A stretch of 64,000 bases of DNA from Bacteroidota bacterium. GTDB taxonomy: Bacteria; Bacteroidota; Bacteroidia; Chitinophagales; Chitinophagaceae. Position numbers and translations under genes: made by a program. The notes under the pieces are model-generated. The model was not told where the DNA came from. It did no database searches and saw only the letters and a list, made by a program, of their open reading frames with translations. The stretch lies in the NCBI GenBank assembly GCA_018267725.1, contig JAFDXY010000020.1, positions 62,001 to 126,000 on the forward strand. The letters run 5' to 3'. This document shows, in pieces, positions 1-64,000 of the stretch; positions within the stretch are counted from its first letter, which is position 1, and every line of letters begins with the position of its first letter.

Positions 1-1
1 A

Positions 2-658
2 GATGCCGTAAACACTGCCAAAACATTTAATGATAGATTAGATTTTAGCGGTGTTGTATTAACTAAATTAGATGGAGATACACGCGGCGGTGCTGCTCTT
101 TCAATTAAATACACTGTAAATAAACCTATTAAGTTTATGAGCAGTGGAGAAAAGATGGATACGTTAGATGTTTTCTACCCAGATAGAATGGCACAACGTA
201 TTTTAGGCATGGGCGATATTGCCAGCTTGGTTGAAAAAGCACAACAACAATACGATGAAGAACAGGCAAAAAAGTTAGAAAAGAAAATTAGAAAAAACCA
301 ATTCGATTTTCAAGATTTTTTAGACCAACTGCAACAAATTAAAAAAATGGGTAATATAAAAGATTTAATGGGAATGATACCCGGCGTTGGTAAAGCCGTA
401 AAAGATGTAGATGTAAACAACGATAGTTTTAAAGGTATTGAAGCCATTATACAAAGCATGACACCCGCAGAAAGAAGTAATCCCGATTTATTAGACCCCA
501 AAAGAAAACAACGCATTGCAAAAGGCAGCGGAAAAGATTTGAATGAAGTAAATGCTTTTATGAAACAATTTGAACAAATGAAAAAAATGATGAGTATGAT
601 GAACAAAATGCCAATGGGTGGTTTTCCGGGAATGAAAGGAATGATGGGCAAAAGATAA
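2..658 (+). CDS. ffh: Signal recognition particle protein Ffh (C-terminal part, 5' end outside window)
   Basis: This is the end of the SRP54-type GTPase that binds signal-recognition-particle RNA and hydrophobic signal sequences during co-translational targeting to the membrane. The reading frame is open from the first base of the window, so the N and most of the G domain lie upstream. The visible part has the end of the G domain ([14 protein letters not shown], then PIKF and a GEK motif) and [11 protein letters not shown] leading into the M domain. The tail is methionine-rich ([15 protein letters not shown]), as expected of the signal-peptide-binding groove. The gene ends in TAA, and aguB follows with its own promoter. 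Identification is very secure. Confidence 0.97.
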
Positions 659-721
659 CTTCTACCAAAAAAATAAATTAGTAATACAACAACTTCATTA
701 TACAATACATAAAGCAAATAG

Positions 722-729
722 TATTTTTG
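722..729 (+). promoter_or_regulatory. Candidate -7 promoter element (TATTTTTG) for aguB
   Basis: TATTTTTG matches the Bacteroidota sigma-ABfr -7 consensus TAnnTTTG and lies 17 bases before the aguB start codon, in the gap after ffh. No clear -33 TTG was assigned. Confidence 0.5.
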
Positions 730-746
730 CAAAGCAAAATTAAATT

Positions 747-1622
747 ATGAGTAAAGTACAAGTAGGGTTAGTGCAAATGAGTTGTGTGGCAAATAAAACT
801 GCCAACTTGCAAAAAGCTATTCAAAAAATAAAAGAAGCAGCAGCAAAAGGTGCTCAAATAGTTTGCTTGCAAGAATTGTTTACATCACTATACTTCTGCG
901 ATGTTGAAGATTATGAAAATTTTAATTTGGCAGAAAGTATTCCGGGAGAAAGCACCCATGCATTATGCACTATTGCAAAAGAATTAAGTGTAGTTATTAT
1001 TGCTTCTTTATTTGAAAAAAGAACACAAGGTTTATACCACAATACAACCGCAGTAATAGATGCAGACGGAACTTATTTAGGTAAATACAGAAAAATGCAC
1101 ATTCCCGATGACCCTGCATTTTACGAAAAATTTTATTTTACACCCGGCGATTTAGGTTACAAAACCTTCAAAACAAAATTTGCAACAATTGGTGTGTTAA
1201 TCTGTTGGGATCAATGGTATCCTGAAGCAGCAAGAATTACCGCATTAATGGGTGCCGAAATTTTATTTTATCCAACAGCAATTGGTTGGGCTACCAATCA
1301 AGATGATGCAACAAATACCGAACAATACAATGCATGGCAAACCATACAACGCAGTCATGCAATTGCCAACGGCGTACATGTTGTTTCGGTAAACAGAGTT
1401 GGCTTTGAACAAAACGGATTAATGAAATTTTGGGGCGGAAGTTTTGTAAGCAATCCTTTTGGAACGCTTTTGTACAAAGCATCTCACACCGAAGAAGAAA
1501 TTGCCGTTATAGAAATAGATACTAAAAAAACAGATAGTTACAGAACACATTGGCCATTTATGCGAGACAGAAGAATTGATTCTTATCAACCCATTACTAA
1601 AAGATTTATTGATGAAGAATAA
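747..1622 (+). CDS. aguB: N-carbamoylputrescine amidase (AguB), nitrilase superfamily
   Basis: This cytosolic carbon-nitrogen hydrolase is predicted to convert N-carbamoylputrescine to putrescine, CO2 and ammonia, the last step of the agmatine route to putrescine. The 291-residue length is normal for the family. The catalytic triad is visible: Glu near residue 43 (CLQELFTSLYFC), Lys in GKYRKMHIPDD and the nucleophilic Cys in VLICWDQWYPEAAR. The partner enzyme, agmatine deiminase, lies just downstream on the same strand, which supports the substrate call over a generic nitrilase. The two genes would normally be adjacent. Here a four-helix-bundle gene in an inverted-repeat cassette separates them. 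Confidence 0.93.
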   Translation: MSKVQVGLVQMSCVANKTANLQKAIQKIKEAAAKGAQIVCLQELFTSLYFCDVEDYENFNLAESIPGESTHALCTIAKELSVVIIASLFEKRTQGLYHNTTAVIDADGTYLGKYRKMHIPDDPAFYEKFYFTPGDLGYKTFKTKFATIGVLICWDQWYPEAARITALMGAEILFYPTAIGWATNQDDATNTEQYNAWQTIQRSHAIANGVHVVSVNRVGFEQNGLMKFWGGSFVSNPFGTLLYKASHTEEEIAVIEIDTKKTDSYRTHWPFMRDRRIDSYQPITKRFIDEE

Positions 1623-1634
1623 GACGAGAGAAGA

Positions 1635-1681
1635 AGTCGGTAAGTTGGGAAGACGGAGAGACGGGAAGAAAAAATATTTTC
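1635..1681 (+). repeat. Left arm of inverted repeat around the four-helix-bundle gene
   Basis: This arm begins 12 bases after the aguB stop. It is a degenerate ladder of 7-9 base units around AAGTCGG / GACGGGAA and ends in AATATTTTC. Its reverse complement recurs at 2059-2118, after the four-helix-bundle gene, with the same ladder and the same AATATTTTC end. A transcript across the region could therefore form a long imperfect stem with the small gene in its loop. Confidence 0.8.
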
Positions 1682-1696
1682 TAATTAAAAATATAT

Positions 1697-2050
1697 ATGG
1701 CTTTTAAATTTGAAAAATTAATTGTTTGGCAAAAAGCTATTGATTTAACTTCTTTAGTACATGAAGTGAGCTTAAAATTTCCCAGAGAAGAATTATATAT
1801 CCTTTCATCTCAAATTAAAAGAGCTGCTGATTCTGTTGCGTTAAATATTGCAGAAGGTTCAACAGGGCAAACCAACCCAGAATTTAAAAGATTCTTATCT
1901 ATTGCATTGCGTTCAAATATTGAAGTAGTTTCTTGTATTTACATTGCAAAAAAACGAAATATTATTTCTGAAATTGATTTTGAAAACATTTATAATAAAT
2001 GCGAAGAAATTTTAGTAATGATAAACGGATTAATCAAATCATTAAAGTAA
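1697..2050 (+). CDS. Four-helix-bundle protein (23S rRNA intervening-sequence protein family)
   Basis: This 117-residue helical protein belongs to the S23/IVP four-helix-bundle family, also related to the Avd proteins of diversity-generating retroelements. Family hallmarks are the opening FEKLIVWQKAIDL, the middle LSSQIKRAADSVALNIAEG and the FKRFLSIALRSNIEV segment. Members were first found in intervening sequences inside 23S rRNA genes and probably bind nucleic acid; their cellular role is unknown. In this window the gene is not in rRNA. It sits between aguB and aguA and is closely flanked by inverted-repeat arms. Its stop lies six bases before the aguA start, so it probably shares the aguBA transcript. 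No reverse transcriptase or variable repeat is nearby, which argues against a retroelement role. Confidence 0.9.
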   Translation: MAFKFEKLIVWQKAIDLTSLVHEVSLKFPREELYILSSQIKRAADSVALNIAEGSTGQTNPEFKRFLSIALRSNIEVVSCIYIAKKRNIISEIDFENIYNKCEEILVMINGLIKSLK

Positions 2051-2056
2051 ATTTAA

Positions 2057-3157
2057 ATGAAAATATTCTCTCCCGACTTCCCGACTTCCGGATTTACTGA
2101 CTTCCTAACTTCCCGACTACTTAAACCAAAAGATTTAAGTTATTATTTTCCTGCAGAATTTGCCAAGCATGAAGCTACTTGGTTAAGTTGGCCACATAAA
2201 GAAGAAAGTTGGCCCGGTAAAATAGAAACTATTTATGCACCGTATGCCGAGTTTATTCAATACTTATCATTCAGCGAAAAAGTAAAAATTAATGTTGCCG
2301 ATGAAGCCATGAAAAATTTTGCTTTATCGCATATTGAAAAAACAGGAGCAGATTTAAAAAATATAGAATTTTTTTATCATGCAACCAATGATGCTTGGTG
2401 CAGAGATCATGGGCCTGCTTTTCTTCTCAACAAAAAAATAAAAAATAAAAAAGCTATTATTGATTGGGATTACAATGCATGGGGCAACAAATATCCACCA
2501 TATAATTTAGATGATATTATTCCCACATTAATTGGTAAACATTACAATTTATTAGTATTTGAACCAAAAATAATAATGGAAGGCGGTTCTGTTGAATTTA
2601 ATGGAGAAGGAACTTTGCTAACATCAACTGCATGTTTATTAAACCCTAATAGAAATCCGCATTTAAACCAACAACAAATAGAAGAATATTTAATTAATTA
2701 TTACGGAGTAGAACAAATACTTTGGGTAGATGAAGGTATTGTAGGAGATGATACCGATGGGCATATTGATGATACGGTACGTTTTGTAAATGCTGATACA
2801 GTTATTACTGTTGTTGAAGAAAACAAACAAGATGAGAATTATAATTTATTGCAACATAATTTGAAACAACTGCAACAAATGCGGTTGCTAAATGGTAAGC
2901 AATTAAATATTATTGAATTGCCAATGCCCAATGCTGTTGTGTACCAAGAGCAACGCCTGCCTGCATCTTACGCTAATTTTTATATTTGTAACGAGTATGT
3001 AATTGTACCAACTTTTCGTTGTGCAAAAGATGATAAAGCATTACAAATTATTCAATCTGCATTTAAAGATAGAGATGTAATTGGTATAGATTCAACCGAT
3101 ATTATTTGGGGTTTAGGAAGTTTTCATTGTTTAAGCCAGCAAGAGCCAAAAGCATAA
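2057..3157 (+). CDS. aguA: Agmatine deiminase (AguA), with a repeat-derived N-terminus
   Basis: This enzyme hydrolyses agmatine to N-carbamoylputrescine and ammonia, feeding AguB upstream. It belongs to the peptidylarginine-deiminase (guanidino-modifying) superfamily. Hallmarks are FPAEFAKHEATWLSWPH near the start, WCRDHGPAF, MEGGSVEFNGEG, DGHIDD and the catalytic Cys in LGSFHCLSQQEP at the end. The native protein in relatives begins just before the YYFPAEF motif. The only ATG available here is at 2057, inside the inverted-repeat arm, so about the first 21 residues are encoded by repeat DNA. The frame through the repeat is open, which suggests that a functional fusion was retained. An internal non-ATG start near LKPKDL cannot be excluded. 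Confidence 0.93.
   Translation: MKIFSPDFPTSGFTDFLTSRLLKPKDLSYYFPAEFAKHEATWLSWPHKEESWPGKIETIYAPYAEFIQYLSFSEKVKINVADEAMKNFALSHIEKTGADLKNIEFFYHATNDAWCRDHGPAFLLNKKIKNKKAIIDWDYNAWGNKYPPYNLDDIIPTLIGKHYNLLVFEPKIIMEGGSVEFNGEGTLLTSTACLLNPNRNPHLNQQQIEEYLINYYGVEQILWVDEGIVGDDTDGHIDDTVRFVNADTVITVVEENKQDENYNLLQHNLKQLQQMRLLNGKQLNIIELPMPNAVVYQEQRLPASYANFYICNEYVIVPTFRCAKDDKALQIIQSAFKDRDVIGIDSTDIIWGLGSFHCLSQQEPKA
2059..2118 (+). repeat. Right arm of the inverted repeat, translated as the start of AguA
   Basis: This ladder of CCCGACTTC-like units, starting with GAAAATATT, is the reverse complement of the 1635-1681 arm with some indels. It overlaps codons 1-21 of aguA in frame and contains no stop in that frame. 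Confidence 0.8.
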
Positions 3158-3181
3158 AAAAATTATTTTAATTGTTAGTTG

Positions 3182-3204
3182 ATGTTGGTGAAGAACACCA
3201 ACAT
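3182..3204. repeat. Palindromic repeat copy 1 (9-bp stem), downstream of aguA
   Basis: A perfect 9-bp stem, ATGTTGGTG / CACCAACAT, with the loop AAGAA. It lies 25 bases after the aguA stop and may act as a terminator, although no T-run follows. A second copy in opposite orientation lies at 4602-4626. Confidence 0.75.
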
Positions 3205-3233
3205 TGGCGGAATTTTGTTTCACTCTCGTTGGC

Positions 3234-3755
3234 TTAATAAGTTCCTACCAAACTATATTGAGATGTATTGTTAATGTATGTATCTATTATTTTAATTAAA
3301 TTACTCCCATCAATAGAAGCTGAATAAATCGACATTGTGTTGGGGTCACCGTAGTATATTATTCTTCCATCTCCTCTATTATAATTATAATTACTATATG
3401 AAATTTTAGATGCCGTAAATATAATTTTCTTCCCATCTGGGCTTAAATAACCGTAAGGCATTAACAAAAAGCCAGAGGGCATTGTAATATTGATTTTTGT
3501 AAGATTTGTTCCATCGTTTTTAATTGTGTAGAACTCTGTTGAATATACATAAGCTGGAAGAATACGCCCAAGTGAATCTGTTACTGTACTACCACTAATC
3601 TGAGTAATAACATTTTTGGATATAAGTGTCTTATCTAAAACTGTTGTTGATGTGTTTGTTTGTGCACTTGCATTTTTACTGCAACTTATTTGAAATATAA
3701 GTATTGATATTGCTAACATTAGCAACCCAATTGAACTAATTAGGAGTTTTTTCAT
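3234..3755 (-). CDS. Hypothetical lipoprotein with a TolB-like propeller fragment
   Basis: This 173-residue protein of unknown role starts at MKKLLISSIG, which gives a clear lipoprotein signal: a hydrophobic stretch, then FQISC with the lipobox Cys. A frame extension to 3824 would overlap the upstream gene and lacks signal-peptide sense. The mature part has two segments like TolB/PD40 propeller blades (YTIKNDGTNLTKI, SPDGKKIIFTASK and a second SIDGSNLIKI). It ends after only about two blades, so it is either a short family or a truncated copy of a longer beta-propeller lipoprotein. It follows the outer-membrane gene on the same strand by 10 bases and is probably co-transcribed with it. Confidence 0.65.
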   Translation of the reverse strand: MKKLLISSIGLLMLAISILIFQISCSKNASAQTNTSTTVLDKTLISKNVITQISGSTVTDSLGRILPAYVYSTEFYTIKNDGTNLTKINITMPSGFLLMPYGYLSPDGKKIIFTASKISYSNYNYNRGDGRIIYYGDPNTMSIYSASIDGSNLIKIIDTYINNTSQYSLVGTY

Positions 3756-3765
3756 TGTTGAGTTT

Positions 3766-4269
3766 TTAATTAATATAAAAATGCAATCCGCCACCGCCAA
3801 AAATTCCTGCAACGCCAGCACCATTTGTTACATTTAATTTACCATAGCCTGCTTCTATAGAAATGCCAAACATTCTGCCAACAATAAATTCAAGCCCACC
3901 CCCTGCACTATATGAAAAGAAGCTACTGTTGCTTCCGCCGTATGCACTATAATTAAAAGTTATTAAGCCTGCACCTGCAAATAAATAAGGATCCATAATT
4001 ACAGAACCCGGATTTTCATTTATAAACCTGTGAATGTACCTTGCTCCATAAAAACTAATTTTTGCATCTCCTGCCTGAAACGGTGCAACTGTTACTTGCC
4101 CAACTGATGACTCTGTAAAAGCATACTTAACACTTAAACCGTAGGTTGGTAAAGATGATTGTAAACCCACGCCGAAAGTTCTTTTAACATCATCTTGTGC
4201 TTTAAGTGTTGTTGTGCTTACGATAATAAGTGTAGCAATGAAACATAAGTCTTTGAATTGTTTTTTCAT
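3766..4269 (-). CDS. Small outer-membrane beta-barrel protein
   Basis: This 167-residue protein has an N-terminal signal peptide (LCFIATLIIVSTTTLKAQ, with cleavage likely after KAQ). The mature part is glycine- and aromatic-rich with alternating strands (FGVGLQSSLPTYGLSVKYAF, IFGGGGLHFYIN) and ends in an amphipathic strand, as expected of a small outer-membrane barrel. I recognise no specific family. It is divergent from the XRE regulator gene. A near-perfect palindrome overlaps its likely -7 element, so repression by that regulator is plausible. Confidence 0.65.
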   Translation of the reverse strand: MKKQFKDLCFIATLIIVSTTTLKAQDDVKRTFGVGLQSSLPTYGLSVKYAFTESSVGQVTVAPFQAGDAKISFYGARYIHRFINENPGSVIMDPYLFAGAGLITFNYSAYGGSNSSFFSYSAGGGLEFIVGRMFGISIEAGYGKLNVTNGAGVAGIFGGGGLHFYIN

Positions 4270-4314
4270 AAAATGAAAGTCTTGGTTAAATAAAAGAAAG
4301 TTTTGTATTTCAAA

Positions 4315-4336
4315 AATATGGTATTTATGCCATATT
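4315..4336. promoter_or_regulatory. Palindromic operator candidate between the outer-membrane and XRE genes
   Basis: AATATGG, an 8-base centre and CCATATT form a near-perfect 22-base palindrome in the 90-base divergent intergenic region. On the minus strand it overlaps a TATTTTTG -7 element (4311-4318) for the outer-membrane gene. This is a natural place for a dimeric HTH repressor. Confidence 0.5.
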
Positions 4337-4359
4337 AAAAATATTAGTTTTATACCACT

Positions 4360-4599
4360 TTGCTCTGTGTGAATAACACAAAAAATATTGCTTATTGCAA
4401 AGCGTTTGGAGAGAATTTAAGAAACCAGCGAAAGAAGAAGGGTTTAACTATGATGGAACTTGCGTTTGAAGCTGATATTGAATATTCGCAAATTGCAAAA
4501 ATTGAAAGAGGAATTTCTAATACTACTATTTCTACTGCTTATAGGTTGGCTACCGCATTAAAAATAAAACCTGCGGAACTTTTTAATTTTGATTTTTAG
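4360..4599 (+). CDS. XRE-family helix-turn-helix transcriptional regulator
   Basis: This 79-residue single-domain DNA-binding protein is of the Cro/C1 type. The HTH spans about residues 15-70, with FGENLRNQRKKKGLTMMELA for the first helices and DIEYSQIAKIERG for the turn and recognition helix. The start is TTG at 4360; no upstream ATG fits. It is transcribed away from the outer-membrane/lipoprotein pair and may regulate them and itself through the palindrome at 4315-4336. It is not obviously an antitoxin, because no toxin-like partner is adjacent. The stop is TAG, followed two bases later by the second palindromic repeat. Confidence 0.85.
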   Translation: MLCVNNTKNIAYCKAFGENLRNQRKKKGLTMMELAFEADIEYSQIAKIERGISNTTISTAYRLATALKIKPAELFNFDF

Positions 4600-4601
4600 C
4601 C

Positions 4602-4626
4602 GATGTTGGTGTTCTTCACCAATATC
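4602..4626. repeat. Palindromic repeat copy 2 (inverted relative to copy 1)
   Basis: GATGTTGGTG, a TTCTT loop and CACCAATATC. Read on the minus strand it matches the element at 3181-3207 in about 25 of 27 bases. The two copies thus lie in opposite orientation around the lipoprotein/outer-membrane/XRE block. Confidence 0.75.
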
Positions 4627-4676
4627 AATAGAATAAATAAATTTATAATAGTAATTTTTAAAAGATGATAACAAAA

Positions 4677-7106
4677 TTAATCGTCATCATCTTTTTTCTT
4701 TTTATTCAATTTTACAAAAGCTGCTCTTGCAGGTGCGGGTGCTAATGTTCCTTTTAAACCCAACCATAATACATTATTAAAAACTAAATCGGGTACATTA
4801 TCTTCTTTACTAAAATCTAATTTTTCACTCATTAATGCAGCGGTATTATTGCTTTTATTAATATCATTTAAATTAACATTGGAAGGTAAATGTGTAAAAG
4901 CAGAAAAATCTGGTTTGTTTGTAAAGCTGTGCCACATTGGGTTTGCAGCTGCATCGTACTGTGTCATGGGTGGCATTCCTGAAATTAATTCCATTGTTCT
5001 AAGTACAGATGAGGTTGAGTACATGCTATGATCTATAAAACTTCTTTTTACATAAGGGCTTATAATATATGCGGTGCTTCGGTGTGCATCAACATGGTCG
5101 GGCCCGTTTTGTGCATCATCTTCTACAATAAATACAGCACTTTCATTCCATATTTTACTGTGGCTTAAATATTCAATAAATAAACCTACTGCTAAATCAT
5201 TATCGGCAGCATGAGCATAAGGTGTGGGTCTTCCTTTTTTTAAACCTTCGGTATGATCGTTTCCAAAACGCACTGTGTTAAATTGCGGAACGGCATTAAG
5301 GTTTAATAACGAATCAAAATCTTTTTGCCATTGATAAAAACGTGTAGTATCTCTTGTACTTAAATCCCATCCGGTATAATTTTTTGCAGTATGATTTTTT
5401 AATACGGCAATATTTGGTTTATCTGCTTTATCTGCAAACTCTCCATAACTACGGTAAGTAATATTGTTGCGTTTACATAAATCCCAAATAAAACCTGCTT
5501 TGTTATTGGCAATGGGTCTATTACCTTCTGCATCATAAGTACCGCCTCTACCACCATAACTGCTTGGCCATGTTTTTTCTAAATAATCTGTTGCATAAGC
5601 ACCCATGCTCCAATTATGCCCATCGGCACTAACTTCTGCATCGCAATAAAAATTATCAAGCAAAACAAAATCATTTACAATTTTATGTTGGTTGGGTGTG
5701 TAATGATTTCCAAACAAAACTAAACTGGTATCTCCGTTGCCGCCTTTCACATCTCCTAATACTTGGTCGTAAGTTCTATTTTCTTTTATTATATAAAAAA
5801 TATATTTAATGGGAGAAATATCTCCTACTTTCATGGGAATAGGATTTCCTTTTTCTCCACCTGCATTTATTTCTTTTTCTTTTGTGTAAGGAGTGTTGTG
5901 ATATACTGCTTGAGAGAAAATACTTAACTGTTTTTCATTAGGTTCGTTAATAATACTTAATGTGCCTTTAAACAATCCTGCAATGTATTGTACTTCTTTA
6001 GGTTTAGTTAAATCGCCACCTTGATAGTTTACGCTTTCTCTTGGTTTGTATGGACCGGGACCATTTGGGTTAGCCATTGATGTTAAACCTTTACCATTAC
6101 TTACAAAAATTTTCTTACCAATAACTTTTACATTAGTAGGATACCAACCAACGGGAATAAAACCTTTCGATTTGCTTTTGCCCGGTGTGCTAATATCAAA
6201 AACTGCTAAACAATTATTATCGGCATTGGCAACATATAATGTTTTTTCATCTTCACTTAATGCAACACCATTACTGGTAGAACCACTTGGTGCATTGGGA
6301 TACAGTGCTGCATTTAATGTTTCAATAACTTTTTGTTCGGCAACATTTATAACACTTACAGAGTTATCGTTGGCATTGGCAACATATAAATATTTATTGT
6401 TTTTACTTAAACAAATTTCATTAGGATTATCGCCTACGGCAATTTCTTTTTGAATGGTTTGTGTGGCAACATCAAAAAACAAAACCTTATCTGCACCCCA
6501 TGCAGAAATGTATAATGTTTTTTTATTATTTGAAAGTTGACATGCGTAAGCTTCTGCACCTAATTCAATTTTATTTATTATTTGTTTGGTAGAAAGATTA
6601 ATAACGTATAACAATTTATCTTCTCTTGTTACAACATACAATGTTTGTGTATCATCATCAATTGCTATGCCCGATGGACCAATTTTATTAGGCCATTTTT
6701 TACCAAGAATTATTGAATCTGTTAATTGAAGTTTATTATCATTTATTGCATATTTTAAAACCCAGTTATCGTGCCCACCGGCTGCATATAAATATTTTTC
6801 ATCTTTGCTGAAACATAAGCCATACCAGCTTTTGGGAATATTAATACTATCTAACAATACTTCTTTCTTCGCATCAAACAACTCTATACTTTGTGTGCTT
6901 TGCCCATTGTTGGTAACGGCTATATATTTTTTGCTTTTACTTACTATTATGTTTAATGGCAAATCTCCTAAAGGTAAATTTTTACCAACAGGTGTTAAGC
7001 TCCAACCGTTTGGTAATTTAACTCTGCTGTTTTCTAATTGTTGTAAAGTTTGTGCTTTAGTTGTTAGTGTTACAATAATGGCAAGTATTGTAAATATTTT
7101 TCTCAT
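4677..7106 (-). CDS. YncE-like beta-propeller / alkaline-phosphatase-superfamily phosphoesterase fusion
   Basis: This 809-residue secreted protein has two domains. The start at MRKIFTILAIIVTLTTKAQ gives a signal peptide; upstream in-frame starts would destroy it. Residues about 30-380 carry repeated YVTN-type propeller motifs (KYIAVTNNGQ, KYLYVANANDNSVSVINV, KTLYVANADNN). Residues about 450-780 form a phosphoesterase of the alkaline-phosphatase/acid-phosphatase superfamily (FYIIKENRTYDQVLGD, NFYCDAEVSADGHNWS, FIVEDDAQNGPDHVDAHR). The substrate is unknown. The C-terminus is KKKKDDDD. The mqn genes follow upstream on the same strand with a 46-base gap. Confidence 0.88.
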   Translation of the reverse strand: MRKIFTILAIIVTLTTKAQTLQQLENSRVKLPNGWSLTPVGKNLPLGDLPLNIIVSKSKKYIAVTNNGQSTQSIELFDAKKEVLLDSINIPKSWYGLCFSKDEKYLYAAGGHDNWVLKYAINDNKLQLTDSIILGKKWPNKIGPSGIAIDDDTQTLYVVTREDKLLYVINLSTKQIINKIELGAEAYACQLSNNKKTLYISAWGADKVLFFDVATQTIQKEIAVGDNPNEICLSKNNKYLYVANANDNSVSVINVAEQKVIETLNAALYPNAPSGSTSNGVALSEDEKTLYVANADNNCLAVFDISTPGKSKSKGFIPVGWYPTNVKVIGKKIFVSNGKGLTSMANPNGPGPYKPRESVNYQGGDLTKPKEVQYIAGLFKGTLSIINEPNEKQLSIFSQAVYHNTPYTKEKEINAGGEKGNPIPMKVGDISPIKYIFYIIKENRTYDQVLGDVKGGNGDTSLVLFGNHYTPNQHKIVNDFVLLDNFYCDAEVSADGHNWSMGAYATDYLEKTWPSSYGGRGGTYDAEGNRPIANNKAGFIWDLCKRNNITYRSYGEFADKADKPNIAVLKNHTAKNYTGWDLSTRDTTRFYQWQKDFDSLLNLNAVPQFNTVRFGNDHTEGLKKGRPTPYAHAADNDLAVGLFIEYLSHSKIWNESAVFIVEDDAQNGPDHVDAHRSTAYIISPYVKRSFIDHSMYSTSSVLRTMELISGMPPMTQYDAAANPMWHSFTNKPDFSAFTHLPSNVNLNDINKSNNTAALMSEKLDFSKEDNVPDLVFNNVLWLGLKGTLAPAPARAAFVKLNKKKKDDDD

Positions 7107-7152
7107 GCCTTTGTATTTTAAGAAATTAAAGTTAAAAAATAAAATCAGTAGT

Positions 7153-7998
7153 TTAATCTTCATTATACAAAAAACAATTGCTTTCGGTATTAGCAGTTGC
7201 ATTTGTTTTATTAAAAATTTCTATCAGTTTTAAAACTGCTTTTTTGCCTTCTTCTCCTAAATTAATAGAGTAGTTGTTTACATACAAATCAATATGCTGT
7301 TGCATTACAGCTTCACTCATTTCTTGCGAATGTTGTTTTACATAATTTGTTAATTGGTGGCGATGATTGGCAAATGCATACTCAACACTTTGTTTAATTA
7401 ATGCATCAACTTGTTTGCTTATTGCATTATTTATTTTTTTATGTGCAACAATGCCTCCTAACGGAATAGGAAGTTTTGTTGTTTGTTCCCAATACTCACC
7501 TAAATCAATTATTTTATGTAATCCTTTATTTTGATAAGTAAATCTATTTTCGTGAATAATTACACCGCAATCAACTTCTTCATTTAATACAGCATTTTCT
7601 ATTTGATTAAATATTAAAAATTTTTTATTTTTTGTATTAGGATAAACTAAAGAAAAAAGCAAGTGAGCTGTTGTGTTTTCTCCGGGAATTGCAATCACTT
7701 TATTGTCCATTGTCCATTGCTCATTGCCCATTGATTTTGTAATTAATAGTGGTCCAACACCTTTACCTAAAGCACCACCGCTATTTAATAAAATATAATT
7801 ATTGGTAATAAGTGGTAACACACCATAACTTATTTTTGAAAAATCTAACTTGCCTTGTAATGCCCAACTGTTAAGGGTTTGCACATCTTCTAATACAATA
7901 TCAAAATCAATACCGTTAGTATTAATTTTTTTATTTGCCAGTGCATCAAAAATAAAAGTATCGTTAGGACAAGGAGAAAAACCAAGTGTGTATTTCAT
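7153..7998 (-). CDS. mqnD: 1,4-dihydroxy-6-naphthoate synthase (MqnD), futalosine pathway
   Basis: This enzyme converts cyclic dehypoxanthine futalosine to 1,4-dihydroxy-6-naphthoate in the futalosine route to menaquinone. It has a periplasmic-binding-protein fold but acts in the cytosol. Hallmarks are YTLGFSPCPNDTFIFDAL at the start, KISYGVLPL, SGGALGKGVGPLLI and IPGENTTAHLLF. The length of 281 is close to normal. Between LLITKS and KVIAIPGE, about ten residues (MGNEQWTMDN) are encoded by a tandem CAATGGAC-like repeat and look like an in-frame insertion. The gene lies 67 bases after mqnB and is probably in the same operon. Confidence 0.93.
   Translation of the reverse strand: MKYTLGFSPCPNDTFIFDALANKKINTNGIDFDIVLEDVQTLNSWALQGKLDFSKISYGVLPLITNNYILLNSGGALGKGVGPLLITKSMGNEQWTMDNKVIAIPGENTTAHLLFSLVYPNTKNKKFLIFNQIENAVLNEEVDCGVIIHENRFTYQNKGLHKIIDLGEYWEQTTKLPIPLGGIVAHKKINNAISKQVDALIKQSVEYAFANHRHQLTNYVKQHSQEMSEAVMQQHIDLYVNNYSINLGEEGKKAVLKLIEIFNKTNATANTESNCFLYNED
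7702..7733 (-). repeat. Tandem 8-base ladder inside mqnD
   Basis: On the coding strand there are four degenerate units of CAATGGAC / CAATGAGC / CAATGGGC. They encode MGNEQWTMDN without breaking the frame. This type of ladder is usually intergenic, so its place inside a conserved enzyme gene is notable. Confidence 0.7.
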
Positions 7999-8003
7999 GT
8001 GCG

Positions 8004-8031
8004 AGTAATTAGTAGTTAGTAATTAGTAGTT
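8004..8031. repeat. Two exact tandem copies of a 14-base unit between mqnB and mqnD
   Basis: AGTAATTAGTAGTT occurs twice head to tail, a few bases upstream of the mqnD start, followed by a partial third copy. A looser inverted version (TTTACTACTTACTATT) follows at 8041-8056. Confidence 0.8.
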
Positions 8032-8065
8032 AGTTGGTTATTTACTACTTACTATTCATCATTCA

Positions 8066-8734
8066 TTATTTCAGTTTATACAATTTATCAATCATTAACA
8101 ATAATGTTTTGTTTAAATTTTCTATGCTTTCTTTTAACTGCCATTTGTTTTTATCTCGTTCACCAACATAATTGCTAATACTTCTTATTTGAATAAAAGG
8201 CACATTCATTTCTCTGCAAACAAAATGCAATGCTGCACCTTCCATACTTTCAATTACAGGATTATATTTTTTTTTGAATTGTTCTATTCTTTTACTGTTG
8301 GTGCTTATTTCATTAATAGTTATAGCATTTACTTCGGGTAGTTTTAACAGATTAAATTTTTTAATCCATTGATTAGGAAGTTTCTTTTTTTCAAAAGGAT
8401 GGTAACTTGCTTTTTCTAATTTCAAATCAAAAATATCTTTCCATTTTCCATTTTCTTCAACACCCAAATCTGCAATAGTTTCTTCTTTAATAATAACAGT
8501 AGTTGCTAACGGTATTTTGTTATTAAAAGTTCCTGCAATGCCTGCTTGTATAATTAAATCGGGTTTTTCATCTGTAATTAAACGCATTAGTGAAACAGCA
8601 GTTGCCAACATACCTACACCACATTGCTGAAAACTTACTTTCATGCGTTTACTTTTTTGCGTGTATAAAGTATTTATGTCCAAAAAAGTGGGCATCCATT
8701 CACCCGTAGTTGCTGCTGTTATTATTATTTTCAT
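8066..8734 (-). CDS. mqnB: Futalosine hydrolase (MqnB)
   Basis: This nucleosidase of the purine-nucleoside-phosphorylase/MTAN fold cleaves futalosine to dehypoxanthine futalosine and hypoxanthine, one step of futalosine-type menaquinone synthesis. Diagnostic segments are QCGVGMLATAVSLM, DLIIQAGIAGTF, the EETIADLGVEENG segment and VIESMEGAALHFVC, with the ESMEGAA ribose-binding motif. Linkage to mqnD confirms the pathway over a methylthioadenosine nucleosidase. The length, 222 residues, is normal. It starts 8 bases from the long upstream frame of queD and is transcribed divergently from it. Confidence 0.93.
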   Translation of the reverse strand: MKIIITAATTGEWMPTFLDINTLYTQKSKRMKVSFQQCGVGMLATAVSLMRLITDEKPDLIIQAGIAGTFNNKIPLATTVIIKEETIADLGVEENGKWKDIFDLKLEKASYHPFEKKKLPNQWIKKFNLLKLPEVNAITINEISTNSKRIEQFKKKYNPVIESMEGAALHFVCREMNVPFIQIRSISNYVGERDKNKWQLKESIENLNKTLLLMIDKLYKLK

Positions 8735-8789
8735 TTAAGGCATGAAGGTCGGGCTTTCGGTTAAAATTGAACAACAAATTTTTTGCCTT

Positions 8790-8797
8790 TATTTTTG
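8790..8797 (+). promoter_or_regulatory. Candidate promoter (-7 TATTTTTG) for queD
   Basis: TATTTTTG lies 19 bases before the queD ATG, with a TTG about 23 bases upstream (8767-8769) that could serve as the -33 element. Confidence 0.5.
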
Positions 8798-8816
8798 TAT
8801 AAATTTTTATAGAACA

Positions 8817-9227
8817 ATGGTTTATTTAACAAGGAAAGAACATTTTAATGCAGCACACAAATTATTTAATACTGCATGGAGTGTAGAAAAAAATGAAATG
8901 ATGTTTGGCGTTTGTGCCAATGAAAATTGGCATGGGCATAATTATGATTTATATGTAACTATTAAAGGAGAACCCGATGTTGATACAGGTTTTATAATGG
9001 ATGTAAAAGTTTTAAGCCAAATAATTAAACAATATGCAGTAGATAAAATTGATCACAAAAACTTGAATTTAGATGTTGATTTTTTAAAAGGAAAAATGTG
9101 TAGCACCGAAAATTTAGCAATTGCTATTTGGCAACAAATTAAACCGCATTTACCTGAAAATGTAAAATTGCATTGCATTAAATTATATGAAACTGCAAGA
9201 ATTTATGTTGAGTATTTTGGAGAATGA
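8817..9227 (+). CDS. queD: 6-carboxytetrahydropterin synthase QueD (6-pyruvoyl-tetrahydropterin synthase family)
   Basis: This zinc enzyme makes 6-carboxy-5,6,7,8-tetrahydropterin from dihydroneopterin triphosphate, the second step towards queuosine in tRNA. The start at MVYLTRKEHF is preferred because the in-frame extension to 8742 runs over the promoter and is not conserved. Zinc ligands are the His in HFNAAH and the two His of HGHNY; the catalytic Cys lies just before (GVCANENWHGHNY). DFKGLM-like GFIMDVKVL and DHKNLN are also family motifs. Length is 136 residues. Its pathway partner queE is about 39 kb away. This is one of the few genes here that end in TGA. Confidence 0.93.
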   Translation: MVYLTRKEHFNAAHKLFNTAWSVEKNEMMFGVCANENWHGHNYDLYVTIKGEPDVDTGFIMDVKVLSQIIKQYAVDKIDHKNLNLDVDFLKGKMCSTENLAIAIWQQIKPHLPENVKLHCIKLYETARIYVEYFGE

Positions 9228-9248
9228 ATTAGATAAATATTTTAAAAT

Positions 9249-9764
9249 CTAACTTAAATACACATCTAACAAACCATCGGGTAATATTACGTGTAGTTGA
9301 TTATTTTTTTTATCTGCCTTTACAATAACTTCTTCATGTAAAGGAATTAGTACTTCTTTGTTTTGCAATGTTATTTTAACTAATATCTGATGTGGTTGTT
9401 CTATAATTTCTTCAATGGCAGCTAATGGTTTTCCGTTATCTACAATTAACATTCCTAATAAAGAAATAGCAGATTGTTTGGCTGCTAATTTTTTAAAATC
9501 GATTTCAGGTACCCATACTTTTTTTCCAATAAATTTATGTGCAGTTTCTTTGTTTGTAATACTTTCTAATAATACCAAACTTTCTTCTGAGGTTCTTGCT
9601 TTACTTGCTTCAACAAAAAAAGGTAAGGGAGCATTTTTGGTAAATTCAATAAATAGAACATCGCCTTTTTTAAAAATTGTTTTTTTACCTAATGCGTGTA
9701 ATAAAATAAGCTCTCCTTTTACACCAAATGTGGCTACTATTTTTCCTATGTGAATATTTTTCAA
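9249..9764 (-). CDS. rimM: Ribosome maturation factor RimM
   Basis: RimM helps assemble the 30S subunit head by binding S19 and rRNA helices 31-33. The N-terminal barrel (IHIGKIVATFGVKGELIL) and the C-terminal PRC barrel (SLLGMLIVDNGKPLAAIEEI, VLIPLHEEVI, LPDGLLDVYLS) are both present. I choose the TTG at 9764, giving LKNIHIGKI, because it fits the usual start of the family and avoids overlap with the upstream gene. A longer TTG-initiated form begins at 9806 and would overlap that gene by 32 bases. The family is normally encoded beside rpsP and trmD; rpsP lies upstream, and trmD is absent here. Confidence 0.9.
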   Translation of the reverse strand: MKNIHIGKIVATFGVKGELILLHALGKKTIFKKGDVLFIEFTKNAPLPFFVEASKARTSEESLVLLESITNKETAHKFIGKKVWVPEIDFKKLAAKQSAISLLGMLIVDNGKPLAAIEEIIEQPHQILVKITLQNKEVLIPLHEEVIVKADKKNNQLHVILPDGLLDVYLS

Positions 9765-9774
9765 AACAAAAAAA

Positions 9775-10026
9775 TCAGGAGAAGAAATATTTAAAAGCAA
9801 ATCCAATTAAAGCTAAGTAAAACGGTATAAATAAAATAATAATCCATTTCAATAAATCAAATTTAGCTTCTGATAAATCTTTTTTTGTAACTAAATCTTC
9901 TTTTTTATCGGCAAATTTATTTTCTACAATTAGTTCAATATTTTTAACAACCTCTTTTGCATCTGCATCATTTTTAAAATGCCTATGCAATACTTCATAA
10001 ATTTTAAAAGATTGTTCTGCGGTCAT
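9775..10026 (-). CDS. Small coiled-coil protein with a C-terminal membrane helix
   Basis: This 83-residue protein has unknown function. Residues 1-55 are charged and helical with a repeat-like KKDLSEAKFDLLKW segment, and residues about 60-82 form one transmembrane helix (IIILFIPFYLALIGFAF). The layout resembles DUF1640/CCDC90-like small bacterial proteins that carry TKxDL-type coiled coils before a membrane anchor, but this is only a resemblance. It lies between rpsP and rimM on the same strand, after a strong terminator, and probably forms a unit with rimM. It ends in TGA. Confidence 0.75.
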   Translation of the reverse strand: MTAEQSFKIYEVLHRHFKNDADAKEVVKNIELIVENKFADKKEDLVTKKDLSEAKFDLLKWIIILFIPFYLALIGFAFKYFFS

Positions 10027-10044
10027 AATAATTCAAATATAAAA

Positions 10045-10070
10045 AAAGTCCTTCACAAATAAAGGACTTT
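10045..10070 (-). terminator. Terminator after rpsP
   Basis: A 9-bp stem (AAAGTCCTT / AAGGACTTT) with a run of T on the minus strand follows the rpsP stop and precedes the coiled-coil gene. Confidence 0.85.
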
Positions 10071-10094
10071 TAATTTTTTGTGGTTGGCTTGCAA

Positions 10095-10538
10095 CTACGC
10101 TTCCGTTTGCTCACCAGCAGCACTATCAACTTGTTTTACAACAGGTTGTATGCGGCGTGCTCTTTGAGTTTGGCGGTGTTCACTGCTGCGGCGTTGAATG
10201 TTTTTCTCATGCTCTGTGTGCCATTCTTGAAATTTTGTCATTGCCGTTGCATCGTCAAACAAACCTAACTTAACTCCACGCAATAAATGTTTTAAGAAAA
10301 GCACTCCTTTAAAAGAAAGAATGCGGCGTACAGTATCTGTAGGTTGTGCTCCTTTATGAAGCCAATCTAAAGCTTTCTGACGATCTAATTGAATTGTTGC
10401 GGGAACAGTTAATGGATTGTAAGTACCGATTTTTTGGATAAACTTACCATCTCTTGGTGCACGTGCATCTGCCACTACTATAAAGTAAAATGGTCTTTTT
10501 TTGCTGCCGTGGCGTTGTAATCTCATTTTTACTGCCAT
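10095..10538 (-). CDS. rpsP: 30S ribosomal protein S16
   Basis: This small-subunit ribosomal protein binds 16S rRNA early in assembly. The start at [18 protein letters not shown] is the family's; a frame extension to 10625 is not conserved and covers the promoter region. [23 protein letters not shown] and DRALDWL-like [21 protein letters not shown] are typical. The length of 147 reflects the long charged C-terminal tail seen in Bacteroidota S16 proteins. A terminator follows directly, so readthrough to rimM would be limited. Confidence 0.97.
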
Positions 10539-10737
10539 GTTAAATAGACATTTATAGGCGTTAATAAATAGGGTTTCAAAAAAAATTTGGACTGCGAAAA
10601 TAGGAGTTTCGGTTTTTACAACCAAGTTTAACCTTTATGTTTTATTATTTTTTTGGTTTGAAGAGAAACTATTTGCAATTAGTTTGCAGAATAAATATAA
10701 AAATGACGCTAATGTAAAAACCAATTGTAACAGCGTT

Positions 10738-10745
10738 TATTTTTG
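10738..10745 (+). promoter_or_regulatory. Candidate -7 element (TATTTTTG) five bases before the DUF4271 gene
   Basis: TATTTTTG ends five bases before the GTG start. A transcript from it would be leaderless or nearly so. No -33 element at the usual distance was found. Confidence 0.45.
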
Positions 10746-10750
10746 TTTAA

Positions 10751-11797
10751 GTGAAGTTGTTTAAATACATATTTTTAGTTGTTGTTCTTCTGCAATCATC
10801 TGTAACAATTTTATTGGCACAAACAGATAGTGGTAATGAAGTTGCTAAACCCAAGCAAACGGTTGAAAAAAAACATGCAGATTCAATAATAAAAACAACA
10901 GTAAACGCAAAAGATACTGTTAGCTCTAAAACAGATAGCTTAAAAACTAAAGTTGATTCTGCCGTTATAAAAGATTCTTTAACAAAATTAGTTACAGACT
11001 CTATTAGAAGAGATTCTTTACAAAAAGCAACCACAATAAAGAAAAATGCAACTGATACCTCAACTTATGCTTCTTTATTTACACATCCGTTTTTACCTTT
11101 TAATAAACCGCCCATCTATCAAATTATAAGTATTAGGCAACCACAACAATTAGATGAGTTGTTTTATTTATTACTTGCTATTGTGTTTGTTGTTGCATTA
11201 ATAAAAATTATTTTTCCTAAATACTTCAACAATATTTTCAGTATTTTTTTTCAAACATCATTCAGGCAAAAACATACAAGAGAGCAATTGCTGCAATACA
11301 AAACGGCTTCATTAAGTATGAATATTTTTTTCTTTGCAGTAGGTGCATTGTATATAACATTACTTGCTACGCAAATGCAATTAGTAAGCATAAGTTTTTG
11401 GTGGCTTTTACTTTATTGTTTTATTTTATTGATAATAATTTATGCAATAAAATATTTGTTTCTTCTTTTCTCCGGCTGGATTTTTAATGCCAAAGAAACT
11501 GCAGGAACTTATGTGTTTATCGTTTTTTTAGTTAATAAAATTATTGGTATAGTTTTATTGCCCGTTGTTTTAATATTGGCCTTCTCATCAACCGAACTTT
11601 ATATAAAAATTGTTATAACCGGTTCTTTAATTCTGGTAGGAATATTATTATTGTACCGCTATATTGCAAGCGTTGGTACAATGCGGAAAGATTTGAAAAT
11701 TAGTGCTATTCATTTTTTTCTTTACCTTTGTACTGTTGAAATAATGCCTTTGTTGTTGATTTATAAATTACTTTTCAATTACATAGGTGCTCATTAA
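10751..11797 (+). CDS. DUF4271 membrane protein
   Basis: This 348-residue membrane protein is of the Bacteroidota-specific DUF4271 family; its function is unknown. It starts at GTG with a signal-like hydrophobic segment (YIFLVVVLLQSSVTILLAQ). A low-complexity K/D/S/T-rich region rich in KTDSLK and DSxxK words follows (about residues 25-105), then several transmembrane helices from about residue 130 to the end. It is 27 bases upstream of hemD on the same strand, a linkage I recall as common in the phylum, so a role near haem or envelope biogenesis is possible but unproven. Confidence 0.8.
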   Translation: MKLFKYIFLVVVLLQSSVTILLAQTDSGNEVAKPKQTVEKKHADSIIKTTVNAKDTVSSKTDSLKTKVDSAVIKDSLTKLVTDSIRRDSLQKATTIKKNATDTSTYASLFTHPFLPFNKPPIYQIISIRQPQQLDELFYLLLAIVFVVALIKIIFPKYFNNIFSIFFQTSFRQKHTREQLLQYKTASLSMNIFFFAVGALYITLLATQMQLVSISFWWLLLYCFILLIIIYAIKYLFLLFSGWIFNAKETAGTYVFIVFLVNKIIGIVLLPVVLILAFSSTELYIKIVITGSLILVGILLLYRYIASVGTMRKDLKISAIHFFLYLCTVEIMPLLLIYKLLFNYIGAH

Positions 11798-11824
11798 AAG
11801 CTAACGACTTATTTACACAACAGC

Positions 11825-12622
11825 ATGGTAAAAAAAGAGAGCAAGCAGTCCGGCATAACTAAAGCGGAAAAAAAAATTCTTATTTCTCAGCCTAAGCCTG
11901 AGAACGAAAAGTCTCCGTATTTTGATTTACAACGCAAGTATAATCTTGAATTGTTTTTTTTGCCTTTTATTAAATTAGAAGGAATTAGTGCCAAAGAATT
12001 TCGTCGTCAAAAAATTGATATTGCATCATACAGTGCAGTAATCTTTACAAGCAGAAATGCCATTGATCATTTTTTTAGAATGTGCGAAGAAATGAAATTG
12101 GCAATAGGGCAAGACACTAAATACTTCTGCATTACAGAACAAGTTGCATTATATCTTCAAAAATTTATTTTATATCGTAAACGAAAAGTTTTTTACGGAG
12201 CCGATAGCTCTAACAAAAGCATGTTTGATGTAATTAATAAACATAAAGAAAACGAAAAATTTCTTTATGTGTGTAGCGAAAACCAGCAAGACAATGAAAT
12301 TGTAAACTGGTTAAAAAATAATAACTGTGAGTTTCAGTTGGCATTTATGTATCGCAGCATAAGCAACGATATTAAACCAATAATGGATGCAAATAAATTT
12401 GATATCATTTGCTTATTTACACCAAGTGGCATAAAAAGTTTATTTGATAATTATCCTAAATACAAACAAAACAAAACTTTGCTAAGTGCATTTGGCGGCA
12501 ATACAATTAAAGCTGCCGAAGAAGCAGGCTTAACAATAAGTATAAAAGCACCTGCACCACAAACACCAAGTATGGTTTCTGCGTTAGATAAATTTTTGGC
12601 AGGAACTAATAAAACAAAATAA
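11825..12622 (+). CDS. hemD: Uroporphyrinogen-III synthase (HemD)
   Basis: This cytosolic enzyme closes hydroxymethylbilane to uroporphyrinogen III with inversion of ring D, in haem biosynthesis. The family is poorly conserved, but ILISQPKPENEKSPYFDL near the start, SYSAVIFTSRNAIDHFF, the linker region near FYGADSSNKSMFDV and the C-terminal IICLFTPSGIKSLF and SAFGGNTIKAAEEAG fit the two-lobed HemD fold. Length is 265. The lysine-rich N-terminus of about 20 residues before the domain is usual for Bacteroidota forms. It is co-directional with the DUF4271 gene. Confidence 0.87.
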   Translation: MVKKESKQSGITKAEKKILISQPKPENEKSPYFDLQRKYNLELFFLPFIKLEGISAKEFRRQKIDIASYSAVIFTSRNAIDHFFRMCEEMKLAIGQDTKYFCITEQVALYLQKFILYRKRKVFYGADSSNKSMFDVINKHKENEKFLYVCSENQQDNEIVNWLKNNNCEFQLAFMYRSISNDIKPIMDANKFDIICLFTPSGIKSLFDNYPKYKQNKTLLSAFGGNTIKAAEEAGLTISIKAPAPQTPSMVSALDKFLAGTNKTK

Positions 12623-12641
12623 ATTTATTGTATATGTTTTT

Positions 12642-12670
12642 AAATCCTTCTCTTAAAAAAGAAGGGTTTA
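12642..12670 (+). terminator. Hairpin after hemD
   Basis: AAATCCTTCT pairs with AGAAGGGTTT (one G-T pair) 20 bases after the hemD stop. The T-run is weak, so this is a probable but imperfect terminator. Confidence 0.6.
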
Positions 12671-12691
12671 ATATTTTATGTAAATTGCCGT

Positions 12692-14770
12692 ATGCATACT
12701 AATCATTTAATTAATGAAACAAGCCCTTATTTGCTGCAACATGCACACAACCCGGTTAATTGGTATCCTTGGTGTAACGAAGCATTAGAAAAAGCAAAGC
12801 AAGAAGATAAACCCATTTTAGTAAGCATTGGTTATGCTGCCTGCCATTGGTGTCATGTAATGGAAAAAGAAAGTTTTGAGGACGAAACTACTGCAGCATT
12901 AATGAATGAGTTTTTTATTAATATTAAAATAGATAGAGAAGAACGCCCCGACCTTGACCATATTTATATGGATGCTGTGCAAGCTATTACGGGTAGCGGC
13001 GGTTGGCCTTTAAATGTTTTTTTAACGCCCAATGCAAAACCATTTTACGGAGGAACATATTTCCCGCCAACCAATGCATATAACAAAATAAGTTGGAAAG
13101 AATTAATTACTTCTATTCATCAATCATACAAAGAAAAAAAACATGAAATAATTGCACAAGCCGAAAACCTTACGCAGCATCTTTTAAACGCTAATACATT
13201 TCCATCAAACACAAATAACAATCAAACAACTTTTAGTAAAGATAACCTTGAAATAATTACTTCAAATATTTTAAAACAAGCCGATACGGTTTGGGGCGGA
13301 TTTGGTAAAGCACCAAAATTTCCGCAAACATTTTCTATTCAATATTTATTAAGGCATTATTATTTTTTTAAAAATGAAAACGCTTTACAACAAGCATTAT
13401 TAAGTTTAGATAGAATGATAATGGGTGGTATTTACGATCATATTGGTGGTGGCTTTGCACGCTACAGTACCGATGCACAATGGGTTGCACCACATTTTGA
13501 AAAAATGTTATATGATAATGCTTTATTAATTAATGTTTTATGCGAAGCTTATCAAATAACCAAGAATAAAAAATATGCTGAAGTAATTGAACAAACAATT
13601 GATTTTATAGAACGTGAAATGATGAGTACTGAAAACGGATTTTATTCAGCTATAGATGCAGATAGTGAAGGCGTAGAAGGAAAATTTTATACATGGAGTA
13701 AAGAAGAAATTGAATTAATTTTAAAAGAAGATGCCCATTTGTTTTGCGAATATTATCAAGTAACAGAAAATGGTAATTGGCACGAAGAAACTTCCCTTAA
13801 AAAACGTACAAATATTTTGCACACTAAGCAAGATGAAGCATTGTTTGCAATTGAAAAGAATATAAATGTTGAAGAATTAAAAAATCAGTTTAAAAAAAAT
13901 AAACATACATTATTAAATTATCGTAATAAAAAAGTAAGACCATTAACTGATGATAAAATTTTATTAAGTTGGAATGCTTTAATGTGTACGGCTTTATGTA
14001 AAGCTTATGCAGCCTTAGGAAACAAAAAGTATAAAACATTAGCAATTGCCAATATTGCTTTTTTAGAAGAATTTTTTTTAGATGCAAATAATAAATGGCA
14101 GCATACCTATAAAAATGGTATTGCAAAAATTTCAGCTTTTTTAGATGACTATGCTTATTTAATTCAGGCATATATTCATTTGCAAGAAATTTCATCTAAT
14201 AACCAATATTTACTAAAAGCCAAACAAGCAACAGAGTTTGTGGTAGAAAATTTTTCTGACACACAAAGCCCAATTTTTTTCTTCACACAAAAAACTCAAA
14301 CAGATATTGTAATTCAAAAAAAAGAAGTGTATGATGGAGCAACACCCAGCGGAAACGCTGTTATGGCATTAAATCTTCAGTATTTGGCAATAGTTTTTAA
14401 TAATATTAGTTGGAAAGAACAAGCTACAACAATGCTACAACTACTTCAAAATGCGGTTTTGCGTTATCCAACTTCCTTTGGTGTTTGGGCTTCAGTTTAT
14501 CAAAATGAAATAATGGGCTTAAATGAAATAGTTGTATCGGGTAAAAACGTAGAAGAAAATCTTTTGCAAGTGTTACAATTATATATTCCCAATAAAATCA
14601 TTCAATCTTCTTCCATAAAAAAAGATGAAATATTTCCTTTATTAAACAACAGGATAGATGAAGCTAAAACTCAGTTTTTTCTATGCCAAAACTATTCGTG
14701 CAGCCTACCGAAAGAAAATTTTTCAGCATTTTTGCATTTATGTAACAGTAAATCTCTTATTTTAGCCTAA
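12692..14770 (+). CDS. DUF255 thioredoxin-domain protein (YyaL/SPATA20 family)
   Basis: This 692-residue protein has an N-terminal thioredoxin-like DUF255 domain (about residues 1-165) followed by an alpha/alpha-barrel domain like those of six-hairpin glycosidases and N-acylglucosamine epimerases. Family signatures are [20 protein letters not shown], the CxxC in [34 protein letters not shown] and GGTYFPP. The second half has [29 protein letters not shown]-like [13 protein letters not shown] and [17 protein letters not shown]. The physiological role is not established for any member; it may be a cytosolic redox or sugar-related protein. It is single-gene and flanked by gaps. Confidence 0.9.
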
Positions 14771-14901
14771 ATAATATTCCTCACATATAATAAAATGCTA
14801 TAAGCAACCGTTTTAAAATCATCAATATCGCATATTTTTACCCCAATAATATTATTCATTGAGAAACAGGTTAAAAATAGCCGCAATGCTAATTTTACTC
14901 C

Positions 14902-14909
14902 TATATTTG
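14902..14909 (+). promoter_or_regulatory. Candidate -7 element (TATATTTG) for gldKLMN
   Basis: TATATTTG lies 24 bases before the gldK start in a 163-base gap that holds no other gene. It is an exact match to TAnnTTTG. Confidence 0.6.
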
Positions 14910-14933
14910 TCAATATTAGTTAACTAAAATAGA

Positions 14934-16235
14934 ATGAAGAATCTTTTTGTTTTTACTGTATTAGCTGTAATGTCAATTACCTTCCCTTCTTGTTTTTTTA
15001 AGAAAAAAAGCGGAGGCGGAAGAGATGCTTTGGGAGATGGTCAGTTACATGGCGTTGCTCCCGGAGGTAAAAAAAGCATGAATAGACCACGCGGGATGGT
15101 GTATATACCACCGGGTACTTTTCACATGGGGCCCAGTGATGAAGATATTAATTACAATTACACAGCACGTAACAGGCAAGTATCTATTCCTGGTTTTTGG
15201 ATGGATGCAACCGAAATTACCAATAATGATTACCGCCAATTTACCAATTGGGTTAGAGACTCAATTGCAGCAAAAGAATTAGGATATTACAAATCTTCGG
15301 CTGGCGGCTCAAACGGAGATTCTGCAATAGCAATTGATTGGGTAAAAGCAAGAACCATTAAATACGATGCAAGTAATTTAGAAAAATTAGGTAATAAATT
15401 AATACTTGCCCCCGATAACAGATTAAATGGTAAAGCAGAAATAGATCCCGATAAATTAGTTTACCATGTTGAGGTATTTAAATTAAATGAAGCCGCTAAA
15501 AGAGAAAACGAAGGCGTTGCACGTACAAAATTTATAGAAAGATATAATCAAAAAATATACCCCGATACATTGGTTTGGATGAGAGATTTTTCTTATTCAT
15601 ACAACGAACCAATGACCAAAAGATATTTTGCACATCCATCATTTGGGAACTATCCTGTTGTTGGCGTAAACTGGAAACAAGCCGTTGCATTTTGCCATTG
15701 GCGAACACATATTCAAAATTCTTATTTAGAAAAAAATAAAATGGCTGTTGAAAGTGATTATCGTTTGCCAAGCGAAGCAGAATGGGAATATGCAGCTCGT
15801 GGAGGACGTACAAACTCTATGTTTCCTTGGGGTAATTATTATGCAAGAAATAAAAAAGGATGTTTGTTAGCAAACTTTAAACCTGGCAGAGGTAACTATG
15901 CAGAAGACGGAGGTTTTTATACTGTAAGAGCAGATGCATATTGGCCTAATGATTATGGTTTATATAATATGAGTGGAAACGTAGCAGAGTGGACGGGCTC
16001 TTATTTTAACGAAAGTGCTTATAATTTTATGAGCGATATGAGCCCAGATGTAAGATACGATGCAAAAGCAACCGACCCGCCGTTTATGAAACGTAAAGTT
16101 ATTAGAGGTGGTAGTTGGAAAGATATTGGATACTTTTTACAAGTTAGCACTCGTGCTTTTGAATATCAAGATAGTGCAAAATCTTACATTGGTTTCCGTT
16201 GTGTAATAGACTTAGCCCCAAGAATGAGAAAATAA
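14934..16235 (+). CDS. gldK: Gliding motility / type IX secretion lipoprotein GldK (PorK)
   Basis: GldK forms, with GldN, the periplasmic ring of the type IX secretion system beneath the outer membrane. The 433-residue protein has a lipoprotein signal peptide with the lipobox Cys in FPSCFF (about residue 21) and a formylglycine-generating-enzyme/sulfatase-modifying fold: RGMVYIPPGTFHMG, FWMDATEITNNDYRQF, PVVGVNWKQAVAFCHW, YRLPSEAEWEYAARGG, NVAEWT and VIRGGSWKD. It is the first gene of the gldK-L-M-N operon. The family keeps the fold but is not known to act as an enzyme. Confidence 0.96.
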   Translation: MKNLFVFTVLAVMSITFPSCFFKKKSGGGRDALGDGQLHGVAPGGKKSMNRPRGMVYIPPGTFHMGPSDEDINYNYTARNRQVSIPGFWMDATEITNNDYRQFTNWVRDSIAAKELGYYKSSAGGSNGDSAIAIDWVKARTIKYDASNLEKLGNKLILAPDNRLNGKAEIDPDKLVYHVEVFKLNEAAKRENEGVARTKFIERYNQKIYPDTLVWMRDFSYSYNEPMTKRYFAHPSFGNYPVVGVNWKQAVAFCHWRTHIQNSYLEKNKMAVESDYRLPSEAEWEYAARGGRTNSMFPWGNYYARNKKGCLLANFKPGRGNYAEDGGFYTVRADAYWPNDYGLYNMSGNVAEWTGSYFNESAYNFMSDMSPDVRYDAKATDPPFMKRKVIRGGSWKDIGYFLQVSTRAFEYQDSAKSYIGFRCVIDLAPRMRK

Positions 16236-16303
16236 TAAATTAAATATTTTAAATATTCGTTATTCAATCTAAACTATTTTAAAAACCTAAAATTTAAAAC
16301 TTT

Positions 16304-17035
16304 ATGTCAGCAGGTGTTTCTCCTACCGTAAACAGATTAGTAAACGTTTTTGTATGCGTTGGTGCATCAGTTGTAATATTTGGTGCCATGGCAAAAATTC
16401 TTCACCTTTCATGGGCTGATTGGGCCCTGAAAATTGGTTTAACTACCGAGGCATTAATTTTCTTGGTATATGCTATGCTACCTCCTCCAGATTCTGGGCA
16501 TGCTCCAGAACCAAAAACAGTTGCAAAACCAAATGCCCCTGAAATAGATTGGGATAGTTTTAAAGTAGATCTTTCTAAAATGAGTGGCAATTTTCAAAAA
16601 TTAGGAAATACTGTTAATCAAATGACAGAGTTAGGAGATGTTGTAAAATCAACCGGCGATTTTAGTGCAAAAGCAAAAGAAGCAGCAGGTGCATTAGGTA
16701 CAGTTGCAGGTGCAGTTACACAAACTACTACCAATTTATCTGCATTAAATGCATCTTCAGAAGGCGTAAAACAATTCCAATCTCAAATACAAGTAATGAC
16801 AAAGAATTTAGGTTCTTTAAATGCAGTGTATGAATTAGAATTACAAGAAAGCAACAATCATTTAAAATCATTAAATCAGTTTTACGGAAAATTAGCTCAA
16901 GCCTCTGCAGCAATGAATGCAAGTGCCGACGATGCAATGAAAGCAAAAGAACAAATAAGCACATTAGCTGTAAATCTTGGTAAATTAAATCAAGTATATG
17001 GCAATATGTTAAGTGCTATGCAAGGAGGCAGATAG
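16304..17035 (+). CDS. gldL: Gliding motility / type IX secretion protein GldL (PorL)
   Basis: GldL is the inner-membrane stator-like part of the type IX rotary motor and uses proton motive force with GldM. The 243-residue protein has two transmembrane helices near the N-terminus (about residues 10-35 and 45-62; VNVFVCVGASVVIFGAMAKIL and ALIFLVYAML), followed by a cytoplasmic coiled-coil tail rich in Q, N and S. A Glu lies in the second helix (LTTEALIFLVY), as expected for the proton-sensing residue. It sits 68 bases after gldK and is co-directional. Confidence 0.94.
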   Translation: MSAGVSPTVNRLVNVFVCVGASVVIFGAMAKILHLSWADWALKIGLTTEALIFLVYAMLPPPDSGHAPEPKTVAKPNAPEIDWDSFKVDLSKMSGNFQKLGNTVNQMTELGDVVKSTGDFSAKAKEAAGALGTVAGAVTQTTTNLSALNASSEGVKQFQSQIQVMTKNLGSLNAVYELELQESNNHLKSLNQFYGKLAQASAAMNASADDAMKAKEQISTLAVNLGKLNQVYGNMLSAMQGGR

Positions 17036-17102
17036 TAACATTTTTGATTATAAAATTTAATTGAAAAAAATTACAACCAAAACCTAAAATCTTTATAAAC
17101 AA

Positions 17103-18662
17103 ATGTCATTACCTAAAGAGCCGAGGCAGAAAATGATTAATATGATGTATTTAGTGCTTACAGCATTGTTGGCACTAAATGTATCATCACAAATATTAGA
17201 AGCATTTAAAACTGTTGATAATAGTTTAAACACAGCAACAGGAACAATTGAAAAGAAAAACGAAGAAATATTTAAATCATTCGAAGCTAAATTAAAAGAC
17301 CCCGCAAACCGTGCAAAAGCAGAAGAGTGGCAGCCAAGAGCTTTACAAGCAAAAAAATTGGCTGATGATATGATAACCTATATTGATGCATTAAAGTTAG
17401 AATTAAAACAAGAATCGGGCTTGCAAATGAAAGACGGGAAAGAAGATTATCGTGAAGATAATTTAGATGCTGCTACTCGTTTATTTGTTGAAGAGCCACC
17501 AACCGGAAAAGGAAAAGGTAAAGAATTATTAGCAAAATTAACTTCTTATAAAGAAGGATTATTAGCTATTCATCCGGATATTAAAAAAGACCTTGAAGCT
17601 ACTTTACCAATAGATTTAAGTATGCCTATTTCAAAAAATAGCGAAGCAAGTAAAAGTAATTGGGAGTATGGATATTTCCATATGACACCAACTATTGCAG
17701 CCATTACATTGTTAAGCAAATTTGAAAACGACGTAAAAAATAGCGAAGCACAAGTAGTTGAATATTGCCATAAAAAAGTGGGAGAGGTTGCTATTCAGTT
17801 TGATACATATCAACCATTAATAGGTCAAAGTGCAGAATACTTATTACCAGGAAGTGAATTAAGAATTACTGCTGGTATTGGTGCATACAGTTCTGCGGCA
17901 CAACCGGTTGTAACTGTTAATGGGGCACCTGCTACTAAACAACCAGATGGCAGTTTAATGTGGAAGACTACAGTAAATAGTGTGGGCCCTGCACAAGCTA
18001 ATGTAGTTATAACTTATAAAAAATTAGATGGTACTACAGAAAGCAAAACAGTACCTGTAAAATACACAGTAGGCTCGCCAACAGGTGTACATATTAGTGC
18101 AGAAAAATTAAATGTGTTATATGTTGGTTTAGATAATGAAATTTCAATTTCAGGAGGTAGCAAAGGTGCAGAATCAATACAGGCTTCCGCAAGCGAAGGC
18201 TCTCTGAAAAAAACAGGCCCAGGTGTTTATACAATTGATCCTGAAACTATTGGAAGTGGAACAATTACCATTACTGCTTCTGTAGACGGCAAAACAACAA
18301 CAAAACAATTTAAAGTAAGAAATGTACCTCCACCAACACCAATGGTAGCAGGTAATGCCGGTGGTAAAATGTCGGCAAATCAATTTAAAGCATCACAAGG
18401 CGTTAGTTCTATTCTAAAAGACTTTTTATATGATGGTGTGAAATATACAGTTGTAGGATATGTATTTGTTTGTACAGGTAAAGGATTTGAAAACGGTCCT
18501 CAATACACACAAGTAAACGGAGCATATTATAATGCAGAAGCAAATAGAATTAAAGAAATGTGTAAACCCGGTTCTTCTGTAATTATTAGTGATATTTATG
18601 TTGAAGGTCCTGGAGGAAGAAGAAAATTAGATGGTACTCTTGCTTTTAATTTAACTCCATAA
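17103..18662 (+). CDS. gldM: Gliding motility / type IX secretion protein GldM (PorM)
   Basis: GldM is the long periplasmic shaft of the type IX motor, anchored in the inner membrane beside GldL. The 519-residue length is normal. The N-terminus PKEPRQKMINMMYLVLTALLALNVSSQILEA is the diagnostic transmembrane segment. It is followed by a helical domain (about 40-220) and several beta-sandwich domains up to the C-terminus (SGVHISAEKLNVLYVGLDNE-like GVHISAEKLNVLYVG, then DGVKYTVVGYVFVC). The spacing to gldN is 30 bases, so they are one operon. Confidence 0.96.
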   Translation: MSLPKEPRQKMINMMYLVLTALLALNVSSQILEAFKTVDNSLNTATGTIEKKNEEIFKSFEAKLKDPANRAKAEEWQPRALQAKKLADDMITYIDALKLELKQESGLQMKDGKEDYREDNLDAATRLFVEEPPTGKGKGKELLAKLTSYKEGLLAIHPDIKKDLEATLPIDLSMPISKNSEASKSNWEYGYFHMTPTIAAITLLSKFENDVKNSEAQVVEYCHKKVGEVAIQFDTYQPLIGQSAEYLLPGSELRITAGIGAYSSAAQPVVTVNGAPATKQPDGSLMWKTTVNSVGPAQANVVITYKKLDGTTESKTVPVKYTVGSPTGVHISAEKLNVLYVGLDNEISISGGSKGAESIQASASEGSLKKTGPGVYTIDPETIGSGTITITASVDGKTTTKQFKVRNVPPPTPMVAGNAGGKMSANQFKASQGVSSILKDFLYDGVKYTVVGYVFVCTGKGFENGPQYTQVNGAYYNAEANRIKEMCKPGSSVIISDIYVEGPGGRRKLDGTLAFNLTP

Positions 18663-18692
18663 GTAAATTAGATTTAAACCAAATTCAGAGAT

Positions 18693-19886
18693 ATGAAATT
18701 GTTATGTGTTAAGCGTATTTTTTTGGTTGCAGGTTTTAGTATACTGCTTACTAATGTATTTGCACAAAATACCAATAAGCCTAAAACAACAAAAACTAAA
18801 ACAACAAACAAAACCACTCAAACTGCCGATCCTTTTGGTGGTTCAAACAACGGTAATAATAATGGTGGAAACAATACCGATCCATTTGGTGCAAACCAAA
18901 ATAAAACAAATACAACACCTAATAACAAAGCTAAAACCAATACTTCAGACCCGTTTGGTGCAGACGCAAACTCAGGAAAAGCTTCTGCAGGAAATAATAA
19001 CAAGAAAGATACTACTGGCAAAAAAACTACGTTACCTTATACTTTTAAACAATCAGAAAGTGGTAATCCTTTAACTACAGTTTCTAAGCCGTCAAACAGA
19101 TTAGATAATGGCTCTGATGAAAATAAAATTAGAGATAGAACCCCAATGCCTTATGATTATATAAGAGAAGATGATGCATTTTTTAGAGAAAGATTATGGA
19201 GTATTATTGATGCCAGAGAAAAGATGAATTTGATTTTCAAAGACCCAAGAGTAGATGATAACGGGAGCCAAATGTTTTTTGCAATATTATATAAAGCTGT
19301 TGCAACCGGAGAAGTTCAGGCTTTTTCTGATGATGCTTTTAGAGACAGTATTCCTAAAAGTGTATTCATTAAAAAATTTTCAGGCGGGTTAGATACAATA
19401 CCTGTTAAAGGAGATTTAGATAATCCTGATAAAGTTACCGGATACGAAGTAAGACAAAATGACTTTCCAATAGATTCTGTTTATCAATTTCAAATAAAAG
19501 AAGACATTATATTCGATAAAGAATCTTCAAGATTAGTACATAGAATTATAGGAATTGCCCCTATGGCACCGCCAATTTTAAATGGTAAAATAATTGAAGG
19601 TGTTGGCAACCAAAGTCAAATACAATTTTGGGTTTATTATCCCGAATTACGTGCATTGTTAGCAAAATACCGAATATATAATCCTAAAAACATGGGTGCC
19701 AGAATGACTTGGGAAGATATGTTTGAAGCTCACATGTTTTCAAGTTACATAGTAAAATCAACACTAAATAACTTTAAAGACGAATATTTGAAAGCTTACA
19801 TTCATGATCCTCTTTTTAGATTATTAGAAGGCGAAAAAATAAAAGAGAAAATCTTCAATTTTGAGCAAAACTTATGGCAATATTAA
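18693..19886 (+). CDS. gldN: Gliding motility / type IX secretion protein GldN (PorN)
   Basis: GldN associates with GldK in the periplasmic ring of the type IX secretion system. The signal peptide ends near LLTNVFAQN. Residues about 28-115 form a long low-complexity linker rich in N, T, K and G with three copies of the word DPFG, at spacings of about 20-25 residues. The conserved GldN domain starts near MPYDYIREDDAFFRERLWSIIDAREKMNL and runs to the end. The protein is 397 residues long, longer than the roughly 300 usual for the family because of the linker. A strong terminator follows, closing the gldKLMN operon. Confidence 0.95.
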   Translation: MKLLCVKRIFLVAGFSILLTNVFAQNTNKPKTTKTKTTNKTTQTADPFGGSNNGNNNGGNNTDPFGANQNKTNTTPNNKAKTNTSDPFGADANSGKASAGNNNKKDTTGKKTTLPYTFKQSESGNPLTTVSKPSNRLDNGSDENKIRDRTPMPYDYIREDDAFFRERLWSIIDAREKMNLIFKDPRVDDNGSQMFFAILYKAVATGEVQAFSDDAFRDSIPKSVFIKKFSGGLDTIPVKGDLDNPDKVTGYEVRQNDFPIDSVYQFQIKEDIIFDKESSRLVHRIIGIAPMAPPILNGKIIEGVGNQSQIQFWVYYPELRALLAKYRIYNPKNMGARMTWEDMFEAHMFSSYIVKSTLNNFKDEYLKAYIHDPLFRLLEGEKIKEKIFNFEQNLWQY

Positions 19887-19914
19887 AATAACCATAATTC
19901 AATAAAAACACTGT

Positions 19915-19940
19915 AAAAGGAGCTATAATAGGCTCCTTTT
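19915..19940 (+). terminator. Terminator of the gldKLMN operon
   Basis: A 9-bp stem (AAAAGGAGC / GCTCCTTTT) lies 29 bases after the gldN stop and runs into T-rich sequence. Confidence 0.85.
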
Positions 19941-20035
19941 ATAATTTTTATAAAAACATAAATTATTTTTTGTTTTCTTTAAAACAAAGTACTATTTTAG
20001 CAGCGGTTTTTCATAGGATATTGGATTTTAAAAAC

Positions 20036-20067
20036 GGGGCTGGATTTTTATCCTGGCCCTTTTTTTA
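20036..20067 (+). terminator. Second terminator-like hairpin between gldN and fabI
   Basis: An imperfect GC-rich stem (GGGGCTGGA / TCCTGGCCC) is followed by seven T. It has no gene before it after the gldN terminator, so it may end a short untranslated RNA from about 19960 to 20067. The rest of this 271-base gap has no open frame of note. Confidence 0.5.
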
Positions 20068-20157
20068 TTTATAAAACTACTTTTATATTGTTTATCCTAA
20101 TACGCTCATTCATTCAATTTATCAATTACTTTTACATCTCATAAAACAAAATTTAGT

Positions 20158-20976
20158 ATGCCGTATAATTTATTGAAAGGTAAACGAGGTATTATAACTG
20201 GTGCATTAGATACTAACTCTATTGCATGGAAAGTTGCAGAAAAAGCACACGAAGAAGGTGCAACATTTGTATTAACCAATGCACCCATTGCTATGCGTAT
20301 GGGTGAAATAAATAAATTAGCCGAAGCAACTAACTCAAAAATTATTCCTGCTGATGCTACTAATGTTGATGAACTTACAACGCTCTTTACTCAATCTCAA
20401 GAAGTATTAGGAGGTAAAATTGATTTTGTATTACACTCAATAGGAATGAGCGTAAACATTCGCAAAAAAGTACCCTATACAGAAAGTAATTACGATTATT
20501 TTATGAAAGGAATTGATGTTAGTGCTTTAAGTTTTCATAAAATGTTGGCGGTTGCAAAAAAATTAGATGCAATAAACGAGTGGGGAAGTGTAGTAGCATT
20601 AACCTATATGGCAGCACAACGTACATTTCCTTTTTATACCGATATGGCAGATATTAAAGCTATGCTTGAATCAATAGGCAGAAGTTTTGGCTACCATTAC
20701 GGGTTAGAGAAAAAAGTAAGAATAAATACGGTATCTCAATCTCCTACTAAAACAACAGCAGGCACAGGCATTAAAGGCTTTGGCGATTTTTATGATTATG
20801 CAAATGCAGTTGCACCATTAGGTAATGCTACCGCAGAAGATTGTGCAAATTATTGTATTACATTATTTTCTGATTTAACAAGAATGGTTACTATGCAAAA
20901 TTTATTTCACGATGGAGGTTATTCAAACACAGGCGTAAGTAATGAAGTAATGCATAAACTGGGCATTAACAATTAA
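20158..20976 (+). CDS. fabI: Enoyl-[acyl-carrier-protein] reductase FabI (NADH)
   Basis: FabI reduces trans-2-enoyl-ACP in the last step of each fatty-acid elongation cycle. This short-chain-dehydrogenase fold protein has the altered FabI glycine motif GALDTNSIAWKVAEKAHEEG for NADH binding, DFVLHSIGM, and the Tyr-x6-Lys active site in FPFYTDMADIK. VRINTVSQSPTKTTAGTGI and HDGGYSNTG are also typical. The length of 272 is normal. FabI is the usual enoyl reductase in this phylum and the target of triclosan-type inhibitors. It is flanked by terminator hairpins, so it is a single-gene unit. Confidence 0.96.
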   Translation: MPYNLLKGKRGIITGALDTNSIAWKVAEKAHEEGATFVLTNAPIAMRMGEINKLAEATNSKIIPADATNVDELTTLFTQSQEVLGGKIDFVLHSIGMSVNIRKKVPYTESNYDYFMKGIDVSALSFHKMLAVAKKLDAINEWGSVVALTYMAAQRTFPFYTDMADIKAMLESIGRSFGYHYGLEKKVRINTVSQSPTKTTAGTGIKGFGDFYDYANAVAPLGNATAEDCANYCITLFSDLTRMVTMQNLFHDGGYSNTGVSNEVMHKLGINN

Positions 20977-20993
20977 TATATTTTCTTAATACA

Positions 20994-21017
20994 TACGCCG
21001 ATACAAAATATCGGCGT
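20994..21017. terminator. Hairpin after fabI
   Basis: A perfect 10-bp stem (TACGCCGATA / TATCGGCGTA) with a CAAA-type loop sits 18 bases after the fabI stop. It has only a short T-rich tail. Confidence 0.75.
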
Positions 21018-21039
21018 AGTTGTTTACAATTAAATTTTA

Positions 21040-21327
21040 ATGAACACACTATTATTTCAATTATCTAACCAAGCAATACAAACTATTGGTTATGTTGGTA
21101 CGTTTTTAACTTCGGTTACATTTATTCCGCAAGTTATAAAATCATGGCAATCAAAAAGTGTTGGAGACCTAAGTGTATTAATGGTATTAATTGTAATTAT
21201 AAGTACCATTGTTTGGTTAATTTATGGCTTTGGTATTGATAATGGCGGCCCTGTAATTGTTGCCAATTTTGTGGTATTAATTTTAAGTTTAGTATTGCTA
21301 TATTTTAAGTTTACTTTTAAAAAATAA
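21040..21327 (+). CDS. SemiSWEET-type sugar transporter (PQ-loop protein)
   Basis: This 95-residue membrane protein has three predicted transmembrane helices, the half-repeat of a eukaryotic SWEET transporter. Two copies would pair to form a facilitative sugar channel. The first helix (IGYVGTFLTSVTFIPQVIKSW) carries the PQ motif. Helix two is VLMVLIVIISTIVWLIYGFG and helix three is VIVANFVVLILSLVLLY. The Asn of the third helix matches the usual substrate-pocket Asn. The substrate is not predictable from sequence. It is a lone gene between fabI and porX. Confidence 0.9.
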   Translation: MNTLLFQLSNQAIQTIGYVGTFLTSVTFIPQVIKSWQSKSVGDLSVLMVLIVIISTIVWLIYGFGIDNGGPVIVANFVVLILSLVLLYFKFTFKK

Positions 21328-21415
21328 ACCACTTCACTTTCTTATCTTGTATTAGTTTTTAAATACTGCAAAAGCAGTAGTGGTAATTTGTTTGCTGTTA
21401 TCTAAACATTGTATT

Positions 21416-22972
21416 ATGCCTTTAGCCAATATTGTATGGGTTGATGATGAAATTGAAAGCCTTCAATCTCAAAAATTATTTTTAGAAAGTAAAGGCTACG
21501 CCATAAACACTTTTGCCAGCGGATTTGATGCAATTGAATTTGTGAAAAAAAATAATATAGATGTTGTTTTGTTAGATGAATCTATGCCTGGTATTACAGG
21601 CTTGCAAACACTTTCAAAAATTAAAGAAATTAATAACCATTTACCGGTAGTAATGATTACTAAAAATGAAACCGAAACTTTAATGGAAGAAGCTATTGGC
21701 AGCCAAATAACCGATTATTTATTAAAACCCGTAAATCCAAATCAGGTACTGCTTTGCTTAAAAAAAATTATTGATAATAAAAGATTAATTGCAGAAAAAA
21801 CAACAACAGCTTATCAACAACAATTCAGAGAATTGTTTATGGCATTAAACAATAATCCTGATTATAATGAATGGATGGAGATTTATAAAAAATTAGTTTT
21901 TTGGGAATTAGAAATGGAAAAAAGCGATAGCCCTGAAATGCAAGAAATACTTTCTCAGCAAAAAAATGAAGCTAATACAGAATTTTTTAAATATATATCA
22001 AAAAATTATTCTAAATGGATGCAACCTAAAAATATTGAAGCTCCGGTAATGAGCCATAACCTTTTACAATTTAAAGTGTTGCCCCATGTTGAACCCGGTG
22101 TTCCTTTATTTTTTATATTAATTGATAACCTTCGGTTTGATCAATGGAAAGCCATACAACCCATATTTGCCGAGAGTTTTAGAATATTAGAAGAAGAAAC
22201 TTTTTATTCTGTTTTACCAACAGCTACACAATACAGTCGTAATGCAATATTTAGCGGTTTACTTCCCGTAGATATTCAAAAACAATTTCCGCAACAATGG
22301 AAAAATGATGAAGATGAAGGCGGAAAAAATTTATTTGAAGAAGATTTTTTTAAAGCACAATTAAAAAAGTTTAAAAAAGATAATTTTAAAACAAATTATA
22401 CCAAAGTTTTAAATCATAACGATGGACAACAATTAGTAAACAATATTCATAATTTATTAAACAACGATTTGAATATAATTGTTTACAATTTTGTTGATAT
22501 GCTTAGCCATGCCCGCACAGAAATGGAAGTATTAAAAGAATTGGCAGCCGATGAAAAAAGTTACAGAAGCGTTACCAAAAGCTGGTTTGAGCATAGCCCT
22601 TTGCATACAGCATTAAAAAAAATAGCTGATAAAAAAATAAAAGTAATTGTTGCAACAGATCATGGAAGTATTAAAGTTAAAACACCTTATAAGGTTTTAG
22701 GAGATAAACAAACTACCACAAATCTTAGATATAAGCATGGTAGAAATTTGAATTATGAAGCAAAAGATGTATTAGCATTTCGTAACCCAAACGATGCAGG
22801 CTTGCCAGTACCAACGGTAAATTCGTCTTTTATTTTTGCAAAAGAAGATGGCTTTTTATGTTATCCCAACAATTATAATCATTACGTTAATTATTATAAA
22901 AATACATTTCAACATGGCGGCGTAAGTTTAGAAGAAATGATAATACCCATTATAAAAATGGTTAGTAAATAA
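21416..22972 (+). CDS. porX: Type IX secretion response regulator PorX (receiver plus PglZ phosphatase)
   Basis: PorX is the response regulator that, with the histidine kinase PorY, controls type IX secretion genes. The 518-residue protein has an N-terminal receiver domain (about 1-120) with acidic pocket VDDE and phospho-acceptor Asp54 in VLLDESMPG, plus the switch Lys in LLKPVNPNQ. A helical linker follows. The C-terminal half (about 200-518) is a PglZ alkaline-phosphatase-superfamily domain with FILIDNLRFDQW, TATQYSRNAIFSG and VATDHGS. PglZ of PorX is reported to act on oligonucleotides. I choose the ATG at 21416 because MPLANIVWVDDE is the family start. PorX normally signals to an ECF factor (SigP); the ECF gene at 33.2 kb is not shown to be that one. 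Confidence 0.96.
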   Translation: MPLANIVWVDDEIESLQSQKLFLESKGYAINTFASGFDAIEFVKKNNIDVVLLDESMPGITGLQTLSKIKEINNHLPVVMITKNETETLMEEAIGSQITDYLLKPVNPNQVLLCLKKIIDNKRLIAEKTTTAYQQQFRELFMALNNNPDYNEWMEIYKKLVFWELEMEKSDSPEMQEILSQQKNEANTEFFKYISKNYSKWMQPKNIEAPVMSHNLLQFKVLPHVEPGVPLFFILIDNLRFDQWKAIQPIFAESFRILEEETFYSVLPTATQYSRNAIFSGLLPVDIQKQFPQQWKNDEDEGGKNLFEEDFFKAQLKKFKKDNFKTNYTKVLNHNDGQQLVNNIHNLLNNDLNIIVYNFVDMLSHARTEMEVLKELAADEKSYRSVTKSWFEHSPLHTALKKIADKKIKVIVATDHGSIKVKTPYKVLGDKQTTTNLRYKHGRNLNYEAKDVLAFRNPNDAGLPVPTVNSSFIFAKEDGFLCYPNNYNHYVNYYKNTFQHGGVSLEEMIIPIIKMVSK

Positions 22973-23010
22973 AATATTCATTCTTGTATTCATTACAACA
23001 ATCAATATAG

Positions 23011-23043
23011 TTTTCCCAATTGTATAAATAGCTTTTCCCAATT
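23011..23043. promoter_or_regulatory. Two direct TTTTCCCAATT copies upstream of a TonB receptor
   Basis: TTTTCCCAATT occurs at 23011-23021 and 23033-23043, exactly 22 bases apart, about two helical turns. This is a plausible paired binding site for a regulator of the receptor gene that starts at 23105. No Fur-like palindrome was seen. Confidence 0.4.
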
Positions 23044-23104
23044 CGGCAGTAGCAATTTCTTTTTCAAAATCATTTTTGCAAACCCAAATTTAAAGGTTAT
23101 AAAA

Positions 23105-25564
23105 ATGATTAATTACATGAAATCAATTACACTATTCTTATTTCTTATTTATACTTCTATTTCTTTTGCCAACACCGATGAAAAGCCTATGAGTACTGTA
23201 TTTGGTAAAGTTGTTACTACCGATAACCAACCTGCCATTGGCGTAACAGTATTATTAAAAAATAAATTGAAAACAAAAACAACACTTACGAACGAAGAAG
23301 GTTTTTTTGAATTTACACATATTGTGGCAGGCAGCTATCAAATAGAAATTTCTTTTGTTGGGCATCAAACAATTAATAAAACAATTTTTGTTGAAGAAGG
23401 TAAAAAAATAAATATATCTTTTCAATTAAAACTATCTGAAAAACAATTAGAAGAAATTACGGTTACCTCAACCAATAAAAAATTAAGTTCAACTAAATTA
23501 AATATTGCCGATAGAGATATGCCACAAACAACAGGTTTTGTTAGCAATAAAATTATTACCGACCAACAAGCTATTCGTATTGGTGATATAGTTAAAAATG
23601 TTCCGGGAGTTTCTTTAACACAAACACGTTTTGGTGTAAATGAATCTTATGCTGCAAGAGGCTATACTATTGGCATTACAGGCGGTGCAGGCGGAGGCAG
23701 TATTTTTAAAAACGGCTTACCAGTAAACATTGCGGGCATACCCGAAGCTGTAGGTATAGAACAAGTTGAAATTATAAAAGGAAGCTCAGCATTTTTATAT
23801 GGAAGCTCCTCTGGTGGTTTAATTATAAATATGGTTACTAAAAAACCTAAATATAATTTTGGCGGAGAAGTATTAATGAATATTGGAAGCAATCAACAAT
23901 ACAAACCTGTTGTTGATATGTATGGACCACTTACAAAAAAATTAGCGTATCGTTTTGTTGGAAGTTATGAAAATGATAATAGCTATCGCGATGTTGTAAA
24001 AACAAAACGTGTATATATTAATCCTTCATTGTTATATAAGTTTGGAGAGAACACTTCTTTATTAGTTCAAGGAGATTATTTGAATGCACAATTAACACCA
24101 GACCCCGGAGTTGGTTTATTAGATAGTGGAAGAATTTTAACTAAAGCCATACCACGTTCAAGATTTCAAAATGTTGCATGGGCTTATAATAATGTAATTC
24201 AAAATTCAGTTTCAGCAGCATTTAAACATACATTTCATAATCAATTTTTATTTAATGTATTTGCTTCTTATCAAAATACAGATGTTGATTCTTACGGCTC
24301 AGGAAACTTAAACACAGCAAGTGTTTCAGGTATTATTGCTCGCCCTTTGGCAAAAGCACATAGTATAGAAAAAGATTATGCAGTACAAATAAATTTGGAT
24401 GGAAAGTTTAATACAGGAAAAATGCTTCATCACTTTTTAGTAGGTGCAGATTTTACAAATATTACTACCCATACCGATGCATTTAAAATTACTACTTCAA
24501 CAGGTGCTATTTTAAAAACTTACGATACTATTAATTTACTAAATCCTTCTCAATACATTCAACGTACAGATATTCCCAATGCAATTAAAACAGCAATAAC
24601 AACAGCACCATCAAACAGAGTGGGAGTTTATTTTCAGGATTTAATTAGCATAACTAATCAACTAAAATTATTTGTTGGCTTGCGTTACACTTATCAAGCA
24701 ACTGTTCAAACAACTATTGATAGTATGGCAACTTCAACACGCCCGGCAATAACAATAAATGGCACAACACCAACTGCAACGTATAATGTATTGTCGCCCA
24801 AGTTAGGTTTAGTATATCAACCTGCACAAAACACATCTTTATTTATAAGTTATGCAAACAATTTTACAACCAATACAGGAGCAGATGTGTACGGAAATTT
24901 ATTGCCCGCTTCAATTATTAATCAATACGAAGCCGGAATAAAAAATAATTTTTTAAACGGAAAAATAAATACAACTATAAGCATCTATAAAATCATCAAC
25001 AGCAATTTAGCACAACAAGCACAATACAAAGCAGATGGCGTAACACCAAATACTGATGCTACTATAAAAACTTTAAACGGAGAAACAACAAGTGATGGAA
25101 TTGAAGTAGGCGTAAATGCAACACTTTCAAAAAATTTATATTTCATTACAGGTTATAGCTACAACTATATCAGATACACACATACAAAAGGAAACAAAGG
25201 CTCAAATATTGAAGGAGAACAATTAGTAAATGCTCCAAACAGCACAGCCAATGCAAGTATTTTTTATACATTATCTTCGGGTAAACTAAAAAATTTTAAA
25301 ATTGGTGCAACAGGTTTTTATACAGGCACTCGTTTTGGCGGATACAATAACACAATTGGGCAAACAATAGTAGGCAGCAGAATGATTGCATTATCAGATT
25401 TTACTACTGTAGATTTATCTGCCGGTTATACTTACAAAAAAATTACGTTGCAATTTAAATTATCAAATATTTTTAATGCATTAAGCTATTTAGTACACGA
25501 TAATTATAGCGTTACACCCATTGCACCACGCAGTTTAACGGCAACCATTAGTTATAAATTATAA
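23105..25564 (+). CDS. TonB-dependent receptor, siderophore type
   Basis: This 819-residue outer-membrane receptor is predicted to import a ferric siderophore using TonB energy. The signal peptide (MKSITLFLFLIYTSISFAN) begins at codon 5, so 23117 is an alternative start. It continues with a carboxypeptidase-regulatory-like domain (about 30-115, FGKVVTTDNQPAIGVTVLLK), then a plug with SAARGYTIG-like YAARGYTIGITGG, VEIIKGSSAFLYGSSSGGLIINMVTKKP. The barrel fills residues 260-819 and ends ITATISYKL. The YAARGY and GSSSGGLIN-type plug motifs resemble FhuE/ferrichrome receptors more than SusC. No adjacent siderophore synthesis or Fur genes are present. Confidence 0.87.
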   Translation: MINYMKSITLFLFLIYTSISFANTDEKPMSTVFGKVVTTDNQPAIGVTVLLKNKLKTKTTLTNEEGFFEFTHIVAGSYQIEISFVGHQTINKTIFVEEGKKINISFQLKLSEKQLEEITVTSTNKKLSSTKLNIADRDMPQTTGFVSNKIITDQQAIRIGDIVKNVPGVSLTQTRFGVNESYAARGYTIGITGGAGGGSIFKNGLPVNIAGIPEAVGIEQVEIIKGSSAFLYGSSSGGLIINMVTKKPKYNFGGEVLMNIGSNQQYKPVVDMYGPLTKKLAYRFVGSYENDNSYRDVVKTKRVYINPSLLYKFGENTSLLVQGDYLNAQLTPDPGVGLLDSGRILTKAIPRSRFQNVAWAYNNVIQNSVSAAFKHTFHNQFLFNVFASYQNTDVDSYGSGNLNTASVSGIIARPLAKAHSIEKDYAVQINLDGKFNTGKMLHHFLVGADFTNITTHTDAFKITTSTGAILKTYDTINLLNPSQYIQRTDIPNAIKTAITTAPSNRVGVYFQDLISITNQLKLFVGLRYTYQATVQTTIDSMATSTRPAITINGTTPTATYNVLSPKLGLVYQPAQNTSLFISYANNFTTNTGADVYGNLLPASIINQYEAGIKNNFLNGKINTTISIYKIINSNLAQQAQYKADGVTPNTDATIKTLNGETTSDGIEVGVNATLSKNLYFITGYSYNYIRYTHTKGNKGSNIEGEQLVNAPNSTANASIFYTLSSGKLKNFKIGATGFYTGTRFGGYNNTIGQTIVGSRMIALSDFTTVDLSAGYTYKKITLQFKLSNIFNALSYLVHDNYSVTPIAPRSLTATISYKL

Positions 25565-25591
25565 AATTTTGTAACAAACATTTTTATTACT

Positions 25592-25627
25592 ATTAAGCTT
25601 TCGTTGCGTCGCACACTTGTACGTTCC
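25592..25627 (+). repeat. Dispersed repeat (TTGCGTCGCACACTTGT core), copy 1
   Basis: This copy lies 28 bases after the TonB receptor stop. The core TTGCGTCGCACACTTGT is exactly shared with copies at 29172-29208 and (inverted) 41279-41320, and flanking bases are partly conserved. Confidence 0.75.
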
Positions 25628-25647
25628 AATCAATACTCAAACAATAA

Positions 25648-25681
25648 AACTAAAACGCATAAATATTTATGCGTTTTAGTT
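25648..25681. terminator. Terminator hairpin after the TonB receptor
   Basis: A perfect inverted repeat with AACTAAAACGCATA on the left arm and its complement on the right, followed by TTTT. It is the strongest terminator in this part of the window and works on both strands. Confidence 0.88.
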
Positions 25682-25744
25682 TTTAAAAAACTTAATTCAG
25701 GTTTTTTGTGGATAAATCAAAACTCCTCAAACCTAACTCCATCT

Positions 25745-25752
25745 TATATTTG
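25745..25752 (+). promoter_or_regulatory. Candidate -7 element (TATATTTG) for the 25772 gene
   Basis: TATATTTG lies 19 bases before the start codon of a conserved small protein and matches TAnnTTTG. Confidence 0.5.
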
Positions 25753-25771
25753 AGGTATAAATAATTCGTAC

Positions 25772-26041
25772 ATGAAAGCTACTCAAAACACGTTAGATAA
25801 GTTAGAAGATATTTTAGGAGAAAGCGGATACGTTGTTCGTTATGAGCGTGGTACTTTTCAAAGCGGTTGGTGTATTTTAGAAGCAAAAAAAATTGTAGTG
25901 CTTAATAAATTTTTAGATACAGAAGCCAGAATAAACACAATGCTTGAATTAATACCGCAACTTAATATTGAAATAGATAAACTTACACACGAAAGTCAAA
26001 AATTGTATGAGCATGTTTTAGCAAATGCAGTTTTGGTATAA
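25772..26041 (+). CDS. Small conserved hypothetical protein
   Basis: This 89-residue soluble protein has no signal or membrane segment. It begins MKATQNTLDKLEDILGESGYVVRYERGTF and looks like a beta hairpin with a helical C-terminus (LELIPQLNIEIDKLTHESQKLYEHV). I recall similar unnamed proteins in other Bacteroidota beside a metallo-beta-lactamase-fold gene, but I cannot assign a function. It is 44 bases upstream of that hydrolase here and may be co-transcribed with it. Confidence 0.75.
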   Translation: MKATQNTLDKLEDILGESGYVVRYERGTFQSGWCILEAKKIVVLNKFLDTEARINTMLELIPQLNIEIDKLTHESQKLYEHVLANAVLV

Positions 26042-26074
26042 ATAATTTAAATTCATCAATTACTTTTTAGCTTG

Positions 26075-26082
26075 TAGATTTG
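26075..26082 (+). promoter_or_regulatory. Candidate -7 element (TAGATTTG) three bases before the hydrolase GTG
   Basis: TAGATTTG ends three bases before GTG at 26086. If used, the mRNA would be leaderless. It could also be chance, because the gene may be read from the 25745 promoter. Confidence 0.35.
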
Positions 26083-26085
26083 TTT

Positions 26086-26865
26086 GTGACTACTCCGTTA
26101 AACATTAGTTTTTTAGGTACAGGTACCAGCAGTGGCGTACCTATGATTGGTTGCAGTTGCAATGTTTGTACTTCTAACAACATAAAAGATAAAAGACTTC
26201 GCAGTAGTATTTTAATACAATCTCCGCAAACAACAGTTGTAATAGATACAACTCCAGATTTTCGTTATCAAATGCTACGCATTAATAACAAAAAATTAGA
26301 TGCAGTTGTTTTTACACATGCACATAAAGATCATATTGCAGGGTTAGATGATATAAGAGCATACAACTACTTTCAAAAAAAAGATATGGAAGTGTATGCC
26401 AATGAACTAACTGCACAAGATTTAAAAAGAGATTATTATTATGCTTTTGCCGAAAAAAAATATCCCGGCGTTCCACAAATTAATTTGCATATAATTAATG
26501 AGCAACAATTTCAAGTAAACGATATTCCGTTTCAACCCATAATTGTTTGGCATTTAAAAATGAAAGTATTTGGATACAGAATAGGAAATTTTACATATAT
26601 TACAGATGCAAATAAAATAGACGAAACTGAAAAAGAAAAAATAAAAGGCTCTGAAATATTGGTGTTAAATGCATTAAGAAAAGAAAAACATTTATCGCAT
26701 TTTACATTAAACGAAGCAGTAGCTTTGGCAGAAGAATTACAAATACCAAAAGTTTATTTTACACATATTAGCCATCAGTTAGGCAAACACGAAGAAATAA
26801 ATAAACAATTACCTAAGCATATTTCTTTAGCTTACGATGGTTTAAGTTTTACTACGCATATATAA
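26086..26865 (+). CDS. Metallo-beta-lactamase-fold hydrolase (PhnP-like)
   Basis: This 259-residue metal-dependent hydrolase is of the MBL fold. It starts at GTG (an upstream in-frame TTG at 26080 is the alternative). Key motifs are FLGTGTSSGVPMIGCSCNVC at the start, FTHAHKDHIAGLDDIR for the HxHxDH metal site, VWHLKMKVFGYRIG, YITDANKID and FTHISHQLG. The GTSSGVPxxGCxCxVC start and ITDANxID pattern resemble PhnP-type cyclic-phosphodiesterases and related proteins; in many Bacteroidota they lack a named substrate. It is followed 29 bases later by the broken helix-hairpin-helix gene. Confidence 0.88.
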   Translation: MTTPLNISFLGTGTSSGVPMIGCSCNVCTSNNIKDKRLRSSILIQSPQTTVVIDTTPDFRYQMLRINNKKLDAVVFTHAHKDHIAGLDDIRAYNYFQKKDMEVYANELTAQDLKRDYYYAFAEKKYPGVPQINLHIINEQQFQVNDIPFQPIIVWHLKMKVFGYRIGNFTYITDANKIDETEKEKIKGSEILVLNALRKEKHLSHFTLNEAVALAEELQIPKVYFTHISHQLGKHEEINKQLPKHISLAYDGLSFTTHI

Positions 26866-26894
26866 TACTCCGCTAAAATTTTAAACTATGGAGT

Positions 26895-27791
26895 ATGAAA
26901 AATTTTGTAAAAGATTATTTTACGTTTTCGCGTAAAGAAAGAGTTGCATTAATTATTCTTATACTATTAATAAGCATTTTTATTGTGCTACCTTATGTTA
27001 TTCCTTTTAAAAAGAATGCACCTTTAATTAATGAGAACCTGCAACAGCAAGTAAAACTTCTACTTGTAAAAGATTCGTTGCCAAATAATAACTTGGCTGA
27101 AAATGAAACTTCAAACGAAAATTCTTTTAGTAAAAACTCATCTTATGCAATGTTTGAATTTAATCCCAATACAATTAATGAAGAAGGTTGGAAAAAATTA
27201 GGTTTGAAAGATAAAACAATAAAAACCATTTTAAATTACAGAAGCAAAGGTGGAAAATTTAAAACTGCAGAAGACATTAGAAAAATTTGGGGATTAAAAA
27301 AAGAAGATGCTGATAGAATAATTCCTTATGCAAAAATTGAAAGCAAAACAAACAATATTCTAAACACAAAAGAAGGTGCAATCAAATCAACTGTAAAGAT
27401 TGATATAAATATTGCTACTCCGCAAGAGTGGTTTACTATTCCTAATATGGATAGAAGTCTTGCTTATAAAATTATTAAGTATAAAGAAAAATTAGGAGGA
27501 TTTTTAACTATACAACAAGTTAAAGAAACTTATGGTTTAACAGATTCTTTATTTAAAATTATTGAGCCCTACTTAATACTTCAAACAACAAATATTAAAA
27601 AAATAAATATTAATATGGCAGATGATTATACTTGATCAAATCATCCATACATTAATAAAGATGTTGCCAAAGCTATTATTATTTATAGAGCACAACACGG
27701 AGATTATACAAAAATAGACGACATAAAAAAAATTGTATTTATTAAAGACGAACTCTATAATAAAATTGCACCTTATTTGGCAGTTGAGTAA
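26895..27791 (+). pseudogene. ComEA-like helix-hairpin-helix membrane protein interrupted by in-frame TGA
   Basis: This gene encodes a membrane-anchored protein with helix-hairpin-helix DNA-binding motifs. Residues 1-15 are cytoplasmic, then a transmembrane helix (VALIILILLISIFIVLPYVIPF). Three HhH-type units follow (EEGWKKLGLKDKTIKTILNYR; INIATPQEWFTIPNMDRSLA; ININMADDYT then NHPYINKDVAKAIIIYR). A TGA at 27633-27635 (codon 247) breaks the third unit. The same frame then stays open for 51 more codons with clear homology (AIIIYRAQHGDYTKIDDIKK and NKIAPYL) and ends in TAA at 27789-27791. The TGA falls where a Leu is usual, so one change from TTA would explain it. A 246-residue truncated protein could still be made. 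Confidence 0.85.
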
Positions 27792-27930
27792 ACTTTAAAT
27801 GTATAACATAATAAAAGTTTCTAAGCCTAAAAGAATACGAATACAGAATATTTTAAAAGATATACAAAATGAAATTTGGTAGAATAGAAAATCATACTAT
27901 TTTTGTTTAAAGCTAACATTTGTTAGTTTT

Positions 27931-27938
27931 TAATTTTG
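27931..27938 (+). promoter_or_regulatory. Candidate -7 element (TAATTTTG) for the acyl-CoA dehydrogenase
   Basis: TAATTTTG matches TAnnTTTG. It lies 67 bases before the start codon, so the mRNA would have a leader that includes the hairpin at 27960-27986. Confidence 0.45.
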
Positions 27939-27959
27939 GCCTTTTACGATTGCTGACCT

Positions 27960-27986
27960 CAACCCTGCAAACAATTTGCAGGGTTG
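27960..27986. other. Perfect 12-bp hairpin in the acyl-CoA dehydrogenase leader
   Basis: CAACCCTGCAAA pairs perfectly with TTTGCAGGGTTG around a three-base loop, 19 bases before the start codon. Without a T-run it could be a terminator of the broken HhH gene, an mRNA-stabilising leader hairpin or an attenuator. Confidence 0.6.
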
Positions 27987-28005
27987 TTACTTTAAAACTT
28001 ATAGA

Positions 28006-29145
28006 ATGAATTTTGCTTCATCAGAATTAACACAACAAGTTGCACAAACAGCTAAAGATTTTGCACAACAACATATTTTACCACATGTAATGCAGTGGGA
28101 TGAAACACAAGAATTTCCCGTTCAAACATTTAAACAATTAGGGCAATTAGGTTTAATGGGTGTATTAGTACCCGAAGCTTATGGCGGTGCAGGTCTAGGT
28201 TATTTTGAGTATGTTTCAATTATTAAAGAAATTTCTAAAGTGTGTGGCTCTGTGGGTTTAAGTTTGGCTGCACACAATTCTCTTTGCACCAATCATATAT
28301 TAACTTTTGGTAATGAATATCAAAAGAAAAAATATTTACCAAAATTAGCAAGCGGCGAATTTATAGGAGCATGGGGTTTAACCGAAGCCAATACCGGAAG
28401 TGATGCAGGCAATATGCAAACAATTGCCATAAAAGATGGAAGTAATTGGATTATTAACGGAACCAAATGTTGGATAACACATGGCAAAAGTGGAGATGTT
28501 GCTGTAGTTATTTGCAGAACAGGAGAACCACATACAAGCGGCAACAGCACTGCATTTATAATTGAAAGAGGAACCAAAGGTTTTAATGCAGGAAAGAAAG
28601 AAAATAAATTAGGAATGCGTGCAAGCGAAACAGCAGAAATGATATTTGATAATTGTATAATAAGTGATGAGCAACGTTTGGGCGAAGTAGGAGATGGTTT
28701 CAGACAATCATTAAAAATATTAGATGGCGGCAGAATTTCAATTGCGGCATTAGCCGTTGGTATTGCACAAGGTGCATACGAGGCTGCAATTAAATATGCA
28801 AAAGAACGCCATCAGTTTGGGCAGCCCATTGCTAATTTTCAAGGCATAAGTTTTAAGCTGGCAGATATGGCAACAGAAATTGCTGCTGCAGATTTATTAT
28901 TACTACAAGCCTGCGATTTAAAAGAACGCCACGAAAAACTTACCAAGCAAAGTGCTATGGCAAAATATTATTGTAGCGAGGTTGCTGTAAAAGTTGCTAA
29001 CGATGCAGTACAAATTTTTGGCGGCTACGGTTATACTAAAGATTTTCCGGTAGAAAAATTTTACCGAGACGCCAAATTATGCACCATTGGCGAGGGCACC
29101 AGCGAAATTCAAAAAATTGTTATTGCCAGAAATGTGTTAAGTTAA
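28006..29145 (+). CDS. Acyl-CoA dehydrogenase (short-chain type)
   Basis: This FAD enzyme oxidises acyl-CoA to trans-2-enoyl-CoA in fatty- or branched-chain-acid degradation. The 379 residues match the family. Motifs include LGQLGLMGVLVPEAYGGAGL, GSDAGNMQTIA for FAD/substrate loops, GTKCWITHG, LGMRASETAEM, YAKERHQFGQPIANFQ and the end ICTIGEGTSEIQ-like TIGEGTSEIQKIVIARNVL, whose Glu before GTSEIQ is the catalytic base. The start at MNFASSEL is preferred over an extension that overlaps the leader hairpin. No partner enoyl-CoA hydratase or ETF gene is adjacent. Confidence 0.94.
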   Translation: MNFASSELTQQVAQTAKDFAQQHILPHVMQWDETQEFPVQTFKQLGQLGLMGVLVPEAYGGAGLGYFEYVSIIKEISKVCGSVGLSLAAHNSLCTNHILTFGNEYQKKKYLPKLASGEFIGAWGLTEANTGSDAGNMQTIAIKDGSNWIINGTKCWITHGKSGDVAVVICRTGEPHTSGNSTAFIIERGTKGFNAGKKENKLGMRASETAEMIFDNCIISDEQRLGEVGDGFRQSLKILDGGRISIAALAVGIAQGAYEAAIKYAKERHQFGQPIANFQGISFKLADMATEIAAADLLLLQACDLKERHEKLTKQSAMAKYYCSEVAVKVANDAVQIFGGYGYTKDFPVEKFYRDAKLCTIGEGTSEIQKIVIARNVLS

Positions 29146-29171
29146 TTGCATGAGCCAAGCAATAGAATAAT

Positions 29172-29208
29172 TATTAAACTTTTCTTGCGTCGCACACTTG
29201 TACTTTCT
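29172..29208 (+). repeat. Dispersed repeat (TTGCGTCGCACACTTGT core), copy 2
   Basis: This copy begins 27 bases after the acyl-CoA dehydrogenase stop and has the same orientation as copy 1 at 25592. It lies between two convergent genes. Confidence 0.75.
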
Positions 29209-29224
29209 GTTCTTTTAGTAGCAA

Positions 29225-29368
29225 TTAACCTTGAAACAATTTATCAACCGCACCGGCCATCATCGGAAATTTTTCTTTTACAAAACCAGCAACGGCTTCT
29301 AATGCTTTTTGTGCTTGCTCTGGTGTAACGTTAGCTTCAGTACAAATTTTTTCAATTAACTCGTTCAT
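29225..29368 (-). CDS. Small helical protein (47 residues) coupled to uvrC
   Basis: This short frame has ATG at 29366-29368 and TAA at 29225-29227. Its start lies three bases after the uvrC stop, so it is the last gene of that operon and translation may be coupled. It reads MNELIEKICTEANVTPEQAQ, then KALEAVAGFVKEKFPMM, then AGAVDKLFQG. The pattern of a helix, a VTPEQAQKAL turn and FVKEKFP resembles small DUF2267/DUF2780-like proteins in many bacteria that share an 'ELI..I....GI...QA..AV..V..FLK.K.P' layout. I cannot name its function. Codon use is normal for the genome. Confidence 0.75.
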   Translation of the reverse strand: MNELIEKICTEANVTPEQAQKALEAVAGFVKEKFPMMAGAVDKLFQG

Positions 29369-29371
29369 AAA

Positions 29372-31183
29372 TTATAATTTAGTATTATTAAAATATTGTT
29401 TAATTAATTCTGCTTTTGCGTTTCCTATTATTGTTGCAATTTCTTCTTTTGTTTTTTCTTTAATATTTTTTACAGATTTGAATGTTTTTAATAATTGATT
29501 GGCTGTTTCTTTTCCTATACCTTTAATATTTTCCAATTCATTTTTAAAAGTTCCTTTTGAGCGTTTGTTTCTATGAAAGGTAATACCAAAGCGGTGTACT
29601 TCATCTCTTACTCTGCGAATTAATTTTAAACTATTACTATCCCAAGGTAGTTTTATAGATTGCTTATCTCCGGCAAAAAATATTTCTTCTTCATTTTTTG
29701 CTAAACCAACTAAGGTTAATTTTCCTGTTAAATTTAAATCGTGTATAGCTTCTAATGCAGCACCCAATTGTCCTTTACCGCCATCAATAATAACTAATTG
29801 AGGAAAAGGTTGTTGTTCTTCTTTTAAACGTTTATATCTTCTATAAACAACTTCTTTCATGGTTGCAAAATCATTAATACCTTCAACTGTTTTTACATTA
29901 AAATGTCTGTAATCTTTTTTGCTTGGTAGTCCGTTTTTAAAACAAACCATTGCAGATACAGGAAAACTTCCTTGAAAATTAGAATTATCAAAACATTCAA
30001 TATGCGTTGGTGTTTCGTGTAGTTGTAAATAATTTTTTAGTTCAACTAATATATTTTCTTTTTCACTATCTGTTTTTTCTTCTAAATGCAAAATTTTTTT
30101 CTTTTTAATTTCTGCTTTAAAATAGTTTACGTTTTTAATTGATAAATCGAGCAGCTTTTTTTTATCGCCGCTTTTAGGTATGGTTATAATAATATTTTTT
30201 TCGGCATATTCAATTTCAAAAGGCACAATAATTTCATTTGAAAGGCTGTTAAAAGTTTCTCGTAAATTACTAATGGCATAACTTAAAACTTCTTGTTCTG
30301 TTTCTTCTAAATGCGTTTGCAATGGTACTGTATGTGTTTGCACAATAGTTCCGTTTTGTACCATTAAATAATTTACATAAGCAATATCTTCATCTTTTAA
30401 AATTGAAAATACATCTACATTGGTTAGATGTTTGCTTACAATAACAGAACGTGCCTGATAACTTTCTAAATACTCTATTTTTTTCCTTACCATTTCCGCT
30501 TTCTCAAATGCAAGCCTGGCAACATATTGCTGCATTTCATTTTTATAATAATTTATAATACCCGATAAATTTCCTTTTAAAATTTCTTTAATATGTTGTA
30601 ACCCTTCTGCATAATCAGTTGTTGTTTGTAACCCTTCGCAAGGGCCTTTGCAATTACCTAAATGATATTCTAAACAAACTTTAAATTTTTTCTTAGCAAT
30701 ATTGTTTTCAGTAAGATTGAGCTTGCATGTTCTTAACGGAATAAATTGCTTAATAAATTCCAACAACTCTCTTAGTTTTCCGGTAGATGTAAATGGGCCA
30801 AGGTATTCAGAGCCATCATTTATTTTTTTTCTTGTTAAAAATACTCTGGGAAAAGGCTCTTTTTTTATTACAATATATGGGTATGTTTTATCGTCTTTTA
30901 AATTAATATTAAATAATGGGCGAAATTGTTTTATTAAAGAATTTTCTAATAAGAATGCATCTTGTTCAGAATCTACAATAGTAAATTCTATATGATGAAT
31001 ACGTTTAACAAGCTCGTGTGTTTTGTATGATGAATGTGTTTTACTGAAGTACGAACTAATTCTTTTTCGCAAACTTTTTGCTTTGCCTACATATAATAAT
31101 TCTGCATCTGCACTAAAGTATTTGTATATACCAGGTTGCAGTGGAAGTGTTGGTGCTATTTTTTGAAACTCGTTACTTGTCAT
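29372..31183 (-). CDS. uvrC: Excinuclease ABC subunit UvrC
   Basis: UvrC makes both incisions around bulky DNA lesions in nucleotide-excision repair with UvrA and UvrB. The 603 residues carry an N-terminal GIY-YIG nuclease (LPLQPGIYKYFSADAELLYVGKAKSLRKR), the Cys-rich/UvrBC region (CLEYHLGNCKGPC and FEKAEMVRKKIEYLES), an RNase H-like endonuclease domain (IECFDNSNFQGSFPVSAMVCF, VIIDGGKGQLGAAL, and DEVHRFGITFHR) and a C-terminal HhH (LENIKGIGKETANQLL). The start overlaps the end of the lipoprotein gene upstream by 11 bases, which suggests one operon. Confidence 0.97.
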   Translation of the reverse strand: MTSNEFQKIAPTLPLQPGIYKYFSADAELLYVGKAKSLRKRISSYFSKTHSSYKTHELVKRIHHIEFTIVDSEQDAFLLENSLIKQFRPLFNINLKDDKTYPYIVIKKEPFPRVFLTRKKINDGSEYLGPFTSTGKLRELLEFIKQFIPLRTCKLNLTENNIAKKKFKVCLEYHLGNCKGPCEGLQTTTDYAEGLQHIKEILKGNLSGIINYYKNEMQQYVARLAFEKAEMVRKKIEYLESYQARSVIVSKHLTNVDVFSILKDEDIAYVNYLMVQNGTIVQTHTVPLQTHLEETEQEVLSYAISNLRETFNSLSNEIIVPFEIEYAEKNIIITIPKSGDKKKLLDLSIKNVNYFKAEIKKKKILHLEEKTDSEKENILVELKNYLQLHETPTHIECFDNSNFQGSFPVSAMVCFKNGLPSKKDYRHFNVKTVEGINDFATMKEVVYRRYKRLKEEQQPFPQLVIIDGGKGQLGAALEAIHDLNLTGKLTLVGLAKNEEEIFFAGDKQSIKLPWDSNSLKLIRRVRDEVHRFGITFHRNKRSKGTFKNELENIKGIGKETANQLLKTFKSVKNIKEKTKEEIATIIGNAKAELIKQYFNNTKL

Positions 31184-31751
31184 TCCAACTTACAATTATT
31201 GTTTCTATTGTTTCGGGCAAATTTTCTTTTTTTATAGAACTATTTATACTAAAACTTTTTTCTGCATTCCAAGTTAGTTGTTGGCTTATAGTTGAATTTT
31301 TATTTGTATTAATTGCTGTTATAAAAATGTTTTTTAATTTATTGGTTTCATCGTTTAATAAAATTATTACACTTCTTACGGGCAAAGTATCGCGTAAAGC
31401 ATCGTATGTAAAAGTTATGCTTTTGGTAGATAAATCGTTAAATAAAGATGGCTTGTATAAAGTATGTAACTGAGGCTGCATAATGCTTTTCGATAAAAAA
31501 ATATTTGCTAACGTTAAAAACTCTTTTGTGTTTATTACAACTGAATCTTTTAAAATTTTATTCTCGTAAGTTTTTTTTATAATTAAGTAAGGAGTTTTTT
31601 GTACGTCTTCAATATCGGTACTTAAATAATCATTTACCGGGAAAAAAGCAGTAGTGTCTGTATTTATTTGCTGTGTATTTTTTTCACTTTTGTTATTGTT
31701 ACAACTTGCTAATACAATAACTATTAAAATGGTAAAATGTAATTGCTTCAT
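31173..31751 (-). CDS. Hypothetical lipoprotein upstream of uvrC
   Basis: This 192-residue protein has a lipoprotein signal with the lipobox in VLASCNNN (Cys about 17). The mature region is rich in T, N and K and probably beta-structured (TTAFFPVNDYLSTDIEDVQKTPYLIIKK, WNAEKSFSINSSI). I recognise no domain. It overlaps the uvrC start by 11 bases and sits 40 bases after a sigma-factor-linked barrel gene. That suggests a transcript running from the sigma-factor gene through uvrC. Confidence 0.7.
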   Translation of the reverse strand: MKQLHFTILIVIVLASCNNNKSEKNTQQINTDTTAFFPVNDYLSTDIEDVQKTPYLIIKKTYENKILKDSVVINTKEFLTLANIFLSKSIMQPQLHTLYKPSLFNDLSTKSITFTYDALRDTLPVRSVIILLNDETNKLKNIFITAINTNKNSTISQQLTWNAEKSFSINSSIKKENLPETIETIIVSWNDK

Positions 31752-31791
31752 GCAACAAAATTATTGGCATGTAAATATTAGAAAAAAATAT

Positions 31792-33198
31792 TTAGAAAGA
31801 TTTGCTAATACCGAATTTAATTCCGTAATCTAAACGATGTTCTTTAATAGAATATAAATCGTTATAAGTAGGTAAGTGTTGGTAGCGTATTTGCGGACCG
31901 AAAAATAATTTACTTTCGTTGTTTAAATAATAACTGAATAATAATTCTCCGCTGCTGTTATAATTCCATTTGCGAAAAAACGATTCGCCATTTGCGTAAT
32001 ATTTATAATCGTTTGATATCATGTAAATATTTTTATTTAATGTAAATGTTGGTTGAATGCTACCGCCAATACTTACACCAAATTTTTTCAATTGTATAAC
32101 ATTCCATTCAAACCCAATTGGTATAGAAAGTTGATAAAGTTTATTATCTAATTTGGTAGAACTGTTACCGTTGTTTACATTGCTAAATGCTGAAAGAAAA
32201 CTAATAGAATCTAAATGATTATTTTGTACAAATGCAAAAGTTGCCATTCCCCAATTGTTATTTGCATCTATATAATATTGCCTCATATTAAATTGCAGAC
32301 CCGTTTTAATAGAAAAGTTTTTGGTTAAATTGTATGATACACCCAAGCCAAGTTCTAAACCCAAGGCTGGCTTATGTTTTACAGCGTTGTTTACATTTGT
32401 ATTGGTAGATAAATAATACGGTGCTTCATCTTCTAATTTTCTGTAACTAACAGAAGGAGTAGCATATAATTGCCAACTAAACTTATTAATACCTTTTGTT
32501 GTTTTTGTTTTATTTGCTCCAAATGCTTTTATATAATCATCTGCATTGTTATTAACGTTTTCGTTAGCAATACTTTCATTAATATTAGGAAGATTGCTTT
32601 TTCTTGTAACAGTAGATTTATTATAATTATTGTTATCTATAATTGGGTTAAAGCTAACCTCATTATTAAATAAATTGTTTTCTGTAATAACTGTTGGTGT
32701 AGAAGAAACTGTTATTTGTTTCTTTGGTAAAACCGATGGTGTGTTAGCTATAGTTAATAATGCTGTATTATTTAAATTAGGTTTTGTTATTGCAAAAGCA
32801 GAGGTTTCATCTTTAAGTAATTGTACTTCTTCGTTTATTGCTTTTAATGTTTGTTGTGTGTAACGATTAGGGTTTATTTGGTTTACAAAATCTTCATTAT
32901 TTGCTATAATATTGTTTGTTTGTTTTTCTGAAAGAGTATTGTTTCCTGTTGTGTTAAAAGCTTGATATGGCATAGCTTTCAACAAAATATTTTTTGGTGG
33001 ATAATTTAAAAAAGTAATTACACCAAGGCTTATTATAATTAATAAAGAAGCAATTGTTAAAGCAGGCCAAGATCTGTTACCGTGTATTTCTGTACGTATG
33101 TTTTCCCATACGGTTTCAGATGGATACATTTTTTGGTTTTCGGTTTCATCTTGTAACCATTGCTCAAACTTATCGTTTATGTTGTTTGTGCTTCTCAT
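31792..33198 (-). CDS. Outer-membrane beta-barrel protein with an anti-sigma-like N-terminal anchor
   Basis: This 468-residue protein starts with a cytoplasmic region containing FEQWLQDETENQKMYPSETVWENIRTE, one transmembrane helix (ALTIASLLIIISLGVITFL), a long Asn/Thr-rich linker (about 90-235) and a C-terminal PorT-like outer-membrane barrel (about 240-468; LELGLGVSYNLTKNFSIKTGLQFNMRQYY and RLDYGIKFGISKSF). Such proteins commonly follow an ECF sigma gene in Chitinophagaceae and may act as its anti-sigma or sensor. The sigma gene lies 28 bases upstream. The inner-membrane helix and outer-membrane barrel together suggest an envelope-spanning topology. Confidence 0.8.
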   Translation of the reverse strand: MRSTNNINDKFEQWLQDETENQKMYPSETVWENIRTEIHGNRSWPALTIASLLIIISLGVITFLNYPPKNILLKAMPYQAFNTTGNNTLSEKQTNNIIANNEDFVNQINPNRYTQQTLKAINEEVQLLKDETSAFAITKPNLNNTALLTIANTPSVLPKKQITVSSTPTVITENNLFNNEVSFNPIIDNNNYNKSTVTRKSNLPNINESIANENVNNNADDYIKAFGANKTKTTKGINKFSWQLYATPSVSYRKLEDEAPYYLSTNTNVNNAVKHKPALGLELGLGVSYNLTKNFSIKTGLQFNMRQYYIDANNNWGMATFAFVQNNHLDSISFLSAFSNVNNGNSSTKLDNKLYQLSIPIGFEWNVIQLKKFGVSIGGSIQPTFTLNKNIYMISNDYKYYANGESFFRKWNYNSSGELLFSYYLNNESKLFFGPQIRYQHLPTYNDLYSIKEHRLDYGIKFGISKSF

Positions 33199-33226
33199 AA
33201 ATTGCTGTGCAACTGTATTTCAATAT

Positions 33227-33799
33227 TTATATTGTTGCTAAAGTTGCAAATGCATCTGTTGGTTTTTCAATAATTTTCCTTTTAACTAAAATTGTTTCTA
33301 ACATTATTTTTGCTCTGGTAAATTGGCTTCTGCTGGTACTTTCTCCTATTTCTAACATTTGTCCAATTTCTCTATGGCTATAACCTTCAATGGCATATAA
33401 GTTTAAAACAGTTTTATAACCTAATGGTAAAAGCCTAATACATTCTATTATTTGTTTTCCTTGTAAAATAGAAGCAATAGATTCTTCTTTTACCTGAATA
33501 TTTTGTGCGTATTCTAAATTTATATGTTCATTAAATTTTTGATTCTTTTTTAATGAATTAATACAAGTATGCACAATAATTCTTCTTATCCAACCTTCAA
33601 AAACACCCTCATTTCTAAAAGAATGTATTTGAGTAAACACTTTAATAAATGCTTCCTGCAACATATCTTCAGCATCTTCGCGGCTTTGTGCAAACCGATA
33701 ACAAACTGCTAACATTTTAGGGCTATATTTATCATATAACGCTTTTTGTGCAATTGTTTCGTTTTGCAAGCAACCTGCAATTATTGCTTGTTCTGTCAT
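33227..33799 (-). CDS. ECF-type RNA polymerase sigma factor
   Basis: This 190-residue sigma-70 family protein has region 2 (about 20-90; ALYDKYSPKMLAVCYRFAQSREDAEDMLQEAFIKVF) and region 4 (about 120-175; CIRLLPLGYKTVLNLYAIEGYSHREIGQMLEIGESTSRSQFTRAK). No region 1 or 3 is present, as usual for extracytoplasmic-function factors. It heads a minus-strand run through the barrel protein, lipoprotein and uvrC, suggesting an envelope or repair stimulus, though that is an inference. It is divergent from the small secreted protein at 33927 across a 127-base gap. It could be the SigP partner of PorX, but nothing in the sequence shows this. Confidence 0.92.
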   Translation of the reverse strand: MTEQAIIAGCLQNETIAQKALYDKYSPKMLAVCYRFAQSREDAEDMLQEAFIKVFTQIHSFRNEGVFEGWIRRIIVHTCINSLKKNQKFNEHINLEYAQNIQVKEESIASILQGKQIIECIRLLPLGYKTVLNLYAIEGYSHREIGQMLEIGESTSRSQFTRAKIMLETILVKRKIIEKPTDAFATLATI

Positions 33800-33926
33800 G
33801 GGGGAGATAAATTTTATCCCTAAATATAGGACATTCTTATTGGTATTATGCTGCTTATTTTAGATAAAGAGTAATTTTTTTAGGGTAATTCAAGAATCTA
33901 ACTTATTTTGCAACATAGTTTCAAAT

Positions 33927-34265
33927 TTGAAAACAAGAATTTTCATACAAAAAATTACGGCACTATTTCTTTTAGCCGTATTTATATTAGGTATTACTCC
34001 TAAAATTATTTTACACAATTCTATTGCTACACATACAGATGTTGGTATTCTTTGTAAAGATAAATCGCCCGTTACGCATTTTCATGAAGTAGGTATAAAA
34101 TGTAATTGTGATAATTTTGTTGTAGATAATCCCTTTAATGTTATACAGTTTAAAAACGTTGATTTTTATCGGTCTCTTTTTGTAATTCAACAAGAAATTC
34201 CTCCTTCCTACTATTTATCCTTTCATTATTATTTAGCATCATTAAGAGCACCTCCTTTAGTTTAG
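33927..34265 (+). CDS. Small secreted protein with clustered His/Cys upstream of a TonB receptor
   Basis: This 112-residue protein starts at TTG; no ATG is available upstream in frame. It has a signal anchor (ALFLLAVFILGITPKIILHN), then DVGILCKDKSPVTHFHEVGIKCNCDN, with three Cys and two His within about 25 residues. The rest is aromatic-rich. I know no named family, although similar small proteins precede metal-linked TonB receptors in the phylum. It is 66 bases upstream of the ZnuD-like receptor, so a metal-binding or sensing role is a fair guess. Confidence 0.65.
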   Translation: MKTRIFIQKITALFLLAVFILGITPKIILHNSIATHTDVGILCKDKSPVTHFHEVGIKCNCDNFVVDNPFNVIQFKNVDFYRSLFVIQQEIPPSYYLSFHYYLASLRAPPLV

Positions 34266-34331
34266 TCATTTATTATTTTCAATTTATCACTTTTATTTTT
34301 CACTCAATTTATTTGATTAAACATTTTTATA

Positions 34332-36740
34332 ATGCGTAACAGAAAACTTGTTATTGGTATATATTCATTTTTTACAATATTATTATTATCATCTTTTTCA
34401 GGAATTGCAGATAAAGGTATGCTTACAGGAAAAGTAACCGATGCTGCTACAAATAAACCTTTGGTTGGGGCTTCAATATTTATTACTGAAATAAAAACAG
34501 GAGCCGTTACAAAAGAAGATGGAACATTTACTACACCTATTGTTCCTTCAGGAAAATATTTGGTTGAAGTTTCTTTTCAAGGATATGAAAGTAATATTCA
34601 AACCATAGAAATAAATGGAACAGTTACTAAAAATTTTGCATTAAAAATTACTTATGCCGAACATGAAAACGTAACTGTTACAGGCGTTGCATCGGCAATA
34701 AAAACAAAAGAATCTGTTCAACCTATTTCAATTGTTAAAAAAACAGATTTATTAAAAGAAGCATCTACTAATATTATTGATGCACTTACACATCAAGTTC
34801 CTGGTTTAACTGCATTATCTACGGGGCCGGCTATTTCAAAACCTGTTATTCGTGGTTTAGGTTATAACAGATTAGTGGTTATTAATGATGGTGTTAGGCA
34901 AGAAGGCCAACAATGGGGAGATGAACATGGAATTGAAATTGATGAATACAGTATTCAAAAAGCAGAAGTTTTAAAAGGGCCTGCATCTATAATTTATGGA
35001 AGCGATGCTATGGCAGGCGTTGTAAATTTTATTACCAACACACCCGTTGCACAAGGCACATTAAAAGCAAATATTACAAGCGGGTTTACAGATAATAATA
35101 ATTTATATAATATAAGCGGAAACGTAGCAGCCAACCATGCTAACGGATTTAATTGGAATGTTTACGGCACTTACAAAAATGCTGCAAGCTATCATAATAA
35201 ATACGATGGATATGTGTTGAATAGTGGTTTTAATGAAAGAAATTTTGGCGGATATATTGGTTTAAATAAAGCATGGGGTTACACACATTTAATGATTAGC
35301 AATTTTGACCAAAAGCTTGGAATTATTGAAGGTGCAAGAGATCTTACTACCGGAAAATTTTTAATATATTCTGAAACACCTTTTGAAAGAATTGCAACAG
35401 ATTCAGAATTAAAAAGCGGTAATCTTTTTACACCTTACCAACATATTCAACATTTTAAAATTGCTTTAGATAATAATATTAGTGCAGGGAACGATAGAGT
35501 AAATGTTTTGGTAGCTTATCAACACAATCAAAGAAGAGAATTTGGAGATCCTTCAAATTATACCACACCCGATTTATATTTTAACTTACAAACAGTTAAT
35601 TATAATTTACAATATAATATAGCAGACCATAACGGTTGGAAAACATCTTTTGGTTTAAACGGAATGTATCAGCAAAACAGAAATTTAGCAAGCAATGTTT
35701 TAATTCCCGAATACAATCAATTTGATATAGGAAGTTTTATTCTAACAAGAAAAACCTTTAATAATAAATTTACTGTTAGCGGTGGTTTAAGATATGATAA
35801 TAGAAATTTGCATAGCTTATATTATAACGATGGCACAAGTGTTAAGTTTTCAGATTTTAAAAGGAATTTTTCAAACATAAGTGGAAGTGCAGGTATAAGT
35901 TACAATGCATCAAACACTGTTGTATTAAAACTAAATGTTGCAAGAGGTTTTAGAGCACCTACTGTTGCAGAGTTGGCAAGCAATGGTGCACATGAAGGCA
36001 CTAACAGATACGAGTATGGAGATGTGAATTTAAAATCAGAAACTTCTTTACAGTTTGATGGTGGTGTTGAAATAAATACACAGCACGTTTCAGTTAATGT
36101 TTCTACTTTTTATAACTACATAAACAATTATATTTTTTATAGAAAATTATCAAACAATGTAGGAACAGATTCTTTAGTAAATGTAAATGGTAATATGATA
36201 ACTGCATTTAAATTCAGTCAATCAAATGCTATGTTATATGGTGCAGAATTTAATATTGATATACATCCGCATCCTTTAGATTGGTTGCATTTTGAAAATA
36301 GCTTTTCTTATGTACGCGGGCAGTTTGCAGAAAGTTTCGGAGGCTCATCAAACATACCGTTTATGCCGGCTGCAAAATTATTAAGTGAGTTAAGAGGAAA
36401 CTTTAAATCTTTATCAAAAAGCATTAAAAACTTTTACACTAAAATTGAATTAGATAATACATTTAAACAAAACAATATATTTACTTCGTACAATACAGAA
36501 ACAGTTACTAATGGTTATTCACTATTAAATTTTGGTATTGGTGGAGATGTGCAACATGCGGGCAAAACTTTGTGCAGTATTTATTTATCTGCTAATAATA
36601 TAACAGATGTTGCTTATCAAAGTAGTTTAAGCCGATTAAAATATACCGATATAAACAATGTAACAGGCAGGCAAGGTGTATTTAATATGGGAAGAAATTT
36701 TACCGTAAAAATCAATGTGCCTCTTTCGTTTAAATTGTAA
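34332..36740 (+). CDS. TonB-dependent receptor, ZnuD-like (probable metal importer)
   Basis: This 802-residue outer-membrane receptor starts with a signal peptide (FFTILLLSSFSGIAD), a carboxypeptidase-regulatory-like domain (about 30-110), a TonB plug (KPVIRGLGYNRLVVINDGVR, DEHGIEIDEYSIQKAEVLKGPASIIYGSDAMAGVVNFIT) and a barrel to the end. A plug with RGLGYNRLVVINDGVR and the acidic/His WGDEHGIE patch resembles ZnuD-like zinc receptors and related metal transporters. Nearby His-rich segments in the barrel (IDIHPHPLDWLH) fit metal binding. It is flanked by a His/Cys-rich small protein and a 169-residue secreted protein. Confidence 0.85.
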   Translation: MRNRKLVIGIYSFFTILLLSSFSGIADKGMLTGKVTDAATNKPLVGASIFITEIKTGAVTKEDGTFTTPIVPSGKYLVEVSFQGYESNIQTIEINGTVTKNFALKITYAEHENVTVTGVASAIKTKESVQPISIVKKTDLLKEASTNIIDALTHQVPGLTALSTGPAISKPVIRGLGYNRLVVINDGVRQEGQQWGDEHGIEIDEYSIQKAEVLKGPASIIYGSDAMAGVVNFITNTPVAQGTLKANITSGFTDNNNLYNISGNVAANHANGFNWNVYGTYKNAASYHNKYDGYVLNSGFNERNFGGYIGLNKAWGYTHLMISNFDQKLGIIEGARDLTTGKFLIYSETPFERIATDSELKSGNLFTPYQHIQHFKIALDNNISAGNDRVNVLVAYQHNQRREFGDPSNYTTPDLYFNLQTVNYNLQYNIADHNGWKTSFGLNGMYQQNRNLASNVLIPEYNQFDIGSFILTRKTFNNKFTVSGGLRYDNRNLHSLYYNDGTSVKFSDFKRNFSNISGSAGISYNASNTVVLKLNVARGFRAPTVAELASNGAHEGTNRYEYGDVNLKSETSLQFDGGVEINTQHVSVNVSTFYNYINNYIFYRKLSNNVGTDSLVNVNGNMITAFKFSQSNAMLYGAEFNIDIHPHPLDWLHFENSFSYVRGQFAESFGGSSNIPFMPAAKLLSELRGNFKSLSKSIKNFYTKIELDNTFKQNNIFTSYNTETVTNGYSLLNFGIGGDVQHAGKTLCSIYLSANNITDVAYQSSLSRLKYTDINNVTGRQGVFNMGRNFTVKINVPLSFKL

Positions 36741-36758
36741 TTATAAAAAAATAATAAT

Positions 36759-37268
36759 ATGAAAAATATTTTTATTGTACTATTAATAATGCCGTGTGTT
36801 GTATTTTCTCAATTAATTAAAAGTAATGCAACAGATAGTATTACTCATCAAAAAAGAATTATAACGATTTCTGCAACGATTAGTAATAATTTTTTTAGAG
36901 GGCAGCCGAAAATTGAATCTGCCCACTATCATACAATTAATAACAAGGTATATATTACACTGTCAGGTAATGGATATTCTGGAGCTGGCACTGTAATGCC
37001 AGAAGATGTTGCTTTATTAATAACAGAAAAAGATACGATTATTATTCAGTCTGTTGGGCTTCAAGCGTCATATGGGAAGTATGAGGCAGATACATTTAAT
37101 AATGAGTATGTATTAACTAAAGATGATGTAAACAAACTTGCAGCAAGCAAACTGATTGCTATAAAAAGATACACTAATATTGGCGTGTTTGAAACATTTT
37201 TAAAAGAAAAATTTCAAACCAATTTAATGCAAATAAGTGCTGCTTTATTAAAAGAGATGAACAAATAG
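36759..37268 (+). CDS. Hypothetical secreted protein
   Basis: This 169-residue protein has a signal peptide (MKNIFIVLLIMPCVVFSQ). The mature part has a beta-rich core with SAHYHTINNKVYITLSGNGYSGAGTVMPED and an amphipathic helical C-terminus that begins near EYVLTKDDVNKLAASK. I recognise no domain. It begins 19 bases after the ZnuD-like receptor and is probably in the same transcript. The SAHYH motif has two His, and the position suggests a periplasmic helper of the receptor, but this is a guess. Its last codons lie in the stem of a terminator. Confidence 0.6.
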   Translation: MKNIFIVLLIMPCVVFSQLIKSNATDSITHQKRIITISATISNNFFRGQPKIESAHYHTINNKVYITLSGNGYSGAGTVMPEDVALLITEKDTIIIQSVGLQASYGKYEADTFNNEYVLTKDDVNKLAASKLIAIKRYTNIGVFETFLKEKFQTNLMQISAALLKEMNK

Positions 37269-37280
37269 TTCATCTCTTTT
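37251..37280. terminator. Terminator overlapping the end of the 36759 gene
   Basis: A perfect stem (AAAGAGATGAAC / GTTCATCTCTTT) around AAATA includes the stop codon and runs into T-rich sequence. The gene downstream is on the opposite strand. Confidence 0.85.
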
Positions 37281-37318
37281 ATTTAATAACAGTTTTTCAA
37301 TATATTAAGAGCATTGTA

Positions 37319-37717
37319 TTATCGCAATCTATCGGTACTTTTTACTAATTTTTCATCTTTCCAAATTCCTCTTACAGCAAAAAAAAGAAAAATTGGTATA
37401 GCAAAATAAATTACCGAAGTTAAAGCTAAACCGCCTGCAAGGCTTGATTTTACTGATAAAAAGCACAACACAATACTTAATATACTTACCACTAAAGCTA
37501 TTATTGAAAATCTTAATTGTAATTTTCTGTTTGAAAAAAGAAAAATATTTATTAATGATGTAATTGCCACTGCAACATTTAATACCAAAACAAAAATACT
37601 TTCTTTAGCGTTAAATTTTAATGGAGGATTAGTGCCTATATAAAAATCTACATAAAAAGTTGCGAATGCTGCAATTGCCGCTAACAATAACCAAATAGAT
37701 TGAATACGTTGTATCAT
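37319..37717 (-). CDS. DUF4293 family membrane protein
   Basis: This 132-residue integral membrane protein is of the Bacteroidota family DUF4293; its function is unknown. The family start MIQRIQSIWLLLAA and end DEKLVKSTDRLR are both present. Four transmembrane segments are visible: IWLLLAAIAAFATFYVDF, FVLVLNVAVAITSLINIFLF, FSIIALVVSILSIVLCFL and ALTSVIYFAIPIFLFFAV. It sits 79 bases downstream of glyA on the same strand. Confidence 0.88.
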   Translation of the reverse strand: MIQRIQSIWLLLAAIAAFATFYVDFYIGTNPPLKFNAKESIFVLVLNVAVAITSLINIFLFSNRKLQLRFSIIALVVSILSIVLCFLSVKSSLAGGLALTSVIYFAIPIFLFFAVRGIWKDEKLVKSTDRLR

Positions 37718-37796
37718 AATAAATTAAAAATTAGTGATTAAGAATTAAACATTAGTATTGAATGATTGCAATTGTACTTCAACATCTAATATTTTA

Positions 37797-39077
37797 TTAT
37801 CCCATTTCAGGATATAAAATAAATTGTTTCATAAATGTATTTACTTCTGCTTTTACATTATTTAATTTAGCATCATCATCGGCATTCATTAAAACAGTAT
37901 CAATAGCTTCAACAATAAATTGCATATCGTTTTCTTTCATGCCTCGTGTTGTAACGGCAGCAACACCAAAACGAACGCCACTTGTTACAAAGGCACTCTT
38001 ATCATCGTAAGGCACCATATTTTTATTGGCAGTAATATCGGCTTTGCCTAAAACATTTTCTGCTTTTTTACCACTAATGTTTTTGTTTCTTAAATCAATT
38101 AGCATTAAATGATTATCTGTTCCGTTGCTAATAATATTATAACCTTTATTTACAAAAGCTTTTGCCATAGCTTGTGCATTGCTTTGTACTTGTTTTGCAT
38201 AAGTTGTAAACTCATCGGTTAAAATTTCTCCAAATGAAATGGCTTTGGCTGCAATAACATGTTCTAAAGGTCCGCCTTGTGTGCCCGGAAAAACAGCCAT
38301 ATCAATTAAATTACTCATCATTCTTATATTTCCTTTTACATCTTTTAATCCAAAAGGGTTTTCAAAATCTTTTGCCATCATTATAATACCGCCACGTGGA
38401 CCACGTAAAGTTTTGTGTGTGGTAGAAGTAACAAAATGGCAATGATTGAAAGGAGAACTTAATAAACCTTTTGCAATTAAACCCGCAGGGTGTGCAATAT
38501 CTGCCATAACAAATGCACCTACTTCATTGGCTGCTGCTCTTATTCTTGCATAATCTATATCTCGGCTGTACGCACTGGCACCGCAAATAATTAATTTAGG
38601 TTTTACTTCTCTTGCTTTTGCTTCCAGCATTTCATAATCAATTAAACCTGTATCTTTTTTTACACCGTAAAAATGTGGTTTATAAAGTTTACCGCTAAAG
38701 TTTACGCTGCTGCCATGTGTTAAATGCCCGCCCATGCTTAAATCTAAACCTAAAATATTATCGCCGGGTTGTAAAATGGCTAACATTAAGGCTGCATTAG
38801 CTTGTGCCCCGCTATGTGGTTGCACGTTGGCATATTCAACATTAAAAATTTGTTTTAATCTATCAATTGCTAATTGTTCGGTTTGGTCAACTACTTCACA
38901 ACCGCCGTAATATCTTCTTCCCGGATATCCTTCGGCGTATTTATTAGTCATTACATTGCCCATTGCCTGCATTACTTGTAAACTGGTAAAGTTTTCGCTG
39001 GCAATTAATTCAATACCACGTCTTTGCCTTTCTAATTCTTGTTTAATTAAATCAAAAACCAAATTATCTCTTTGCAT
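37797..39077 (-). CDS. glyA: Serine hydroxymethyltransferase
   Basis: GlyA is a PLP enzyme that converts serine and tetrahydrofolate to glycine and 5,10-methylene-tetrahydrofolate, the main entry to one-carbon units. Motifs are [48 protein letters not shown] and the PLP lysine site [14 protein letters not shown]. The length of 426 is normal. It links metabolically to folD at 48.4 kb. A TACTTTTG promoter lies upstream of its start codon. Confidence 0.97.
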
Positions 39078-39103
39078 TTGTTTATTTTTTAGATTTATGC
39101 AAA

Positions 39104-39111
39104 CAAAAGTA
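39104..39111 (-). promoter_or_regulatory. Promoter -7 element (TACTTTTG) for glyA
   Basis: On the minus strand TACTTTTG lies 26 bases before the glyA start codon and matches TAnnTTTG exactly. Confidence 0.6.
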
Positions 39112-39261
39112 AAACTTCAATCAAAGCAAAACGTATAAGATTAGGTACTATTTTAAGCAAGATTTGCATTTGTCGGAGTTTTTATTAATTTCACGCCCTA
39201 AAAAATTCTACTTATCCTCAGAAAAGCTAATGAAATTTATTTCATTAAAACAAAACCGCTG

Positions 39262-40254
39262 ATGAAAGCTATTATACCCGTAGCAGGTGCCGGAACTAAG
39301 CTACGCCCCCATACATACACCCAACCCAAGGCATTAATACCTATAGCCGGAAAAACAATTTTAAGTTTTATTGTAGATCAACTGCATGAAGCAGGTATTA
39401 CAGAATTTATTTTTATTGTAGGTTATTTGGGTGAAAAAATTCAGGAATATGTAAACCAAACCTATCCGCATTTAACTACTCATTTTGTTTATCAGAATGA
39501 AAGACACGGAACAGGCCACGCCATAGAATTAACCCGAAATATTGTTGGAACAGATGAAGTATTTGTTGTTTTAGGAGATACTATTTGCGAATACGATATT
39601 AAAGAAGTATTGCAAAGTCCATACAGTATGTTGGGAATAAAAAAAGTAGATGACCCAAGAAATTTTGGTGTAGCAACTATTAATGAAGATGGATTTATAG
39701 AACAAGTAGTTGAAAAACCTACCATTCCTAAAAGCAATATGGCTTTAGTAGGTTTATATAAAATAAAAGAAACGCATTTTTTGTTTGAATGCCTGCATCA
39801 TTTATTTACACAAAACATTAAAACAGAAGGGCAATATGATTTAACCGATGCATTAGATTGTATGATACAACGTGGTGCTAAATTTCAATCGTTTAGAGTG
39901 AAGAACTGGTTTGATTGTGGTAAAAAAGAAACTTTGTTAGAAAGCAATGCTACGTTAATGAAAAAATTTGGCGGGTATGTAAGCGAAAACATTCAATCTG
40001 AAAATTCTATTTTTATTCCGCCTGTAAGTATTGGCCCTGGTTGTGTTTTAAAGAATGCAATTATTGGCCCGCATGTTTCAATTGGTGCCAATACTACTAT
40101 ACAATATTCTGCCGTAAGAGACAGCATTATTGGTTCTTACACAAATTTATACGAAGTTGTATTAGATAATTCTTTAATAGGAAGTGATGCCAGTGTTAAA
40201 GGGCTTGGCCGCAGTTTAAATATTGGTGATAATACCGAAATAGATTTTGGGTAA
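39262..40254 (+). CDS. Sugar-phosphate nucleotidyltransferase with left-handed beta-helix
   Basis: This enzyme probably transfers a nucleotide to a sugar-1-phosphate for glycan or lipopolysaccharide synthesis. Residues 1-235 are a nucleotidyltransferase (AIIPVAGAGTKLRPHTYTQPKALIPIAGK with the GxGxKLRP pocket, FVVLGDTI with metal-binding Asp, VEKPTIPKSNMALVGLY). Residues about 240-330 are a hexapeptide left-handed beta-helix (IGPGCVLKNAIIGPHVSIGAN). The substrate is unclear; such proteins are often annotated as glucose-1-phosphate thymidylyltransferase in the phylum. It is a lone gene, divergent from glyA. Confidence 0.87.
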   Translation: MKAIIPVAGAGTKLRPHTYTQPKALIPIAGKTILSFIVDQLHEAGITEFIFIVGYLGEKIQEYVNQTYPHLTTHFVYQNERHGTGHAIELTRNIVGTDEVFVVLGDTICEYDIKEVLQSPYSMLGIKKVDDPRNFGVATINEDGFIEQVVEKPTIPKSNMALVGLYKIKETHFLFECLHHLFTQNIKTEGQYDLTDALDCMIQRGAKFQSFRVKNWFDCGKKETLLESNATLMKKFGGYVSENIQSENSIFIPPVSIGPGCVLKNAIIGPHVSIGANTTIQYSAVRDSIIGSYTNLYEVVLDNSLIGSDASVKGLGRSLNIGDNTEIDFG

Positions 40255-40260
40255 TTAATT

Positions 40261-40318
40261 TGTAAATATGCAAATAAGAAAATGTGCAAATAAAAATCTA
40301 TAATTTGCAATCTACACA
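40261..40318. repeat. ATGTGCAAAT-type ladder repeat
   Basis: TGTAAATATGCAAATAAG, AATGTGCAAATAA and AATTTGCAATC follow each other after the nucleotidyltransferase gene. The same words occur at 56535-56603. This resembles simple intergenic ladders common in Bacteroidota. Confidence 0.45.
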
Positions 40319-40336
40319 GTCATTAATTTTCTTATT

Positions 40337-41278
40337 ATGCAAAATCGCATCACACAACTCTTCAATATACAATATCCCATTATTCAAGCCGGAATGATAT
40401 GGGCAAGCGGTTGGAAGTTAGCAAGTGCCGTAAGCAATGCCGGTGGTTTAGGTATTATTGGTGCTGGTAGTATGTATCCACATGTTTTAGAAGAACATAT
40501 TCAACAATGCAAAAAAGCAACTAATAAACCGTTTGCAGTAAATCTTCCATTATTATATCCTGATATAGAAAAACATATTCAAATTATTATTAATAAAAAA
40601 GTACCCATTGTTTTTACAAGTGCAGGCAATCCTAAAACATGGACATCTATTTTAAAAGAAAAAGGAATAAAAGTGGTACATGTTGTTAGTAGTAGTTTGT
40701 TTGCAGCAAAAGCTCAAAATGCAGGCTGTGATGCAGTTGTAGCCGAAGGCTTTGAAGCAGGCGGACATAATGGGAGAGAAGAAACAACTACTATGGTTTT
40801 AATTCCCGCAGTGTGTAATGCAGTTACTATTCCCGTTATTGCGGCGGGCGGTATTGCAACAGGTAAACAAATGTTGGCGGCAATGGTATTGGGTGCAGAT
40901 GCAGTGCAAATTGGCAGCAGATTTGTTTGTACGCCCGAAGCATCATCGCATGTAGATTTTAAAGAAGCAATAGTAAATGCCAAAGAAGGAGATACTATGC
41001 TGATGATGAAAAAAACAGTACCAGTAAGGTTATTGAAAAATAAATTTTATGAAAAAATTGCTGCTGCTGAAGCAGAAGGTGCAAACGCCGAAACATTAAA
41101 AAATATTTTAGGAAGAGGAAGGGCAAAAAAAGGAATGTTTGAAGGAAATTTAGAAGAAGGTGAATTAGAAATAGGACAAGTAAGTGCTTTAATAAATGAA
41201 ATAAAACCTGCTGCCGAAATTGTAAAAGAAATTTGGAATGAGTATTGCGAAACAAAAAATTTAATTGCTGCAAAATAA
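40337..41278 (+). CDS. Nitronate monooxygenase (2-nitropropane dioxygenase family)
   Basis: This FMN-dependent TIM-barrel enzyme oxidises alkyl nitronates such as propionate-3-nitronate; the family also includes FabK-like enoyl reductases. Motifs are YPIIQAGMIWASGWKLASAVSNAGGLGIIGAG, TSAGNP, AEGFEAGGHNGRE with the catalytic His, IPVIAAGGIATGKQMLAAMVLGADAVQIGSRF. The length of 313 is normal. fabI is already present at 20 kb, so the nitronate role is more likely than FabK. It is single-gene and ends with a dispersed repeat and a terminator. Confidence 0.88.
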   Translation: MQNRITQLFNIQYPIIQAGMIWASGWKLASAVSNAGGLGIIGAGSMYPHVLEEHIQQCKKATNKPFAVNLPLLYPDIEKHIQIIINKKVPIVFTSAGNPKTWTSILKEKGIKVVHVVSSSLFAAKAQNAGCDAVVAEGFEAGGHNGREETTTMVLIPAVCNAVTIPVIAAGGIATGKQMLAAMVLGADAVQIGSRFVCTPEASSHVDFKEAIVNAKEGDTMLMMKKTVPVRLLKNKFYEKIAAAEAEGANAETLKNILGRGRAKKGMFEGNLEEGELEIGQVSALINEIKPAAEIVKEIWNEYCETKNLIAAK

Positions 41279-41320
41279 TTGAAAGCACAAGTGTGCGACG
41301 CAAGGAACGATGCTATGAAA
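41279..41320 (-). repeat. Dispersed repeat (TTGCGTCGCACACTTGT core), copy 3
   Basis: The inverse of copies 1 and 2 starts at the base after the nitronate monooxygenase stop. Here the core lies in a short palindrome, GCACAAGTGTGC. Confidence 0.75.
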
Positions 41321-41324
41321 AACA

Positions 41325-41352
41325 AAAGGCGATTAAATAATTAATCACCTTT
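41325..41352. terminator. Bidirectional hairpin between the nitronate monooxygenase and guaB genes
   Basis: AAAGGCGATTAA pairs with TTAATCACCTTT with one mismatch, with A-rich and T-rich sides between convergent genes. Confidence 0.75.
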
Positions 41353-41369
41353 ATTAAAATAAAATATTA

Positions 41370-42866
41370 TTATTTTCTACTATAATTAGGAGCTTCTTTG
41401 GTAATATCAATATCATGTGCATGGCTTTCTTTCATGCCCGCATTGGTAATTTTTACAAAATTACTTTGTTGTAATGCTTTAATATTTTTTGCTCCACAAT
41501 AACCCATACCGCTGCGTAAACCACCAACATACTGATAAACAATTTCACTTAAATTACCTTTATACGCAACTCTTCCTTCAATACCTTCGGGAACAAATTT
41601 TTTAATACCATCTTCTACATCTTGAAAATATCTATCACCACTGCCTTGGCTCATTGCACCCATGCTTCCCATACCACGATAGGTTTTAAATTTTCTTCCT
41701 TCATAAATAATAGTTTCACCGGGGCTTTCTTCTGTTCCTGCAAAAACACTTCCCATCATAACCACATTGGCACCGGCAGCTAATGCTTTAACCATATCGC
41801 CAGTATATCTAATTCCTCCATCTGCAATAATTGGTATATTTTTATTTTTTAATGCGTTAGCAGCTTCCATAACGGCTGTTAATTGCGGAACACCTGCACC
41901 TGCTACAATACGTGTGGTGCATATAGAACCAGGACCAATACCTACTTTAATGCAATCTGCACCAGCATCTGCCAATGCTGTTGCACCTGCTGCTGTGCCA
42001 ACATTGCCTGCAATAATTTGTAGTTGTTTGAAATTTTTTCTGAGCGATTGTAATGCTTGAATAACTCCTTTGCTGTGACCATGGGCACTGTCTAACGTAA
42101 CCACATCTACACCTACTTGTTGAAGAGCAGCTGCTCTATCCATTAAATCTTTAGTAATGCCCAAAGCTGCACCCACCAACAATCTGCCAAGATTATCTTT
42201 TACTGCATTAGGATAGTTTTTAAGTTGAAGTGTATCTCTGTAAGTAATTAAACCAATTAATTTTCCTTGTTTATTTATAACAGGTAATTTTTCAATTTTA
42301 TATTGTTGTAAAATTTTTTCTGCTTTTTTTAAATCTGTTCCTTCGGGTGCAGTAATAAGTTTATCTTTCGTCATTACTTCACTTACTTTCTTTTTTGTAT
42401 TTTCTGTTTCAAAACGTAAATCTCTGTTGGTTAAAATACCTACTAATTTATTGTTAGCATCTGTAATAGGAATTCCGCCAATTTTATTTTCACGCATTAA
42501 ACGTAAAGCATCTCCAATAGTTGAGTGAGGAGATAATGTAATAGGATCTATAATTAAACCGCTTTCACTTCTTTTTACTTTACGAACTTGTTCTGCTTGC
42601 TGTTCTATACTCATGTTTTTATGCAAAATACCTAAACCGCCTTCTCGTGCCAAAGCAATAGCAAGGCTTGCTTCGGTAACTGTATCCATTGCTGCAGAAA
42701 GCATGGGAATATTTAATACTATGTTTTTTGTAAGATTAGAACGAATATCAACTTCTTTGGGAAGTATTTCGCTAAAGGCAGGAATTAGTAATACATCATC
42801 AAAAGTTAAACCATCAATAAAGTTTCTTTGAACTGATTTTTTTGCGGAAGATTTTATTGTTGCCAT
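41370..42866 (-). CDS. guaB: Inosine-5'-monophosphate dehydrogenase
   Basis: GuaB oxidises IMP to XMP with NAD+, the rate-limiting step to guanine nucleotides. The 498 residues start at [11 protein letters not shown], chosen because the ATG 27 bases earlier lies upstream of the promoter. The TIM barrel is interrupted by two CBS domains (about 95-220; [32 protein letters not shown] and [18 protein letters not shown]). The catalytic Cys is in [20 protein letters not shown]. The end has [19 protein letters not shown]. The -7 promoter element lies so close to the ATG that a leaderless mRNA is predicted. Confidence 0.97.
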
Positions 42867-42869
42867 GTG

Positions 42870-42877
42870 CAAAAGTA
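42870..42877 (-). promoter_or_regulatory. guaB promoter (-7 TACTTTTG, -33 TTTG) abutting the start codon
   Basis: On the minus strand TACTTTTG ends three bases before the ATG, and an ATTTG lies 20 bases further upstream at 42898-42902, a normal -33 spacing. Transcription would begin at or within a few bases of the ATG. Confidence 0.65.
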
Positions 42878-42941
42878 AAAGAATAAATTGCACGAAACAA
42901 ATTAGTTAGATTTTTAAAAACTATTATTTGTATTGATTGCT

Positions 42942-44045
42942 TTACGTTAGTTTATATATTTTTCCGGGTAGGCTTGCAATAATATTGTTCATTTCTAAAT
43001 TTAAAATGGCTGCTGCAACAGAACTACTGCTGGTATTGCTTTTTAAATAAATTTCATCTATATGAATTTGTTCTTTTTCTTTTATTATTTGAAGAATTAT
43101 TTTTTCATCTTCAGTTAATTCAATAAACAATTCTTTTTGATTTTTTTTCTTTGATAAATTATTTTCTTGCCACCCTAATTCATGCAGCATTGTTTCGGGC
43201 GATGTATAAATAATGGCTTTGTTTTGTTGAATTAATTTTAAGCAACCACTACTTTTGGTATCAGTAATTTTTGCGGGCACTGCAAATACATCTCTATTAT
43301 AATTGTATGCTAATTCTGCGGTAATCATACTGCCGCCTTTAATGGCGGTTTCAATTACAATGGTTGCGTCACTAATGCCTGCAACAATTCTGTTTCTTTT
43401 AGGAAAATTATGTTTATCGGCTTTTATGTTTTTATTAAACTCCGTTAATAAGCCACCATTTAATAAAATTTCTTTTGCTAAATTTTTATGTTGTGTTGGA
43501 TAAATAGTTTGCAACCCATGAGCTAATACGGCAACTGTTGCCAAATTATTTTTTAAAGCAGCTTTATGTGCAATAGCATCAATACCAAATGCAAGCCCGC
43601 TAATAATTGTAACGTTTTGTTGTTGCAAACTTTCTATTAAAATTTCTGTAACCTGTTTGCCATAATCGCTATTGGTTCTGGTGCCAATAACAGATATAAT
43701 TTTTTTGTTATTTAAATCGGCATTGCCTCTATAATACAAAACTGTTGGTGCATCGTAACAATGTTTTAAACGTTGCGGATAATTTTTATTGTTGAAAGAA
43801 AGAATATGGATATGATGTTTTTCGCAAAATTTTATTTCTTCTTCTATTACATTAAAAGCATTAAAATCTTTAATTGCTTTTGCTTTTATTTCTCCAATAC
43901 CTTCAACATTTGATAAATCTTTTTTCTTGGCTTTAAAAATATTTTCTGCGTTTGCAAAATGTTCTAATAAAAGTTTTGCTTGAATAGAACCAATGCCATT
44001 TACTTGCGTTAATGCAATTTGATAATATGTTTCAGATTGTTGCAT
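42942..44045 (-). CDS. dprA: DNA-processing protein DprA (Smf)
   Basis: DprA binds incoming single-stranded DNA and loads RecA in natural transformation; it is widespread even in bacteria not known to be competent. The 367 residues include a SAM/HhH-like N-terminal part (VNGIGSIQAKLLLEHFANAENIF, VEGIGEIKAKAI), the Rossmann-like core (ISVIGTRTNSDYGKQVTEIL, IISGLAFGIDAIAHKAAL, FPKRNRIVAGISDATIVIETAIKGGSMITAELA and DVFAVPAKI) and a C-terminal winged-helix-like domain (IDEIYLKSNTSSSSVAAAILNLEMNNII). It lies 75 bases upstream of guaB on the same strand. Confidence 0.94.
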   Translation of the reverse strand: MQQSETYYQIALTQVNGIGSIQAKLLLEHFANAENIFKAKKKDLSNVEGIGEIKAKAIKDFNAFNVIEEEIKFCEKHHIHILSFNNKNYPQRLKHCYDAPTVLYYRGNADLNNKKIISVIGTRTNSDYGKQVTEILIESLQQQNVTIISGLAFGIDAIAHKAALKNNLATVAVLAHGLQTIYPTQHKNLAKEILLNGGLLTEFNKNIKADKHNFPKRNRIVAGISDATIVIETAIKGGSMITAELAYNYNRDVFAVPAKITDTKSSGCLKLIQQNKAIIYTSPETMLHELGWQENNLSKKKNQKELFIELTEDEKIILQIIKEKEQIHIDEIYLKSNTSSSSVAAAILNLEMNNIIASLPGKIYKLT

Positions 44046-44077
44046 GATAAATATTTCTCATGCAATAAATATAATAA

Positions 44078-44230
44078 TTATAATGCTGTAACTATCATTT
44101 CCGTTCTTCTGTTTTTTGCTTTGCCTTCTTCGGTATTATTATCTGCAATAGGTTGTGTTGAGCCGTAACCTTTATATTTTAAACGGCTTGGTGCAATGCC
44201 TTTTGTAAATAAATAATTGGCTACTGCTTT
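44078..44230 (-). pseudogene. Decayed copy of the last 50 codons of the PorE-like OmpA gene
   Basis: Read on the minus strand, this encodes KAVANYLFTKGIAPSRLKYK, GYGSTQPIADNNTEEGKAKN and RRTEMIVTAL, then TAA. The 153 bases differ by about 11 from the matching end of the intact gene at 45850-46002. Homology stops abruptly at 44230/44231, so only the OmpA tail remains. It is a remnant of duplication or recombination, not a working gene. Confidence 0.88.
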
Positions 44231-44323
44231 ACTGCTATGCTGCGGGCACAACCCAAAATAAAAAAATTAAATGTTTTTTATTTTAGGTTTAAAAAAAACT
44301 ATCTTTATACAAACCTTTTTATT

Positions 44324-44884
44324 ATGAAAAACTTATTATTTGTATTTATACTAATTACTGCTATAAGTTGCAGCAGTTGCAAAAAAAGTACACCCGACCC
44401 TGTAAGCCAGCTACCCCCCGAAACGCAAACCGGTGCCAATACTTTTGGTTGTTTAATTAATGGTGTTGCTTTTACTCCCAAAGGCAGTTTGTTTGGGCCA
44501 CCCAGTTTGCAATGTGCTTACCAATACTTAAATGGCGGGTATTATTTTCACTTATCTGCCTCAAATTATGGAGCAAATTCAGAGAATTTTTCAAATGTGG
44601 GGGTTTTTACTGACAGTTTAAAAATTGATACAATTCACAATCCTTTCCCATTAGAAATTAGGTATTTTACTGGTAAAGGGTACGGGCAATATGGACGATA
44701 TATTATCTCATATTCTCCCAATCTGTATTACACTACTTCTATCATAAAAGGGCAACTAATCATTAAGAGGTTTGACCAGATTAATCAGATAGTATCCGGT
44801 ACATTTTGGTTTAATGCAATAAATTCAAATAACGACACAATTAAAATAACAGATGGACGGTTTGATATGCACTATACCCTATAA
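44324..44884 (+). CDS. DUF6252-like lipoprotein
   Basis: This 186-residue lipoprotein starts at MKNLLFVFILITAISCSSC, a signal with its lipobox in AISC. An upstream in-frame start at 44237 would begin in rearranged sequence and hide the signal. The mature domain has QTGANTFGCLINGVAFTPKG and ends TIKITDGRFDMHYTL, typical of DUF6252-type proteins in Chitinophagaceae; their function is unknown. It lies between the decayed OmpA tail and a type IX cargo that lacks its N-terminus, so it may have arrived with the rearrangement. Confidence 0.78.
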   Translation: MKNLLFVFILITAISCSSCKKSTPDPVSQLPPETQTGANTFGCLINGVAFTPKGSLFGPPSLQCAYQYLNGGYYFHLSASNYGANSENFSNVGVFTDSLKIDTIHNPFPLEIRYFTGKGYGQYGRYIISYSPNLYYTTSIIKGQLIIKRFDQINQIVSGTFWFNAINSNNDTIKITDGRFDMHYTL

Positions 44885-45833
44885 TAAAATTTATTTTTTA
44901 AGCAGTAATAACGAAGAACACATAGCCATTGAACAAAGAAATGGCAATTGGGTAGCAGCAGAAATAAATCTATCACCTGTAACAGCAGACTGTAGTGCTC
45001 TTTGCAATTTACAAATTAGCGGTAATGATTATTTATGTAATTCCGAAAGCTACAGTCTCCCTGCTATTGCAGGTGTAACTATTGATTGGACTGTTAGTAA
45101 TTATGGTATTGTAACGCCTACAAGCGGAACAGGTAATTCAATAACACTAACACTGGTTGCAAACGGAACAGTTACTTTATATGCGAATGTAGCAAGCCCA
45201 TGCGGAAATTTTATATTACGTAAACAAATAACCGTTGGTCTTGAAACAGGCAATATTCCTATTTTGGGTTTGGCAGCCAATGCCAATGTATGTGCCAGTA
45301 CTATGTTTAATGTATATACGGGTGTGTGGGGTTCTTATAACTGGACGGTTAATGGTGGTCATATTATTTCTGGTCAGGGTACGCCCGAAATTTATGTACA
45401 GGTAAACAATACGCCTAATTATGGTTATTATGTTGGCGTGGCAAAGATTAACCAATGCGGTTTATCTGGCGATTTAGGGGCTATAGGCGGCTCCATAGTA
45501 TTTTGTGAAGGTGGCGGAGGAGGTAATATAACCAGTATTCGAGGAAAACAAGATTCATTAAATACCATAATGTCAGAATATAATAATAATGTCATTGCCG
45601 TTTTTCCTAACCCAACACAAAACAACATTACCATTACTTTATCCGCAGACAGCATAGATATTCCGCATACAGTTATTTTAGTAAAAGATGTTTACGGCAG
45701 AATAGTTAAAAAAGTAACAACAGGCAGCTATTACAATACAATATCGCTCACTAATGTTGCATCGGGCATTTACTTTATTGATATTTATGACGGCAAAAAA
45801 AGAGTTATGAAGAAAATAGTAAAACTAAAATAG
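44853..45833 (+). CDS. Type IX secretion cargo with C-terminal sorting domain, N-terminus missing
   Basis: The frame encodes a cell-surface or secreted protein with a type A C-terminal sorting domain (about the last 80 residues: NVIAVFPNPTQNNITITL, then VASGIYFIDIYDGKKRVMKKIVKLK), the signal recognised by the type IX system. Before it are PKD/Ig-like segments (ISGNDYLCNSESYSLP, DWTVSNYGIVTPTSG). No signal peptide is present, yet a type IX cargo needs one. The nominal ATG at 44853 lies in the last codons of the lipoprotein gene, so homology to the cargo really begins near 44885. The gene is best read as 5'-truncated by the rearrangement and probably non-functional. Confidence 0.8.
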   Translation: MDGLICTIPYNKIYFLSSNNEEHIAIEQRNGNWVAAEINLSPVTADCSALCNLQISGNDYLCNSESYSLPAIAGVTIDWTVSNYGIVTPTSGTGNSITLTLVANGTVTLYANVASPCGNFILRKQITVGLETGNIPILGLAANANVCASTMFNVYTGVWGSYNWTVNGGHIISGQGTPEIYVQVNNTPNYGYYVGVAKINQCGLSGDLGAIGGSIVFCEGGGGGNITSIRGKQDSLNTIMSEYNNNVIAVFPNPTQNNITITLSADSIDIPHTVILVKDVYGRIVKKVTTGSYYNTISLTNVASGIYFIDIYDGKKRVMKKIVKLK

Positions 45834-45849
45834 ATAGTATATAAAAAAA

Positions 45850-47754
45850 TTATAATGCTGTAACTATCATTTCAGTTCTTCTGTTTTTTGCTTTACCTTC
45901 TTCGGTATTGTTATCTGCAACAGGTTGCGTTGCCCCATAACCTTTATATTTTAAACGACTTGGTGCAATACCTTTTGTAAACAAATAATTGGCTACTGCT
46001 TTTGCACGTGCAGAAGATAGTGTTTGATTGATTGCTTCGTTACCTGTATTATCGGTGTGTCCGTTAATTTGAATAGCAAGCGTTGGATTTTCTTGCATTA
46101 GCAATAGCAACTTATCTAATTCAATTAAGCTAATTGGCTTTAATTCGGCTGAATTGGTTTCGAACTGAATGTTTTTGAAAACTAATTTAGAATTAAGTTC
46201 TATGGGTTGTAATGGAATATCTTTTTTATAAGTACTGTCTGCTTGTTTTTTACTTAGTTCATACAATTCAGTATAAAACAAATAACCTTTTCTGTTTACA
46301 ATAAATGTATAATCTGCCCCAAAAGGCAATGGCACAAAATATTTTCCTAATTCATCAGTTTGAATTTTTATTAAAGTGTTGTTGTTGCTGTTATCAATTA
46401 ATTCAACCGATGATGGAATACCTTTTTGTGTTTTGGCATCATATACTCTACCTTTTACATATAATGTTTTATGTGGGCGAATATCACTTCGTAAAATAAA
46501 CGTATATAAATCTAAGCCACCACGTGTATCGCTCCTGTCGCTGGCATAATATGCAGTTGAACCATCAGATGATACTGCAATACTTCCTTCATTATCTATG
46601 GTATTAATGGGATATCCTAAGTTTTCGGGTTTGCCCCAAAAACCTAAACTATCTTTTCTGCAAATAAATAAATCTTCGTTGCCATAACCGGATAAACCGT
46701 TTGATGAAAAGTATAATGTTTGGTTATCTGAATGAACATAAGGTGCCATTTCATCTCCAATAGAATTAATTAATGGGCCCATATTTTTTGCAGGACCAAA
46801 CCTTCCATTAGATTGTTTAAAACTCATATATAAATCTTTTCCACCAACTCCACCAGGCCTATCGCTACTAAAGTATAGTACTCTGTTATCGGGGCTTAAA
46901 GATGGTGTGCTTTCCCAATATTCTGTATTTACATTGGGCCCAAGATTTTCGGGTTCGCTCCAACCTTGCGGTGTCCAATAAGAAATATACAAATCGTAAT
47001 TACCCATTCCGTTTCTAAAATTTCCTGCAAAAATTAAAAATTCTCCATCAGACGAAATGGTTAATCCACCTTTATAAGGTTCGTTATTTATATCCCCTTC
47101 AATTTTTTTTGCTTGTGATATTTTTTTCCCGTGAATAATACTTTGATAAAAATCTTCTCTTCCGTTAATGCGTCTTGTAAAAACTAATAAAGAATCGTCA
47201 ATACTTACGGTGGGGCTATATTCTAAATATTTTGTATTAACACTATCTCCTAAATTAATTGGGTTAAATTGGTAATTATTGGTTGAATGATTTTGTTTGT
47301 ATTGAACTGCAAATTCATAACAACGTTTTCTGTAAGCAGCAGCTTTTAAACTTCTATCGTTTATACCTTTAATTGATAAAAATTGATTTACTGCATTTAA
47401 TGCATCTTCAAATTTTCCAAGTCCAGCAAGGTTTATAGAGTAAGGCAATAAATAAGGTTGAAAATAAGTTGTGTCTTTATTTCTTGCAATTTCATAAGTA
47501 GTTACTGCATTGTTATAATTTTTTAATTCTCCGTAAGCACCTGCTAATGATAGATAGGCATCTACATAATTTTCATCTGCTTCAATACACTTTTTTAAAA
47601 TAGTAATTGCATTCTTTATATCTCCATCGGCTAATTTTACCAATGCAGTTTCGTATAACTTAGTTGTTTTTTCATTAATATTATTTGAATTATATACTTG
47701 TGCGTAATTATTGTTTGCAATAAATAATAGTATAATGAAAATTATTTTTTTCAT
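45850..47754 (-). CDS. PorE-like OmpA-family protein (TPR, propeller, CRD, OmpA)
   Basis: This 634-residue envelope protein has a signal peptide (MKKIIFIILLFIANNNYAQ), TPR repeats (about 30-140; VDAYLSLAGAYGELKNYNNAVTTYEIA), a PD40-type propeller (about 170-420; STDRPGGVGGKDLY-like SSDRPGGVGGKDLYMSF, GYGNEDLFIC, SDTRGGLDLYTF), a carboxypeptidase-regulatory-like domain (about 430-500) and a C-terminal OmpA peptidoglycan-binding domain (IQINGHTDNTGNEA, SSARAKAVANYLF, NRRTEMIV). The TPR/propeller/CRD/OmpA order is that of PorE, a periplasmic component of the type IX system. Other OmpA-family paralogues share parts of it, so the assignment is probable. It is convergent with the cargo fragment. 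Confidence 0.85.
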   Translation of the reverse strand: MKKIIFIILLFIANNNYAQVYNSNNINEKTTKLYETALVKLADGDIKNAITILKKCIEADENYVDAYLSLAGAYGELKNYNNAVTTYEIARNKDTTYFQPYLLPYSINLAGLGKFEDALNAVNQFLSIKGINDRSLKAAAYRKRCYEFAVQYKQNHSTNNYQFNPINLGDSVNTKYLEYSPTVSIDDSLLVFTRRINGREDFYQSIIHGKKISQAKKIEGDINNEPYKGGLTISSDGEFLIFAGNFRNGMGNYDLYISYWTPQGWSEPENLGPNVNTEYWESTPSLSPDNRVLYFSSDRPGGVGGKDLYMSFKQSNGRFGPAKNMGPLINSIGDEMAPYVHSDNQTLYFSSNGLSGYGNEDLFICRKDSLGFWGKPENLGYPINTIDNEGSIAVSSDGSTAYYASDRSDTRGGLDLYTFILRSDIRPHKTLYVKGRVYDAKTQKGIPSSVELIDNSNNNTLIKIQTDELGKYFVPLPFGADYTFIVNRKGYLFYTELYELSKKQADSTYKKDIPLQPIELNSKLVFKNIQFETNSAELKPISLIELDKLLLLMQENPTLAIQINGHTDNTGNEAINQTLSSARAKAVANYLFTKGIAPSRLKYKGYGATQPVADNNTEEGKAKNRRTEMIVTAL

Positions 47755-47802
47755 GAAAGCAATTTCGCAAAAATTATGCGTGATGAATGTTAAAAACTAT
47801 AA

Positions 47803-48438
47803 TTAAGGAACATTAATGTATTTATGAATTTGCAAACTCAGTTGCCACTTTGGGTTGGCTTTAATATAATTAATAATTAAAGGTGTTATGGTTTCTCTTT
47901 TATCCCATTCGGGTTGTAAATACAGTTTACAATTTTCAGAAACTTGCAAAGCATATTGTTCTGCCCATTCAAAATCGTGTTTATTAAATATTACCACTTT
48001 TAATTCATTAGCAACTTTAACAACTTCAGGTAAAGGAGCTTTAAATTTTTTTGGAGAAAGACAAACCCAATTCCAATTTCCGCTTAATGGAGAAGAACCC
48101 GATGTTTCAATATTTGTTTGAAAACCTGCTTGCTGCAAGGCTTTGGTAAGATTATCTAAATTGTGAAGCAAAGGTTCTCCACCAGTAATTACAACAAGTG
48201 GTTGAGTAGATTTTGAATTTTGAATTGCCTTTTCTACAATTTCTTCTACACTAAATTTAGGATGATTATCTGCATTCCAACTTTCTTTTACATCGCACCA
48301 AACGCAGCCAACATCGCACCCACCCAAACGAATAAAGTATGCTGCTTTACCTTGATGAAAACCTTCTCCTTGTAAAGTATAAAAGCTTTCCATTACAGGT
48401 AATAATGTCTCGTTTTTTATTTCAGATTCATTAGTCAT
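47803..48438 (-). CDS. queE: 7-carboxy-7-deazaguanine synthase QueE (radical SAM)
   Basis: QueE rearranges 6-carboxytetrahydropterin, the product of QueD, to 7-carboxy-7-deazaguanine on the way to queuosine or archaeosine-type bases. The 211-residue protein has [35 protein letters not shown] with the radical-SAM Cys cluster (CxxxCxxC), TGGEPLLH and ETSGSSP. The length is normal. It overlaps folD by eight bases, so the two form an operon. Together with queD at 8.8 kb it gives two steps of the pathway in the window; queC and queF were not seen. Confidence 0.94.
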
Positions 48439-49309
48439 TATTATTCAAATATGCTTGCAATGTATTTTTTAATAAACCTGCAGTGGTCATAAGCCCTACG
48501 CCACCCGGAACAGGCGTAATAGCAAATGTTTTAGGAGAAACTTCGGCGTAAGCCACATCACCTTTTAATTTAAAACCTTTTTTAGCTGTTGCATCTGCAA
48601 CACGTGTTATGCCTACATCAATTACTATTGCTCCTTGCTTTACCATATTGGCTTTTACAAATTCGGGTTTACCTAACGCAGCAACAATAATATCTGCCTG
48701 TAAACAAATTTCAGATAGGTTGGGTGTATGGCTGTGGCAAATAGTTACGGTGCAATTACCTTTTTTTATATTACTACTTAATAATATACTCATAGGCCTG
48801 CCAACAATATTGCTTCTTCCTATAACAACGGCATGTTTGCCTTTGGTTTCAATATTAAAATGTTCAAGCATTAACATTATGCCATAAGGTGTAGCAGAAA
48901 TGAATGTTTGTAAACCTTGTACTAATTTGCCAACATTTACGGGATGAAATCCATCTACATCTTTTTTAGGATTGATGGCTTCTATTACTTTTTGCTCACT
49001 AATATGTTTGGGTAATGGCAGTTGTACAAGAATACCATCAACAGTTTTATTATTATTTAATTGATGAATTGTTTCAAGCAGTTTTGCTTCTTCAACAGTA
49101 TCTTCAAATCTAATTAGTGTAGATGCAAAACCAATTTCTTTACAATTTTTTACTTTGCTTGCAACATAAGTTTCGCTGGCACCATTATTTCCTACCAAAA
49201 TAGCTGCTAAATGTGGTGGGCGTTTTCCGGTATTAACAATTGCAGAAACTTCTGTTTTAAGTTGCTCTTTAATACTTTGAGAGGCAATTTTTCCGTCTAA
49301 AATTATCAT
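48431..49309 (-). CDS. folD: Bifunctional methylene-THF dehydrogenase / methenyl-THF cyclohydrolase FolD
   Basis: FolD interconverts 5,10-methylene- and 10-formyl-tetrahydrofolate for purine and formyl-methionine synthesis. The 292 residues include [14 protein letters not shown] with the catalytic Lys, [45 protein letters not shown] for NADP binding and [17 protein letters not shown] near the C-terminus. A TACTTTTG -7 element lies four bases before the ATG, so a leaderless mRNA is predicted. The following gene queE overlaps it by eight bases. Confidence 0.97.
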
Positions 49310-49313
49310 ACCG

Positions 49314-49321
49314 CAAAAGTA
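49314..49321 (-). promoter_or_regulatory. folD promoter -7 element (TACTTTTG) abutting the start codon
   Basis: On the minus strand TACTTTTG is followed by CGGT and then the folD ATG. This is an exact TAnnTTTG match, with the predicted start of transcription at or next to the ATG. Confidence 0.6.
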
Positions 49322-49509
49322 AGGGTTGGTTTTAGAAGCCTTTTGTTTAAAATTTTCTATTGGGTAAAAAAATATTATTTAATGTGCAGCGATTAATATT
49401 TGCCGCTTGTCAAGCATAAGAGAAATTCAAATAAATTAACAATGAGTTAAACTTTTTTTAACAATTTAATTGAATTCCCCTATTTTCACATTCTAAAAAT
49501 AAACGCAAC

Positions 49510-52500
49510 ATGAGAAAAATGCTACTCTTTGCACTTGCAATACTTGTTGGTAGTATTGCAATGGGGCAAACCAGATCTGTTACTGGTAAAGTAACTGACT
49601 CGAAAGGCTCTCCCATTCCTTCAGCTTCTGTTATGATTAAAGGCACTAAGAACGGTACTTCTACCGATGCTAACGGTGTTTTTAAAATCAGTGCAAAAAC
49701 TGGAGCTACACTTGCTATTTCTGCGGTTAACTACAAGCCGTTAGAAGTAAGAGTGGGAAGCGAAAACACTATAAATGTTACTTTAGCAGATTATGTATCT
49801 AACTTAGATGAAGTTGTAGTAACAGCCGGTGGTATTACTACAAAACGTAAAGAACAAGGTTACACGGCTACAACTATTAAGGCAAATGAACTAACTGCAG
49901 CTAAACCAACAAACCTTGCAGGTGGTCTTGCCGGTAAAGTTGCCGGATTAGAAGTAAGTGCAACTGGCGGTGGTGTAAACCCAAGTTACAGACTTGTACT
50001 TAGAGGTTTACGTTCTTTATTAGGAAACAACCAAGCATTAATTGTATTAGATAATGTAATTGTTCCTAGTTCTGTTTTAGGTAATTTAAATCCTGAAGAT
50101 ATTTCCGACATTACTGTTTTAAACGGTGCTAATGCGGTGGCTCTTTATGGTTCTGATGCATCTAACGGTGCGTTAATTGTTACTTCTAAAAAAGGAAGAA
50201 GAGGACATAATGAAATTAAAATAAGCAACACTACTACTGTAGAGCAAGTTGCTTTCTTCCCTAAACACCAAACTAAATTTGGACAAGGTGGTTCTTCTTA
50301 CGGAATAGATCCTAACGGAAACCCAATATACAGCCCACGTGAAAACCAATCTTACGGTCCTGCTTTTGATGGTAGTCTTCGTAATTTAGGAGATCCGTTG
50401 GAAGATGGTTCTGTATTTCAAACAACCTATGCTGCTAAAGATGATTGGAAAAAATTCTGGGCAAATGGTTTAACTAACCAAACAGATTTTTCAATTTCTA
50501 CAGGAGATGAACGTTCTACAATGTTTTTCTCTGCACAATATGTAAATACAACAGGTACTACACCAAAAGATACTTATAACAGAGCTTCTTTTAGATTAGG
50601 TGGTACACGTTCTTTCTCTCCAAAAATAAGCACTGCTTATACTATTACTTATGTGCAAAACAGATACGACCAATTATCATCAGGCACATTTGCTACTATG
50701 TATGATAATTTGAATAATATTGCTGCTAACGTACCTATTACTCAATTTCAAGATTGGAGAAATAACAAATTTGCTAACCCTAACGGATACTTTAATCCAT
50801 GGTATGCAAACCCATATTTCAACATTGATAATTATCGTACAAAAACAAGAAACGATTATATAATTGGTTCTGTTGATTTAAAGTACGAACCTTTTAAATG
50901 GTTAAACTTTACTTTACGTACAGGTATTACTACTCAAAACCAAACATCTCAATCTACAGTAGGCGTATTCACTTATACTGATTATGCGTTAAGAACTAAT
51001 GCTTCTATTGGTGGTACAAAATCAAATATTGTAGGTAGTGATGCTGAAAGTTCCGCTTATTCTACTCAATTAACTTCTGACTTTATTGTTGGCGTTAATA
51101 AAAAAGTAAAAGATTTCACTTTTGATTTATTGGTATCAGCCGGCTTACGCCAAAATATGAGTAATTCATTAAGTGCATCAGTTTCAGGATTAGTTGTTCC
51201 GGGTTTATATAATTTATCTAACAGCTTAAATGCACCAAGTACATCTAATTCATACGGTACTACTCGCAGGCTTGATGTGTATGGAGATTTTAAAGTAGGA
51301 TTTAGAAACTATTTGTTCTTACACTTTACCGGACGTAATGACTGGGTTTCTGTACTTAATCCTTCAAACTACTCTTTCTTCTATCCTGCTGCCGATATCT
51401 CTTTTATTGCAACAGATGCCATTCCTGCTTTAAAAAATATCAAAGGACTTGATTATTTAAAATTAAGAGGTGGTATATCTAAAGTAGGTAACGTAAACAT
51501 TGGAGCTTACGGATTAAATACAACTTTTGGACAAACTAACGGTTATCCATTCTCTGGTGCAGGTGGTTTTACTGTAGGAAACAGAGTTGTAGATCCTAAT
51601 ATTAGACCTGAGTTTACAGTAGGAACTGAAGCTGGTATAGATTTCAGTTTATTTAAAAACTATGTTGATGCAAGTGTAACTTGGTATCAAACCAATACAA
51701 CTGCACAAACAGTTCCGGTAAGCGTTTCATGGGCTACAGGATATTCAAGCTACTTATTTAATACCGGTGAAACCAAAAACGTAGGTGTTGAATCAAGATT
51801 AGCCGTAACACCTATCAGAAGAAAAGATTGGACAGTTACTGTAGGTGGAAACTACACTTATAATAATAACACTGTATTATCTATTAACTCTGCATTACCT
51901 CAATTAGCTATTGCAACATATAGTAGTGGTGCAGGTGCTTATGCAATACCGGGAATGGTATTCCCAGTAATTATGGGTAACGATTATGTACGCGACCCTC
52001 AAGGAAGAGTAGTTGTTGATGGTGTTACCGGACGCCCAAGTTTAGATAAAACACTTAGAGTGCTTGGTAATGCTGCAACTAAAGATAAATTAGCTTTAGA
52101 CCTTACCGTTCGTTACAAACAATTCCGTTTATATACTTTATTTGAATATAGAGGTGGTAACCAAGTATATCAAACTTTAGGAAGAAGTTTAGACTGGTCT
52201 GGTGTAGGTTACAGAACAGCAGTTTATGACAGAAAACCATTTGTATTCCCTAATTCAGTTATTGCAGACCCTGCACATCCTGGTTCATATATTCCTAACA
52301 CAAGTGTAGTGGTTAATAATGCTAACGATGGTTTTTGGGCTGATAATGACGGAACTTACAACCGTGGTATAAGCTCTAACTATGTTACTAATGGTTCTTT
52401 CTGGAAATTAAGACAAGTTAGTATTTCTTACGATGTTCCTACTTCTGTTTTACGTAAAACAAAAGCAATTAAAGGAGCTACTATTAGCGTACAAGGACGT

Positions 52501-52650
52501 AACTTATTCTTGTGGTTACCTAAATCTAACTTATATACTGACCCTGAGTATAGTGATGCAGGTAGCGATAGCAACGGTATAGGTTTAACAGGTATGTCAA
52601 CCTCTCCGCCATCTCGTTTCTATGGTGCCACTATTACTTTAATTTTTTAA
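49510..52650 (+). CDS. SusC/RagA-family TonB-linked outer-membrane protein
   Basis: This 1046-residue SusC-like transporter imports an unknown glycan or peptide with its SusD partner. It has a signal peptide (LLFALAILVGSIAMGQ), a CarboxypepD_reg-like domain (about 22-105; VTGKVTDSKGSPIPSASVMIKGTKNGTSTDANGVFKI), the plug motif VVVTAGGITTKRKEQGYT and LRGLRSLLGNNQALIVLDNVIVP, GANAVALYGSDASNGALIVTSKKG, then a long barrel ending RFYGATITLIF. It heads a three-gene operon with susD and a DUF1735 lipoprotein. No glycoside hydrolase is near, so it is an orphan uptake pair. Confidence 0.95.
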   Translation: MRKMLLFALAILVGSIAMGQTRSVTGKVTDSKGSPIPSASVMIKGTKNGTSTDANGVFKISAKTGATLAISAVNYKPLEVRVGSENTINVTLADYVSNLDEVVVTAGGITTKRKEQGYTATTIKANELTAAKPTNLAGGLAGKVAGLEVSATGGGVNPSYRLVLRGLRSLLGNNQALIVLDNVIVPSSVLGNLNPEDISDITVLNGANAVALYGSDASNGALIVTSKKGRRGHNEIKISNTTTVEQVAFFPKHQTKFGQGGSSYGIDPNGNPIYSPRENQSYGPAFDGSLRNLGDPLEDGSVFQTTYAAKDDWKKFWANGLTNQTDFSISTGDERSTMFFSAQYVNTTGTTPKDTYNRASFRLGGTRSFSPKISTAYTITYVQNRYDQLSSGTFATMYDNLNNIAANVPITQFQDWRNNKFANPNGYFNPWYANPYFNIDNYRTKTRNDYIIGSVDLKYEPFKWLNFTLRTGITTQNQTSQSTVGVFTYTDYALRTNASIGGTKSNIVGSDAESSAYSTQLTSDFIVGVNKKVKDFTFDLLVSAGLRQNMSNSLSASVSGLVVPGLYNLSNSLNAPSTSNSYGTTRRLDVYGDFKVGFRNYLFLHFTGRNDWVSVLNPSNYSFFYPAADISFIATDAIPALKNIKGLDYLKLRGGISKVGNVNIGAYGLNTTFGQTNGYPFSGAGGFTVGNRVVDPNIRPEFTVGTEAGIDFSLFKNYVDASVTWYQTNTTAQTVPVSVSWATGYSSYLFNTGETKNVGVESRLAVTPIRRKDWTVTVGGNYTYNNNTVLSINSALPQLAIATYSSGAGAYAIPGMVFPVIMGNDYVRDPQGRVVVDGVTGRPSLDKTLRVLGNAATKDKLALDLTVRYKQFRLYTLFEYRGGNQVYQTLGRSLDWSGVGYRTAVYDRKPFVFPNSVIADPAHPGSYIPNTSVVVNNANDGFWADNDGTYNRGISSNYVTNGSFWKLRQVSISYDVPTSVLRKTKAIKGATISVQGRNLFLWLPKSNLYTDPEYSDAGSDSNGIGLTGMSTSPPSRFYGATITLIF

Positions 52651-52661
52651 TACTTATTAAT

Positions 52662-54278
52662 ATGAAAAGAATATCAATAATTTTAACTCTTATAGTATTT
52701 CTAAGTACGTCATGCCAAAAATACTTAGATGTAAATACTAACCCTAACTCGGCTACCACGGCCACACCAGAATTAATATTGCCACAGGCTATTGTATATA
52801 CAGCCAGTGTGGCAAACAGCTATAATTCTTATGGTGCTCAATTAGGAGGTTATATGGCAAATGCATATGGTTATGGTGGTTTTGGTAATAACTTCTCTTA
52901 TACCTTTAACTCTAGTGATTATACAGGTTTATGGTCTGCATCTTATGATGTATTGAACGATTTTCAATATGTACTAAATTCAACTAATGATGCTACCAAC
53001 AGAAGTTACTATGCATATTACAGAGCTGCTGCACTAATTATGCAAGTTTATAACTATCAATTATTAGTAGATACTTATAATAACATTCCTTTTACCAATG
53101 CTTTAAAAGGAACAGGTAGTTTAACGCCTTCTTATGATGATGCTAAAACAATTTATCCAAAATTGTCTAATATGTTAGATACGGCAATAGCGTATATTAA
53201 CGCAGCACCATCTTCAGCAAAACCATTAGGTGTAGGAAAAGACCCACTTTTCAACAAATCAGCTATTACAGTTACGGCAAGTGCTAATTTATGGAAACAA
53301 TTTGCCAATACTTTAAAACTACGCTTAATTGTTAGAGCTGCTGCTAAAATTACTATGCCAAGCACTACTTTTGATGCAGTAGGATTTTTAGCAACCGATG
53401 CAGTAGTAAACCCTGGTTTTGCAAGAGCTAATGCTTCAAGCGGTACACAGGTTAACCCTGAATTTAATACATGGGTAGCTACTTACTCAGGTGGTAAAGG
53501 CAATAGAAGTTGGGTACCTACTAAATGGATCTATTCATTCTATAGTGGTACTAAGTTATTAGATGCTGGTCGTGGTAATGCAATTTTCTACGGCTATGCT
53601 ACTAACACTACAGGGCTTAGCCAATTGGGTGTTATTCTTTCCGGAGGTTCTTCTAACGGTAATACAAGTAACTGGTATTGCAGCAGTTATGGTGCACCAA
53701 CCAGTTTAACTACCGTAGGTAGCAATATTGGTGTAATGAAAGGACCAGATATGGGACAACCTTTAATGCTTGCTGCTGAAAGTTATTTATTACAAGCAGA
53801 AGCAGTAGTAAGAGCTATTCCTAACGTAACAGGTTCTGATGCTACTTTATTTAATAATGGCGTAACAGCATCTTTCAACTATTTATACTTATTACCTAAT
53901 GGTGCTTTGGGAGCAGGTTTAAATGTAGCAACAAGTGTTGCAGCATATCAGGCAGCTAACCCAACAAGCTATTTGGTAAATTATGCTTTAGCTGGTACTA
54001 CAGCTCAAAAAATAGAAGCAATCATTACACAAAAATATCTTGCAGTAAATATGATTAATTCTAACGAAGGTTGGAATGAATACAGAAGAACAGGTTATCC
54101 TACTATAGTACCTGGTTCTGTTAATGCAACATTATCATTTGCATCAACTCAATCTTCTGCAACAAGAGCAGATAAGTTACCTACAAGACTTCAGTATCCA
54201 ATTAGTGAATTCTCGTACAATGCAGCTAATGTTCCTAATGTTAATGTATTGACAGACTTAATATTCTGGGCACAATAA
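52662..54278 (+). CDS. SusD/RagB-family nutrient-binding lipoprotein
   Basis: This 538-residue protein forms the lid on the SusC-like channel encoded 12 bases upstream. It has a lipoprotein signal (LIVFLSTSCQKYLDVNTNP, with lipobox STSC and the usual KYLDVNTNPNS after it). The helical body includes TPR-like segments (YYRAAALIMQVYNYQLLVDTYNNIPF, LLAAESYLLQAEAVVRA-like MLAAESYLLQAEAVVRAI) and ends with NEGWNEYRRTGYPTI and LPTRLQYPISEF, which are family hallmarks of the SusD-like_2 type. Confidence 0.95.
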   Translation: MKRISIILTLIVFLSTSCQKYLDVNTNPNSATTATPELILPQAIVYTASVANSYNSYGAQLGGYMANAYGYGGFGNNFSYTFNSSDYTGLWSASYDVLNDFQYVLNSTNDATNRSYYAYYRAAALIMQVYNYQLLVDTYNNIPFTNALKGTGSLTPSYDDAKTIYPKLSNMLDTAIAYINAAPSSAKPLGVGKDPLFNKSAITVTASANLWKQFANTLKLRLIVRAAAKITMPSTTFDAVGFLATDAVVNPGFARANASSGTQVNPEFNTWVATYSGGKGNRSWVPTKWIYSFYSGTKLLDAGRGNAIFYGYATNTTGLSQLGVILSGGSSNGNTSNWYCSSYGAPTSLTTVGSNIGVMKGPDMGQPLMLAAESYLLQAEAVVRAIPNVTGSDATLFNNGVTASFNYLYLLPNGALGAGLNVATSVAAYQAANPTSYLVNYALAGTTAQKIEAIITQKYLAVNMINSNEGWNEYRRTGYPTIVPGSVNATLSFASTQSSATRADKLPTRLQYPISEFSYNAANVPNVNVLTDLIFWAQ

Positions 54279-54313
54279 GTAATGATAATTTTAAATTATT
54301 TAAAATAAATATT

Positions 54314-55336
54314 ATGAATTATAAAATAACTAAATTAATGACCTTAAGTGGAATTCTGATAGCTATGATGAATTTTACTTCTTGTCTAAAAGATGCAAAA
54401 GCTCCTAATCTGAGCCCCGATGCAGGTACTTCTGCAACGGTTGGTATTTGGATTGATAATAGCGATGGTGCAGTAGATGGAGTAGGAGGTGGCTACTCTC
54501 AGGGAGGAACATTTAATGTATTTAACCGTACAATAAAATTTTTCCCTTCAGCTGATACCGCTAAATTGAATGTAACAGTAGCCTATTTAGGCCCGGATGT
54601 TGCTCCTCAAGACATTCAAGTTACTTTAGCTGTTGATGCTGCTAATCTTGCTGCATTTAACACAACAGGTGCATTTTCAGGTAACTGGGGTTTTAATGTT
54701 ACCCAACCTAATGCAACCGATGTTTGGAGTATTCCTACAACTGTAACTATTCCAAAAGGACAAAAACAAGCTACAGTTCAAGTTAAATTAAAAAACTCTA
54801 TAGCTTTAGGTCAGCCTTATGCTATGCCAATAAAAGTAAGTGCTACTTCTTATGGTACTGTTAGTACCAACCAAGCAAGTGCTATATACTTATTTCAACG
54901 TGTAAACAATTACGATGGTCTTTACATGGTAAATGGTACTGTTACAGATGCATTAGGTGCTTTTACAGGTAAATATCCTAAATATGTTGAGTTAATGACT
55001 TACGATGCGAATACGGTTGTTATGCTTGACCAAAACTATGGTAATTTTTACTATATAATAACCAATTTGGCAAGTGGTGGTGCTTCAAACTTAAGCGGTA
55101 TTGGTTTTAGGTTTGATGCTTCTGGAAATTGTACTAATGTATATTCTGCTCCTGGCGGATCACTTGGCTCGCCAACATTTGGTACATTAGCTTCAGGTGC
55201 AGCAAATAAATTTACGCCACAAGTAAATTCTTATTCACCAAACCCTGCATTTGTTATAAATTTTACTGCATCTGCAGCAAGGTTTAACATAAATGACAAA
55301 TACACTTATGTAAATGATAGAAATGATGCCAACTAA
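54314..55336 (+). CDS. DUF1735-domain lipoprotein of the SusCD operon
   Basis: This 340-residue protein has a lipoprotein signal (ILIAMMNFTSCLKD, lipobox FTSC) and an N-terminal DUF1735-like immunoglobulin-type domain (TVAYLGPDVAPQDIQVTLAVD; VTIPKGQKQATVQVKL). A C-terminal domain follows (VTDALGAFTGKYPKYVELMTYD). Such proteins are surface glycan- or peptide-binding partners of SusCD. It lies 36 bases after susD and the operon ends at a strong terminator. Confidence 0.82.
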   Translation: MNYKITKLMTLSGILIAMMNFTSCLKDAKAPNLSPDAGTSATVGIWIDNSDGAVDGVGGGYSQGGTFNVFNRTIKFFPSADTAKLNVTVAYLGPDVAPQDIQVTLAVDAANLAAFNTTGAFSGNWGFNVTQPNATDVWSIPTTVTIPKGQKQATVQVKLKNSIALGQPYAMPIKVSATSYGTVSTNQASAIYLFQRVNNYDGLYMVNGTVTDALGAFTGKYPKYVELMTYDANTVVMLDQNYGNFYYIITNLASGGASNLSGIGFRFDASGNCTNVYSAPGGSLGSPTFGTLASGAANKFTPQVNSYSPNPAFVINFTASAARFNINDKYTYVNDRNDAN

Positions 55337-55355
55337 TTAGCCTCATTTTCTCTAT

Positions 55356-55389
55356 AAAAAAAGATGCAATATTTGTTGCATCTTTTTTT
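55356..55389 (+). terminator. Strong terminator of the SusCD operon
   Basis: A perfect 14-bp stem (seven A, GATGCAA / TTGCATC, seven T) lies 20 bases after the stop. It also fixes the start of the next gene downstream of it. Confidence 0.93.
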
Positions 55390-55408
55390 ATTTTATAGCT
55401 TTACCAAC

Positions 55409-56149
55409 ATGAAAAATATTTTTTATTTAAGTATAATAGCCTTGTTGCTATGTATTGTTACAATAACAAAAGCTCAAGATATCAAAACAATAAAACGTAC
55501 AGTATCTGCAAGCTTAACAGAGGAGTATGAAGTATTTAAAAACAATAAAAAAATTAAAAACGGAAATTATTGGGTATTTGATAATAATAAACAAGCAATA
55601 GTAAAGGGTATTTATAACAATGATAATAAAGATAGTGTTTGGACCTATTATAACAATAACGGTGAAGTAATACAACGTTATAACTTTAAAGAAAACAAAT
55701 TAGTAGTAAACAATGCAGATGCTGCTACAATAGTGCAGCAAAAATTTGAAATTGCACATACTGCTACTAATGCACAAATTGAACCTGCTGTAAAAATTGG
55801 TGGTACTAATTATGGTTTTTATTTGTTATATGATGAAAGACTTATACCTGCTAAATTAAAAAGCGAAACAAGATTATCAACCGATACGTTAAGTTATATA
55901 TTTACTGTTTCGGCATTAGGAAAATTAGAAAGATGGGATGTTAAAACAGTTAATTCTTATGGGGATAGCACCATTCAAAACTATTCAATAAAAGGGCTGC
56001 CAACTGATGCTTATGATTTTGTTCCGGCTAAAGTAAACGGTACACCTGTAGAAAGTAAACTTATTTTGTATGTTGTATTGAATATAAGGCAAGATAATAA
56101 TCCTGCACCCGCATCTACTAATATAATGACTTCACAAAAATCGAATTAA
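55409..56149 (+). CDS. Hypothetical secreted protein with MORN-like repeats
   Basis: This 246-residue protein has a signal peptide (IFYLSIIALLLCIVTITKAQ), starting at 55409; earlier in-frame ATGs would lie inside the terminator stem. Residues about 45-95 have MORN/toxin-antitoxin-repeat-like units (YEVFKNNKKIKNGNYWVFDNN, GIYNNDNKDSVWTYYNNNGEVIQRYNF). The rest is a beta-rich domain of unknown type (ETRLSTDTLSYIFTVSALGKLERWDV). No function can be assigned. It stands alone between the SusCD operon and the DUF3467 gene. Confidence 0.75.
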   Translation: MKNIFYLSIIALLLCIVTITKAQDIKTIKRTVSASLTEEYEVFKNNKKIKNGNYWVFDNNKQAIVKGIYNNDNKDSVWTYYNNNGEVIQRYNFKENKLVVNNADAATIVQQKFEIAHTATNAQIEPAVKIGGTNYGFYLLYDERLIPAKLKSETRLSTDTLSYIFTVSALGKLERWDVKTVNSYGDSTIQNYSIKGLPTDAYDFVPAKVNGTPVESKLILYVVLNIRQDNNPAPASTNIMTSQKSN

Positions 56150-56180
56150 GTGATTAAAATAATTAGGAAATGAAATAAAG

Positions 56181-56188
56181 TATATTTG
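56181..56188 (+). promoter_or_regulatory. Candidate -7 element (TATATTTG) for the DUF3467 gene
   Basis: TATATTTG lies 20 bases before the ATG and matches TAnnTTTG. Confidence 0.55.
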
Positions 56189-56208
56189 CCAGCTATAAAA
56201 TTATTTTC

Positions 56209-56520
56209 ATGTCAGAACAACAACCTAACAATCAACTCAATATAGAAATTTCAGAAGAAGTTGCCGAAGGCGAATATGCTAACCTTGCTATTATAACACA
56301 TAGCCATGCCGAGTTTGTAATAGATTTTGTAAACGTAATGCCGGGTACACCTAAAAGCAAAGTAAAAAGCAGAATTATTTTAACACCTATGCATGCCAAA
56401 CGTTTTATGAAAGCATTAATAGATAATATTGAAAAATACGAAAACTTAAATGGCAATATTCAAGATTTAGAACAAGTTGAAATTCCTATGAATTTTGGCG
56501 GACCTATTGCACAAGCATAA
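56209..56520 (+). CDS. DUF3467 family protein
   Basis: This 103-residue cytosolic protein has a beta-rich N-terminus and a helical C-terminus. It matches DUF3467 (LNIEISEEVAEGEYANLAIITHSHAEFVIDFVNVMPGTPKSKVKSRIILTP-type pattern, seen here as EISEEVAEGEYANLAIITHS, then FVIDFVNVMPG and RIILTPMHAKRFMKALIDNI). The function of the family is not established. It is convergent with radC, separated by a hairpin. Confidence 0.88.
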   Translation: MSEQQPNNQLNIEISEEVAEGEYANLAIITHSHAEFVIDFVNVMPGTPKSKVKSRIILTPMHAKRFMKALIDNIEKYENLNGNIQDLEQVEIPMNFGGPIAQA

Positions 56521-56534
56521 AAAATAAAACTGGC

Positions 56535-56574
56535 AATGTGTAAATGAGTTTAGGTATTAATTCATTTGCACATT
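56535..56574. terminator. Hairpin between convergent DUF3467 and radC genes
   Basis: AATGTGTAAATGA pairs with TCATTTGCACATT with one mismatch-type G-T pair. Its words (TTTGCACATTT) recur as a ladder to 56603. Confidence 0.6.
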
Positions 56575-56598
56575 TTCACATCTAATTTATTTGCACAT

Positions 56599-57282
56599 TT
56601 ATAATATTCCTTCGTCTGCAAAACTGTAATAACCTTCGTTACTTACAATTATATGGTCGGTTACTGCAATGTCAAAATAAATAGCTGCTTCTTTTAATTT
56701 TCGTGTTAAAGAAATATCTGCGGCACTTGGTTTTATACTGCCACTTGGGTGGTTATGGCAAAGTATCATTCCCGTTGCATTATATTCTAATGCTTTTTTT
56801 AAAATAATTCTTGTATCAACTACGGTGCCTGTTATGCCTCCTTCACTTATAATTTCGTGATGTAAAATTTTATTGGCACGGTTAAGAAAAACAACTATAA
56901 AAACCTCATGCTGTTTATATTGTAATTGTGCTTTTAAATATTCGGCAATATCTCTGCTTCGCTCTATTTTTTCTTTTTTATTTTCGGTAGTATTTCTTCT
57001 TATACCTAATTCTAATGCAGCTACAATAGCAATAGCTTTAGCTTGGCCTAAACCTTTTATTTTTAATTGAACTATTTCTTTTACCGATAGTTTACCCAAA
57101 CGCTCAAGGTTATTATGAGTTGCGGTTAATAATTCTTTTGCCAAATCAACAGCAGTTTTATTTGGTGTTCCGTTGTTTATAAGAATGGCAATTAATTCAG
57201 AATTACTTAAAGCATTAGTTCCTTTTAATAACAGTTTTTCTCTGGGTCTGTCATCAACACTCCAAGTTTTAATTCCTTTCAT
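56599..57282 (-). CDS. radC: RadC-family JAB-domain protein
   Basis: RadC is a putative DNA-repair protein; its true role is unresolved. The 227 residues start at MKGIKTWSVDDRPREKLLLKG (the extension to 57363 is not conserved). An HhH-like N-terminus (LGKLSVKEIVQLKIKGLGQAKAIAIVAALELG) precedes the JAB/MPN+ metalloprotease-like domain with the JAMM motif in CHNHPSGSIKPSAAD. It is a single gene on the minus strand, divergent from prs. Confidence 0.94.
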   Translation of the reverse strand: MKGIKTWSVDDRPREKLLLKGTNALSNSELIAILINNGTPNKTAVDLAKELLTATHNNLERLGKLSVKEIVQLKIKGLGQAKAIAIVAALELGIRRNTTENKKEKIERSRDIAEYLKAQLQYKQHEVFIVVFLNRANKILHHEIISEGGITGTVVDTRIILKKALEYNATGMILCHNHPSGSIKPSAADISLTRKLKEAAIYFDIAVTDHIIVSNEGYYSFADEGIL

Positions 57283-57398
57283 ACAAAAAATTATTTTACA
57301 AATTACATTTTTTTCTATTTCAAATTTTTGAAAAATAAAAGGCAGCATTTTTTTGGCTCTCAAAACTGAATATTATCTTCGCCGCATACCTTTTAGTT

Positions 57399-58355
57399 AT
57401 GAACCCATCCGTAAAAATATTTTCAGGCACAGGCTCTCAAAAATTAGCTGAAAAAATTGCCCAACGCTTTGGTGCTACTTTAGGAAAAATAAATATACAA
57501 AAGTTTAGTGATGGAGAATTTCAGCCTATATTTCTTGAAAGTATTCGCGGAGATTATGTTTTTCTTGTACAAAGCACCTATGCACCAACAGATAATTTAA
57601 TGGAATTATTGTTAATGATTGATGCAGCCAAACGTGCAAGTGCCGCTAAAATAATTGCAGTATTACCTTATTATGGTTTTGCAAGGCAAGATAGAAAAGA
57701 TAAACCACGTGTTGCCATAGGAAGTAAGCTGGTAGCCACTTTGCTTGAAGCAGCCGGTGCAGATAGAGTAATAACTATGGATTTACATGCACCACAAATT
57801 CAAGCTTTTTTTGAAATACCGGTTGATCATTTAGATAGTTCTGCAGTATTCATTCCATATATAGAACAACTGCGTTTATCAAACTTAACTTTTGCAGCAC
57901 CCGATGTTGGCAGCACCAATCGTGTAAGAGAAATTGCCAGCTACTTTAATGCAGAAATGGTTATTTGCGATAAGCATAGAAAACGTGCCAATGAAATTGC
58001 CAGTATGGTAGTAATTGGAGATGTTGCAGGAAAAGATATTATTTTAATTGATGATATTTGCGATACGGGAGGGACATTGGCAAAATCTGCCGGCTTGCTA
58101 AAAGAGAAAGGAGCTAAAAGTGTAAGAGCTTTATGCACGCATCCTATTTTAAGTGGCAAAGCCTATGAAAATATTGAAAACAGTGTGTTAGAAGAATTAG
58201 TGGTTTGCGATACCATTCCTATTAAAAAACAAAGCCCCAAAATTAAAATTATTTCTGTGGCAGATTTGTTTGCTATAGCCATTCGTAATGCGTATGAAAA
58301 TAAAAGCATTACCAGTTTATTTATTCATTCTCAATTAAGAGGAAGAGATAAGTAG
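57399..58355 (+). CDS. prs: Ribose-phosphate pyrophosphokinase
   Basis: Prs makes 5-phosphoribosyl-1-diphosphate from ribose-5-phosphate and ATP, feeding purine, pyrimidine, histidine and tryptophan synthesis. The 318 residues carry KINIQKFSDGEFQPIFLES, YYGFARQDRKDKPR, ADRVITMDLHAPQIQAFF and the PRPP-binding loop IILIDDICDTGGTL. This is the class I enzyme. It is 1.0 kb after the DUF3467 gene and near rplY and pth, a usual neighbourhood for the phylum. Confidence 0.97.
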   Translation: MNPSVKIFSGTGSQKLAEKIAQRFGATLGKINIQKFSDGEFQPIFLESIRGDYVFLVQSTYAPTDNLMELLLMIDAAKRASAAKIIAVLPYYGFARQDRKDKPRVAIGSKLVATLLEAAGADRVITMDLHAPQIQAFFEIPVDHLDSSAVFIPYIEQLRLSNLTFAAPDVGSTNRVREIASYFNAEMVICDKHRKRANEIASMVVIGDVAGKDIILIDDICDTGGTLAKSAGLLKEKGAKSVRALCTHPILSGKAYENIENSVLEELVVCDTIPIKKQSPKIKIISVADLFAIAIRNAYENKSITSLFIHSQLRGRDK

Positions 58356-58356
58356 A

Positions 58357-58450
58357 ATATAGAATATTAGAATAAGGTATATAGGAGTATATAAAGTAAA
58401 TAGATAAGCAACTTCTTTATATACTTCCCTACTTTATATACTATATAATC
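58357..58450. repeat. AT-rich ladder with inverted halves between prs and rplY
   Basis: GAATATAGAATATTAG and GTATATAGGAGTATATAAAG on the left face an inverted version on the right (TTTATATACTTCCCTACTTT). The two halves could fold into a long stem. Confidence 0.55.
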
Positions 58451-58482
58451 TATTTACATTCCCATCTTTACACATTTTCCCT

Positions 58483-58490
58483 TACTTTTG
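58483..58490 (+). promoter_or_regulatory. Promoter -7 element (TACTTTTG) for rplY
   Basis: TACTTTTG lies 20 bases before the ATG and matches TAnnTTTG exactly. Confidence 0.65.
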
Positions 58491-58510
58491 CCGTCCAAAA
58501 AAATTAAAAA

Positions 58511-59146
58511 ATGAAAACAGTTACAATCGAAGGACAATTGAGGACCGAATTCGGCAAAAAAGCCACCCGCGAAATTCGCTCTCAAGAATTAGTGCCAGGT
58601 GTAATTTACGGGGGTGCTACAGAAGTAAATTTTTCTGCTTCTGCAAAAGCTTTCAAGCCTTTAGTGTACACCGCAGAATTTCAATTAGCACAAGTTAATG
58701 TTGGCGGAAAAACTTACAAATGCATTTTAAAAGATTTGCAATTTGATAAAGTAGATGATTCTTTAATTCATATTGATTTATTAGAATTGGTTGATGACAA
58801 AAAAGTAATTGCTGCTTTACCATTAAAATTTGTTGGTAACTCAATTGGTGTAAAAGATGGCGGTAAATTAATAACCAAAATGAAATCATTAAAGGTTAAA
58901 ACTTTACCTAAATTCTTAAAAGAAAATATTGAGGTAGATATTACCAACTTAGCTGTAAACGGTAATATTCGTGTAGAAGATGTAAAAGCAGAAAATATGG
59001 AAGTAATGAACTCTCCACGTATTCCGGTTGCATCTGTAGTTATGACACGTCAGTTAAAACAAGAAGAAGCTGCTGCAACAACTGCTGCACCTGCAAAAGC
59101 TGCTGCTGCACCCGCTGCCGCAAAAGCTCCGGCTGCAAAAAAATAA
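58511..59146 (+). CDS. rplY: 50S ribosomal protein L25 (long Ctc type)
   Basis: L25 binds 5S rRNA in the large subunit; this is the long form with a second beta-rich domain (Ctc/TL5). The 211 residues start MKTVTIEGQLRTEFGKKATREIRSQELVPGVIYGG, contain CILKDLQFDKVDDSLIHIDLLEL and end in an alanine- and lysine-rich low-complexity tail (AAATTAAPAKAAAA), which is common in this phylum. It is followed by a terminator and pth. Confidence 0.96.
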   Translation: MKTVTIEGQLRTEFGKKATREIRSQELVPGVIYGGATEVNFSASAKAFKPLVYTAEFQLAQVNVGGKTYKCILKDLQFDKVDDSLIHIDLLELVDDKKVIAALPLKFVGNSIGVKDGGKLITKMKSLKVKTLPKFLKENIEVDITNLAVNGNIRVEDVKAENMEVMNSPRIPVASVVMTRQLKQEEAAATTAAPAKAAAAPAAAKAPAAKK

Positions 59147-59167
59147 AGCTTCAAAATTTTATAAAAC

Positions 59168-59200
59168 AAATTCCTCAGCATATTTTTTGTTGGGGAATTT
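59168..59200 (+). terminator. Terminator after rplY
   Basis: AAATTCCTCAGC pairs with GTTGGGGAATTT (two G-T pairs) and a T-rich stretch follows. Confidence 0.8.
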
Positions 59201-59235
59201 TTATTTTATGCAACAGGTTATAATATTTTTACAAC

Positions 59236-59811
59236 ATGAAATTTTTAATAGTTGGTTTAGGAAATGTTGGAAACGAATACAGCCATACACGCCACAATAT
59301 TGGTTTTGATGTGGTAAATGCTTTTGTATTAAAGCACGGCGGAATGTTTAAATTAGATAGATTAGCTTATACAGCAGAAGTAAAAGTAAAAGGCAAAATA
59401 TTTATTTGCATATTGCCCACTACTTATATGAACTTAAGCGGTAAAGCATTTAAATATTGGATGGATAAAGAAAAAATTGAAATTAATAATACACTTACTA
59501 TTGTTGATGATTTAGCTATTTCACTTTCAAAACTTAGATTAAGACCTACCGGAAGCGATGGTGGTCATAACGGATTAAGAGATATTCAATTAACATTAGG
59601 TACAGATGCCTACCCTAAATTACGTTTTGGCATTGGCAATAATTACCCAAAAGGCATGCAAGCACAATTTGTATTAGGCAAATGGTGGAATGAAGAAGTA
59701 CCCGTTGTAAAACAAAAAATAGATAAATGTGTAGAAACCATTGAAAATTTTGCCTTTATAGGCATAGAAAAAGCCATGAATCTGGTAAATAATTTAAACT
59801 TCACACAATAA
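59236..59811 (+). CDS. pth: Peptidyl-tRNA hydrolase
   Basis: Pth recycles peptidyl-tRNAs that drop off the ribosome. The 191 residues start MKFLIVGLGNVGNEYSHTRHNIGFDVVNAF with the catalytic His in HTRHNIGF, and include LPTTYMNLSGKA, DDLAISL and GSDGGHNGLRDIQLTLGTDAYPKLRFGIG. All key residues are present. It sits 90 bases after rplY on the same strand. Confidence 0.97.
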   Translation: MKFLIVGLGNVGNEYSHTRHNIGFDVVNAFVLKHGGMFKLDRLAYTAEVKVKGKIFICILPTTYMNLSGKAFKYWMDKEKIEINNTLTIVDDLAISLSKLRLRPTGSDGGHNGLRDIQLTLGTDAYPKLRFGIGNNYPKGMQAQFVLGKWWNEEVPVVKQKIDKCVETIENFAFIGIEKAMNLVNNLNFTQ

Positions 59812-59935
59812 AAAACAATTTTCTTAGTTTATAAGTAGTGGAAATATAATTCAAGTAAACCCATAAAGGCAAGCTTCAGGTTATTCTTAACCATTTCAGC
59901 CAAAGGTTACTTAGTTAATATTCAAAGCTACAGCT

Positions 59936-60547
59936 ATGAAAATATTTTGTGTTGGCAGAAACTATGCCGACCACATAAAAGAATTAGGCAATGCCGTACC
60001 GGAAGATCCGGTAATATTTATGAAGCCAAAGAGTGCTCTACTCCAAGGTCATACTCCCTTTTATTACCCTGAATTTTGTAACGAGCTACATTATGAAGTA
60101 GAATTAGTACTTCAAATTTCAAAAAACGGAAAATACATTCCCGAAAAACACGCATCAAAATATTATAATCAAATTTCTGTTGGAATAGATTTTACTGCAA
60201 GAGATATTCAAACAGAATTAAAAAAGAAAGGTCTCCCTTGGGAAAAAGCAAAAGCATGGGATAATTCGGCAGTCATTGGTAAATGGCTAAATATAACGCC
60301 GGAAATATTAGAAAATTCTATTCAATTCTCTCTTCAAAAAAATAAACAAACAGTACAAAACGGTAATAGTAAGGATATGATTTTTTCTTTCAATTACCTC
60401 ATTTCACATATATCACAATACTTCTCATTAAACATAGGCGATATGGTATTTACAGGCACACCGGCAGGTGTGGGCGAATGTGTTGTAGGAGATGTATTAG
60501 AAGGCTTTTTTGAAAAAGAAAAAATGTTTGAAGTAGAAATAAAATAG
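59936..60547 (+). CDS. Fumarylacetoacetate hydrolase family protein
   Basis: This 203-residue enzyme is of the FAH fold, similar to acylpyruvase/FAHD1. Motifs are MKIFCVGRNYADHIKELGN, EDPVIFMKPKSALL, LHYEVELVLQI with metal-binding Glu residues, SVGIDFTARDIQ and DMVFTGTPAGVGECVVGD. The substrate is unknown; short FAH proteins in Bacteroidota are often acylpyruvases or oxaloacetate decarboxylases. It is 10 bases upstream of the E1 dehydrogenase, so the two are probably co-transcribed. Confidence 0.9.
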   Translation: MKIFCVGRNYADHIKELGNAVPEDPVIFMKPKSALLQGHTPFYYPEFCNELHYEVELVLQISKNGKYIPEKHASKYYNQISVGIDFTARDIQTELKKKGLPWEKAKAWDNSAVIGKWLNITPEILENSIQFSLQKNKQTVQNGNSKDMIFSFNYLISHISQYFSLNIGDMVFTGTPAGVGECVVGDVLEGFFEKEKMFEVEIK

Positions 60548-60556
60548 TTAATAAAA

Positions 60557-62623
60557 ATGCTAACGAAAGATACATTAATGCACGCTTACAAGCTTATGGT
60601 TACGGCCAAAGCTATGAGCGATACATACGAGGCAAACCGCCAGGTTTGTAAGTATGTGCATGCATGTGCACGTGGGCATGAAGCCATACAAATTGCAGCC
60701 GGTATGCAATTACTTTCTGTAGATTGGGTTAGCCCGTATTATAGAGATGATAGCATGATGTTGGCAGCGGGTTTTTCGGCTTACGAATTAATGTTGCAAC
60801 TATTGGCAAAAAAAGATGATCCGTTTTCAGCAGGGCGTTCTTATTACTGCCATACTAATAATAAAGATGGGCAACGCCCTGGTATTATACACCAAAGCAG
60901 TGCAACAGGTATGCAAGCTATACCAACCACAGGTATTGCACAGGGTATTCAATATATAGAACAACAAAATTTGGCATTATTAAAAGCTGGAGAGAATGGA
61001 GAAAATCCTGTTGTTATTTGCTCAATGGGAGATGGAAGTATTACTGAAGGAGAAGTTAGTGAGGCATTGCAATTTGCATCTTTAAAACAATTACCAATTA
61101 TTTATTTGGTTCAAGATAACCAATGGAGTATTAGTGCCAGTGCCGAAGAATTTAGAGCAGGCAATGCTTACGAGTTTGCCGATGGCTTTAAAGGCTTAAA
61201 GAAAATGCAATGTGATGGAAGTGATTTTATTCGCAGTTACGAAACTATTTCTCAGGCAATTACTTATGCAAGGCAAGAACGTAAACCCGTTTTAATTCAT
61301 GCAAAAGTTCCTTTATTAGGTCATCATACAAGTGGTGTAAGAAAAGAGTTTTACCGAAACAGAGAAGATTTATTAAAACATGGTTTGTACGACCCTATGC
61401 CTAAACTTCGCTTAATGCTTGCAGGTGCAGGTTTTGAAGAGCATGCAATAAATGAAACAGAAGCTGCTGCATTAAGAGAAGTAAACGAATCTTTTGAAAA
61501 AGCAATGGCTGCCGCAGAACCAGATGTTAAATCTGTTGAAGAAAATATATTTGCTCCAACAAATATTAAAGAAGAAAAAGGTATTCGTTCTCCAAAAGCT
61601 TCCGAAAAAATATTAATGGTAGATGCTGCTTTACATGCCATTGAAGAAATAATGGAACAGCATCCTGAAGCAATATTATACGGACAAGATGTAGGACGCA
61701 GACTGGGCGGCGTTTTTAGAGAAACCGCAACATTAGCCGATAAGTTTGGCGATGCTCGTGTATTTAACACAGCTATTCAAGAAGCATATATAGTTGGTTC
61801 TACTATTGGCATGAGTGCATTAGGTTTAAAACCAATTGTTGAAGTTCAGTTTGCCGATTATATTTTTCCTGCCATAAACCAATTAGCAACCGAAGTTGCA
61901 AAATCTAACTATTTAACCAACGGAAAATTTCCGGTGCAAATGGTGTTGCGTGTGCCGGTGGGTGCTTATGGTGGTGGTGGTCCTTATCATAGCGGAAGTA
62001 TAGAAAGCACTTTGTTAAGCATAAAAGGAATTAAAGTGGCGTATCCATCAAACGCTGCCGATATGAAAGGAATAATGAAAGCTGCTTTTTACGACCCTAA
62101 TCCGGTAGTAATGTTAGAACATAAAGGATTGTATTGGAGTAAAGTAGAAGGAACAGATGAAGCTAAAACTATTGAACCTTCAAAAGATTATATACTTCCT
62201 TTAGGTAAAGGAGCAGTGGCTTTACAAGCCGATGCTGCCAAAATTAAAAAAGGCGAAACGGTTACTATTATTACTTACGGAATGGGTGTGTATTGGGCAA
62301 AAAATGCTGCCAAAAAATTTCCGGGACAAATAGAAGTAATTGATTTAAGAACACTTTATCCTTTAGATGAAGAATTAATTTTTGGAAGTGTAAACAAACA
62401 CGGAAAAGTAATTGTATTAACTGAAGAACAACAAAACAATTCATTTGCCGAAGCATTATCGCTACGCATATCAAATAACTGCTATCACTTTTTAGATGCA
62501 AAAGTTGAAGTGGTGGGTGCATTAAACCTACCTGCCGTACCTATAAATATGGCATTAGAAAAAGCCATGTTGCCTACGGTTGAAAAAGTACAAAACCGTA
62601 TTGCCAAACTATTAGCATATTAA
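60557..62623 (+). CDS. 2-oxoacid dehydrogenase E1, fused alpha and beta subunits
   Basis: This 688-residue thiamine-diphosphate enzyme decarboxylates a branched-chain or similar 2-oxoacid and passes the acyl group to an E2 lipoyl protein. The alpha part (about 1-330) has YVHACARGHEAIQIAAG, YYRDDSMMLAAG and the ThDP motif GDGSITEGEVSEALQFASLKQLPIIYLVQDNQWS-type, seen as MGDGSITEGEVSEALQFA then QDNQWSIS. The beta part (about 345-688) has ILYGQDVGRRLGGVFRETATLADKFG, VEVQFADYIFPAINQL and RVPVGAYGGGGPYHSGSIES. Fusion of the two subunits is common in Bacteroidota. No E2 or E3 gene is next to it. Confidence 0.93.
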   Translation: MLTKDTLMHAYKLMVTAKAMSDTYEANRQVCKYVHACARGHEAIQIAAGMQLLSVDWVSPYYRDDSMMLAAGFSAYELMLQLLAKKDDPFSAGRSYYCHTNNKDGQRPGIIHQSSATGMQAIPTTGIAQGIQYIEQQNLALLKAGENGENPVVICSMGDGSITEGEVSEALQFASLKQLPIIYLVQDNQWSISASAEEFRAGNAYEFADGFKGLKKMQCDGSDFIRSYETISQAITYARQERKPVLIHAKVPLLGHHTSGVRKEFYRNREDLLKHGLYDPMPKLRLMLAGAGFEEHAINETEAAALREVNESFEKAMAAAEPDVKSVEENIFAPTNIKEEKGIRSPKASEKILMVDAALHAIEEIMEQHPEAILYGQDVGRRLGGVFRETATLADKFGDARVFNTAIQEAYIVGSTIGMSALGLKPIVEVQFADYIFPAINQLATEVAKSNYLTNGKFPVQMVLRVPVGAYGGGGPYHSGSIESTLLSIKGIKVAYPSNAADMKGIMKAAFYDPNPVVMLEHKGLYWSKVEGTDEAKTIEPSKDYILPLGKGAVALQADAAKIKKGETVTIITYGMGVYWAKNAAKKFPGQIEVIDLRTLYPLDEELIFGSVNKHGKVIVLTEEQQNNSFAEALSLRISNNCYHFLDAKVEVVGALNLPAVPINMALEKAMLPTVEKVQNRIAKLLAY

Positions 62624-62658
62624 GTAGTGTATTAATTTGAAATTATGATAAATAAAAT

Positions 62659-62757
62659 CGTCATGTCGAACGAAGTGAGACATCTTAAAACAAGTTGTAA
62701 CAGATTTCTTAGTCGCTCCGATAATCGGACCTTCTTCGAAAAGACGATTCCGTCATG
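62659..62757. repeat. Degenerate palindromic intergenic repeat (GTCATGTCGAACGAAGTGAG type)
   Basis: The left end reads CGTCATGTCGAACGAAGTGAG and the right end has CTTCTTCGAAAAGACG then CCGTCATG, an imperfect inverse. This style of element (CGTCATGTCGAACGAAG...GACG) is a familiar dispersed intergenic repeat in Bacteroidota genomes. The rest of the 262-base gap holds only a tRNA promoter. Confidence 0.6.
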
Positions 62758-62851
62758 TTAAAATGATGTTCATACTGAATGATAGTTCAAAAATTTCAAA
62801 CTGAGACACTACCGCATCTTAAATTGCTTTTCGTTAAAAGTTTTCAATCCC

Positions 62852-62859
62852 TATATTTG
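62852..62859 (+). promoter_or_regulatory. Candidate -7 element (TATATTTG) for the tRNA gene
   Basis: TATATTTG ends 26 bases before the tRNA and matches TAnnTTTG. Confidence 0.5.
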
Positions 62860-62885
62860 CAGCCCAAAATAAAAATTTATTTTTT

Positions 62886-62959
62886 GGCGAGGTAGCTCAG
62901 CTGGTTAGAGCATCGGATTCATAACCCGAAGGTCGGCAGTTCAAGTCTGCTCCTCGCTA
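62886..62959 (+). tRNA. tRNA with CAU anticodon (probably elongator tRNA-Met)
   Basis: The 74-base cloverleaf has acceptor GGCGAGG / CCTCGCT (first pair G-T), D arm GCTC...GAGC with GCTGGTTA loop, anticodon stem TCGGA / CCCGA (last pair A-C) around TTCATAA, a five-base variable loop, and T arm GGCAG TTCAAGT CTGCT. The anticodon CAU can read Met, initiator Met or, after lysidine modification, Ile. The acceptor end lacks the mismatch of initiators, so Met or Ile2 remain; I favour elongator Met. CCA is not encoded. Confidence 0.9.
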
Positions 62960-62966
62960 CAAGTAA

Positions 62967-63000
62967 AGCTGAAATACTTATTAAGTATTTCGGCTTTTTT
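62967..63000 (+). terminator. Terminator after the tRNA
   Basis: A 13-bp stem (AGCTGAAATACTT / AAGTATTTCGGCT) around ATT is followed by five T. Confidence 0.9.
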
Positions 63001-63132
63001 GGTTTTAAATAATTGTACAAATTTTATTTGCACATATTGTTTTGGTTAAAGTTTTTTCTAAATTTAATTGTTGTAAGTTTAATTTTATTCTGTAATTTTT
63101 TATACATTTAATATTTTTTTAAACTAACACTA

Positions 63133-63831
63133 ATGGCTATTAATGGAGATAATTGCTTAACCTGTAAAGTAAGAAATTGTTCTATTTTAAAACCATGTAC
63201 TGTTACTACACTTTCTGCTATCAGCACTTTTAAAACTAGTCAAAAATTTAAAAAAGGAGAATACCTTTTTGAACAAGGTAGCCTTAATAAAGGTGTTTTC
63301 TTTATTAAAAAAGGAGTAGTTAAAGTTGAAATAAAATCTGCCGGCGGACGTTCGTTTATTGTAAAAATTGGTGGCCGAGGCGGTATTGTTGGTCATCGCG
63401 GCAGCGATAATAAATCTATTCAAAACTATACGGTTACAGCACTTTCAGAAGTAATATGTTGCTTTATTTCTACAACACTTTTTAAAAAAATATTACAAGG
63501 TGCTGCCGATTTAGAAAAACAACTTTCTGAAGAATATTTAAACGATTTAAAATTAATGGAACTCCGTTCCTTAAGTCTTGCCTACAAAACTGTTCGAGAA
63601 AAAATTGCAGAAATTATTTTACTAATTGCCGATTTATATAACTACACTTCTAAACAAAAAAGTTTTAGTATTGATTTAACCCGACAAGATTTTGCAGACC
63701 TTTCAGGCACAACAAAAGAACAAGTTTCGGCAGCATTAAAAGATTTTGAACGAAACGAACTAATTAAATACTCTGGCAAAAAATTTAATTTTATTAATAT
63801 ACAAGCTTTAAAAGCTATTGCCAATGTGTAA
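63133..63831 (+). CDS. Crp/Fnr-family regulator with N-terminal Cys cluster
   Basis: This 232-residue transcription factor has a cyclic-nucleotide-binding-type fold (about 25-140; KFKKGEYLFEQGSLNKGVFFIKKGVVKVEI) and a winged helix C-terminus (about 165-225; LTRQDFADLSGTTKEQVSAALKDFERNELI). Cys8, Cys11, Cys16 and Cys22 (CLTCKVRNCSILKPC) are spaced like the iron-sulfur site of FNR (C-x2-C-x5-C), with further Cys109 and Cys110 in the sensor domain. It could sense oxygen or redox. The pattern GRGGIVGHRG is unlike a cAMP pocket. No target sites were identified. A 301-base stretch from 62832 up to this start holds the promoter, tRNA and terminator only. Confidence 0.88.
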   Translation: MAINGDNCLTCKVRNCSILKPCTVTTLSAISTFKTSQKFKKGEYLFEQGSLNKGVFFIKKGVVKVEIKSAGGRSFIVKIGGRGGIVGHRGSDNKSIQNYTVTALSEVICCFISTTLFKKILQGAADLEKQLSEEYLNDLKLMELRSLSLAYKTVREKIAEIILLIADLYNYTSKQKSFSIDLTRQDFADLSGTTKEQVSAALKDFERNELIKYSGKKFNFINIQALKAIANV

Positions 63832-64000
63832 GGCAAGTTTTCTTTTTTTACACATACTTCCAAACTTCAATACAAAAAATACGAAATCGTAGTTTTTAAA
63901 AATTTAGCTTTCTCATTACTTTTTTCTGCTTTTATGCAAAAGTAGATTTGTTAGTACGTATTACTATTTGTTCTTCTCTTAAAAATAATTTTTATGGAAA

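Follow-up and report, generated by a model that had tools for sequence, protein, structure and literature searches.

In the window analysed here, a stretch of 64,000 nucleotides from a Bacteroidota bacterium, the gene for a helix-hairpin-helix (HhH) protein contains an in-frame TGA codon, beyond which the frame continues with conserved sequence. The question raised by this locus is whether the TGA is a recent nonsense mutation, a sequencing error or a site of readthrough. These three options were named by the original prediction, which was made from the window alone; they are also the ones that remain after the present analysis, and they are ranked here. The best reading, to which we assign a probability of about 0.6, is a recent, isolated nonsense change, ahead of an error or strain variant and then of readthrough.

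The interrupted gene and its product

The gene is located at 26895-27791 on the plus strand (coordinates refer to this strand unless stated otherwise) and consists of 246 codons, the TGA at 27633-27635, 51 conserved sense codons (27636-27788) and a TAA at 27789-27791 that forms an ordinary gene end. The prediction of an HhH gene with an in-frame TGA was therefore exact to the base. Its codon numbering needs one adjustment: the coordinates of the stop are correct, but the stop is itself codon 247, and the downstream residues begin after 247. The open reading frame (ORF) that ends at the TGA (26895-27635) starts with ATG and encodes 246 residues. The 51 residues after the stop match Pfam family HHH_3 by themselves (E 1.4e-9; 38.4 bits, cut-off 27), as expected from the claim that homology persists past the TGA, so the continuation of the frame is not due to chance. 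A restart of translation downstream of the stop was rejected because the 51 codons hold no in-frame ATG, and slippage at the A7 run upstream of the stop was rejected because both other frames, judged by eye, soon meet stops. An Rfam scan of 26000-29500 matched no RNA element around the stop.

The AlphaFold2 model of the protein (alignment of 15 sequences, mean pLDDT 75.7, pTM 0.44) displays a long helix at residues 13-35, a low-confidence stretch at residues 56-85 and three four-helix modules, each of the (HhH)2 type. Helix 13-35 (26931-26999) is hydrophobic and, on the basis of the model, is probably a membrane anchor. Module 1 comprises residues 96-145 (27180-27329), with helices at 96-101, 106-117, 125-130 and 136-145. 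Modules 2 and 3 coincide with the best HHH_3 stretches, at residues 165-227 (27387-27575; helices from 176-179 to 217-226) and 233-295 (27591-27779; helices 244-248, 255-268, 274-279 and 285-294) respectively. In this model the stop falls within the first short helix of module 3, 244-248.

Read across the stop, the protein contains three HHH_3 stretches (116.1 bits, compared with 74 bits for the 246-residue product; cut-off 27). The NCBIfam model of the ComEA HhH repeat region, TIGR00426, scores 69.9 bits across the stop, above its cut-off of 53.1, and 49.3 bits, under that cut-off, for the 246-residue product. The NCBIfam comE model TIGR01259 reaches 82.7 bits across the stop, under its curated cut-off of 152.35, and the protein is therefore labelled ComEA-like rather than ComEA. 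Its family and a three-HhH protein of Riemerella anatipestifer described in the available text of PMC8459023 suggest that it would bind DNA and serve DNA uptake.

The next gene, at 27976-29145 on the plus strand, encodes an acyl-CoA dehydrogenase according to Pfam; as in the window, the start of such a gene directly follows two of the short homologues described below (L115 and L119). The same window contains an intact DprA-family gene on the minus strand (42942-44045), with a PF02481 match at 43206-43826 (E 8.4e-79) and no internal stop, and a ComEC-family gene without stops is also present in the window genome.

The stop position in relatives

A search of 99 genomes, including that of the window, gave matches in 91. 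Loci were available for 29 relatives, of which 27 entered the alignment, without L028 (no N-terminal part) and L030 (short, ending after module 2). The column of the stop contains Leu in 22 of these relatives, Met in three and Ile in two. None of the 27 has a stop there, and the TGA is therefore not a conserved readthrough or recoding site; Trp was likewise seen in none of the 27. The original prediction had proposed the sequence of relatives as a check, and all 27 are open at this codon. It had also described the position as normally Leu, which is right in that Leu is the commonest residue but too strict, given the Met and Ile in the remaining five. The single TTA-to-TGA change that it put forward agrees with the two nearest congeners, G001 (80% identity) and G003 (73% identity), both of which carry TTA. 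Named metagenome assemblies supplied 14 homologues, some being the same records, and these too extend past the stop position.

In the 99-genome search, only the window genome and G039 were listed with a TGA within the match. The homologue in G039 has its in-frame TGA in module 1 (L118:630-632), with further stops upstream.

Constraint downstream of the stop

In the comparison with G001, dN/dS is 0.273 before the stop and 0.106 after it; in the comparison with G003, the corresponding values are 0.169 and 0.184. When post-stop changes were assigned to branches with G003 as the outgroup, three of the seven on the window branch were nonsynonymous, where a fraction of about 0.76 is expected without constraint (P 0.06, a weak result); for the window and G001 branches together the count was five of 18 (P 2e-5). 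These substitutions suggest that constraint on the 3' part probably persisted through most of the period after the split from G001, the branch test alone not being conclusive. The apparent constraint on the codons beyond the stop makes an old stop unlikely. With so weak a branch-specific test, the main support for a recent origin is the pairwise ratio, to which the G001 branch also contributes.

Genetic code and termination

The window genome encodes RF2 (469.7 bits, cut-off 370). Its prfB gene (L113) consists of a short leader that ends AGGAGGTTTCTTTGAC and a remainder in the +1 frame (AGGAGG...CTTTGAC), an arrangement that we take to be the classic RF2 frameshift site. Of 657 non-overlapping ORFs (minimum length 150 residues) sampled from 911,700 bases of this genome, 36, the gene under study among them, end in TGA; TGA thus properly ends other genes, as had been stated. 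The anticodon UCA was found in none of the 33 tRNAs detected, a list that is incomplete, as Ile-GAU and Ala-UGC are missing from it. Reassignment of UGA is ruled out by RF2, the prfB frameshift site and the use of TGA as a terminator, and together with the lack of a UCA anticodon these uphold the earlier view that the code is not altered. Selenocysteine was also rejected: the tRNA-Sec model matched only under its cut-off, at four places that are ordinary Ser or Leu tRNA genes.

Other interrupted genes

Genes of G001 were compared with the window genome (G000), with 331 counterparts for contigs C12 (144,000 bases) and C31 (300,000 bases) and 102 for contig C7 (298,000 bases). These 433 comparisons, covering 157,196 aligned residues, revealed two clear interior stops in the window genome, the TGA described above and a TAG, and no frameshift was flagged among them. 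The TAG lies in a gene for an AI-2E family transporter (PF01594; L080), where it replaces TGG at codon 58 of 360; the gene is otherwise 94% identical to that of G001. It is located at C12:29577-29579 on the minus strand, on the same contig as the TGA of the window, and so speaks against a cause peculiar to TGA.

The reverse comparison, of window-genome genes with G001 (328 and 101 genes), identified a broken M28 peptidase gene in G001 (L144; C18, about 286863-287960), interrupted by a frameshift as well as by a TAA at codon 93; this gene is intact in the window genome (C31:230033-231697). Three further G001 flags (C12r|66947, C31|121908 and C31|180691) are in stretches of 62-80% identity, and the other flagged G001 rows lie near gene ends, as judged by position. 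Both genomes thus show a low frequency of single breaks, with no link to TGA in particular.

Flags set aside in the window genome comprise nine ORFs from the C12/C31 screen and three from the C7 screen. In all but one the stops fall in the first 26 or the last ten codons, where the start may be misplaced or the ends may differ; these flags were judged by position, and the translation was read for C3|100150. The candidate C18|42754, with stops at codons 41 and 68 of 206, was rejected, its stops being judged from the translation to precede the real start. An earlier, looser screen flagged many antisense ORFs and was kept out of the counts.

A tRNA-Trp with a four-base-pair anticodon stem

The only tRNA-Trp found in the window genome (L071:1501-1572, contig C26) has an anticodon stem of 4 bp, in which the top position, C27xU43, is unpinned and adjoins a G28-U42 pair. 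The tRNA-Trp genes of G001, G003 and G013 are identical to it. Of 17 genomes searched, 15 gave a match, making 16 with that of the window. The unpinned C27xU43 with G28-U42 is present in seven of these 16 (the window genome, G001, G003, G013, G040, G027 and G050), and the top position of the anticodon stem is paired in the remaining nine; position 24 is A in all 16. According to the available text of PMC13092985, overexpression of an unpinned tRNA-Trp (C27A) in E. coli increased UGA readthrough by a factor of about 2.5, its effect at native levels is described by the authors as remaining to be assessed, and such a tRNA-Trp is the only one in approximately 6.5% of standard-code bacteria. By analogy, some readthrough of UGA by the 4-bp tRNA-Trp is possible.

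Further in-frame stops shortly after the terminator were considered as a possible sign that UGA is leaky. In four genomes with the 4-bp tRNA-Trp (the window genome, G001, G003 and G040), such a stop lies within five codons of the end in 61 of 108 TGA-ended ORFs, compared with 487 of 1420 that end in TAA or TAG (Fisher P 6e-6). Most of this excess comes from the codon immediately after the stop (31 of 108 after TGA, 146 of 1420 after TAA or TAG), and the control genome G002, with a 5-bp tRNA-Trp, leans the same way (14 of 29 after TGA, 70 of 250 otherwise). A TGA-linked excess of stops at codon +1 in bacteria is reported, and attributed to a preference for T, in the accessible part of Ho and Hurst (PMC6764699). 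On these three grounds the extra stops were dropped as a mark of leaky UGA.

Homologues with fewer modules

Three homologues (L115, L116 and L119) have open frames of 252-256 residues that end just after module 2. In a tree built on modules 1 and 2 they group together (support 93/90), at a distance from the window gene, and no remnant of module 3 was found in the three frames after the stops of L119 and L115. Some other homologues are without module 1 instead, for example L120. Because the number of modules varies among homologues, a two-module product may work, and it is plausible from these comparisons that the 246-residue product, with modules 1 and 2 whole, has partial function. Module 3 of a protein of the DNA-uptake type is thus naturally absent in some relatives.

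In the homologue from G019, the frame is broken in an A7 run at the junction of modules 2 and 3 (L117:1259-1265), at an indel or a slippage site.

Origin of the interruption

Judged from the sequence comparisons, the TGA is an isolated event, neither a change of code nor a conserved recoding site. The intact protein would be ComEA-like: a short N-terminus in the cytoplasm and a single membrane helix would precede three paired HhH modules, which probably lie in the periplasm and bind DNA during uptake. A single base change would have created the TGA recently, after the split from G001, on the lineage of the window or in part of the sampled population. Ribosomes would mostly halt at this codon and release a product of 246 residues, in which modules 1 and 2 are complete and module 3 breaks off three residues into its first helix. 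Given the relatives that have modules 1 and 2 alone, this two-module product may keep some of its function.

An error of consensus or assembly, or a minor strain variant in a sample where most cells have the open gene, ranks second and is an unlikely explanation. In one assembly it would look the same as a real nonsense change, and it fits with the stop's absence from all aligned relatives, with a 3' part that looks constrained and with a second isolated nonsense codon on the same contig. Both congeners are metagenome assemblies, and the window genome, in 31 contigs, may be one too; a literature search on premature stops in metagenome assemblies returned nothing useful. What weighs against an error is the lack of flagged frameshifts, the two interior nonsense codons in the whole aligned set, which are no flood, and the many missense errors that would be expected if both stops were errors. 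Tolerated readthrough, in which the 4-bp tRNA-Trp would read some of the UGA codons to give some full-length protein with Trp247, is third in rank and improbable. The identical tRNA in G001 and G003 coexists with an open gene, genomes with this tRNA still end genes in TGA, and the equally isolated TAG of the transporter gene is not expected to be read by a tRNA-Trp. Readthrough does predict the constraint kept beyond the stop, and a large hydrophobic residue may do at a position that takes Leu, Met or Ile; neither Trp nor a stop, however, occurs there in any aligned relative. The unpinned C27xU43 with G28-U42 beside it, together with the overexpression result, argues for some decoding of UGA, whereas the native-level effect is unassessed in the available text of PMC13092985.

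A broader version of this idea deserves still less weight: that in a Chitinophagaceae branch the tRNA-Trp without its top pair reads UGA as Trp often enough to make in-frame UGA near-neutral and to supply some full-length protein, so that TGA is gained and lost by genes, the lineage having moved part of the way towards a UGA-Trp code with RF2 retained. The least probable explanation, and one that we consider very remote, is an adaptive or settled shortening, by which the species would now have a two-module protein like L115, L116 and L119, with module 3 decaying. The existence of natural two-module homologues and the frame of L117, broken at the same junction, are in its favour, but the 51 codons after the stop are without decay, those homologues are distant from the window gene, and the lack of any module 3 remnant after the stops of L119 and L115 marks their losses as old.

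As a recent nonsense codon, the TGA adds one more isolated interrupted gene, which is fairly ordinary. If it is true that the 4-bp tRNA-Trp reads UGA at native levels, the gene would be a natural reporter of UGA decoding by a near-cognate tRNA in a standard-code lineage.

Comparison with known systems

ComEA carries one HhH module, whereas the window protein has three. The HhH part of ComEA (ComE operon protein 1; PDB code 8dss, chain A, residues 85-147) is matched by residues 235-297 of the window protein, that is, by module 3 (E 1.2e-4).

The interruption itself resembles the in-frame stops of PMC7918605, which according to its available text tend to last a short evolutionary time in bacterial genes under purifying selection; as in the window gene, an isolated stop is accompanied by constraint beyond it. 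The large-scale set described there consists of stops shared by at least two species, whereas the stop of the window is present in one genome. The tRNA-Trp is similar to those described in the accessible part of PMC13092985 in its unpinned C:U top pair, its CCA anticodon and its standard-code genome. That text places tRNAs with G24A outside its 'Blastocrithidia-like' set, and the tRNA-Trp of the window genome has A24.

By description, rather than by sequence, the protein is most readily likened to RA0C_RS02645 of Riemerella anatipestifer, which is also from Bacteroidota, is predicted to be periplasmic, contains three HhH domains and is essential for natural transformation (PMC8459023). It differs from the window gene in that the available text of that study makes no mention of an interruption. 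ComEC and DprA occur in R. anatipestifer as well, as both families do in the window genome.
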